Source of the DNA: Planctomycetota bacterium
GTDB taxonomy: Bacteria > Planctomycetota > Planctomycetia > Pirellulales > Pirellulaceae
DNA length: 34,845 nt
Direction: 5' to 3'
Assembly: GCA_024276655.1 (NCBI GenBank)
Contig: JAJRWU010000174.1
Coordinates: 1-34,845, forward strand
Shown here: in pieces, positions 1 to 34,845 of the stretch
Layout: the number at the start of each line of letters is the position of its first letter
Position numbering within the stretch: the first letter of the stretch is position 1
Translations under genes and position numbers: made by a program
Notes under the pieces: model-generated
Database searches by the model: none
Told to the model about the DNA's origin: nothing
What the model saw: the letters and a program-made list of their open reading frames with translations, nothing else

Positions 1-1
1 C

Positions 2-253
2 GACCGACAAGACCGCGCCTACCTGGAAACCATTATTCGCGTCTTTGCCGGCGGACCGGCGGGCGTCGAAGCCATCGCCCACACGATGAACGGTTCGGTC
101 GACACGCTCGCCGACGAAGTCGAACCGTTTTTGTTACGCAGTGAAATGGTGGTCCGCACGCCGCGCGGACGGATCGTGACGGCCAACACCTACAAACATT
201 TGAAAATCGAACCGCCTGCTTCCTGCAACGACACCCAACCTTCGTTGTTTTGA
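2..253 (+). CDS. ruvB: RuvB Holliday junction helicase, C-terminal fragment (cut by window edge)
   Basis: The open frame enters from the window edge and ends at TGA 251-253, giving 83 residues. It reads like the C-terminal winged-helix domain of RuvB: a stretch DRAYLETIIRVFAGGPAG, then a segment ending in VEPFLLRSEMVVRTPRGR, then TANTYKHL. RuvB is the hexameric AAA+ motor that drives branch migration of Holliday junctions with RuvA. The Walker motifs lie outside the window. The roughly 15 residues after TYKHL exceed the usual RuvB end. Identification is from recalled family sequence; the pattern is distinctive. Confidence 0.9.
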   Translation, partial: DRQDRAYLETIIRVFAGGPAGVEAIAHTMNGSVDTLADEVEPFLLRSEMVVRTPRGRIVTANTYKHLKIEPPASCNDTQPSLF

Positions 254-381
254 AGCTTATACCTTCTAACACAACTTGGTAGATCAACATCAAACTCCGT
301 GTTTGAAGCGCCAAACAGGGGTTATGTTAGGAGCTCTTAGTAGGCCCACGGCTTTGTTGCTAGAAGTGAAACGTCTGCCGG

Positions 382-708
382 TTGAACAACCAAGAGCGCC
401 CCGTGAGCGAAATCGAACGTCCTAAACGCCCTCCAGCAACGTCCAAGCAGGCCGCTTCGTGTCTGCCTATTGCCTTGGCGGGCACGCTGTTGGTGATGTC
501 TCTGGCTGTGCTGTTCGTACTTTCCATTGGGCTCATCGGGCCGGTGGTCGTGGTGGCGTGTCTGATGTTCGCCATGGTCGGATTCCATTATGTTGTTTGG
601 GGTTGGTGGCTGGGCGCGATGATTCAAAAGGAAGACGAGCTGGAGCAACACGACGATGAAGCGGACCGACGCGACGAAGAAAGTGGGGCGCCATGGAATT
701 CCGAATAG
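382..708 (+). CDS. small two-helix membrane protein, function unknown
   Basis: This 108-residue frame begins at a TTG (382); an in-frame GTG at 403 (protein starting VSEIERPKRP) is an equally good start, and no ATG is available. A basic N-terminus is followed by two strongly hydrophobic segments at about residues 29-52 and 55-78. The C-terminal tail is very acidic and charged (EDELEQHDDEADRRDEE), so it is probably cytoplasmic. I do not recognise a family. The gene ends seven bases before a 33-bp palindrome that may terminate it. Reality of the gene is supported by its composition and by that downstream hairpin, not by homology. Confidence 0.55.
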   Translation: MNNQERPVSEIERPKRPPATSKQAASCLPIALAGTLLVMSLAVLFVLSIGLIGPVVVVACLMFAMVGFHYVVWGWWLGAMIQKEDELEQHDDEADRRDEESGAPWNSE

Positions 709-714
709 ACTCCA

Positions 715-747
715 AGAAGCCCGGCTTTTTGAAAAAGCCGGGCTTCT
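715..747. terminator. 33-bp dispersed palindrome, copy 1 (probable terminator)
   Basis: A perfect inverted repeat: two 16-base arms (AGAAGCCCGGCTTTTT and its complement) around one G. It begins seven bases after the stop of the 382-708 gene. On either strand the GC stem is bordered by T/A runs, so it could act as a bidirectional terminator. Copies lie at 4873-4905, 7337-7369 and 10704-10736. Confidence 0.7.
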
Positions 748-799
748 GAACCGGGGCGACTGATTTTTTCTGAACGTCGTCCGAAACGATGAGGACCAC

Positions 800-2026
800 A
801 TGACCGCCCAATGGCAGCCATTACTTCACGCCGCCGTGGGCGACGTCTTTGAGCGAGTCGTTGCGATTCGCCGCCGTTTGCATGCGCATCCTGAGCCTTC
901 CGGCGAAGAGTACGACACCAGCTTGTACCTGTACCAGCTGTTGGATTCGTGCGGTTTTCACGTTCGCATGGGGCCGGAAGGCGTGGGAGTTTTGACCGAG
1001 TTGCGCTCGCCCGCCCAGCCAAACGCCGCTCGTTGCATCGCATTGCGAGCCGATATCGACGCCTTGCGGATTCACGAGGAAAACGACTCGCCGTATCGGA
1101 GTCAAACTCCGGGAATCATGCATGCTTGCGGGCACGACGCCCATACGGCGGTCGTGATGGGCGCCTTGCTGGCCTTGCGGCGTCTGGGAGAGGGCGGAAA
1201 TCTGCCGTATCCGATTCATGCGAGGGGCATTTTCCAGCCGGCGGAAGAAACTTGCGAAGGCGCTTGTCGGATGATCGAAGTGGGCGCGATCGAAGGGGCT
1301 GATGTCATTCTCTCGACGCACGTCGACCCCACTCGAACGGTCGGTCAGATCGGTTTTCGCACCGGCGCGCTGACCGCGAATTGCGATGAAATGCGGATCG
1401 TGATCGATGGCCGCGGCGGCCACGCGGCGCGTCCTCACGAAACTTCCGACCCTATCGCGGCGGCGGCGCAGTTGATCAACGCGCTTTATTTGTTTGTGCC
1501 CCGCGCCACCGACAGCCAGGAAGCGGTCGTGGTTACGATCGCTCAGGTGTTGGCCGGCCACAACGCGAACGTGATTCCCGAGCGGGTTGAATTGCGAGGC
1601 ACCTTGCGAACACTCAACTCGAAAGTGCGCGAACAAACGATGGCGCATGTGCGGCATTTGTCGGCCAGCGTGGCGAATATGTCGCAGACGCGTATTGAAA
1701 CGGTTTTTTCTCGCTCTTGCCGATCGGTGGTCAACGATGGCGCGATGATCGAACTGCTGCGCGCCGCCGCCCAACCGGTTGTTGGCGGAAACGGCCTGCA
1801 AAATATCGCCCAGCCGAGTATGGGAAGCGAAGATTTTGCCTTCTATCTGGCGCATACGCCCGGCGCCATGATTCGCTTGGGCTGCGCCGCAGACAGCCAA
1901 ACCGCCTCGCCTCTGCACAGCCCCACGTTCGAAATCGATGAACGTTGCTTGGCGATTGGCGCCGAAATTTTGGCGGGCGCCGTGTTGCGTTGGTCCGACC
2001 CTCAAGCATCGAACGGCAACGAATAA
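800..2026 (+). CDS. M20-family metallo-amidohydrolase (amidohydrolase / N-acyl-amino-acid hydrolase type)
   Basis: A 408-residue protein of the M20D group, which hydrolyses N-acyl or N-conjugated amino acids using a two-metal centre. Visible metal-site motifs are HACGHDAH (Cys110, His112), the QPAEE pair (Glu149-Glu150) and STHVDP (His174). The lid-domain motif GRGGHAARPHETSDPIAAA and the late GSEDFAFYL and a His in PLHSPTFEID are also in place. Length is usual for the family and there is no signal peptide, so it should be cytoplasmic. The start at ATG 800 has GAGGA seven bases upstream. The exact substrate cannot be read from sequence; hippurate, indole-acetyl and acyl-amino-acid hydrolases share these motifs. 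It is followed after 20 bases by the ybdK-like ligase in the same direction, so the two may be cotranscribed. Confidence 0.9.
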   Translation: MTAQWQPLLHAAVGDVFERVVAIRRRLHAHPEPSGEEYDTSLYLYQLLDSCGFHVRMGPEGVGVLTELRSPAQPNAARCIALRADIDALRIHEENDSPYRSQTPGIMHACGHDAHTAVVMGALLALRRLGEGGNLPYPIHARGIFQPAEETCEGACRMIEVGAIEGADVILSTHVDPTRTVGQIGFRTGALTANCDEMRIVIDGRGGHAARPHETSDPIAAAAQLINALYLFVPRATDSQEAVVVTIAQVLAGHNANVIPERVELRGTLRTLNSKVREQTMAHVRHLSASVANMSQTRIETVFSRSCRSVVNDGAMIELLRAAAQPVVGGNGLQNIAQPSMGSEDFAFYLAHTPGAMIRLGCAADSQTASPLHSPTFEIDERCLAIGAEILAGAVLRWSDPQASNGNE

Positions 2027-2046
2027 ATCTCGCAGGAGTGCTCCTG

Positions 2047-3168
2047 ATGGAAAAGCTCATCTTCCATGGCAGTGCGGAGCCGACGCTCGGCATCGAACTA
2101 GAATTCGGCTTGGTCGACGCCCGCACGATGGCGCTCTCTAGTTCGATTGACGCCCTGCTGCGCGACCTGCCGCAAGACGTCGTTTTCCTCAAACCGGAAT
2201 TGATGCAGTGCTGCATCGAAATCAATACCGATATTTGCCACACGGTGGGTGAGGCGGAAGCCGATCTTCGCCGAAAAATCGCGATCGTGGAACAGGCGAC
2301 CGACAATCTCGGCTTGCGGCTTTGGTGGGGCGCCACGCACCCTTTCTCCCTGTGGCAAAACCAAAAGATCACCCAGACCGAACGCTACCTCGACTTGGTC
2401 AGCCTGTTGCAAGAAATGGCTCGGCGGCTGGTTACCTTCGGTTTGCATATTCACGTGGGCGTCGATTCCGGCGACAAAGCCGTGATGATCTGCGACCGCA
2501 TCATGCAGCATCTGCCGACCTTGCTCTCGCTCAGTTGCAGCAGCCCCTTCTGGGAGCGGCGCAACACGGGCCTGCATTCGCATCGCTCGAAAATCATGGA
2601 GGGTTTGCCAACCGCCGGCCTGCCCACGCTGATGCGCAACTGGAGCGAATATGTGTGGCTGGTCAACCACATGGTGGGCACCGGTTTTATCAATACCATT
2701 CGGGAAATATGGTGGGATGTTCGGCCGCATCACAACTTCGGCACCGTTGAGTTGCGTGTCTGCGACATGCCGGGTAATCTTGACGACGTGCTCGTCATCG
2801 CGGCGTTAACGCAAAGCCTGGTCAAGGCTCTTTCCGACGACATCGACCACGGCGCCTACCAGCACGACTGCCATCCGATGATGGTGCGGCAAAACAAATG
2901 GCGGGCCTGCCGATTCGGCGTGCAGGCCGAACTGGTCGATTCGTACACCTATAAAGTTCAGCCCGTGAAGCAAATTGTGTCTGGGTTGGTGGACCGACTT
3001 TCCGACTCCGCCGCCGAACTTGGCTGCCGGGAATATTTGCTCGCCGCCAACGAACTCGCCCAGCGGCCAAGTTGGGCCGACCGCCAACGGCAAATACTCT
3101 CCGACACCGGCAGCGCCGCCGAAGTGGTGCGCCAACTCACGGCGGCGTCGAGAATTAGTTCTGGTTAG
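2047..3168 (+). CDS. ybdK: YbdK-type carboxylate-amine ligase (glutamate-cysteine ligase GCS2 family)
   Basis: The start chosen is ATG 2047, preceded by CAGGAG at about nine bases. A longer in-frame extension overlapping the upstream gene is unlikely. The resulting 373 residues match the usual length of the YbdK/GCS2 family. N-terminal TLGIELEFGLVD is the family's ATP-grasp-like glutamate-binding start (GxExE). Further family features are LWWGATHPFSLW, the HIHVGVDSGDKAV segment and the FGTVELRVCDMPG motif near residue 230. Members make gamma-glutamyl or similar amide bonds with ATP; E. coli YbdK has weak glutamate-cysteine ligase activity. The true substrate here is unknown. The protein is cytoplasmic and probably cotranscribed with the M20 hydrolase upstream. 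Confidence 0.88.
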   Translation: MEKLIFHGSAEPTLGIELEFGLVDARTMALSSSIDALLRDLPQDVVFLKPELMQCCIEINTDICHTVGEAEADLRRKIAIVEQATDNLGLRLWWGATHPFSLWQNQKITQTERYLDLVSLLQEMARRLVTFGLHIHVGVDSGDKAVMICDRIMQHLPTLLSLSCSSPFWERRNTGLHSHRSKIMEGLPTAGLPTLMRNWSEYVWLVNHMVGTGFINTIREIWWDVRPHHNFGTVELRVCDMPGNLDDVLVIAALTQSLVKALSDDIDHGAYQHDCHPMMVRQNKWRACRFGVQAELVDSYTYKVQPVKQIVSGLVDRLSDSAAELGCREYLLAANELAQRPSWADRQRQILSDTGSAAEVVRQLTAASRISSG

Positions 3169-3216
3169 AATGGTTCATTCACACGCCCAAAGTCAAAACT
3201 AAACGAGAATCGTCGC

Positions 3217-4836
3217 ATGCTCCCGCGCCAATTACCACACCGAATAACGCCGCTTGCCGTCTCGATGGTTGCGGTGTTTGTCGGGCAAGCAATATGCCTG
3301 CAACCCGTTCGCGCCCAGCGAATCGAACGCCCCAACATCGTGCTGATCATGGCCGATGACATGGGTTCGTCCGACTTGGGCTGTTATGGCGGAGAAATCC
3401 ACACTCCGAATATCGACACCCTGGCCGCCGCCGGGTTACGTTTCACGCAGTTTTACAACAACTCCGTATGTGGGCCGACGCGTGCGTCGCTGCTCACGGG
3501 GCTGTATTGCCAGCAGGTCGGCCATTCTGGCGAGCGCTGGAACGAACCGAAAGACTATACCAAGTGCGTGCTGATTTCCGAGGTGTTGCAATCCGCCGGA
3601 TACCACACCGCAATGGTGGGGAAGTGGCAAGGACGCGATTTGGCCGTGGAGCGAGGCTTCGACCGCTTCTTTGGGCCGATGTGCCAAGCCAAGATCAGCT
3701 ACTTCAACGAAGTGCAAAACAATCCCTTCTACCTAAACGACAAACGCTGGACTTTTCCCGACCAGGGATTCTACATGACCGAATCGTTCAACGATCATGC
3801 CGTGCAATTCGTGGAGGAAGCGGCCGCGCAAGACAAACCGTTTTTTTTGTACCTGGCGTATATCGCGCCGCATTGGCCGCTGCACGCCCGCCAAGCCGAT
3901 ATCGCGCCCTACCGGGAAACGTACCTGCAGCAAGGGTGGGACCTCTGCCGCCAACGCCGTTTCCAACGGCAACAGCAGTTGGGCGTAGTCGACGACGCTT
4001 GGCGCCTTTCGCCCAAACCGCCGGGCGCGCCCGACTGGAAAAGCCGTCAACACAAACCATGGCAAGCGGAGCGAATGGCGGTGTACGCGGCGCAAGTTAG
4101 CGGTATCGACCGTGGCGTGGGTCGAATTCTGGCGGCGCTCAAACAGGCCCACGTGGAGAAAAACACGCTCGTGATGTTCCTCTCCGACAACGGCGCCGCG
4201 ACCGATGGCGGCTATGCGCCGAGTAAAAGTGGGTTCGGTTTCTCGCCTCAACGCCCCAACAAAAACTGGCGAAAAGATAAACATTCCATCCGCCCCGGTA
4301 GTTCGCCGGAAAACATGCCGGGGCCGGGCGATACCTTCGCGGCCTACGGCTTGGCTTGGGCCAATGTGAGCAACACGCCGCTGCGCGGCGCGAAGTTGGC
4401 GGCCTACGAGGGAGGCATTCGCACGCCACTGGTCGTTCGTTGGCCGGCGGTTATTCCCACCGGCGGGCGGCTGAGCGGCGACGTCGGCCATGTGATCGAT
4501 TTCATGGCCACCTGTTTGGAGGTCGCGGGCGTTGCGTATCCCCAGGAATTTCAAGGACGCCACCCCTTGCCGCTGGAAGGCAAAAGCCTGGCGCCTGTTT
4601 TTCGCGGCGAAGAACGCATTGGCCACGAACTGCTTTGCTGGAGTGCGCCGCGCAATCAAGCCATTCGCCAGGGCGACTGGAAGCTCGTCAATGCGCGTAA
4701 AAACGCTGCTTGGGAACTCTACAACCTCAGGCAAGACGCCACCGAAACCAACAACCTAGCCGCGCAATATCCCGCCCGCGTGAAAGCTATGTCCGCCCAA
4801 TTCCAGCAATGGCAAAAACGCGTGGGAGCGAATTAG
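3217..4836 (+). CDS. secreted formylglycine-dependent sulfatase (arylsulfatase family)
   Basis: A 539-residue sulfatase that cleaves sulfate esters, likely from polysaccharide or glycan substrates. The N-terminus has a basic region and hydrophobic stretch ending near VRAQ (about residue 34), a signal peptide, so export is expected. IVLIMADDMGSSDLG supplies the metal-binding Asp pair (Asp47-Asp48). The core motif VCGPTRASLLTG contains Cys85 in C-x-P-x-R context, the residue oxidised to formylglycine. Other family features are TAMVGKWQGRD, VMFLSDNGAATDGG and the C-terminal ELYNLRQDATETNNLA. A sulfatase-modifying enzyme is not encoded in the window. Planctomycetes carry many such genes. Substrate cannot be assigned. 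The gene is followed by palindrome copy 2. Confidence 0.93.
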   Translation: MLPRQLPHRITPLAVSMVAVFVGQAICLQPVRAQRIERPNIVLIMADDMGSSDLGCYGGEIHTPNIDTLAAAGLRFTQFYNNSVCGPTRASLLTGLYCQQVGHSGERWNEPKDYTKCVLISEVLQSAGYHTAMVGKWQGRDLAVERGFDRFFGPMCQAKISYFNEVQNNPFYLNDKRWTFPDQGFYMTESFNDHAVQFVEEAAAQDKPFFLYLAYIAPHWPLHARQADIAPYRETYLQQGWDLCRQRRFQRQQQLGVVDDAWRLSPKPPGAPDWKSRQHKPWQAERMAVYAAQVSGIDRGVGRILAALKQAHVEKNTLVMFLSDNGAATDGGYAPSKSGFGFSPQRPNKNWRKDKHSIRPGSSPENMPGPGDTFAAYGLAWANVSNTPLRGAKLAAYEGGIRTPLVVRWPAVIPTGGRLSGDVGHVIDFMATCLEVAGVAYPQEFQGRHPLPLEGKSLAPVFRGEERIGHELLCWSAPRNQAIRQGDWKLVNARKNAAWELYNLRQDATETNNLAAQYPARVKAMSAQFQQWQKRVGAN

Positions 4837-4872
4837 CAATGGTCCTGAAATAAATTGCCGGTTGTGGTTCAG

Positions 4873-4905
4873 AAAAGCCCGGCATTTTGAAAATGCCGGG
4901 CTTTT
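4873..4905. terminator. 33-bp dispersed palindrome, copy 2
   Basis: Perfect 16-base arms (AAAAGCCCGGCATTTT and complement) around one G, 36 bases after the sulfatase stop. It differs from copy 1 at paired positions on both arms, so the stem is preserved by compensating changes. Confidence 0.65.
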
Positions 4906-5275
4906 ATACCGCTCTCGGTTGAAAATGACACTTTTTCATATTACGACAAGCCGAAGGCGGCTGCGTTTTTTCCTTGGCCGGCCGCGTGACGTATAACTCG
5001 GCAAATTCTCATCCGCCGCTCGCCGTATCCTTATAGCTTCCAGGAGATGAAACCAAATACGCCTACCCTCAGCCTTGCTCGCATCTGAAAAACACGGAAT
5101 AGTTCTTGGACAGGTTCTAACGCCTTTGCTGGTTATTGCAGGTCGGCCAGCAAACATCGAAACGCCTCTCGCATAATTGCCGAGCAAACCCAGAATTGCT
5201 TTTTGCGCGAATTACAATAGAGACATGCCGGCGAACGCTTTCGTCTGCTGGATCTAAACACGCGAATGAGAGGCC
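4906..5275. other. intergenic stretch without recognisable gene
   Basis: About 370 bases separate palindrome copy 2 from the next start codon. A short reverse-strand frame exists (4936-5187) but has no recognisable motif and a composition unlike its neighbours. The stretch probably holds the promoter of the transglutaminase-like gene, but I cannot point to a convincing -35/-10 pair. Confidence 0.5.
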
Positions 5276-6235
5276 ATGGCCGTGCGATACACTATTTGGG
5301 TCGTCGGGGTGAGTTTATTAGCGGTCACGCCCGGCGTTTCGGTTTTTGCCGCTGAGGAAGCGGCGGCGAACAACGGCGTCCGGTTCGGCGAGACCGTCAC
5401 ACACGGCTGGGAAGCCGGGGTCGCGGTGACCGCCACCGGCGGACCCTGCCGAGCCCTTTTCGCCACAGTGCCCGTGCCCACCGATTGGCCGGAACAATCG
5501 GTCCGAATCGTCAACGAAGATGTGTCGGACGCCGTCCGGCGGGTGCGTTATCGGACGCTCGATGGCGGCGTGAAACAAATGCTGGTCTCGATCCCGCTGC
5601 TCAATTCGGGCGCTTCGGCGCGCGCCCTGCTGCGGTTTGAAATCACCCGCGCCAAAATTCTTCCGCCGGCCGATACGTCGATTTTTGTCACGCCGAAAAA
5701 AATCAGCCGCAACCTGCGTTCGTATATCAACTACAGTCCTTTCATCGAGACGCGCAACAGTTCCATTCGCGAGAAAGCCAAGGAGTTGATCGGCGAAAGC
5801 GAGCAGGCATGGGAGCAAGTGGAGGCCATCTACGATTGGGTGCGCGATAACGTAAAAGTTGAAAACGGCCAGCTCAAGGGCGCGCTGTCCGCCATCCGCG
5901 ACGGCCAAGGATCGCGTGAAGACGCAGTTTCGCTGTTCATCGCCCTCTGCCGAGCGGCAAAAATTCCCGCCCGCACCGTCTGGGTGCCAGACCATAGCTA
6001 CGCCGAATTCTATCTCGAAGATCAAGACCGCCAAGGATATTGGTTTCCCTGCCAAATTGTTGGCAAACGGGAATTCGGCCAAATTTCCGAAACCCGCCCC
6101 ATCATGCAAAAAGGCGATAGCATTCGTGTTCCGGAAAAGAAAAAGCCACAACGATTCGTGGCCGAATTTCTACGCGGGGCCGGCGGCGGAGGACGTCCCA
6201 CCGTGGTTTTCACGCGCAGATTGATTCGAGAATAA
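5276..6235 (+). CDS. secreted transglutaminase-like protein, catalytic cysteine lost (probable pseudoenzyme)
   Basis: A 319-residue protein with a signal peptide (hydrophobic residues 7-25, cleavage near VFAAEEA). It has an N-terminal domain of about 130 residues and a C-terminal transglutaminase-like domain. It is a clear paralog of the next gene: AIYDWVRDNV, FIALCRAAKIPARTVWVP and ETRPIMQKGDSIRVPE align closely. At the site where the neighbour has GDCEE, this protein reads GSRED, so the nucleophilic Cys is Arg214 and the preceding Asp is Ser213. The His of VPDHSYAEF (His240) is kept. The frame is open and conserved around the site, so this looks like a real substitution rather than decay. 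It may bind substrate or its partner without hydrolysis. Function unknown; likely periplasmic. Confidence 0.85.
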   Translation: MAVRYTIWVVGVSLLAVTPGVSVFAAEEAAANNGVRFGETVTHGWEAGVAVTATGGPCRALFATVPVPTDWPEQSVRIVNEDVSDAVRRVRYRTLDGGVKQMLVSIPLLNSGASARALLRFEITRAKILPPADTSIFVTPKKISRNLRSYINYSPFIETRNSSIREKAKELIGESEQAWEQVEAIYDWVRDNVKVENGQLKGALSAIRDGQGSREDAVSLFIALCRAAKIPARTVWVPDHSYAEFYLEDQDRQGYWFPCQIVGKREFGQISETRPIMQKGDSIRVPEKKKPQRFVAEFLRGAGGGGRPTVVFTRRLIRE

Positions 6236-6347
6236 TTTCCAGCCGCCCAGCGTTTCGCTCCGTATAATGAACGACGCAGGTAATCAACGATGCGGGCGCG
6301 CTGTCTGGCTTATCGGAAGAAGAACCTTTTTTTGAGATGCCCGAGTT

Positions 6348-7301
6348 ATGATTCGATTTCACCAAGCGTTCTGTTTTCTCTTGCTGTTGGCCGGCGCGGC
6401 GCTTGCCGATGAACCGCAAAACACCGCAGATTCGGGTGTCCGGCTGACCGAGCCGACGATTCAAACGTGGCGCTTCGGCGTGATTGTTACGGCTGCGTCT
6501 GGCCCGGCTGCGAATATCATCGCGGTGGCGCCCATTCCAAAAGACTGGCCGGAGCAGCAGGTGCGCATTGTTTCAGAAGACCTTGATGCAACGGTCCGGC
6601 GGGTGCGTTTTCGTTCGTTGGGAAATGGCGCCCGGCAGATGGTGGTGGAAATTCCGCGGTTAGCGCAAGGCCAAACAGCCCAAGCCGTGCTCACAATTGA
6701 AATCACGAAATATGCGATCGAGGAGCCGCGCGATCCGAGCGTCTTGGAACGGACGAAACGCATTTCGAAATTGCGGGAGTATCTTGGCGCCAGCCCGTCG
6801 ATTGAAACCAATGATCGAAAAATAAAAACGTTGGCAAAACAGTTCTCCAGCGAAGGCCCGGCTTGGGAGCAGGTGGGCGCCATTTTCGATTGGGTGCGGG
6901 AAAACATCGAATACCGCCAAGGACCGCTAAAAGGCGCCGCCGCCGCGCTGCGAGATGGCTACGGCGATTGCGAAGAACTCACCAGCTTGTTCATCGCGTT
7001 GTGCCGCGCGAATCATATTCCCGCGCGTACGGTTTGGGTGCCCGGGCACTGCTACCCCGAATTCCATCTCACCGACCAGCAAGGCCAAGGGCATTGGATT
7101 CCCTGCCAAGCCGCCGGCGCCGCGCGCGACTTCGGCAGAATGCCGGAAACCAGGCCCATCTTACAAAAAGGCGACAATTTCCGTTCGCCCGAACAACGCA
7201 AACGTGTTCGCTACGCCAGCGCCACGCTGAAAAGCGCGAACCGCGGAGGCCTCGCCGCCCCCACGCTGCAAGTGATCCAACAGCCGGTTAGAAAGAAATA
7301 A
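6348..7301 (+). CDS. secreted transglutaminase-like cysteine protease-fold protein
   Basis: A 317-residue exported protein: hydrophobic N-terminus RFHQAFCFLLLLAGAALA followed by DEPQ, a likely cleavage site. The C-terminal domain has the transglutaminase-core signature GYGDCEELTSLFIALCR with catalytic Cys208, then PARTVWVPGHCYPEFHL with His234. The third catalytic position, normally Asp, falls near WIPCQ, so the triad is not the textbook form. The N-terminal roughly 130 residues resemble the upstream paralog (PKDWPEQQVRIVSED). Superfamily members act as proteases, amidases or amide-forming enzymes; which applies here cannot be read. The 112-base gap after the upstream gene suggests separate or shared transcription. 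Palindrome copy 3 follows the stop. Confidence 0.85.
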   Translation: MIRFHQAFCFLLLLAGAALADEPQNTADSGVRLTEPTIQTWRFGVIVTAASGPAANIIAVAPIPKDWPEQQVRIVSEDLDATVRRVRFRSLGNGARQMVVEIPRLAQGQTAQAVLTIEITKYAIEEPRDPSVLERTKRISKLREYLGASPSIETNDRKIKTLAKQFSSEGPAWEQVGAIFDWVRENIEYRQGPLKGAAAALRDGYGDCEELTSLFIALCRANHIPARTVWVPGHCYPEFHLTDQQGQGHWIPCQAAGAARDFGRMPETRPILQKGDNFRSPEQRKRVRYASATLKSANRGGLAAPTLQVIQQPVRKK

Positions 7302-7336
7302 GCAAGTGTGAAACAAGAGATCCCGAATTGCGCCCG

Positions 7337-7369
7337 AGAAGCCCGGCATTTTCAAAATGCCGGGCTTCT
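7337..7369. terminator. 33-bp dispersed palindrome, copy 3, between convergent genes
   Basis: Perfect 16-base arms (AGAAGCCCGGCATTTT and complement) around one C. It lies in the 102-base gap between the plus-strand gene ending at 7301 and the minus-strand gene ending at 7404, the expected place for a bidirectional terminator. Confidence 0.75.
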
Positions 7370-7403
7370 GAACTGAAATCGGTAACTTGTTTCAGGACGG
7401 TTC

Positions 7404-8504
7404 CTAACAATCGACTTGGTATCTGGCCAGCTTTTCCAGAACTGCCTCCACTCCCAATCCTGGCGCGTGGGGAAGCGACATGGCGCCGTTTTCGATGGCC
7501 AACCGCTCGGTGATGATATCGTCTTCGAGCCCGAAGTAGGTGGTGTCGTTGGCCATGGAGTACGCCGGGCAGGCGGCGGCAATGTGAAGCATGGCGGCGG
7601 TTTTTGGACCCAGGTCGTGGCCGCAGTGCATGATGCAGGGAATCGAAGCCGCCTCGCAAATACGGCCGATCGCCACACAAGGCGAAATGCCGCCGGCAAT
7701 ATGGGTGTCTGGAAGAATGAACGCGGCGGCGGCGGCGCGAAGAATTTCGAGCACGCTCGCCGGACCGACCACACTCTCGTTCAGTGCGATGGGAACACGG
7801 GTTTGGCCGCGCAGCCAGGCGGCGTCGGAGAGCGGTTCGGCGGGAATCGGCTGTTCCAAATATTCGAGGTCGTAGTCCTCCAGGCGACGCGCCAACTCAG
7901 CGGCTTGCCGGGGAGAATAAGCACGATTCGGATCGACCCGCAAGCGGAGTTTGTCGCCCACGGCGTCGCGCACGCCTCGCACCATTTCCAGATCTTCATT
8001 CGCGTTGGCGCCGGCTTTGGTTTTCAACACGTGAAAGCCTTGCTCGACAAAATAGGCGGCGATTTCCCCAGCGCGCTCATACGTTTGAATGCCCATGCAT
8101 GCCGCCACCTCCACTTGAGTGCGAACGGCGCCTCCCAAGAGCGCCGCCACCGGCAAGCCCGCCGCCTTGCCGGCAATATCCCACAGCGCCAACTCAATGC
8201 CGGATTTCAACCGCGTTTCCAGCGGGCATTGTTGGTGAAACAGATTGATGTTCAAGGCGTCGCGTCCCGGCAGCCATTCATTCGCTTCATGCTCCATGCG
8301 GCGAGCGCTGGCGTCGGGCAGAAAATTGACGTTGCATTCTCCCCAACCGGTCAGTCCTTCATTCGTGTCGACGCGCACAATGGCGCTGCACGTACTGGCG
8401 CTGCTGCGCAAGTGCGACCGATACGGCGCAATGGGCGGAACTTGCGGAACTTCCACCACGAAAACCTCGACGCGGGAAACCTGCATCGTGAGGATTGGCT
8501 CCAT
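7404..8504 (-). CDS. enolase-superfamily enzyme, mandelate racemase / muconate lactonizing type
   Basis: With the start at ATG 8504 the protein has 366 residues, usual for the family; a longer frame reaches 8531 but overlaps the upstream gene, and ATG 8486 is another option. Counting from 8504, the KxK motif is Lys161-x-Lys163. Metal ligands are Asp191 (RVDPNRAY), Glu217 (YLEQP) and Glu243 (LNES). Asp266 and His293 (PDTHIAGG, IMHCGHDLG) fit the His-Asp dyad of the mandelate racemase subgroup rather than the second Lys of muconate lactonizing enzymes. It should abstract a proton alpha to a carboxylate; dehydration of an acid sugar, epimerisation or racemisation are possible. It is probably cotranscribed with the gene just upstream (stop at 8513). 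Confidence 0.88.
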   Translation of the reverse strand: MEPILTMQVSRVEVFVVEVPQVPPIAPYRSHLRSSASTCSAIVRVDTNEGLTGWGECNVNFLPDASARRMEHEANEWLPGRDALNINLFHQQCPLETRLKSGIELALWDIAGKAAGLPVAALLGGAVRTQVEVAACMGIQTYERAGEIAAYFVEQGFHVLKTKAGANANEDLEMVRGVRDAVGDKLRLRVDPNRAYSPRQAAELARRLEDYDLEYLEQPIPAEPLSDAAWLRGQTRVPIALNESVVGPASVLEILRAAAAAFILPDTHIAGGISPCVAIGRICEAASIPCIMHCGHDLGPKTAAMLHIAAACPAYSMANDTTYFGLEDDIITERLAIENGAMSLPHAPGLGVEAVLEKLARYQVDC

Positions 8505-8512
8505 TCCTTGAG

Positions 8513-9637
8513 CTAGAAAAATTTCCGCCAATCATTCGCGGCTATAGGCTGTTTTTCGGAGCGACCCGGAGCCTGTTCCTGGTAATGGAGCGTGCCTTTC
8601 CGTTGACTGACCAAGTTGGTCATGTCGGAAATTCCGTTCTCGAGTTCCGTTGCAGGGCCGGAGACAATTAAGTCGACGGTTTGTTGGGTGTCTCCATTGT
8701 TTCGTGCATCGGCATCTCGGATTTCTGCTGAATGCCAGAGGACATTATCACTGGGAGCTTTTTCTTCCCCACAAAGCAACCTTTGGCCAGGGCTGAGAAT
8801 TACAAGATGATTAGATTGGTCGCAAAGCGTTTGCACAAGGTTTTTCGTCTCTGGTCGGGCAAACATTAATTTGCCGTCAGGCGTCATGTATTGCGGCGTA
8901 ATTACCGCCAATGTAAGTCGATCGGTCGCCCGGTTAAATAGCTTGATTAAGTAGGCCTCGGCCTCGGCGTCGTCGGAGCCGTACAGCCACCCACAACACA
9001 ACTGATCATGGTGTTTGCCATTTAACGTATAGATTTTGTAGTTGGGTTCGCGTCCCAACATGAGATACGGAAAAATGGTGCTATTGGTGTAAAAGAGGCT
9101 ATTGATTCCCAGAGCGTTGTTGCGAAGTTCTTCGGCGAGATGCAGTATGGTCGTACTCGCTTGGAGAAAGCAACGCGTCTCGTTGGACAAATGTGTTTTC
9201 GATAACCGTTGGGAAATGGCTCTCTTTTCATCCGGGAACACCCCCTCGAATCTTTCCTTGAGCGGGCCCTCGGTCTGCGATGCGGCGTCAAGTTTGGCGC
9301 CAGCAGTTCTTTGAGCATGGCTGATGAGCGAATCGACTTTGATGGAAGTCGATTTCGAGGTATCGGTCAGCTCTTTCAGTGCGGGCTGAAGTAGGTCTTT
9401 TAACAACTCGCCAAAATGGGTTCGCCCATTTGTCGTCAGGACGCCCCGTTTATCTGGGTGAGTTTCCTTGATCCCCACCGCGACTTTTTCTATTTCCGGC
9501 GTCGATAAGATGACGCGTAGGAATCGCTCGAAATCTTCTTGAGTGTACGTATCATCGGTGTCTTGAGTATTCGTATTATTGGCGTCTTGGGGCGGAGTCG
9601 GGGGGTTGGGGGTCGGGTCTTGTTCGGTTTTTGCCAT
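8513..9637 (-). CDS. protein with a DeoR-type sensor-like domain, function unknown
   Basis: A 374-residue protein. Residues 1-35 are Pro/Asn/Thr/Asp-rich and probably disordered. From about residue 135 the order of motifs resembles the effector-binding domain of DeoR regulators: EKRAISQRL, then FLQASTTILHLAEEL, FYTNSTIFPYLML, YKIYTLNGKHHD, and late HLVILSPGQRL in the position of the usual LaDsSKfG. That domain has an isomerase-like fold that binds sugar phosphates. I see no helix-turn-helix in the N-terminal part, so this is not a standard DeoR repressor. The likeness is by eye and moderate. The gene has GAAAGGA upstream of its ATG and sits directly before the enolase-superfamily enzyme, suggesting a role tied to that substrate. 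Confidence 0.6.
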   Translation of the reverse strand: MAKTEQDPTPNPPTPPQDANNTNTQDTDDTYTQEDFERFLRVILSTPEIEKVAVGIKETHPDKRGVLTTNGRTHFGELLKDLLQPALKELTDTSKSTSIKVDSLISHAQRTAGAKLDAASQTEGPLKERFEGVFPDEKRAISQRLSKTHLSNETRCFLQASTTILHLAEELRNNALGINSLFYTNSTIFPYLMLGREPNYKIYTLNGKHHDQLCCGWLYGSDDAEAEAYLIKLFNRATDRLTLAVITPQYMTPDGKLMFARPETKNLVQTLCDQSNHLVILSPGQRLLCGEEKAPSDNVLWHSAEIRDADARNNGDTQQTVDLIVSGPATELENGISDMTNLVSQRKGTLHYQEQAPGRSEKQPIAANDWRKFF

Positions 9638-9688
9638 GGCAGTCCTTTCTAACCACGTGGAGCGGCGGTCACTGGCGAATCGACATGC

Positions 9689-9717
9689 AGTCTATGGAGT
9701 TAAAGATCGTTCTTCAA
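9689..9717 (-). promoter_or_regulatory. possible sigma-70-type promoter for the 9637-7404 gene pair
   Basis: On the minus strand TTGAAG (9717-9712) and TAGACT (9694-9689) are separated by 17 bases, about 50 bases upstream of the start codon at 9637. The match is only moderate (two mismatches in each hexamer), so this is tentative. Confidence 0.3.
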
Positions 9718-10074
9718 GAAAATTCCGGAAACAAAGGCGATTTTGACAGGAATACAGCCTGGGTAAAATGCGCAATGTGAGGTAAGTGGAGGCATGTCGG
9801 AAACACAGCGGGCGCCTTTTGCTTTTGCCCCCGGAAGGACGGCGGCGTTTACACCTCGCTTTTGCACCTCACTGTTGGCTCTCCCGGTGTTAGCACCTGT
9901 CCCGATTGGCTGCCAATGCTCACTTTCGTTTCTTCACTGGTTTTAGTGGGTGATTGCAGTTTGATTCTCATCGACGACGCGCGTTGTCGGGAGTGGCGGG
10001 CGGCAGTGTTATTAGAAATGTGGCGGGAGCTGCGTTTCGAAAGGAGGCTGATTTCAAGTGGAAACTGAACGACG
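9718..10074. other. intergenic stretch without supported gene
   Basis: Roughly 350 bases between two minus-strand genes. Short plus-strand frames (for example from ATG 9794, 50 codons, and from 9862) show no recognisable motif, so no gene is called. Confidence 0.5.
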
Positions 10075-10656
10075 TTACTGCCAAATTAATCGTATCCCAA
10101 ACCATGCGGCGAAGGCAAAAGGCGCCAGCAAGACAGCCGCGAACGAACCGTAATAAACGGGAACAAACCAGCGCTGCGAGCGTCGGAGAGATTCCGGTAG
10201 CCGGAACATGAAAAGTAACTGCAAGAAGTAGGCTGTAATTTCCGACGAATTCGGTCGTCGAACAATACAAATGGCGATGACGCGAACCATCGTGAAAAAC
10301 ATGGGGACGCCAATCAAAACGAACCCGACGCCATACAGCACGCTTTCCACCGGCGACAGCGAAAATCTTGGCGGCCCAGGGGCCAAAACATGTTCAAAAT
10401 TGTTAAACGTCGTGATGAGTTGCAGCGCGAGGTAGGGCGGAATGCTGAAGTACGTGATGGTGGGGAGTTGGAACGCGGGAAGTTGTGCGTCGGCGGGCGA
10501 TTCGGGCCTTTGATTCTGCTCACGCACCGGTTCCGAGATGCAAAAATCGACATCGCGATTGCCCGTCGAATCGGACCCGCATTTCCAACAGACGTCGAAC
10601 ATCTCCTGATGTTGTTCGCCGCAGTTCGGACATTGCCACATGCTGGAAGCGTTCAC
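10075..10656 (-). CDS. zinc-ribbon membrane protein, function unknown
   Basis: A 193-residue protein. The N-terminus carries a zinc-ribbon pattern, WQCPNCGEQHQEMFDVCWKCGS, with two CxxC pairs separated by 11 residues. A Pro/Gln-rich linker follows, then three to four hydrophobic segments: about 105-125 (VLYGVGFVLIGVPMFFTMV), 139-150 and 165-185 near the end (GSFAAVLLAPFAFAAWFGI). The ribbon is presumably cytoplasmic. Planctomycete genomes contain many such small zinc-ribbon membrane proteins; no function is known to me. It stands alone, with palindrome copy 4 about 50 bases upstream of its start. Confidence 0.7.
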   Translation of the reverse strand: MNASSMWQCPNCGEQHQEMFDVCWKCGSDSTGNRDVDFCISEPVREQNQRPESPADAQLPAFQLPTITYFSIPPYLALQLITTFNNFEHVLAPGPPRFSLSPVESVLYGVGFVLIGVPMFFTMVRVIAICIVRRPNSSEITAYFLQLLFMFRLPESLRRSQRWFVPVYYGSFAAVLLAPFAFAAWFGIRLIWQ

Positions 10657-10703
10657 AAGACGGTTCGCCTCCAGGTATCCAAAATAACGGCGTTATACGG
10701 CTT

Positions 10704-10736
10704 AGAAGCCCGGCTTTTTGAAAAAGCCGGGCTTCT
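10704..10736. repeat. 33-bp dispersed palindrome, copy 4
   Basis: Sequence of the core is the same as copy 1 (AGAAGCCCGGCTTTTT arms, central G). Unlike the other copies it lies upstream of a gene start (minus-strand gene starting at 10656), so it does not terminate any gene visible here, unless one once present to the right has decayed. Confidence 0.65.
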
Positions 10737-10871
10737 AACAAAAAAAACGGCAGACGCGTCGGATCAAATCGGCATTGACAATACGTCTGAAATTCCATGT
10801 CACATAGAAACAGATTTTGTATCCCGCATGTGGCGGCGATGGAAACATAGCGAGGCTGTTGGCCGCAACCA

Positions 10872-11007
10872 AAAACATTTTTACCACAGAGCACACCGAG
10901 AACACAGAGTTTGATGCGGCGGTCGCTGTCGTCCGTTCATGAGACGCTGGACTCTCCTCCCCCTTCTTCTCTGTGGTCTCGGTGTGCTCTGTGGTTAAAA
11001 TGTTTTT
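10872..11007. repeat. CACAGAG-type long inverted repeat
   Basis: Left arm 10883-10909 (ACCACAGAGCACACCGAG...) and right arm 10969-10995 are complementary over 27 bases with one mismatch. Similarity continues outwards through an A-rich/T-rich stretch to about 10872 and 11007. The 59-base centre has no gene. Repeats of this composition are widespread dispersed elements in environmental bacteria. Could be a non-autonomous element or a large hairpin. Confidence 0.7.
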
Positions 11008-11082
11008 TTGTCACTCGTTCGCGTTTCGTAAACAGCACTCGGTTTGTTACACGCATGACTATCACGGCTCCGGTTTGCCCGA

Positions 11083-11236
11083 TCAGTCTGCCGCCAGGAT
11101 CACGTCTGCTTCCCGCAGCTTTTTGATAATCTGTTCCGGCCTGTGCCTCTTGCTCTTCATCGAAAGTCCTGCTGCCCCTTCGGGCGGTTAGACTCTCATA
11201 ACACATGGACCAACTTTTGGGAAGCACGCCAGGATG
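11083..11236 (-). pseudogene. IS3-family transposase OrfA remnant
   Basis: From ATG 11160 the minus strand reads 25 codons including KRHRPEQIIKKLREAD, the well-known start of IS3-family OrfA proteins, and then hits TGA at 11085-11083. The helix-turn-helix body and OrfB are missing. The roughly 75 bases upstream contain a stretch resembling an IS3 end (CCCAAAAGTTGG near 11210). This is a decayed stub just downstream of the nfnB stop. Confidence 0.7.
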
Positions 11237-11312
11237 AGGGCCGCCGTTTCGAGTGGCTCAAGAAACAGCATCACCTGCGGAGGACGCACTTGACGAATAT
11301 TGAAAGCTGCCG

Positions 11313-12740
11313 TTAGGACGGCGATGCAAGATACTCGTGGATCGCCTTGGCAGCCTGGCGGCCGGCGCCCATGGCGAGGATGACGGTGGCGCCGCCTGTC
11401 ACAATGTCGCCACCGGCGAACACTCCTCGTTTCGATGTGCAAAGTGTTTCTTTATCCGCCAGGATATAGCCGCGGCCATCGGTTGCCAGATCTGGCGTTG
11501 TGGACTGAACCAACGGGTTGGCGCCCGTACCCAACGCGATAATCGCCACGTCGAGTGGCAATTCGTACTCCGATCCCTTGATAGGAATCGGCGAACGTCG
11601 GCCCGATGCGTCCGGCTCTCCAAGCTGCATCTTTTGGCAACGGGCCGCGCGGAGACGGCCCGATTCGTCTCCCAGGAATTCAAGGGGCGCTGTCAGCGTG
11701 ACGAACTCGACACCTTCTTCCCGAGCGTGCTGGATCTCCTCCTCGCGAGCCGGCATCTCGGCCTCCGTTCGCCGATACAGCAGTATTGCGCGCCGGGCTT
11801 CCAATCGTAAGGCTGTACGAACGGCGTCCATCGCGGTGTTTCCGGCGCCGACCACCGCGACGGCGCGGTCACGACAATCGTAGACTGGCTCGTCGTAGTC
11901 GGGGAACTTGTTGGCGCCCATCAGATTCACGCGAGTCAGGAACTCGTTGGCCGAGTAGACACCCGCCAGATGCTCGCCGGGTATGCCCAGAAACTTCGGC
12001 AAGCCCGCACCCGTAGCGATGAACACCGCATGGAATCCCTCTTCCCCCAGCAACTCGTCGATCGTGATCGTCTTGCCGATCACCACGTTCGTTTCAAACG
12101 TCACGCCCATTGCCCGCAGGTTGTTGATCTCCTGTCGCACGATTGCCTTGGGGAGCCGAAACTCTGGTATTCCGTAAATCAGCACGCCGCCCGGTTCATG
12201 CAGCGCTTCGAACACGGTCACGTCGTGACCTTTCAGCAGCAGGTCGCCCGCGGCACTCAGCCCCGCTGGCCCGCTGCCGATGATCGCCACTCGTTTGCCG
12301 GTCGCGGGTTGTTTCGGTGGCAGACCGACCTTCCCTTGCGAGCGTTCGTAATCAGCGACGAATCGTTCCAAGTAGCCGATTCCCAACGGCGCAAATCGCT
12401 TGCCCAGGATGCACTTGCCTTCGCATTGGTTTTCCTGTGGACAAACGCGTCCGGTCACCGCTGGTAACACATTGTCTTCGCGGATCTTCGCCGCGGCCCC
12501 GAGATAGTCCCCCTCGTAAATCAACTCCACAAACTCCTTCACCTGGACACCCACGGGGCACCCTTCGACACACTTCGGATGGTTGCACTCCAGGCAACGC
12601 GCCGCTTCCGAGTGAGCCTGGATGACGGTCAAGCCGAGATTCACCTCATCGAAATCATGCCGGCGGACTTCCGGCTGCTGGGCGGGCATCTCCTGCCGAG
12701 GCAGGTTCACGCGTTCTTTGGGAGAGAGTGGATTAGTCAT
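11313..12740 (-). CDS. nfnB: NADH-dependent ferredoxin:NADP+ oxidoreductase subunit B (NfnB / SudA, GltD-like)
   Basis: A 475-residue flavoprotein. N-terminal cysteines (Cys49, Cys52, Cys57, Cys61 and Cys100, Cys106, Cys110) bind two [4Fe-4S] clusters. FAD binding is at IIGSGPAGLSAAGDLL (GSGPAG 155-160), NADPH binding at VVGAGNTAMDAVRTALRL, and a C-terminal FAD motif is GVFAGGDIVTGGATVILAMGAG. The same fold serves as glutamate synthase small subunit. Assignment to Nfn rests on the partner nfnA immediately upstream (ATGA overlap at 12737-12740) and absence of a glutamate synthase large subunit here. The complex bifurcates electrons: two NADPH reduce NAD+ and ferredoxin, or the reverse. Last gene of the superoperon. 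Sulfide dehydrogenase is the main alternative name for the same pair. Confidence 0.87.
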   Translation of the reverse strand: MTNPLSPKERVNLPRQEMPAQQPEVRRHDFDEVNLGLTVIQAHSEAARCLECNHPKCVEGCPVGVQVKEFVELIYEGDYLGAAAKIREDNVLPAVTGRVCPQENQCEGKCILGKRFAPLGIGYLERFVADYERSQGKVGLPPKQPATGKRVAIIGSGPAGLSAAGDLLLKGHDVTVFEALHEPGGVLIYGIPEFRLPKAIVRQEINNLRAMGVTFETNVVIGKTITIDELLGEEGFHAVFIATGAGLPKFLGIPGEHLAGVYSANEFLTRVNLMGANKFPDYDEPVYDCRDRAVAVVGAGNTAMDAVRTALRLEARRAILLYRRTEAEMPAREEEIQHAREEGVEFVTLTAPLEFLGDESGRLRAARCQKMQLGEPDASGRRSPIPIKGSEYELPLDVAIIALGTGANPLVQSTTPDLATDGRGYILADKETLCTSKRGVFAGGDIVTGGATVILAMGAGRQAAKAIHEYLASPS

Positions 12741-13639
12741 TGGTCATTGGTCTCTAGTTCCGGGTGCTGTTTGATCAGACGACATTGATCTTCGACACGT
12801 TCTTTATCTTGCTGCGGATCTTGTTGGAACCGTTCCAATGCGTCACGTTCCGCGGCACGATACATGGCGTTTCGCTGAGCCAGTACATCGTAGTCCACTT
12901 GGTGAGCGTCGAACTCCGGCCCATCGACACAAGCGAACTTCGCCTCGCCGCCGACTAGCACTCGACAACCGCCGCACATGCCGGTGCCATCCACCATGAT
13001 GGAATTCAAACTCACAGTCGTGGGAATTCCGTGCGGGCGAGTCACCTCGGCCACGCCACGCATCATGGGAATCGGCCCGATCGCCAAAACGAGATCGACT
13101 CGCTCCTCTTCCCGGATCAACTCTTGCAGTTTATCCGTCACGAGCCCTCGCTGACCGTAACTGCCGTCATCGGTTGTGACAAACAATTCATCGCTGACTG
13201 CCCGCAGTTCGGTTTCCAGGATGACCAACCGCTTGTTGCGGGCGCCGAGAATCGTAAGCACGCGGTTCCCCGCCTTTTTCAAGGCCCTTGCTGTCGGCCA
13301 GGCAATGGCCGTCCCAACGCCTCCGCCAATGATGACGACGGTCCCATACTCGCGAATTTCCGAAGGATTCCCCAGCGGACCGACCACATCAAGCAGGAAA
13401 TGCCCGGCTTCGAGCGAATTTATCAATCGAGTCGTCTTGCCGATTCCTTGGACGACGAGCGTGATGGTTCCCGCGTTCGGGTCACTCGCGGCGATTGTCA
13501 GTGGAATACGCTCGCCATGGTCGTGAACACGTACGATCACAAATTGTCCCGGCTGCTGTTTCGCAGCAACTCGCGGCGCGCGAAGCTCGAAGCGTTTGAC
13601 ATTCTCCGCCAACCAGCGTGTATCAACAATCTCAAACAT
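12737..13639 (-). CDS. nfnA: NADH-dependent ferredoxin:NADP+ oxidoreductase subunit A (NfnA / SudB)
   Basis: The start is ATG 13639, preceded by AGGAG; a longer frame begins at 13669. The 300 residues form a ferredoxin-NADP reductase fold: FAD-binding RIPLTIAASDP, NAD-binding VVIIGGGVGTAIA, then a [2Fe-2S] loop VDGTGMCGGCRV...FACVDGPEFDAH. Asp217, Cys222, Cys225 and Cys237 fit the one-Asp, three-Cys cluster ligation known for NfnA. This subunit is the NAD(H)-side half of the complex with NfnB, whose start overlaps its stop. It follows hypE after 60 bases. Dihydroorotate dehydrogenase PyrK-type proteins share the fold, but the Asp-Cys pattern and the neighbour favour NfnA. Confidence 0.87.
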   Translation of the reverse strand: MFEIVDTRWLAENVKRFELRAPRVAAKQQPGQFVIVRVHDHGERIPLTIAASDPNAGTITLVVQGIGKTTRLINSLEAGHFLLDVVGPLGNPSEIREYGTVVIIGGGVGTAIAWPTARALKKAGNRVLTILGARNKRLVILETELRAVSDELFVTTDDGSYGQRGLVTDKLQELIREEERVDLVLAIGPIPMMRGVAEVTRPHGIPTTVSLNSIMVDGTGMCGGCRVLVGGEAKFACVDGPEFDAHQVDYDVLAQRNAMYRAAERDALERFQQDPQQDKERVEDQCRLIKQHPELETNDQ

Positions 13640-13699
13640 CTTTGTGCTCCTGACGACAACTGAACGCAAACCGCGCGCCGGCGCCCCCGTATACCGTGT

Positions 13700-14749
13700 T
13701 CAACAGATTCGTGGCAGCGGCGCCCCCGATGGTTCGTCAAGTGGTACAAGTTGGCCAAGTGATCGACGAACTGCAACCGGCGCCATCCGCTTCTCACTCA
13801 CGCTGCCGATTTCAACGGCCTCGTTGCTAACTTCGACGGTGCGCAGCACTCGAAGTGCGTCAGAAACTTCTTCACTCGGAACAGCGACGACCATCGTTCC
13901 CTCACAGGCGACATGCAGCGGGTCCAACCCAAGCAATTCGCAGGCTCCGCGAACGGTCTTGCTGACGGGAATCGATCCAGATTCGAGCAGCATCGTTTTA
14001 TCACAGGCGTCCGCCCACTCGTGGAGGATCCCGGCAACACCGCCGCGAGTCGCGTCTCGCATGGCCTTCACGCGAATCCCCGCAGCGTGAAGCGCCTCAA
14101 CCGCGGGCCAGAGAGCAGTCATATCGCTTTCTGGAGCAGGATCGAACCCTAGCGATTCCCTGGCCGCCAGCACCGCAAGCCCATGCTGCCCGATCTTGCC
14201 AGTCACCAACAGCCGATCACCTTGGCTAAGGGTGTCAGGCCCCGGCAGCGGAAGAACGAGTTCGCCGATGCCGGCCGAGTTGATAAAAAGTCCATCGGCT
14301 GCACCGCGAGGTACGACCTTCGTATCGCCGGTCACGACCTGCATGCCAGCAACACGAACCGCACGAGCGATGCTCGCGATCATCTGGCCCAGTTCATGCG
14401 TTGAGAATCCTTCTTCGATGATCAGCCCAAGACTTAGCCAGCGAGGGCGGGCGCCCGATACGGCTAAGTCGTTTGCGGTTCCGAAGACTGCCAGAGAACC
14501 GATATCGCCGCCGGGAAATGAGCGTGGCGTGATGACATAGCTGTCGGTGGAAAAAACAAGCTTCCCGGAAGAAACCGGCAGTGTCGCGCCGTCTGGCAGG
14601 CCGATGAGGAACTCGTTCTGAACTGGTTTCAGCATCCCTCGAAGCAGGCGTCGGCTGAGCCGTCCCCCCTCGCCGTGCGCGAGCGAGATTCGTTCATCGT
14701 CCCCGAAATCGGGAAGCGGACAGTTCGCGGATGCTTCGTCGCTCAACAT
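13700..14749 (-). CDS. hypE: hydrogenase maturation factor HypE (thiocarboxamide dehydratase)
   Basis: A 349-residue HypE. It dehydrates the carbamoyl group placed on its C-terminal cysteine by HypF, giving the thiocyanate that becomes the CN ligands of the [NiFe] iron. The C-terminus ends PRIC, the diagnostic tail with terminal Cys. Other family features: LAHGEGGRLSRRLL near the N-terminus, FSTDSYVITPRSFPGGDIG, GTANDLAVSGARP and MRDATRGGVAGILHEWA. Length is slightly above the usual. The start ATG 14749 has AGGGA upstream. It follows hypD after 15 bases. Confidence 0.96.
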   Translation of the reverse strand: MLSDEASANCPLPDFGDDERISLAHGEGGRLSRRLLRGMLKPVQNEFLIGLPDGATLPVSSGKLVFSTDSYVITPRSFPGGDIGSLAVFGTANDLAVSGARPRWLSLGLIIEEGFSTHELGQMIASIARAVRVAGMQVVTGDTKVVPRGAADGLFINSAGIGELVLPLPGPDTLSQGDRLLVTGKIGQHGLAVLAARESLGFDPAPESDMTALWPAVEALHAAGIRVKAMRDATRGGVAGILHEWADACDKTMLLESGSIPVSKTVRGACELLGLDPLHVACEGTMVVAVPSEEVSDALRVLRTVEVSNEAVEIGSVSEKRMAPVAVRRSLGQLVPLDEPSGAPLPRIC

Positions 14750-14764
14750 CGATTCCCTTTTCTG

Positions 14765-15856
14765 TCAAATATACGGCCGAACGTGGCGAGCATAAGCGGC
14801 GCAGGCGCCTTCCGAAGAGACCATCGGGGCGCCGAGTGGTGTCTCCTCCGTACACTCCTGGCCGAAGTACTCACAGTCGGTCGGTTTGATCTGACCGGTG
14901 AGGACGTCGCCGCTTCGACATCGCACCGGTTCGACGATCGGTAAGGATGCACGGGAGTACCTTCGTGAAGCGTCGAACTGCCGCCAACACTCGCGCAAAC
15001 GCAGACCGCCGTTGGGAATCGTACCGAGCCCGCGCCAAGGCTTGTCACAAATCTCGTACGTGTCGTCAACGATTTGCAGCGCCTGCGAATTGCCTCCGAT
15101 TTGAACGCTGCGCTCGTATCCGTTCTCGACCTCGGCAACTCCGGCCTCGAGTTGGCGTAGGCAACGTAAGATGCCGTTCAACAAATCAACGGGTTCAAAC
15201 CCGGTCACGACGACCGGAACATGATAGCGTCGCGTAAACTGCTCGTACGATGCAAAGCCGCTGACGGCGCAAACGTGGCCGGCCGCCAAAACCCCCTCGA
15301 CCCGGCAAGCATCCGACTCCATGATCGCTTCCATGGCTGGCTGTACTCGGACGTGGGCGACAAGCACCGAGAAGTTCTTTAGTCCAAGCCTTGCCGCCTG
15401 CTGAATGGCGAGCGCCGTCGCAGGCGTCGTCGTCTCGAACCCGACTGCAAAAAACACGAACTCCCTATCCGGTTCACTCACCGCGAGTTGAACCGCATCG
15501 AGCGGCGAGTAGACCAGACGTACATCGCCGCCTAGCGATTGCGCTTCACGGAAGCTGAGGCTCGTTCCTGGAACTCGCAACATATCGCCAAACGTAACGA
15601 CCGTAACGCCTGTTCTCTGACAAAGTGAAATCGCGAAGTCGATATCTTCGGCCGGTGTCACGCAGACAGGACATCCAGGACCGTGGATCAACTCGACAAC
15701 TCCCTGCAATTCCCGGTCGATTCCGTGCCGCAGCAGTCCATGTGTCTGACCGCCGCAAACTTCCATGATTGTGTGACATCGCGAGGCTGTGTCTCGGATC
15801 TCAGCAACGAGTCGCCGACACAATTGCGGGTCTCGGTATTCGTCGACATATTTCAT
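14765..15856 (-). CDS. hypD: hydrogenase maturation factor HypD (Fe-S scaffold for Fe(CN)2CO assembly)
   Basis: A 363-residue HypD, the Fe-S protein on which, with HypC, the Fe(CN)2CO group is built. Conserved blocks are IMEVCGGQTHGLLRHGI, ELIHGPGCPVCVTP, VVTFGDMLRVPG, FFAVGFETTTPATA and GHVCAVSGF. The C-terminal cysteine-rich part (RCRSGDVLTGQIKPTDCEYFGQECTEETPLGAPMVSSEGAC, given here only as landmarks) holds the [4Fe-4S] ligands. Its ATG overlaps the hypC stop by four bases, consistent with translational coupling of the two partners. Confidence 0.97.
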   Translation of the reverse strand: MKYVDEYRDPQLCRRLVAEIRDTASRCHTIMEVCGGQTHGLLRHGIDRELQGVVELIHGPGCPVCVTPAEDIDFAISLCQRTGVTVVTFGDMLRVPGTSLSFREAQSLGGDVRLVYSPLDAVQLAVSEPDREFVFFAVGFETTTPATALAIQQAARLGLKNFSVLVAHVRVQPAMEAIMESDACRVEGVLAAGHVCAVSGFASYEQFTRRYHVPVVVTGFEPVDLLNGILRCLRQLEAGVAEVENGYERSVQIGGNSQALQIVDDTYEICDKPWRGLGTIPNGGLRLRECWRQFDASRRYSRASLPIVEPVRCRSGDVLTGQIKPTDCEYFGQECTEETPLGAPMVSSEGACAAYARHVRPYI

Positions 15857-16134
15857 GCTCGTTTCCCTTCTCCGCCGAACGCGGTTTCAGCGTCGTCGCT
15901 CGGTGAGTTGAAATCGATCTCTTCAAGAGTTTGCAGAATGTGTTCCGCCTCATCCGTTTCGAGTCGATTGATCGCCACTCCTGCATGCACGAGCACGAAG
16001 TCGCCGACAGCAACGTCCGGAACACAGGCCAGATTCGTACGTCGGCGAACACCAGCGAACTCAACGATTCCCTCCGCAAACGGAGATTCACGTTCGAGCC
16101 ACTCGATCACTTTCCCAGGCACCGCGAGACACAT
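15853..16134 (-). CDS. hypC: hydrogenase maturation chaperone HypC
   Basis: A 93-residue HypC/HybG chaperone. It begins MCLAVPGKVIEW; the Cys after the initiator Met is the residue that contacts HypD and the hydrogenase precursor. GDFVLVHAGVAINRL is the second conserved block. It ferries the Fe(CN)2CO group to the large subunit. The C-terminal 20 residues are acidic and longer than in many homologs. Lies 14 bases after hypF and overlaps hypD. Confidence 0.97.
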   Translation of the reverse strand: MCLAVPGKVIEWLERESPFAEGIVEFAGVRRRTNLACVPDVAVGDFVLVHAGVAINRLETDEAEHILQTLEEIDFNSPSDDAETAFGGEGKRA

Positions 16135-16148
16135 TGAGTTATCCTTCT

Positions 16149-18545
16149 TTACTGAACTTCATGGTAGCGAGTTCGTTCGCGCATCACGGCGATCGCCAGT
16201 TGACCAGCAGCCAGTCCACCGTCGTTGGGCGGAATCCGGCCGGGCGCCTTGAGTCGATCCCGATCGTCCAACATCTCCACGACTAACTCCACCAGCAGCT
16301 TATTTTGGAATACACCTCCAGCCAGAACAATCGGCAACTCGGGATACTGAGCGGCGACGGCCACGATTCCGCTTGCCAACGCTCTGTGAAAGCGAGTACT
16401 TATCACGGCCGGACTTACGCCAGCGAGCCGCTCCTGCCAGATCTTGCGAATCATCGCTCGCCAATCCAGCCGCCCCTCGTTGAATGGAAGAGGGTAGCTT
16501 GCTGGTTCTTTCGAGGAGGCCACAGATTCCAGCATCATGGCAGCTTGTCCTTCGTACGAAATCAGATCCAATCCGAAGATAATCGCAGCGACGCCGTCAA
16601 ACAAACGCCCGACACTGGTCGATGAGATCGAGTTGATTCGGGCGGACTGCATTTGGAGCAGTGACGCGACTGGCTGGTCCTCCCAAACCGAGACGGCGTC
16701 TTGGAGCCACTGCTTATTGGAGAACGATTGGGAGAGTAGCGAGACAGCAAGGCGCCAGGGCTGGCGAATCGCCGCTTCGCCGCCAAGACACGAAAATGCT
16801 CTCAGGTGTGCGACTCGCTGGAACTGTGTTGCACCCTCAACAACCAAGAATTCCCCGCCCCACATCGTACCATCGTCTCCCAGACCCGTCCCATCCCAGC
16901 TGACTCCGAGTACCTCGCGGTTCAGCAAATCGTGCTCCAACATGCCGGCCGCAACGTGGGCGAAGTGATGTTGCAGACCTGAGTTCATGGCGCCACAATC
17001 GTTTCCATATCGCGTTGTGAAATAATCGGGATGCAGGTCATGAACGCCGGACTCTGGTTTGAAGCGATAGAGCGACTGCATATCTGCAACGTGCGCCGCA
17101 AATCGCTCTCGCGTCGCCACGGTGTCAAGGTCGCCGATGTGCGGACCGAGAACCGCCTGCGAACCGTTGTGCCAGGCGATGGCGGATTTCATGTGTCCAC
17201 CGAACGCGACACGCGGCTTTGCCGCCGGAAGAGCAAGCGGCAGCGGCGCCATGCCACGTCCTAATCGCAACGTCATGCAACGTCCCGCGACGACTTGGAC
17301 AACGCTGTCATCAATGGGCCGCGCGATGGGCCGATCGTGGTGCAGCCACAGATCGGCAATTCCAGTCAAGTTGGCGTGTGCAGCTCGTACGTCATACTCA
17401 AGAGGTTCGCCTTCTCGGTTTGCGCTCGTACATACGATTGGTTTCCCCATTTCCTCGCACAGCATCGCATGTAGAGGCGTCGATGGTAGCATTAGTCCAA
17501 GCTTGTTCAGATGAGGATGAACCGAGGCCGCAATGTCGCTGGATCTAGGCTCTGTCCCTGAACTCGTAGCTACGCTCGCCAGAGCGTGGATTTCCGCCGC
17601 CTGGCGACGGCGGCTACTTCGAGTTTCGGAGTTTAGGGACAGAGTCTGTAGGAGCACAATTGGATTCGAGCGATCTGTCAATGCTGCAGCTTCCCGAGCG
17701 TTGATGACCGCGTGATGCCGGGCTGCTTCAAGCGAGGCGACCAGGACGGCGAACGGCTTGGCCGGCCGTGCTTTGCGTTCTCGCAAGCGGTCGACCGCCC
17801 GCGGGCTTGTCGCGTCGCATAGCAATTGGTACCCGCCGACTCCGCGGAGAGCAACAATCTTGCCAGCAAGCAACCAGCGAGCAGCGGACTGCACGGCGGC
17901 AAGACCCGTTTCCAACCGCTGTCCCGCGACATCAGCGAGCCACACCTGCGGGCCGCATTCCTTGCAAGCAACTGTTTGTGCGTGAAACCGCCGATCGGTC
18001 GACGACGTATCATCCGCCTGGCAGTCGACGCACAACGTGAAAGGTCCCATCGTCGTATCGGACCGCTCGAACGGCATGCGTTCAATCAGCGAGAATCTCG
18101 GACCGCACGTCGAGCATGTGGTCAGCGCGTACAGGTGTCTGCGATCGCCTGGGTCGTGAACCTCCGCCAAACAGTCATTACATACGGCAACATCACGAGG
18201 AACTTGAGTTACCAGCGGACCGGTCGCATCGTCACGCTCGATCACAAAGCCCGATTGATGCGAGGGAGCGATAGCGACAACTTCGATTTGCCGGGCGGCC
18301 GCTCCATCCGGCAATGAAGTCGGGAGACGCTTTTGAAAGGTGGTTATTTGGTGCGGCGCTCCCGCGACTTCGATCTCCAGACCAGCCAAGGTGTTTCTCA
18401 CGGAGCCGCTCAGATCGAGCGACGTCGCCAAACGTACGACTGCTGGGCGCACCCCCAAACCTTGCACACATCCAGACAGGGAGATGCGAGCGGCAACGGG
18501 CGAAGCAGGATTCTCAGTGCTGGTCGGATTCAGAAAACGCATCAC
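16149..18545 (-). CDS. hypF: carbamoyltransferase HypF with an in-frame repeat insertion
   Basis: A 798-residue HypF starting at GTG 18545 or the adjacent ATG 18542. It moves a carbamoyl group from carbamoyl phosphate to HypE. Domains in order: acylphosphatase-like (SGCVQGLGVRPAVVRLA), zinc fingers (CNDCLAEV, TTCSTCGPRFS, CVDCQ, CKECGP), YrdC-like nucleotide-binding (about 220-410), and Kae1-like carbamoyltransferase (DLHPDYFTTRYG, QHHFAHVAAGM, SWDGTGLGDDGTMWGGE). Between SNPIVLL and SDIAASVHPHLNKLG lie about 33 extra residues (300-333) encoded by a 99-bp repeat element, so the YrdC domain is interrupted without loss of frame. Whether the enzyme stays active is unknown. The first 32 bases overlap the end of the RAYT gene. 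Confidence 0.95.
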   Translation of the reverse strand: MMRFLNPTSTENPASPVAARISLSGCVQGLGVRPAVVRLATSLDLSGSVRNTLAGLEIEVAGAPHQITTFQKRLPTSLPDGAAARQIEVVAIAPSHQSGFVIERDDATGPLVTQVPRDVAVCNDCLAEVHDPGDRRHLYALTTCSTCGPRFSLIERMPFERSDTTMGPFTLCVDCQADDTSSTDRRFHAQTVACKECGPQVWLADVAGQRLETGLAAVQSAARWLLAGKIVALRGVGGYQLLCDATSPRAVDRLRERKARPAKPFAVLVASLEAARHHAVINAREAAALTDRSNPIVLLQTLSLNSETRSSRRRQAAEIHALASVATSSGTEPRSSDIAASVHPHLNKLGLMLPSTPLHAMLCEEMGKPIVCTSANREGEPLEYDVRAAHANLTGIADLWLHHDRPIARPIDDSVVQVVAGRCMTLRLGRGMAPLPLALPAAKPRVAFGGHMKSAIAWHNGSQAVLGPHIGDLDTVATRERFAAHVADMQSLYRFKPESGVHDLHPDYFTTRYGNDCGAMNSGLQHHFAHVAAGMLEHDLLNREVLGVSWDGTGLGDDGTMWGGEFLVVEGATQFQRVAHLRAFSCLGGEAAIRQPWRLAVSLLSQSFSNKQWLQDAVSVWEDQPVASLLQMQSARINSISSTSVGRLFDGVAAIIFGLDLISYEGQAAMMLESVASSKEPASYPLPFNEGRLDWRAMIRKIWQERLAGVSPAVISTRFHRALASGIVAVAAQYPELPIVLAGGVFQNKLLVELVVEMLDDRDRLKAPGRIPPNDGGLAAGQLAIAVMRERTRYHEVQ
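17548..17646 (-). repeat. 99-bp REP-type element inside hypF
   Basis: The element has imperfect terminal inverted repeats (GGCTCTGTCCCTGAAC and the complement of GTTTAGGGACAGAGTC). Inside are the two REP hairpins, one around CTCTGGCGAG and one around a GCCGTC/GGCGGC stem. Its reverse complement aligns end to end with the element at 28810-28908, same length. It is translated within hypF. Confidence 0.85.
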
Positions 18546-19257
18546 TCACAACTCCGGTGCAACGCTCATATTCACCTCCGTAGCTACCGTCGCCAGACGG
18601 TGGACGGTGGACGGTGGATGGTGGATGGAACTGCGATGCGATTCCGCTGCCCGCAACAGAGCCACGCTCTGGCGAGTACGGATTCAACTTTTCATTGGCT
18701 GGACGAAATAAACCATTTCTCCTCAAGAACGAATGCGTTCGCCAGAATCGGCTCCAAAAGTCGTCACCCCACAATGACAAGTCCGGGTGACCCGGAATCA
18801 GGCAACCCGTGAACTTGTATTCTCGAAACGCGTCAACTGGCACAAGTTGTTTCCGTTCCGGATTGCGAGCGATGTATTCCACGAGATTTTCGACCGCCGT
18901 TTCTAATCGTTCGTCGTTGCGTAACACGTGATCGTGTGGCTGGTGCTGGAATTCATAACCGAGTCTATTCAGTGGTTCACCCAATTGTTTGCGAAAATAC
19001 TTACTCGCCTTCAGTTGGTCTGTTTGGTCATCGATTCCGATCCACAACCTATGGATGTGATCCGGCATGAGGCAGAAGATGGGACAAGCGAATGCGTATC
19101 GAAATGCGGCATGTGTGAGCAGTTCGCGGAACTTGTAGTTGAAAGCTGGAATTAACCAACCGGTACGACAGTCTTCAATCGTGAAGGTCCAGTGAACGTA
19201 AGCTTGTCCGCGATAGAATTCGGGTTCCAATCGAGGGAGGTGTCCTTTCTTTATCAT
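18514..19257 (-). CDS. rayt: REP-associated tyrosine transposase (RAYT, Y1/HUH family)
   Basis: A 247-residue IS200-like Y1 transposase of the RAYT group, which cut single-stranded DNA and are linked to REP sequences. The HUH motif is CLMPDHIHRLW (His67, His69) and the catalytic Tyr is probably Tyr128 in NLVEYIARNP. The RAYT-typical end DFWSRFWRTHSFLRRNG is present. All catalytic residues seem intact. The last 40 or so residues (from about PPSTVHRPPSGDG) are encoded by a REP copy, and the stop lies inside the start of hypF. REP pairs lie on both sides of the gene. It interrupts hypB-hypF in the operon and faces the same way, so it may be transcribed with it. Confidence 0.88.
   Translation of the reverse strand: MIKKGHLPRLEPEFYRGQAYVHWTFTIEDCRTGWLIPAFNYKFRELLTHAAFRYAFACPIFCLMPDHIHRLWIGIDDQTDQLKASKYFRKQLGEPLNRLGYEFQHQPHDHVLRNDERLETAVENLVEYIARNPERKQLVPVDAFREYKFTGCLIPGHPDLSLWGDDFWSRFWRTHSFLRRNGLFRPANEKLNPYSPERGSVAGSGIASQFHPPSTVHRPPSGDGSYGGEYERCTGVVSDAFSESDQH
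18579..18680. repeat. REP pair at the RAYT 3' end
   Basis: Left unit CGTAGCTACCGTCGCCAGAC... at 18579-18603 (stem ACCGTC/GACGGT), right unit 18662-18680 around CACGCTCTGGCGAG, partly degenerate. The spacer begins with four 7-base tandem units (TGGACGG twice, TGGATGG twice, 18601-18628). It is translated as the C-terminus of the RAYT protein. Confidence 0.8.
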
Positions 19258-19282
19258 GCGTGTGTCTCTCGCTTCGTGGTCC

Positions 19283-19376
19283 CGTAGCTACCGTCGCCAG
19301 ACGGTGGCCCTCGAGTTTAAACGTTCTATTTCTGGTGGTTCGCCATACGGTCCACGCTCTGGCGAGCGTAGCTACG
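19283..19376. repeat. REP pair at the RAYT 5' side
   Basis: Left unit 19283-19307 and right unit 19352-19376. Outer ends CGTAGCTAC and GTAGCTACG pair, with inner hairpins ACCGTC-gcca-GACGGT and CGCTC-tggc-GAGCG. It fills the gap between RAYT start (19257) and hypB stop (19381). Confidence 0.85.
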
Positions 19377-19380
19377 ACAG

Positions 19381-20055
19381 CTATTCTACGGCCGATGCGC
19401 GCCGTTGTTTCAGAAACTCACACCACGCATCGACGCCCTCATCACGCAGCGCGCTGAGTGAGAAAAACTCAAGACCAGGTTGAACGAGCCTCGCGTCCTC
19501 CTGGGCCTTGTCAAGCGAGAAGGGGACATGCGGGAGCAAATCGGTCTTGCTGAGCACAACGATTTGACTCGTGCGAAACGCCTTTGGATATTTCCCCGGC
19601 TTGTCATCCCCTTCCGTCGTACTTAGCACGATCACTCGCAAGTGTTCACCCAGTTCGTGCGATGCAGGGCAGATCAAATTTCCGATATCCTCAATGAACA
19701 GAAAGTCCGGCGTCGCGTTGCCCAGTTTCGGCAAGGCTCGTTCAATGAGCGGCAGTTCCAAATGGCAAGCGCCTCCGGTCGTGATCTGGACGCTCGGTGC
19801 ATAGGGCGCTAGCCGCTCCGCGTCTCGCTCGGTTTCAACGTCCCCCACGAGGATCCCGACGGAGTAGGAACGCGTCAGTATTTCGGCGGTCTTCTGCAAG
19901 AGCGTCGTCTTGCCAGCTCCAGGAGACGAAAGTAATCGGACCACGAATGTCCCGGCATCTTTCATCCGTTGCCGGAACGCATCGGCTAGTTGCCGGCGCT
20001 CGGCGCGAAGATCCTCGCGAACGTTGATAGTTTGACTCGACATGGGACTGCTCAT
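19381..20055 (-). CDS. hypB: hydrogenase/urease nickel incorporation GTPase HypB
   Basis: A 224-residue G3E-family GTPase that delivers nickel to the hydrogenase large subunit with HypA. P-loop is [12 protein letters not shown] (44-51), Walker B region [13 protein letters not shown], and the metal-site motif TTGGACHLE (Cys98, His99). [15 protein letters not shown] and the guanine motif SKTD follow. It lacks a His-rich nickel-storing N-terminus. Its ATG overlaps the hydA stop (ATGA at 20052-20055); ATG 20043 is an alternative start. Confidence 0.96.
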
Positions 20056-21356
20056 TCACCTTTCCGATCGATCGTCAATTTCAAGAAGTGCGTCGAGCAA
20101 CTGATGCACGGATCGTAGTTGCGAATCATTTGCTCGCACCGTCGCGTCGCCTCGGCATCATCGTACTGCAGCACGGTCGGTACGAATTGACGCAGGTCGT
20201 CTTCAATCTGTCCTTGATTCTGTGACGTTGGCGGAATAATTGTAGCATCGGCGATCAGCCCGTCGTCACCAATCCGATACCGATGATAGATCAAACCGCG
20301 TGGCGCTTCGGTCGCGTGGCAACCTTCGCCCGGTCGCGGAGTATACTCGACGCGGCTAACCACGGGTTCGGCATGATACTGCCCGACAATCCGGACCGCC
20401 TCTTCAAAAGCAGCGACGACCTCAATGCCTCTCGCCACGATGCTATGGAAGTTGTTCCGTGACGGCCAGGCGACGCCGCACGTCTCGGCCTCGCGTCGCG
20501 CGGTTGGCGGCAACTGTTCGAGACAAAGGTTCACTCGCGATAGAGGCCCAACAAGGTAGGGTTTGGACTCCGGGAGCATCACGCTATGCAACGCAGTGCT
20601 GTGTGAAATGTGTCGTTCCTCGAAGTTGCTCTCGTACTCATCGACTGCGATATCGAGACCACTCGACGAGACCACTCGTCCTTCGTTCATCGGATACTCA
20701 TTCTCGTGACGAAGCGACACGCACTCGTAGGGTTGCTCGAAGGCGGGGAAATCGAAACCAGCGACCAGTCGCACCGTTTCCACGGCTGCCGCCAGTCCCC
20801 ATTCCAATTCGGGCAAGAGCGCCTTTAGTTCGCCGCGCCGTGGTGCGCGATAGAATCCGCCGACGGTCACGTTGATTGGATGGATCGCTCGGCCACCGAG
20901 AACCGCCAGGAGATTGTTGCCTATTTTCTTCATTCGCAAGCCGCGTTCGACGACCTCTCGATGATCGGCGGCCATCGTGATGCCGCTTTCATAACCCAGG
21001 AAATCGGGGGCGTGCAACAAGTGCATGTGCAAGGCATGACTCTCGATCCATTCGCCGCAGTAGAGGATCCGTCGCAAAAGCCGAATCTCCGGCGTCACGG
21101 TGATACGCAACGCCTTCTCCAACGCATGACATGCGCTCATCTGGTAGGCGACAGGACAAATGCCGCAGATTCGAGCCGTGATGTCGGGTGCTTCTCGAAC
21201 CTCGCGACCACGCAAGAAACTCTCGAAGAATCGTGGCGGCTCATAGATGTTCAACTCGACATGCTCAACCGTCATGCCATTGACGCGAACGTACAAGCGG
21301 CCTTCGCCTTCGACGCGAGTGAGCGCCTTCACTTCAAACTGACGTTTCTCACCCAT
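20052..21356 (-). CDS. hydA: [NiFe] hydrogenase large subunit, group 3b (HydA / sulfhydrogenase alpha)
   Basis: The start is ATG 21356 ([19 protein letters not shown]), eight bases inside the end of hydD; a longer frame to 21410 is not favoured. The 434 residues hold the active site: L1 motif ARICGICP (Cys64, Cys67) and L2 motif DPCISCSTH (Cys417, Cys420, His423). An 11-residue tail after His423 ([11 protein letters not shown]) is the peptide expected to be removed by the maturation protease encoded upstream. Operon order hydB-G-D-A and the flavin partner match group 3b, bidirectional NADP(H)-linked cytoplasmic hydrogenases, also reported to reduce sulfur. Groups 3c and 3d have different partner sets. 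Confidence 0.94.
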
Positions 21357-22167
21357 GCGACTCTTCCTCCAAGGCGTCGCCGGCGGCACGAAATGCCGGC
21401 GCATAACCATTGAAGTTACGGACCAGCCGGACCAGATGGTCCCGCGGTTCGCCTCGCTCTTCGTAGCGCTCGCACAAGCTTGTCACATTCGCCAACTCCT
21501 GAGGGCCGTAACAGCCAAAACATTCGCGATTGAACGAGGGACAGATGGCGCCGCAACCGGCTTGCGTGACCGGGCCCAGGCACGAAATGCCCTGGGCCAC
21601 CGCGACACAGACCGTTCCGCGAAGTTTGCACTCAATACAGACGCTGTAGTTAGGCACGCGAGGCGTGCGTCCGATGAGGAGTGACGTGATCAATTCGACA
21701 AGTTGAGCCGTGTTAATCGGGCAGCCGCGCAACTCGAAATCGACCGGCACATGATCGGTGATCGCAGTGCTCGTGGCAAGCGTGCTGATGTAACCTGGCG
21801 TGGCGTAAACCTGCTGAATGAACTCGCCGACGTCCGACCAGTTCCTCAACGCCTGAATGCCTCCGGCGGTTGCGCAAGCGCCGATCGTGACCAGGAACCG
21901 ACACTGACGCCGAATCTCTCGTATCCGTTCCGCATCATGTTCGGTCGTGATTGAACCTTCGACCAACCCGATGTCGTAGGGACCTTCGAGCGCCCGCGTC
22001 CGTGCTTCGAGGAAGTAAGCGATCTCAATCTGATGTGCGATCGCCAATAACTCATCTTCGGCATCCAGCAACGAGAGCTGACAGCCATAGCAAGACGCGA
22101 ACTTGAAGACAGCGAGCGTCGGCTTGCTGGTGGAACCCGTCGCGTGTTGCTCAGAAATCTTCGACAT
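21349..22167 (-). CDS. hydD: [NiFe] hydrogenase small subunit, group 3b (HydD / sulfhydrogenase delta)
   Basis: A 272-residue electron-transfer subunit. The proximal cluster ligands begin at [13 protein letters not shown] (Cys26, Cys29), followed by GACATAGGI and LRGCPIN. C-terminal cysteines [11 protein letters not shown] and [17 protein letters not shown] supply the further Fe-S clusters. There is no Tat signal, so the enzyme is cytoplasmic, as in group 3. It overlaps hydG by 17 bases and hydA by 8, indicating coupled translation. Confidence 0.94.
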
Positions 22168-23017
22168 TTAAGTACGGCTCCATCTGCTCGTAGGTAAATA
22201 CCGGCCCATCCTTGCAAACGAAGGCGGGCCCAAGTTGACAGTGACCACAGAAGCCTAAAGCACAGTTCATATTTCGCTCCATCGACACGAAGATATGTTT
22301 CGGGTCGATCTTCTGCGCCAAACACTCGGCGATGACGAATCGCATCATGATTTCCGGACCACAGGTGAGGACGCGCGTGAGCGACGCATCCAACTGCAAC
22401 CGCTCGAACAGCGAGGGAACAACGCCGATGTTTCCCTTCCACTGGTTGTCGCCAAGATCGACCGTGATGTGCGTTTCGATATCCGTTTCGCGCCAACAAT
22501 CGTATTGCGATGTATACAATAGGTCGTCGGGCGAACGAGCACCGTAAAGCAACCAGACTTTGCCGAACTCACCTCGTCGATTCATGATGTAGTGAATGAC
22601 AGGCCGCACCGGAGCTAGGCCCAGTCCTCCGGCGGCAATCACGATATCTTGCCCTCGAAACAAATCCACCGGCCATGCCGAGCCGAATGGTCCACGAAGC
22701 AGAAGTTGGTCGCCGATCTGCTTGCGCGCCAGTGCTCTGGTGACACTGCCGACCGCCCGGACCGTGTGCAGCAGTCGTTGGGGAACGTCTGGATCTGAAC
22801 TAATCGAAATGGCGGACTCGCCTATCCCAGGAAGATACAGCATGTTGAACTGGCCGGGGACAAAGTGGAAACGCTCGGCCACCGCTGAGTCTTCAAACTC
22901 CAGTTCATAGGAAGCGACATCGGAAACCTCCTGCTCGATGGCGCGGATTCGCACGGCGTGCGTTGCCCAAGGATTGGCGGCGTCAACGGTTGCAGCGACT
23001 TGGATATTAGGCTTCAC
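22151..23017 (-). CDS. hydG: hydrogenase FAD/NAD(P)-binding subunit (HydG / sulfhydrogenase gamma)
   Basis: The start is taken as GTG 23017, which overlaps the hydB stop as GTGA; this gives 288 residues, close to the usual gamma-subunit length. Upstream in-frame ATG codons (to 23104) would add unrelated residues from hydB. Ferredoxin-reductase fold: FAD site [20 protein letters not shown], nucleotide site [16 protein letters not shown], and a C-terminal [2Fe-2S] group with cysteines in [14 protein letters not shown]...FVCKDGP. It exchanges electrons between NAD(P)H and the Fe-S chain of the hydrogenase. Confidence 0.92.
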
Positions 23018-24180
23018 TTGGTTGTCTCTCGAATTGCAGCGACCTCTTCCGTCAAATCGATTCCGACGGGACACCACGTTATACATCTGCCGCATCCGAC
23101 ACACCCCGATGAGTCGAACTGATCGATCCAGGTAGAGAGCTTATGCGTCAACCATTGCCGATAGCGAGCGGCCGTTGAATTACGGACGACTCCCGATGTG
23201 AGGAACGAATGCTCGGCCGTAAAACACGATGTCCACGTGCGTTCGCGCCGCACATGTTCGTTGGTGAGGTCCGAGACCTCGCTAACGCTGCTGCAAAAGC
23301 ACGTTGGGCAAACCATCGTGCAGTTGGCGCAAGCCAGACATCGGTCTGCAACTTGTTCCCATCTGGGATGATCCAGATTATTGAGCAGCAAGTCACGGAG
23401 GTCTTGCGTGTCGAGTTGACGGAGCTTTGGAGCACCCGGTGCAGCCTCGGTCGTACTGCGTTGTTCCATCGACCGTTCGAGCTGACTAGACTGATCGTTC
23501 GCCCGATCGACGATCGTCGGCGCTCCAGGTTTCCATCCATCGACGGCCGCTAGTATGCGGCCTCCTCGCTCTGAACCGACTTCAATCGCGAAGCAGTCGT
23601 CAAGCTCCGACAAGGCAAGATCGAAACCATGGTCAGCCCGTGGTCCTGTTTTCATCGAGTGGCAGAAGCAGGTCGCGGCGGCTCGCCGACATTGTACACT
23701 CACAACGAACAACCCTTCACGCCGGGCGCGGTATCCGGGATCGACGTACGGACCTTCCAGAAACACTCGATCCTGAATCGCCATGGCATGTAGATCACAA
23801 CTGCGAGGGCCAATCACAGCGAGCGGCGGTTCATCGAACTGCTGCGGCTCGACGCGCCAGCCGCCATCTTTCAACTGAAGCTGCTGAAGCGTTTCCTGGG
23901 GCGGGAATAGGTATCGCTTTAGAGAATGCGGCCCGACGACATGGTCGAAGTAACCCGCGTCCTGGCGCCGCGCGAGCCGATACACTCCACCATCTTGCTC
24001 ATCGATCACACCAAGAGGAAGTTGCTCAAGCGACTCCAGTTCGTCGTAGACGACTGCGCCGTCAGCAACCTGCGGTCCGATGACTCGATAGCCGTCTTCC
24101 TTTAACGCATCGATCAACCCTTGCAAGTGAGGTTTCTCGAAGGAAGCGATGGAACCAACTGGGAGAGTATCCACATTCAT
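23014..24180 (-). CDS. hydB: hydrogenase Fe-S subunit (HydB / sulfhydrogenase beta)
   Basis: A 388-residue subunit with two C-terminal [4Fe-4S] motifs, CLACANCTMVCPTCFC and CVGCGRCITWCPVGID, and central motifs GPRSCDLHAMAIQDRVF and CFCHSMKTGP. The start ATG 24180 is chosen because the 41 codons above it run into REP repeats and read repetitively (PPSGDGGY twice). It carries electrons between HydG and the rest of the enzyme. First structural gene of hydBGDA; the 150-base leader is largely REP sequence. Confidence 0.92.
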   Translation of the reverse strand: MNVDTLPVGSIASFEKPHLQGLIDALKEDGYRVIGPQVADGAVVYDELESLEQLPLGVIDEQDGGVYRLARRQDAGYFDHVVGPHSLKRYLFPPQETLQQLQLKDGGWRVEPQQFDEPPLAVIGPRSCDLHAMAIQDRVFLEGPYVDPGYRARREGLFVVSVQCRRAAATCFCHSMKTGPRADHGFDLALSELDDCFAIEVGSERGGRILAAVDGWKPGAPTIVDRANDQSSQLERSMEQRSTTEAAPGAPKLRQLDTQDLRDLLLNNLDHPRWEQVADRCLACANCTMVCPTCFCSSVSEVSDLTNEHVRRERTWTSCFTAEHSFLTSGVVRNSTAARYRQWLTHKLSTWIDQFDSSGCVGCGRCITWCPVGIDLTEEVAAIRETTK

Positions 24181-24224
24181 GTCTGAATCATCATCCTTGC
24201 GCTCATGCGTTCCCGTCTCGACTT

Positions 24225-24324
24225 CGTAGCCACCGTCGCCAGACGGTGGAACATCCACGCTCTGGCGAGCGTAGCCACCGTCGCCAGACGGTGGAACGTC
24301 CACGCTCTGGCGAGCGTAGCTACG
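24225..24324. repeat. tandem REP array between the cNMP-binding gene and hydB
   Basis: Two 45-base units in tandem (CGTAGCCACCGTCGCCAGAC... at 24225 and 24270), each with both REP hairpins, then a closing CGTAGCTACG. The units differ by one base in the joint (AACAT versus AACGT). Nearly the whole gap 24181-24330 is repeat sequence. Confidence 0.88.
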
Positions 24325-24330
24325 GGTAGG

Positions 24331-24831
24331 TTATTCACTGCGAGTTGTTTGACCAGTCGCGTTCGGCATCTGCGTTCCGAACACGTCCAGCAATTGTAGC
24401 CGCGTCGCGCTCAGTCGCTTCGCCAGTGCAAGCGCCGCACACTTCATGAACTGGTGGCCAAATCGCGGCTCTTTCTCGCACATTGCGAGCACTTGGTTTC
24501 CGCTGAAGGCAACCGCCCGCACCTCTGTGAGGGTTCTGGCGGTGGCCGTCATCCGGCCATGCTCCAGCACCGGCGACCAACCAAGCAACTCGCCGCTGGC
24601 AACCGTAAGGACACGTTTACAGCCCACGCCGGGAGCACAGATTTCAAGAGATACATTCCCGTCGATCAACAAGTAGAGCGTTGCTGCTTCTTCGCCTTGT
24701 TGAAAGATCACAGATCCAGCCGGGAACGTAACAACTTCCCCAATGCCGGCAAGTTCGCTGATCAGATCTCCAGGCAAACCTTGCAGGAATCGAATTCCCG
24801 TCAATAGGTCCGTCGTACTCGGTTCATTCAT
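24331..24831 (-). CDS. cyclic-nucleotide-binding domain protein (Crp-like sensor, no HTH)
   Basis: A 166-residue protein that is essentially one cNMP-binding beta-roll: FPAGSVIFQQGEEAATLYLLIDGNVSLEI, then SGELLGWSPVLEHGRMTATARTLTEV. The last 50 residues are helical and contain no DNA-binding helix-turn-helix. It therefore senses a small molecule or acts by protein contact rather than as a classic Crp/Fnr regulator. Single-domain proteins of this kind are found beside group 3b hydrogenase genes. It overlaps the hypA stop by four bases, so it belongs to the operon. Confidence 0.85.
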   Translation of the reverse strand: MNEPSTTDLLTGIRFLQGLPGDLISELAGIGEVVTFPAGSVIFQQGEEAATLYLLIDGNVSLEICAPGVGCKRVLTVASGELLGWSPVLEHGRMTATARTLTEVRAVAFSGNQVLAMCEKEPRFGHQFMKCAALALAKRLSATRLQLLDVFGTQMPNATGQTTRSE

Positions 24832-25175
24832 TTCGTCTCCAGAACAACTTGCTCCAACACCATTTCTTCTCCCCGAATGACGTTCACGCTTCCGCCTTCA
24901 CAATTCGGGCAAACGAAACGGAATCTCGCAACTTGAAACTCATGGTAACAGTCCTCGCAGCGAGCCTCCAGTGCTACTTGCTCAATCGAAAGCCTGACGC
25001 CGGCGTGAGGTGATTGCTTGGAAATATCCTCAAAGGCCATCTGAAGCAAATCAGGATCAACACCCGAAAACTCGCCGATTGTCACAGACACACGGCGCAC
25101 TTCGGCCGCACGCTCGCGGCGAACGATCACGTCGACTTGGCGAAGCAATGCCTTGGCCAGTGAATACTCATGCAT
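24828..25175 (-). CDS. hypA: hydrogenase nickel-insertion zinc protein HypA
   Basis: A 115-residue HypA. It starts MHEYSLAKALL; the His after Met with the N-terminal amine is the nickel site (family usually MHE). The zinc site is two CxxC pairs, CEDC and CPNC, separated by about 20 residues. It works with HypB to insert nickel. Lies 12 bases after the protease gene. Confidence 0.95.
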   Translation of the reverse strand: MHEYSLAKALLRQVDVIVRRERAAEVRRVSVTIGEFSGVDPDLLQMAFEDISKQSPHAGVRLSIEQVALEARCEDCYHEFQVARFRFVCPNCEGGSVNVIRGEEMVLEQVVLETK

Positions 25176-25187
25176 CGTTCCGATAGT

Positions 25188-25661
25188 CTACTCCGCCGGC
25201 AACCATTCTGACAGCAGGTCGTGAATCCTGTCTATCGCTTCGTCAACGGCGCCGCGTGCGGATTCGCTCAACTCGGCGCCAGGACCGCATGCTTCCACAG
25301 CCACGGCAAAGACGACGAGATCTCTGGCGGTTCGTCGAAGTTTCTTCGCCAATGCGAGCGACTCGATCAGACTGCCGCCGTGCGTCGACTGGCCGCCGAT
25401 CGAAGAAGTCGCCAACTCATTTTCATTGATTCGCATGACCCTGCCCAAGGGAGCACATCCAACGCAAGCATCGATTACAACGACGGAGGAATTCGGCGTA
25501 AGGCACTCGACCAGATCCCACGGGGTTGCAACGGTGCGCACCAGAGGCCGAAGCGTTGGGTCTTGCGATAATCGCCTCGCGATAACCCAGGCTACTTGGT
25601 CATCACCATGCGGACTACCCAGGGCGACAATTCGGACGGTTCGTTTTGGGTCGGCTGTCAT
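25188..25661 (-). CDS. hydrogenase maturation protease (HyaD/HycI family)
   Basis: A 157-residue endopeptidase that trims the C-terminal tail of the large subunit after nickel insertion. Family landmarks: IVALGSPHGDDQVAWVIA near the N-terminus, VVVIDACVG (Asp, nickel recognition) and STHGGSL (His). HydA ends with a cleavable tail after DPCISCSTH, so enzyme and substrate match. Its ATG overlaps the V-ATPase A stop (25658-25661), linking the hydrogenase and ATPase modules. Confidence 0.9.
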   Translation of the reverse strand: MTADPKRTVRIVALGSPHGDDQVAWVIARRLSQDPTLRPLVRTVATPWDLVECLTPNSSVVVIDACVGCAPLGRVMRINENELATSSIGGQSTHGGSLIESLALAKKLRRTARDLVVFAVAVEACGPGAELSESARGAVDEAIDRIHDLLSEWLPAE

Positions 25662-27457
25662 GCGAGACCGTTGTGCTCGCGGTCAATCAACATCGACCGA
25701 ATGCTGGACAAGAACTTCGCGTAGTCGGTGGAGCCGGCTGCCGAGTAATTCAGATTACGGAACGCACTCGTTAGTCGAATGAAGAAGTCGCGGGCTTCGT
25801 CTTTGTCGTCGAACATGAACTCGCGTTCCGTCACGTCTCTCACCAAGCGGAGCATTGCTTGCTGGCGGTCCATCGGTGTCGCCGCATCGACGGGATCGAA
25901 CGCATCCTGCTGCAAGTAAACCGTATCGAGAAACTGTGCTTTCTGATAAACGGCAAAGTCGTCGAGCGAAATCCCTTCCTCGCCGGTGACCTGCATCATT
26001 TGGTAGATCGCGTCGGCTTGGCGCAGCAATTCGAGCAACGATTCGATACTGGCGGTCCAGCCGGGATCCAGCTCGCGATCGAGGAAGTCCCGCAACTGGT
26101 CCCGATAACGAGACCATGAAAGTAAGGGGTCGATGGCGGGATAAAATCTCTTGTAAGCGCGGTCGTAGGATAGCCCTAGAAAGGTTTTCACTGTGCCGAG
26201 CGTTGCTTGCGTCACCGGCTCGTCAAAATTGCCTCCGGCGGGCGAGACGGTTCCGATCATGGTGAGACTGCCCAAGGAACCGTCACGGCATGTGAAGACT
26301 CCGGCCCGCTCGTAGACGCCCTTGATGGCTGAATCGAGATACGCCGGAAACGCTTCTTCACCTGGGATTTCCTCCAGCCGACCCGATGTTTCGCGCATGG
26401 CTTGCGCCCAGCGCGAAGTCGAATCGGCCAACAGCAGCACGTTGAGTCCCATTTGCCGGTAGTATTCACCCACTGTGATTCCTGTGTAGATCGACGCTTC
26501 GCGGGCTGCAACGGGCATCGAAGATGTGTTGCAGATGATGACCGTGCGATCCATTAGCGAGCCGCCGCCGTGTGGGTCCTGCGCCTTGGAGAATTCGTTG
26601 ATCGTATCAACGACTTCACCAGCCCGCTCACCGCAAGCGACCACGATCACGACATCGACCGCTGAATAGCGAGCGATCAACGTTTGCAGAACGGTTTTTC
26701 CGGCGCCAAACGGGCCGGGGATGCATGCCGCGCCTCCGCGAGCGATCGGAAAGAACGTGTCGATCGTGCGAATGGTTGTGACCAGTAGATCGGTCGGGTA
26801 TTTTCTTTCCGTCAAGTGTCGCTGGAGCAGGTCTGCCGGCAACGGCACGCGGACGGGCCATTCTTGTCGCATCGTCAGCGGACGCTCACCGCGTTCATCA
26901 CGTATGCGGGCAATGGGTTCGTCAATGGTGAAGCTGCCTCCCTGAATCCACGTCAATTCGACTTGGCCGTTGAGATCGAAGGGAACCATGATCTTGTGCC
27001 CAATACCGCGTTCCTGAACGGCGCCCAGGACGTCACCCGCGCGAAGACGGTCGCCGGTGCGGCGTCCTGGTACAAATGACCATTTGTGTTGACGGTCGAG
27101 CGAGTCTGCGTAGTGACCACGCTGGAGAAAGAATCCGTCGCGATTGGCAAGCGTTTCCAGTGGGTTCTGCAATCCGTCATACACCGCGCCCAACAGGCCG
27201 GGACCGAGTGACACGGAAAGCATGCGATGCGTCAAGTCCACACGGTCGCCGACCCGGACGCCTTCGGTGTCTTCGAACACCTGCAAATCAGCTTCATTGC
27301 CGTAGATGCGCAGCACCTCCGACTTCAATCGCTTATCGCCCACCAGAACGTAAGCTACTTCATTCTTGACGATGACTCCGTCTGGTGCTTCGATCGACAC
27401 GATGTTGCCGTTGACGGCGGTGACTTGAGCCTCGGTTGTTGTTACCTGCATGGTCAT
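25658..27457 (-). CDS. atpA: V-type ATPase/ATP synthase catalytic subunit A
   Basis: A 599-residue catalytic subunit. P-loop PGPFGAGKTVLQTL (248-256), then VVIVVACGERAGEVVDTINEF, the LADSTSRWAQAMRE motif and the A-type non-homologous insertion upstream of the P-loop (about residues 110-210). Length fits bacterial V/A-type ATPases. It forms the A3B3 head with subunit B. Its start overlaps the DUF2764 stop (ATGA). It is the last V-ATPase gene here, whereas it usually precedes B. Confidence 0.96.
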   Translation of the reverse strand: MTMQVTTTEAQVTAVNGNIVSIEAPDGVIVKNEVAYVLVGDKRLKSEVLRIYGNEADLQVFEDTEGVRVGDRVDLTHRMLSVSLGPGLLGAVYDGLQNPLETLANRDGFFLQRGHYADSLDRQHKWSFVPGRRTGDRLRAGDVLGAVQERGIGHKIMVPFDLNGQVELTWIQGGSFTIDEPIARIRDERGERPLTMRQEWPVRVPLPADLLQRHLTERKYPTDLLVTTIRTIDTFFPIARGGAACIPGPFGAGKTVLQTLIARYSAVDVVIVVACGERAGEVVDTINEFSKAQDPHGGGSLMDRTVIICNTSSMPVAAREASIYTGITVGEYYRQMGLNVLLLADSTSRWAQAMRETSGRLEEIPGEEAFPAYLDSAIKGVYERAGVFTCRDGSLGSLTMIGTVSPAGGNFDEPVTQATLGTVKTFLGLSYDRAYKRFYPAIDPLLSWSRYRDQLRDFLDRELDPGWTASIESLLELLRQADAIYQMMQVTGEEGISLDDFAVYQKAQFLDTVYLQQDAFDPVDAATPMDRQQAMLRLVRDVTEREFMFDDKDEARDFFIRLTSAFRNLNYSAAGSTDYAKFLSSIRSMLIDREHNGLA

Positions 27458-28119
27458 CCAACGTCTCCATCAAGAGCCAGCGTCTGCGACAGCAGATCGT
27501 CAAACCGTTGTCGTCCAGCCGACTCGTCAAGCCTTGTCCAGCGATCAACAATTTCCCAGCGAGCCAAGTACAGCAGGATGGTCTCGAACGAAAAATAGAA
27601 CTTGTCGGCAAGCTTCACCCAGCGATCCCATGTCGCACTCAATAGCTGCCGCTCTACTTCCAGGGGTTGGTTGGCATCCAGAGTTTCACGCACGCGAGGA
27701 ATCCACGGATGCTCCCGGGCCAAACGAAAATCGGGGTGATGCCAATGTTTGCGGATGCGCCCAACGTACTGTCCGACGGCGGATGGTGGTCCAAGTCCAA
27801 GTCGCCGCCGGCGCAACGCACAAGTAATCGTGCGAACGTCCATGCGATGATTGATGATGTCGCGGACCAGCTTGTTCGTGATTGAGTTCATCAACCAGTC
27901 ATATTCACGTTTTACTTCCTCGTCGGTGCGTTCTGGTCGTTGCCGGTCCCAAAGCAAAAAACCCTGCACCTGTTCGACAATGCTCTTATCCTGTGCTCCG
28001 AGCATCTTCAAACGCTGCTCAAGACGAATCCGCAAAATCGGCGCCTGCTCGACATCAAACGACCGAGGCATGTGCGGCAGGCTGGCGACGAGCCAATAGT
28101 AGTTGGTGGATGTCGTCAC
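27454..28119 (-). CDS. DUF2764 protein, V-ATPase-associated (possible subunit C/d substitute)
   Basis: A 221-residue protein starting at GTG 28119, overlapping the E stop as GTGA. It begins NYYWLVASLPHMPRSFD, typical of DUF2764 proteins encoded between V-ATPase E and A genes in chlamydiae, Bacteroidetes and planctomycetes. It is largely helical, without membrane segments. No classic subunit C/d gene is present in the window, so it may fill that stator/axle-cap role; this is inference from position and helical character. Confidence 0.8.
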   Translation of the reverse strand: MTTSTNYYWLVASLPHMPRSFDVEQAPILRIRLEQRLKMLGAQDKSIVEQVQGFLLWDRQRPERTDEEVKREYDWLMNSITNKLVRDIINHRMDVRTITCALRRRRLGLGPPSAVGQYVGRIRKHWHHPDFRLAREHPWIPRVRETLDANQPLEVERQLLSATWDRWVKLADKFYFSFETILLYLARWEIVDRWTRLDESAGRQRFDDLLSQTLALDGDVG

Positions 28120-28784
28120 TGAATGATTCCTTCCATGATGGCTCGGAATCGCGGGACCAAATGGCGCAGCAGCAACTCCCCGATGGCTTGATCGGTCAGT
28201 TCAATCTCGATGTCATCCTCTTGCAGTTGAATGCGGATGCCCGTTAAGTTTTCGTCCGTCGTTCCGATTACGAGTCCTTCGCGCAGCATGTCTTTCGTTA
28301 CTGTGGCGACGAAATGGCTGAGCGTACCTTCTTTCACTTCCTCCGGATCGCGGCGCAGTTGCTCCAAGCCTACAACATCCTCGGGTAGAAGCAGTTTGGC
28401 GGGCTGGCCGGTAGACGGCGCCGAGCGACCGCCGACTTCGAGAATCAACTGTTTCAGAAAATCGCCGTCCTCCAGCTCTCGTGTTACCAGACGACGGACT
28501 CGATCGGCGAACTGATCCACCATTTCCGACTTGAGCCTGAGTATCGCGTCGCGCACGGCCAGTTGCACGGCCTCCTCACCGGCCCGCTTCGTCTGGGCGG
28601 CTTCCTCGCGCGCCTGCTGCAACAAGGTATCTGCCTCGCGTCTCGCATCGTCAAGACGTTGTTCCGCGCGCAGCCGTGTTTGCTCCATGAGCTCATCCGC
28701 TTCGGCCTTGCCTTCCTCAACGCCCTGCTGACGCAGGCGACCGATCAGTTCCTCAACGCCGGACGATTCCTTCGCATTGGCCAT
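28116..28784 (-). CDS. atpE: V-type ATPase peripheral-stalk subunit E
   Basis: A 222-residue subunit. Residues 1-100 are a charged heptad-rich helix (KAEADELMEQTRLRAEQRLDD and similar), the stalk coiled coil. The C-terminal part is a globular domain ending VPRFRAIMEGIIQ. It links head and membrane part. It overlaps the DUF2764 start. Upstream lies a 218-base gap filled with repeat elements. Confidence 0.85.
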   Translation of the reverse strand: MANAKESSGVEELIGRLRQQGVEEGKAEADELMEQTRLRAEQRLDDARREADTLLQQAREEAAQTKRAGEEAVQLAVRDAILRLKSEMVDQFADRVRRLVTRELEDGDFLKQLILEVGGRSAPSTGQPAKLLLPEDVVGLEQLRRDPEEVKEGTLSHFVATVTKDMLREGLVIGTTDENLTGIRIQLQEDDIEIELTDQAIGELLLRHLVPRFRAIMEGIIQ

Positions 28785-28809
28785 GTGTTAGTCTCCCTTA
28801 GTCAAGCTG

Positions 28810-28908
28810 GGCTTTGTTTCTAAACTCCGAATCTCGACGTAGCTGCCGTCGCCAGACGGCGGAAATCCACGCTCTGGCGAGCGTAGCTACGACTTTAGAA
28901 ACAGAGCC
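28810..28908. repeat. 99-bp REP-type element between V-ATPase K and E
   Basis: Same element as inside hypF, opposite orientation on the plus strand. Termini GGCTTTGTTTCTAAAC and GACTTTAGAAACAGAGCC are imperfect inverted repeats; the inner stem GCCGTC-gcca-GACGGC differs from other copies by a compensated base pair. Confidence 0.85.
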
Positions 28909-28910
28909 TA

Positions 28911-28983
28911 GTTTAACGGCAAGCCGCAGGCGACTTCTCTTCCGTTTTGACGAAACATCCTCGCCTGCGGTTTGCCGTTAAAC
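28911..28983. repeat. 23-bp inverted repeat (GTTTAACGGCAAGCCGCAGG type)
   Basis: Arms 28911-28933 and 28961-28983 match with one mismatch, around a 27-base loop. It directly abuts the 99-bp element and lies 20 bases after the V-ATPase K stop on the minus strand, so it could attenuate transcription into E. Confidence 0.75.
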
Positions 28984-29002
28984 GAATTCATGCGTCCGAT
29001 CC

Positions 29003-29461
29003 TTAGCCTGCCGTGCCGCCGGGAATTCCGCCGCCGACGATTATCGCGAAGATAAACGCAAACACGGCGAACCCCTCAACAATTGCCGCGGGTGCAATTG
29101 CCAGGCCGAACACCTCGGGCTTGGACTTCGTCGTATTGATCGCGGACGCACAACAGGAACCCTGCATGATGGCGCTGAACAACAAGGCAAGCCCGACCAA
29201 CAAACCTAGGGAAAACAGTCCCGGCGCCGAATCGACCGCGACGGCTCGATTGAACTGCATCGTGACCACAATTCCGTAAATGGATTGCGAGGAAGGTAAC
29301 GCCGACACTCCGACCAATCGTCCGTAACCGCTTTCAACATCCAACAACGCTCCGGTAGCCGCCTGTCCCGCTCGACCGCATCCAATGATGCTTCCGATTG
29401 CTCCCAGCGCAGTCGGCAGGAAGATACCCGCCCAACCTAATAACACGATGACACTCTCCAT
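29003..29461 (-). CDS. atpK: V-type ATPase membrane rotor subunit K (proteolipid)
   Basis: The start is ATG 29461, two bases after the I stop; a longer frame begins at 29482. The 152 residues form two helical hairpins (four transmembrane helices). The ion-binding Glu is Glu129 in the last helix (AAIVEGFAVFAF). LPSSQSIYG in helix 2 gives Leu55, Ser58, Gln59, and SAIMQG in helix 3 gives Gln100. These correspond, by my alignment, to the Na+ ligands known from Enterococcus hirae NtpK (Leu, Thr, Gln, Gln, Glu), with Thr replaced by Ser. Only one hairpin carries the acidic residue, as in K-type rings. Confidence 0.92.
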   Translation of the reverse strand: MESVIVLLGWAGIFLPTALGAIGSIIGCGRAGQAATGALLDVESGYGRLVGVSALPSSQSIYGIVVTMQFNRAVAVDSAPGLFSLGLLVGLALLFSAIMQGSCCASAINTTKSKPEVFGLAIAPAAIVEGFAVFAFIFAIIVGGGIPGGTAG

Positions 29462-29463
29462 CT

Positions 29464-31260
29464 TTATGTCGCCTTTCTGCAAAACGGTTGAAACGGATAG
29501 CCCTCGTCCGGCAGACTCCAGCCGAAGAACTCGATGCAGTTCAATCGCAACCCATGCACGACGCCGCTCATGATCGCCAGCACGAAGTTCAGGCCATGCC
29601 CCAGGACAACGGCAACGATGGCCAGAAGACTGCCGATGCCGACGCTATAACTTGCCTCGTAGGTCAGATCGTTGAACGTCGCGGCCAACTGCGCACTGGC
29701 CAACCCCAAAGCGAACAGTCGCAAATAGCTCAGTACATCACCGAATGCACGAGAGATGTTGGCCAGTGAAAGGACACCGTCGATCAATCGTTTCGCGTGA
29801 TCTTTCGCACTCCACGTGAAGACGGGCCGCGGGCTGCTGAACAAGAGAATGCCCACGAGACCAGTCTCGAGCGCCCAGCTTCCGTATTGAATCAACATTT
29901 GCTCAGGCTGCGTACTGCTCTTGCCCAGTCCTAATGCCAAGCCACCGACTAGCGCCGCGACCCAACCGACCGAAGACAGCATCATCGGCGACCAGCGACG
30001 ACTCCAAGCCAGGGCCAGATTGGCTATCGAAAGATGCACAACTCCCACCGCAATCGAAATCTGCATCATCCCTGTTGTGTTCGAGGCGTCTATGAAATTC
30101 AGCTTGTCCACAAGCGACCCCGTTGGCGGTGGAAAGCCGAAGTAACTACCAATCGCGACGCCGTATGCGATGGACGCGACCGCGATCGCGACGAATAGCT
30201 TTCGCAGCCTCAAGGTATGTGCCGACTTTCCCAGCCGGCGCCAAAACAACAGCAGGAGTATCGACAGCACCATCGCATAGCCGGCATCGGCCATAATCAT
30301 CGCGAAGAACAGGCTGAACGACAGAAACACGACGCCCGATGGGTCCCATGCCCGATAGGCGGGTGTTGTGTAGAACGTGACGGCGTCTTCTCCACCGGCG
30401 GCAAACCCTCGATTCGACAGCAAAGTCGGTGGGGAATCTTCGGCGGTTGGCTGTTCGATGGTCACACCTAATTCGCGCTGGCGAGCGAAGGAATCAATTT
30501 GCTCCAGCATGGATTGAGGCGTCCAGCCCTGAATGGCGAACAGCGACGGATCATTGAACACTTGCCCAGCCGCTCGCTCACACGCCGCACGGTCTTCGGC
30601 AAGTCCCATCGTTCGCGACAGTTGGTGTATCCAGCGTGTTAGTCGAACGCGCTGCCAATGCGTCTCTTCCAACTGATCCTCTACCGTCTCGAACCGGCGC
30701 TGCAACTCCGATAAAGGACGATCGTCCAAATGTGTTCGCGGCACGGGCATCCCGACCGGTTCGTCGAGACTGAGCACTATGACGTAGGCGAAGCGATTGT
30801 CACGGGCGACGACGCGCCATGTGGCCGTTGAGCCTTCCAGCGAACTTAATCGATAGTGGGGAACGGCGTAAAACCAAAAGCTCAGTCCACCAAACTCGCT
30901 CTCGGTTGGGAGCTGGAAATCGCCCCACGGAACGAGCATCGCAATGGATTGTTGCAACTCATCACGCTCGGCCTGCAATTGCTGTTGTTGCTGTTCAATG
31001 GATAGCACTTGGTCGACCACGTTATCAAACTGAAAATTCAAACCATCTTTCACAGCACGTCGATGCGTGGGACAGGCTTGCAGATACTTCAGTGCTTGAG
31101 CAGCATTGGGCGATAAGTGTTGCCTTTCCGCTTTCTCGTCGCGGCTTTGGCTCAAGTCAAGCAAGTGCAGGCAGCCCATCTCTTGCAGACCGTCAATGAC
31201 CGCCTCTTTCTGGTCCGCCGCACCATACAAAGTCACCTTAGCGACGGGAACGATTGCCAT
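29464..31260 (-). CDS. atpI: V-type ATPase membrane subunit I (a-subunit homolog)
   Basis: A 598-residue subunit. The N-terminal half (to about residue 300) is soluble and alpha-helical. The C-terminal half has about seven to eight transmembrane segments, beginning GVVFLSFSLFFAMIMADAGYA. The segment DVLSYLRLFALGLASAQLA holds the conserved Arg of the ion channel. It forms the stator half-channels next to the K ring. Its ATG overlaps the restored stop of subunit D (TAATG at 31258-31262), an argument that D should end there. Confidence 0.93.
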   Translation of the reverse strand: MAIVPVAKVTLYGAADQKEAVIDGLQEMGCLHLLDLSQSRDEKAERQHLSPNAAQALKYLQACPTHRRAVKDGLNFQFDNVVDQVLSIEQQQQQLQAERDELQQSIAMLVPWGDFQLPTESEFGGLSFWFYAVPHYRLSSLEGSTATWRVVARDNRFAYVIVLSLDEPVGMPVPRTHLDDRPLSELQRRFETVEDQLEETHWQRVRLTRWIHQLSRTMGLAEDRAACERAAGQVFNDPSLFAIQGWTPQSMLEQIDSFARQRELGVTIEQPTAEDSPPTLLSNRGFAAGGEDAVTFYTTPAYRAWDPSGVVFLSFSLFFAMIMADAGYAMVLSILLLLFWRRLGKSAHTLRLRKLFVAIAVASIAYGVAIGSYFGFPPPTGSLVDKLNFIDASNTTGMMQISIAVGVVHLSIANLALAWSRRWSPMMLSSVGWVAALVGGLALGLGKSSTQPEQMLIQYGSWALETGLVGILLFSSPRPVFTWSAKDHAKRLIDGVLSLANISRAFGDVLSYLRLFALGLASAQLAATFNDLTYEASYSVGIGSLLAIVAVVLGHGLNFVLAIMSGVVHGLRLNCIEFFGWSLPDEGYPFQPFCRKAT

Positions 31261-31873
31261 TACAGCGTCCTCACTTTCATTTCGCCGCGTATCTGTTTCG
31301 CCTTGGCAATTTTGGAACGAACGACGGCGGCCCGCTCCGTATCCGCTAAGTGAATCTTGATACGTTGAATGTCTTTTCCGCCTGCGGGATCAACACCTTT
31401 TCAAACAGATTAACCCGTTGCGTGATCCGGCGCACGGCATCATTCAGTCGTGTTACTCGCGTCTGCTCAACATTCCGGCGTAGCCGCAATGTCGCCATTG
31501 CCTGCAACGATTCCACGAGGAAATCGACCCAAAATGGCTTGGCTAACATCGAGTATTCCTTGACACGGAAACGAATCCGGCCCAACACGGGTAGCCGCAC
31601 GCCAAGCACATTCTCCTCCTTGACGACCAGTTCCTCAACGCCCACTAAACCACTCAAATCTTGTTCGCTGGCCCCCAGCAACGAGAACAGGCCATGTTGC
31701 GAATCAAGCAACGCTTCAATCTCTTGTTCTGTCTCCAGGAGTCTGCTTTTGGAATGTTGGAAGTCGGCAACTAACTGTTGTCGCTTCAAGTCCAGTGACG
31801 GCAAGAATCGTTGAAACATCGCGAGGTGATCGCGTTGCTGCTTGAGTACCGTTTTGTTGAGCGCCAGAGCCAT
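31260..31873 (-). pseudogene. atpD: V-type ATPase central-stalk subunit D, frameshifted near the 3' end
   Basis: As written the frame gives 175 residues (31346-31873) ending AEKTFNVSRFT. That tail is not D-like. Adding one base in the A run at 31374-31377 (minus strand) restores a frame reading IQRIKIHLADTERAAVV then SKIAKAKQIRG, the conserved D C-terminus, and ends at TAA 31262-31260 overlapping the I start. Corrected length is 204 residues, normal for subunit D. The N-terminus (ALNKTVLKQQRDHLAMFQRF) is intact, three bases after B. D is the rotor axle, so loss of the last 30 residues would be harmful. A homopolymer sequencing or assembly error is likely; a true mutation is possible. Confidence 0.85.
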
Positions 31874-31876
31874 GGA

Positions 31877-33199
31877 TCAAGCCTCTGCCTTACGGAAATA
31901 CTTATCCACCAACGCTTCCTTCATCAGCAACTCGTCCGCCTCGAAGCACTCACCCAGCGTTTGCCAACTCAAATCGAGCGCTTCGTTCAGCGGCATCGAA
32001 ATCCGGATGTCCATGAATCGCCTAGCGAACAGCTTGCCGAACTTCAACAGCCTCTCGTCGAACGCCGACAGATCGAACGCCATCGCCTGTTTCTTTTCCG
32101 CTTCCACGGCCCCCGCATAGAAGCGGATCATGGTGTTCATAATCTGCGAGTGATCCTCGCGTGTGACTTTGCCAATCACTTGTTGCTTCAGTCGCGAGAG
32201 CGAACCGAATGGGTCGATGACGCCATTGTGCAAGTACAGTTGCCCTTCGGTGATGTAGCCCGTGTTATCGGGAACCGGATGCGTCACGTCGTCACCCGGC
32301 ATCGTAGTCACGGTCAGGATCGTCACCGAGCCCGCGCCCTTGTAGTCGCACGCGCGCTCGTACCGCTGAGCAAGTTGTGTATACAGATCACCCATATAGC
32401 CGCGATTCGACGGCACTCGCTCCATTGAGATTCCGATCTCTTTGAGCGCGTCTGCGTACGCAGTCATGTCGGTCAACAACACGAGCACTCGCTTGCCTTC
32501 TTCGACCGCAAACCTCTCTGCGACTTTGAGCGCCATGTCCGGGACAAGCAACCGTTCGACGATCGGTTCTGACGCTTGGTTGACGAACATCACCGTGCGA
32601 CCAAGAATGCCCTCGCTCTCAAAGGTCGAACGGAAGAAATGGTAGTCATCGAAGATCAACCCCAGTCCGCCGAAGATAACGATGTCTGCGTCCGCTTGAA
32701 TCCCTATCCGAGCGAGCAACTGGTTGTAGGGTTCGCCAGACACGGAGAAAATCGGCATCTTTTGGCTCTCGACGAGGCAGTTGAAGACGTCGATCATAGG
32801 AACACGAGTGTGAATCATGTTCTGGGGAACGATTCGCATCTTGGGATTAACCGATGGCCCGCCGATCGGAATCCTGGGTTCGTTCGACAAGTCAGGACCG
32901 CCATCGAGCGGTTCGCCGGAACCGCGAAAGACGCGCCCCAGGATGTTTGGCGAGTACGTTACCTGCGTCGGATGCCCCAGGAATCTCACCTTGGCCTGCG
33001 TCGATAGCCCCTTGCCACCTGAGAACACCTGCAACGACACGACATCCCGATGCAACTCGATAACCTGCCCGAGCGACCGGCGCTTGTCCCAATTCTCAAC
33101 AACAGCCAAGTCTCCGAAGCCGACGCCGGAAGCGCGCACCTTAAGGATGTCGCCTACGATCGCAAGGACCTTAGTGTGTCTTACAAGATCAGGGATCAT
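31877..33199 (-). CDS. atpB: V-type ATPase non-catalytic subunit B
   Basis: Start ATG 33199 gives 440 residues, close to chlamydial homologs; a longer start at 33241 would add 14 Arg-rich residues unlike the family. Landmarks: [25 protein letters not shown]-like [27 protein letters not shown] (degenerate P-loop, as expected for a non-catalytic subunit), [17 protein letters not shown] and [31 protein letters not shown] (landmark region only). It alternates with A in the head. First gene of the superoperon; usually it follows A. Confidence 0.95.
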
Positions 33200-33304
33200 T
33201 CTGTTTGGGACTCCAGATCGTGTGTTGGCCGATCGTCGCATCTCATTGCACGATGAGGCGAATCAATATCGAAAACTCGCAAAGCAAGCTCCCGGCCTCA
33301 GCGG

Positions 33305-33339
33305 AACCGTGACCAGGAACATTGCTGACCGTCACGGTT
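33305..33339. promoter_or_regulatory. inverted repeat upstream of the V-ATPase superoperon
   Basis: Arms AACCGTGAC (33305-33313) and GTCACGGTT (33331-33339) pair perfectly around 17 bases, with a short T run following on the plus strand. It lies about 105 bases upstream of the B start. Either an operator or a plus-strand terminator; the sequence does not decide. Confidence 0.4.
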
Positions 33340-33417
33340 TTTGGGGAGGACGGATGGATCCGATGCGTGGGCAGGCGAAAATGGCCACACTTCACTCTCT
33401 TACCATGGAGGTGAAGT

Positions 33418-33597
33418 ATGGCCAAAACCCCGATTCAAGAGCCGGGCCGAAAGTATGGTACCACCTGCCGGCCTGTTGAGGAAACGGATGGCAACCGTTT
33501 TGTGGCCGATCCGCTTAGATTTCGTGAGTGGCTGATGCAGCATTTTGAACTCAATCCTAAGTTGCTCCCCGCGCACTTCTCACGGAGTTCTGCTTGA
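33418..33597 (+). pseudogene. short ORF with strong ribosome binding site, probably truncated 5' end of a larger gene
   Basis: A 59-codon frame from ATG 33418 with GGAGGTG five bases upstream, one of the best ribosome binding sites in the window. The product begins MAKTPIQEPGRKYGTTC and contains DPLRFREWLMQHFELNPKLLP. That phrase resembles the N-terminal region of some planctomycete transposases, but I cannot name the family. The last few codons overlap the slipin fragment on the other strand, which suggests a breakpoint near 33580-33597. A 13-base imperfect inverted repeat (33383-33395 and 33411-33423) encloses the ribosome binding site and start codon. Confidence 0.4.
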
Positions 33598-33763
33598 AGG
33601 ACTCGCGGACCAGCCAAGGGTCGCGCTGCGAGACGATCTCTACGCGGGCCTTGCCCAGTGGTGCGAAGACCCAGTGCGTACCGGCGCTCAACAAGCCCTC
33701 GAATTCGCCGTCGCGGAAACGTAGGCCCATTTCGTAGCTGCGAATCTTGAATCGCTTCATCAT
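33590..33763 (-). pseudogene. slipin (SPFH/band 7) gene, 5' fragment
   Basis: From ATG 33763 the frame reads KRFKIRSYEMGLRFRDGEFEG, LLSAGTHWVFAPLGK and VEIVSQRDPWLV, closely resembling the N-terminus of slipin-type membrane-associated SPFH proteins. Homology stops near 33590; the rest of the roughly 300-residue protein, including the SPFH core, is absent. AAGGAAGG lies upstream of the start, so the fragment was once a normal gene start. Confidence 0.75.
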
Positions 33764-33944
33764 GACTGCTTCCTTCCTTTCGTTCTTTCTTTCCGCCGTG
33801 TAAATGGCTCCTATTTCCAAAAACCGATTCTGAGTCGGTGAATTGCAATTGAAAAACCGTTGGAAGACAGTGCGTTCGCCGATCACACGCGCTGGTGCGG
33901 AGTGCTGTTTGAGCAGTCACGCGATGCTGGCTTCGGACAACTTT

Positions 33945-34330
33945 ATTCGGCGTGTTGGAATCAAGCGTGAGCCTGACGCCGAACGTGCCGTTGGCGTCGT
34001 AGGCGTTTGTTTGGTTGGGCGGCGCGGTGGCGCCGCTGGCCGGAACATACGTTTCGCTGGTGAGCTGGTTCGTATCATCGTAGCCGTAGGCGGCGGTTCC
34101 ATCGGCCGATGTGAACTGCGTGATGCGTCCGCCGCGTCGAACTGCCAACCGTAGTTGGCCAGCGGGTTGTTGGCGGCGTCGTTATGGACCAAGCCGGTTA
34201 GGCGATTGGCGCCATCGAGCGCGTAATCGGTATCGACGACGAGAGCCGAGCTATTCGCGTTGGCGGCGGCGTAGCGTTTGATGCGGTCCAAGCGACCGGC
34301 GTCGTAAATGAAATCAACGAACTTATCCGC
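33945..34330 (-). pseudogene. RHS/YD-repeat protein fragment with frameshift
   Basis: Two adjacent frames carry RHS-type repeats: FIYDAGRLDRIKRYA, then TDYALDGANRLTGLVH and YGWQFDAA in one, and GRITQFTSADGTAAYGYDDT and NQLTSETYV in the other. They join as FDAAGRITQF if one G is restored near 34130. Both ends are cut. The parent would be a large secreted or surface repeat protein; nothing of its start or end remains. Confidence 0.8.
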
Positions 34331-34332
34331 CA

Positions 34333-34499
34333 CCGCCGCGCCAGAATGGCTTGGGCATTCTGCCATGGTCGCGGTGAAACATTATTGGCGAACCACCGAT
34401 GACGACTACGAGAAGGCGACCCTGGAAAAGCCACCTGCTGGGTGCGCGGCACAGCAAGCGCACGTAAAGGTCGCAAGCGGAAATGCCAGAAAGCAGTAA
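34333..34499 (+). pseudogene. tyrosine recombinase (phage-type integrase), C-terminal fragment
   Basis: The frame ending at TAA 34497-34499 reads PEWLGHSAMVAVKHYWRTTD followed by DDYEKA, the C-terminal box of tyrosine recombinases: the WLGHS segment precedes the catalytic Tyr, here most likely in KHYW. The upstream part with the catalytic Arg and His is missing and replaced by the oppositely oriented RHS fragment at about 34330. Confidence 0.75.
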
Positions 34500-34845
34500 A
34501 CCCCTTGTTTTGCAGGGTATTGCGACTCCGTGCGACACTGCACAAGTGCACATAGCTCCCCGGGGCCAACCGTTTTCATAACCATTCTCTGTTTAGCAGA
34601 GGCCGCAACTTCTTTCAAGCGGCTAAGTTAGCGATTTCGAGTATCGTCCGGTGGTCGGGAGCGGAAGCAACCGTCTCCGAATTCTGATGCGGCTTCGCTA
34701 CACTACGCGCTTAAGACCAGATATGCTGTTGTACTGGTTCAGCGTGACGTTGAGTTTTGGTGAATCGCTAGTCGTGAGTAACAAAGCGGACTAAAGGCAG
34801 TATTTCTGGGTTGCGTTTTTCGCATTTAGGCCAAAAGCAAGGGAC
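34500..34845. other. window end without recognisable gene
   Basis: I see no convincing coding frame, tRNA or repeat in these bases. Sequence just after the integrase fragment probably belongs to the former 3' flank of that gene. I looked for a tRNA that could have served as attachment site and did not find one. Confidence 0.5.

Follow-up and report, generated by a model that had tools for sequence, protein, structure and literature searches.

In-frame insertions of REPs and of Rickettsia palindromic elements (RPEs) have already been published. In the sections of Di Nocera et al. (2013, PMC3733652) drawn on here, there are REPs that lie wholly within ORFs, over half of them as dimers or groups coding for 20–30 residues, and the largest number of intragenic GTAG repeats is in O. 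terrae, which belongs to the same PVC superphylum as the genome studied here. The same sections place REPs at about the same recB site in two Xanthomonas species, so insertion at a shared site has precedent; that paper's section on intragenic repeats does not mention HypF. RPEs, as presented in parts of PMC10969869 and PMC2229807, are about 105–150 bp long and fused in frame to conserved genes, and the fusion to guanylate kinase is described as neutral in a passage of PMC2229807. Repeats are also known from the hyp operon of Nostoc, where, according to the relevant part of PMC2408588, they sit between hyp genes and not inside HypF.

Here we describe a 99-bp palindromic element read in frame within hypF, by which a planctomycete metabolic enzyme joins the proteins with translated palindromic elements. 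As in the intragenic GTAG REPs described in PMC3733652, GTAG palindromes lie inside an ORF, but here the REP pair sits within extra inverted repeats. The element shares with RPEs a palindrome in frame in a conserved gene; RPEs, however, occupy many genes per genome, whereas our element was found in one long ORF only, and it is of the GTAG type, while PMC3733652 assigns RPE-4 and RPE-6 to the CGTC type. The hairpin built from an inverted REP pair, and the RAYT-like gene that adjoins the same REP, recall the REPINs and RAYTs of Bertels and Rainey (2011, PMC3116915); in the part of that paper used here REPINs are mainly extragenic, whereas the present unit carries long terminal inverted repeats beyond its REP pair and was found in only two copies. 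A length of about 100 bp and terminal inverted repeats are also traits of MITEs (background section of PMC3733652), as are the identical 3-base flanks of 24 of 33 examined copies of this genome's main REPIN-cored element (119 bp); our 99-bp pair lacks a clean target duplication. What this locus adds to the published insertions is an outer pair of inverted repeats, with HypF as the protein that receives the element. A new finding is a different dispersed palindrome that is likewise in frame at this HypF loop in one Candidatus Bipolaricaulota genome; the portions of PMC3733652, PMC10969869 and PMC2229807 considered here do not describe unrelated elements recurring at one loop across phyla.

The palindromic element within hypF

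The window, meaning the whole stretch of 34,845 bases analysed, is an entire 34.8-kb contig from a 5.96-Mb assembly of 328 contigs. The closest named relatives of its HypF indicate a planctomycete source. Its hypF gene lies within a hydrogenase and maturation cluster that includes HypD, a CobW/HypB-type GTPase, an AIRS-family (HypE-like) gene and [NiFe] hydrogenase genes. Features of hypF and of the element are as follows.

16149–18545, minus strand: hypF, carbamoyltransferase HypF, 798 amino acids (TIGR00143, E 2.2e-194, 647.7 bits against a cut-off of 466.1)
17259–17873, minus strand: YrdC-like domain of HypF, residues 225–429, which holds the insert (PF01300, E 4.9e-39)
17548–17646, minus strand: REPIN-bearing palindromic element, 99 bp, read as HypF residues 300–333 (predicted tryptic peptide of the insert: QAAEIHALASVATSSGTEPR)
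17548–17565, plus strand: left terminal inverted-repeat arm, the same as the right arm at 16 of 19 positions
17566–17589, plus strand: GTAG REP half-site 1, GTAGCTACGCTCGCCAGAGCGTGG
17594–17617, minus strand: GTAG REP half-site 2, inverted (REPIN layout), placed by sequence reading and pairing
17629–17646, minus strand: right terminal inverted-repeat arm, pairing with the left arm
28810–28908, minus strand: another complete copy of the element, in an intergenic position 25 bases ahead of the start codon of the ORF at 28116–28784 (minus strand)

Five HypF Pfam families were found in the product of 16149–18545, and the acylphosphatase, zinc-finger, YrdC-like and Kae1-like domains are all present. 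A preliminary description of this DNA had placed a 99-base REP-carrying element in frame inside hypF, within the YrdC-like domain. Both points hold: the hypF ORF stays open across 17548–17646, which is read over its whole length in the hypF frame with no stops and no frameshifts, and residues 300–333 fall inside the Pfam span of the domain. The junctions are not exact to the single base.

The unit consists, in order, of an 18-base arm, a 24-base GTAG REP, a 4-base spacer, an inverted 24-base REP, 11 bases and the second arm. The GTAG tetranucleotide stands at the foot of an imperfect palindrome (17566–17589), and the opposite orientation of the two REPs gives a single hairpin. While the complementarity of the REP-type halves was judged by eye, pairing of the whole unit was computed; as DNA, the element forms one long hairpin with z-scores against shuffles of −7.0 on the plus strand and −6.2 on the other. 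With its 99 bp and 18-base arms it lies within the size range (about 70–300 bp) and terminal-inverted-repeat architecture of MITEs.

The copy at 28810–28908 is inverted relative to that in hypF and has the same base at 87 of 99 positions without gaps (about 88–89%), whereas 2000 mononucleotide shuffles gave no more than 39 of 99, and the likeness stops abruptly at the element ends. This upholds the earlier proposal that the two are homologous and of equal length. The second copy likewise folds as a single hairpin (z −6.8 and −9.1, giving a range of −6.2 to −9.1 for both copies together). At two arm pairs the copies carry different bases on both sides, with pairing kept; as there are only two sequences, these double-sided changes show matched arms, not selection. 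Mobility similarly rests on one pair, since only two copies are known. The flanks are CTA/TGT around the hypF copy and CTG/TAG around the intergenic copy, with an identical direct repeat at neither, though with only two copies such repeats may have decayed. Target duplications of 3 bases (99 + 3 = 102, in frame) and of 4 bases (CTAG) were considered for the 99-bp unit; as neither yields identical flanks, we claim no duplication. A further inverted repeat, with GTTTAACGGCAAGCCGCAGGCGA arms, directly adjoins the intergenic copy at 28911–28983.

The element had also been described as behaving like a protein-domain-inserting mini-element, which our results do not support. In both copies stops interrupt four of the six frames, the second copy is intergenic, the insert is predicted to be disordered (see below), and the translated element was found in no long ORF other than hypF among 239 genomes of the family (E 0.001), the two remaining peptide matches lying in frames of 59 and 54 amino acids. 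The own-genome loci examined contain 42 non-redundant REP sites, a subset of all sites. A Pfam scan of ten REP-spanning ORFs, which left out other spanning ORFs in loci L008, L012, L024, L113 and L124, gave a match in two, L124 and L014, the latter falling short of its cut-off at E 5.6e-4. In neither does the matched domain contain the element, and no other REP site falls inside a recognised domain among the ORFs scanned. We found no evidence that the element is built to be protein.

Loop length and the HypF fold

HypF matches at E 1e-40 or better were found in 47 of 98 genomes (own included), the nearest HypF being about 51–54% identical; the other searched genome of the genus had none at this threshold. 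In 36 of the 47 genomes the match was split into two or three pieces that skip residues about 301–335, and in the remainder it was either one full match or partial. The N-terminal pieces stop at residues 298–309 and most next pieces start at 332–343, and in one genome (G032) the two pieces directly adjoin. Counted from TDRSNPIVLL to LHAML, the segment has 73 residues here; among 29 relatives it has 42 in 16, 39–52 in 28 and 81 in one.

Across 200 HypFs the median length of the loop is 29 residues, compared to 60 in the window HypF; 195 have 26–39 residues and five have 44–68. This set comprises the window HypF, those of 29 relatives (taken from the best 30 loci), 80 from named genomes (the best 80 of 572 confirmed stretches) and 90 from a phylum search of 392 genomes, and it may contain near-duplicates between genome collections. 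Fragmentary matches were left out of the phylum set (G487, G609, G495, G554, G567, G543, G352, G308 and the second match of G318), and five genomes already represented (G000, G018, G043, G075 and G091) were not added again. The inserted residues occur in no other HypF of the 200. Relative to HypFs of the commonest loop length the net gain is 31 codons, not the about 33 of the preliminary estimate. The event was thus not a simple addition of 99 bases to a typical loop: either the original loop lost two codons or it was shorter to begin with.

An AlphaFold2 model of the protein has a mean pLDDT of 92.8, with values below 50 only at residues 1–10 and 306–331; the YrdC blocks on either side of the insert reach 95–98, and a low-confidence helix is modelled inside it (residues 309–318). 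The fold matches HypF structures 3vti (Z 55.4, rmsd 6.5 over 733) and 3vth (Z 52.7, rmsd 1.6 over 620), and between the aligned pieces the window HypF has 36 residues where 3vth has only four. The insert is therefore predicted to be a disordered loop, presumably exposed at the surface, on an intact HypF fold. Across 59 other HypFs 78 alignment columns are invariant, and the window HypF agrees at every one of them; where identity is at least 95%, it agrees at 114 of 120 columns. In comparison with 11 nearer relatives, 150 of 157 invariant columns are kept and seven are changed, including G375A (in the TSGN motif) and T355S, both in the YrdC domain. A disordered loop on a working enzyme would be the simplest reading of the model, and of the two outcomes first envisaged, tolerance and impairment, the kept residues and the confident model around the insert favor tolerance, which we regard as predicted.

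Our data make it very probable that a mobile REPIN element inserted into a loop of hypF, where it forms a disordered extension that leaves the fold intact and is effectively neutral. A non-autonomous palindromic element, composed of a GTAG REP pair within 18-base inverted repeats, would have entered the YrdC-like domain at the loop that joins the PIVLL strand to the SVHPHLNKLG segment. The frame would have stayed open by chance of length, phase and orientation, the new residues would extend the protein without disturbing its fold, and the insertion would have persisted as effectively neutral.

Alternatively, the insert may impair HypF, leaving the hydrogenase unmatured and hypF heading to decay, as might be expected of a long insert inside a catalytic domain whose residues no other compared HypF shares, in a protein altered at seven of the 157 columns invariant among its nearer relatives. 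We consider this unlikely given that the frame is open across 798 codons, that the 78 identical columns are all kept and the YrdC blocks flanking the insert are modelled with high confidence, that the adjoining HypD spans 2–349 of the 351 positions of its Pfam profile, and that four other HypFs also carry loops of 44–68 residues. Structures of HypF have been solved and E. coli hypF deletions are commonly used, so the effect of the insert is directly testable.

Somewhat less likely still, the element may have been kept for a hairpin role in hypF mRNA, such as slowing ribosomes or protecting against decay, and not as a neutral peptide. The coding-strand RNA hairpin is predicted to be very stable (−54.8 kcal/mol, z −6.7 compared to shuffles), and the two compensatory pair changes between the copies fit such a role; translating ribosomes, however, would melt the hairpin, the changes may be explained equally well by the copying mode of palindromic mobile elements, and only two sequences stand behind the pair-change argument. 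That the residues are instead an old native variable loop, with repeat-like DNA that arose by coincidence or was copied out of hypF, is highly improbable despite the natural variation in loop length, since the DNA forms a complete REPIN bounded by inverted-repeat arms, 27 of its bases (17564–17590) are 100% complementary to a REP outside hypF on the same contig (19351–19377, beside the RAYT-like gene), the intergenic copy is 88–89% alike, and the contig's other REP sites lie outside hypF.

The RAYT-like neighbor and the distribution of REPs

If the hypF unit is a mobile REPIN element, a candidate mover lies close at hand. The remaining REP features of the contig are these.

18514–19257, minus strand: RAYT-like (REP-associated tyrosine transposase) gene, overlapping the start of hypF
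18580–18603, plus strand: REP of family D2, on the 3' side of, and within the end of, the RAYT-like ORF
19284–19375, no strand assigned: inverted REP pair of families D2 and D3, on the 5' side of the RAYT-like gene
24225–24327, no strand assigned: intergenic array of four alternating REPs of the same family

The RAYT-like ORF matches NF047646 at E 3.6e-8 (33.4 bits, under the curated cut-off of 80) and Y1_Tnp at E 0.15 only. HIH and YIARNP motifs were recognised in it by eye. It is flanked at both ends by REPs of the same family as the hypF element, and on these sequence grounds it is the obvious candidate source of the REP core in hypF, its part in any movement being putative. The mover could be this neighboring gene, recognising the REP core, or a DDE enzyme recognising the inverted repeats.

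A two-arm pattern matched one of 241 genomes of the family, namely the source genome, with two occurrences, both on this contig, and was absent from the 240 others searched; a DNA search of 98 relatives likewise gave no further full-length match to the 99-bp element. A one-arm pattern allowing two mismatches had 21 matches in the genome compared to 13 for a reversed control, and four of the 21 are the true arms. Nine other matches among those listed have no full REP beside them, as judged by eye, though one (L045) has a 12-base REP-like word. A wider family of inverted-repeat arms was accordingly rejected.

REP cores by themselves are common, and similar ones with different flanks occur in relatives. 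A loose half-site pattern matched 176 times per strand in the genome, and the 100 places listed (contigs C3 to C83) belong to a sister type. This sister type builds an abundant 119-bp REPIN-cored element, the main one of the genome, which has other ends (GCATCGAGCGG...ATCGAGCGGTGC) and was seen in own-genome loci L006–L030 and L109–L129. In the loci examined, 33 copies could be recognised at both ends, and 24 of these have identical 3-base flanks (TTA, TAA, TAG, TTG or CAA), compared to 30% for flanks of different copies, indicating that REP pairs in this genome travel within transposon-like units with target duplications. This points to a DDE-type mover for the 119-bp family, a transposon-like unit with identical flanks, whereas HUH transposition has been proposed for REPs.

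Despite a REP type unlike the genome's main one, own-genus matches and composition lead us to reject a contaminant contig. The M20 peptidase at 800–2026 is 95% identical over residues 71–408 to its counterpart in the other genome of the genus, and the DNA of window positions 512–3190 is 93–95% identical to a contig of that genome. GC is 0.571 compared to 0.575. Tetranucleotide correlation is 0.79–0.84 with pooled pieces of the own genome, slightly lower than the 0.84–0.90 among own pieces, and 0.40–0.53 with five other genomes of the family. Synteny with the other genus genome is lost at 3190, although that contig runs 6.7 kb further, with only short repeat matches beyond this point. The region 3190–34845, which holds the hydrogenase and a V/A-type ATPase, may be an accessory island. 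Another hairpin repeat, of the AAGCCCGGC...GCCGGGCTT type, occurs in four copies (715–747, 4873–4909, 7337–7369 and 10698–10736) and also on same-genus contig L142; it looks like a dispersed terminator-type repeat.

Long loops in other HypF proteins

In five HypFs this loop has at least 44 residues, and in two of them, from different phyla, the insert is a dispersed palindrome of a different family: the window HypF and that of L149, from Candidatus Bipolaricaulota. The L149 loop has 52 residues, compared to 29 in L147, which is also from Bipolaricaulota and 80% identical. It contains a 26-codon in-frame insert (L149:3850–3927) made of a different, GC-rich dispersed palindrome (z −8.3, mononucleotide shuffles), and 30 of 50 matches in its 1.7-Mb genome span all 78 bases, hypF included. 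In L295, another genome of the window's phylum, the loop (1384–1470) contains a dispersed repeat as its last 34 bases, found at 24 other places, and is not strongly palindromic (z −1.9). The loop inserts of L100 and L337 fold no better than shuffles (z 0.9 and 0.3).

Two dispersed palindromes at the same loop imply that the site is permissive and has been used at least twice independently. We tentatively suggest, as a possibility worth weighing, that the loop following the PIVLL strand serves repeatedly as a permissive slot where mobile repeats of unrelated origin become protein. Further long insertions in an alignment of 110 HypFs lie near residues 210–224, 369, 441, 537 and 692, so this loop is not the only tolerant place, and an excess of mobile repeats at it over other linkers would be conjectural. 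If the suggestion is correct, HypF would offer a natural series for measuring how protein is gained from selfish DNA; two unrelated mobile hairpins in one loop of this enzyme in different phyla suggest that survival of such insertions depends more on the host site than on the element.

The L149-type element is also found in other ORFs of its genome. Three of the five best copies outside hypF fall in ORFs, two of them long, with 744 and 692 residues (loci L224 and L225), and the third with 177 residues. Pfam gave no match in the 692- and 177-residue ORFs; in the 744-residue protein the element falls at about residues 274–300, at the end of a LUD domain (68–275) and ahead of a ferredoxin-like domain (326–399). 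Weaker peptide matches to the L149 insert occur in other long open frames of that genome.
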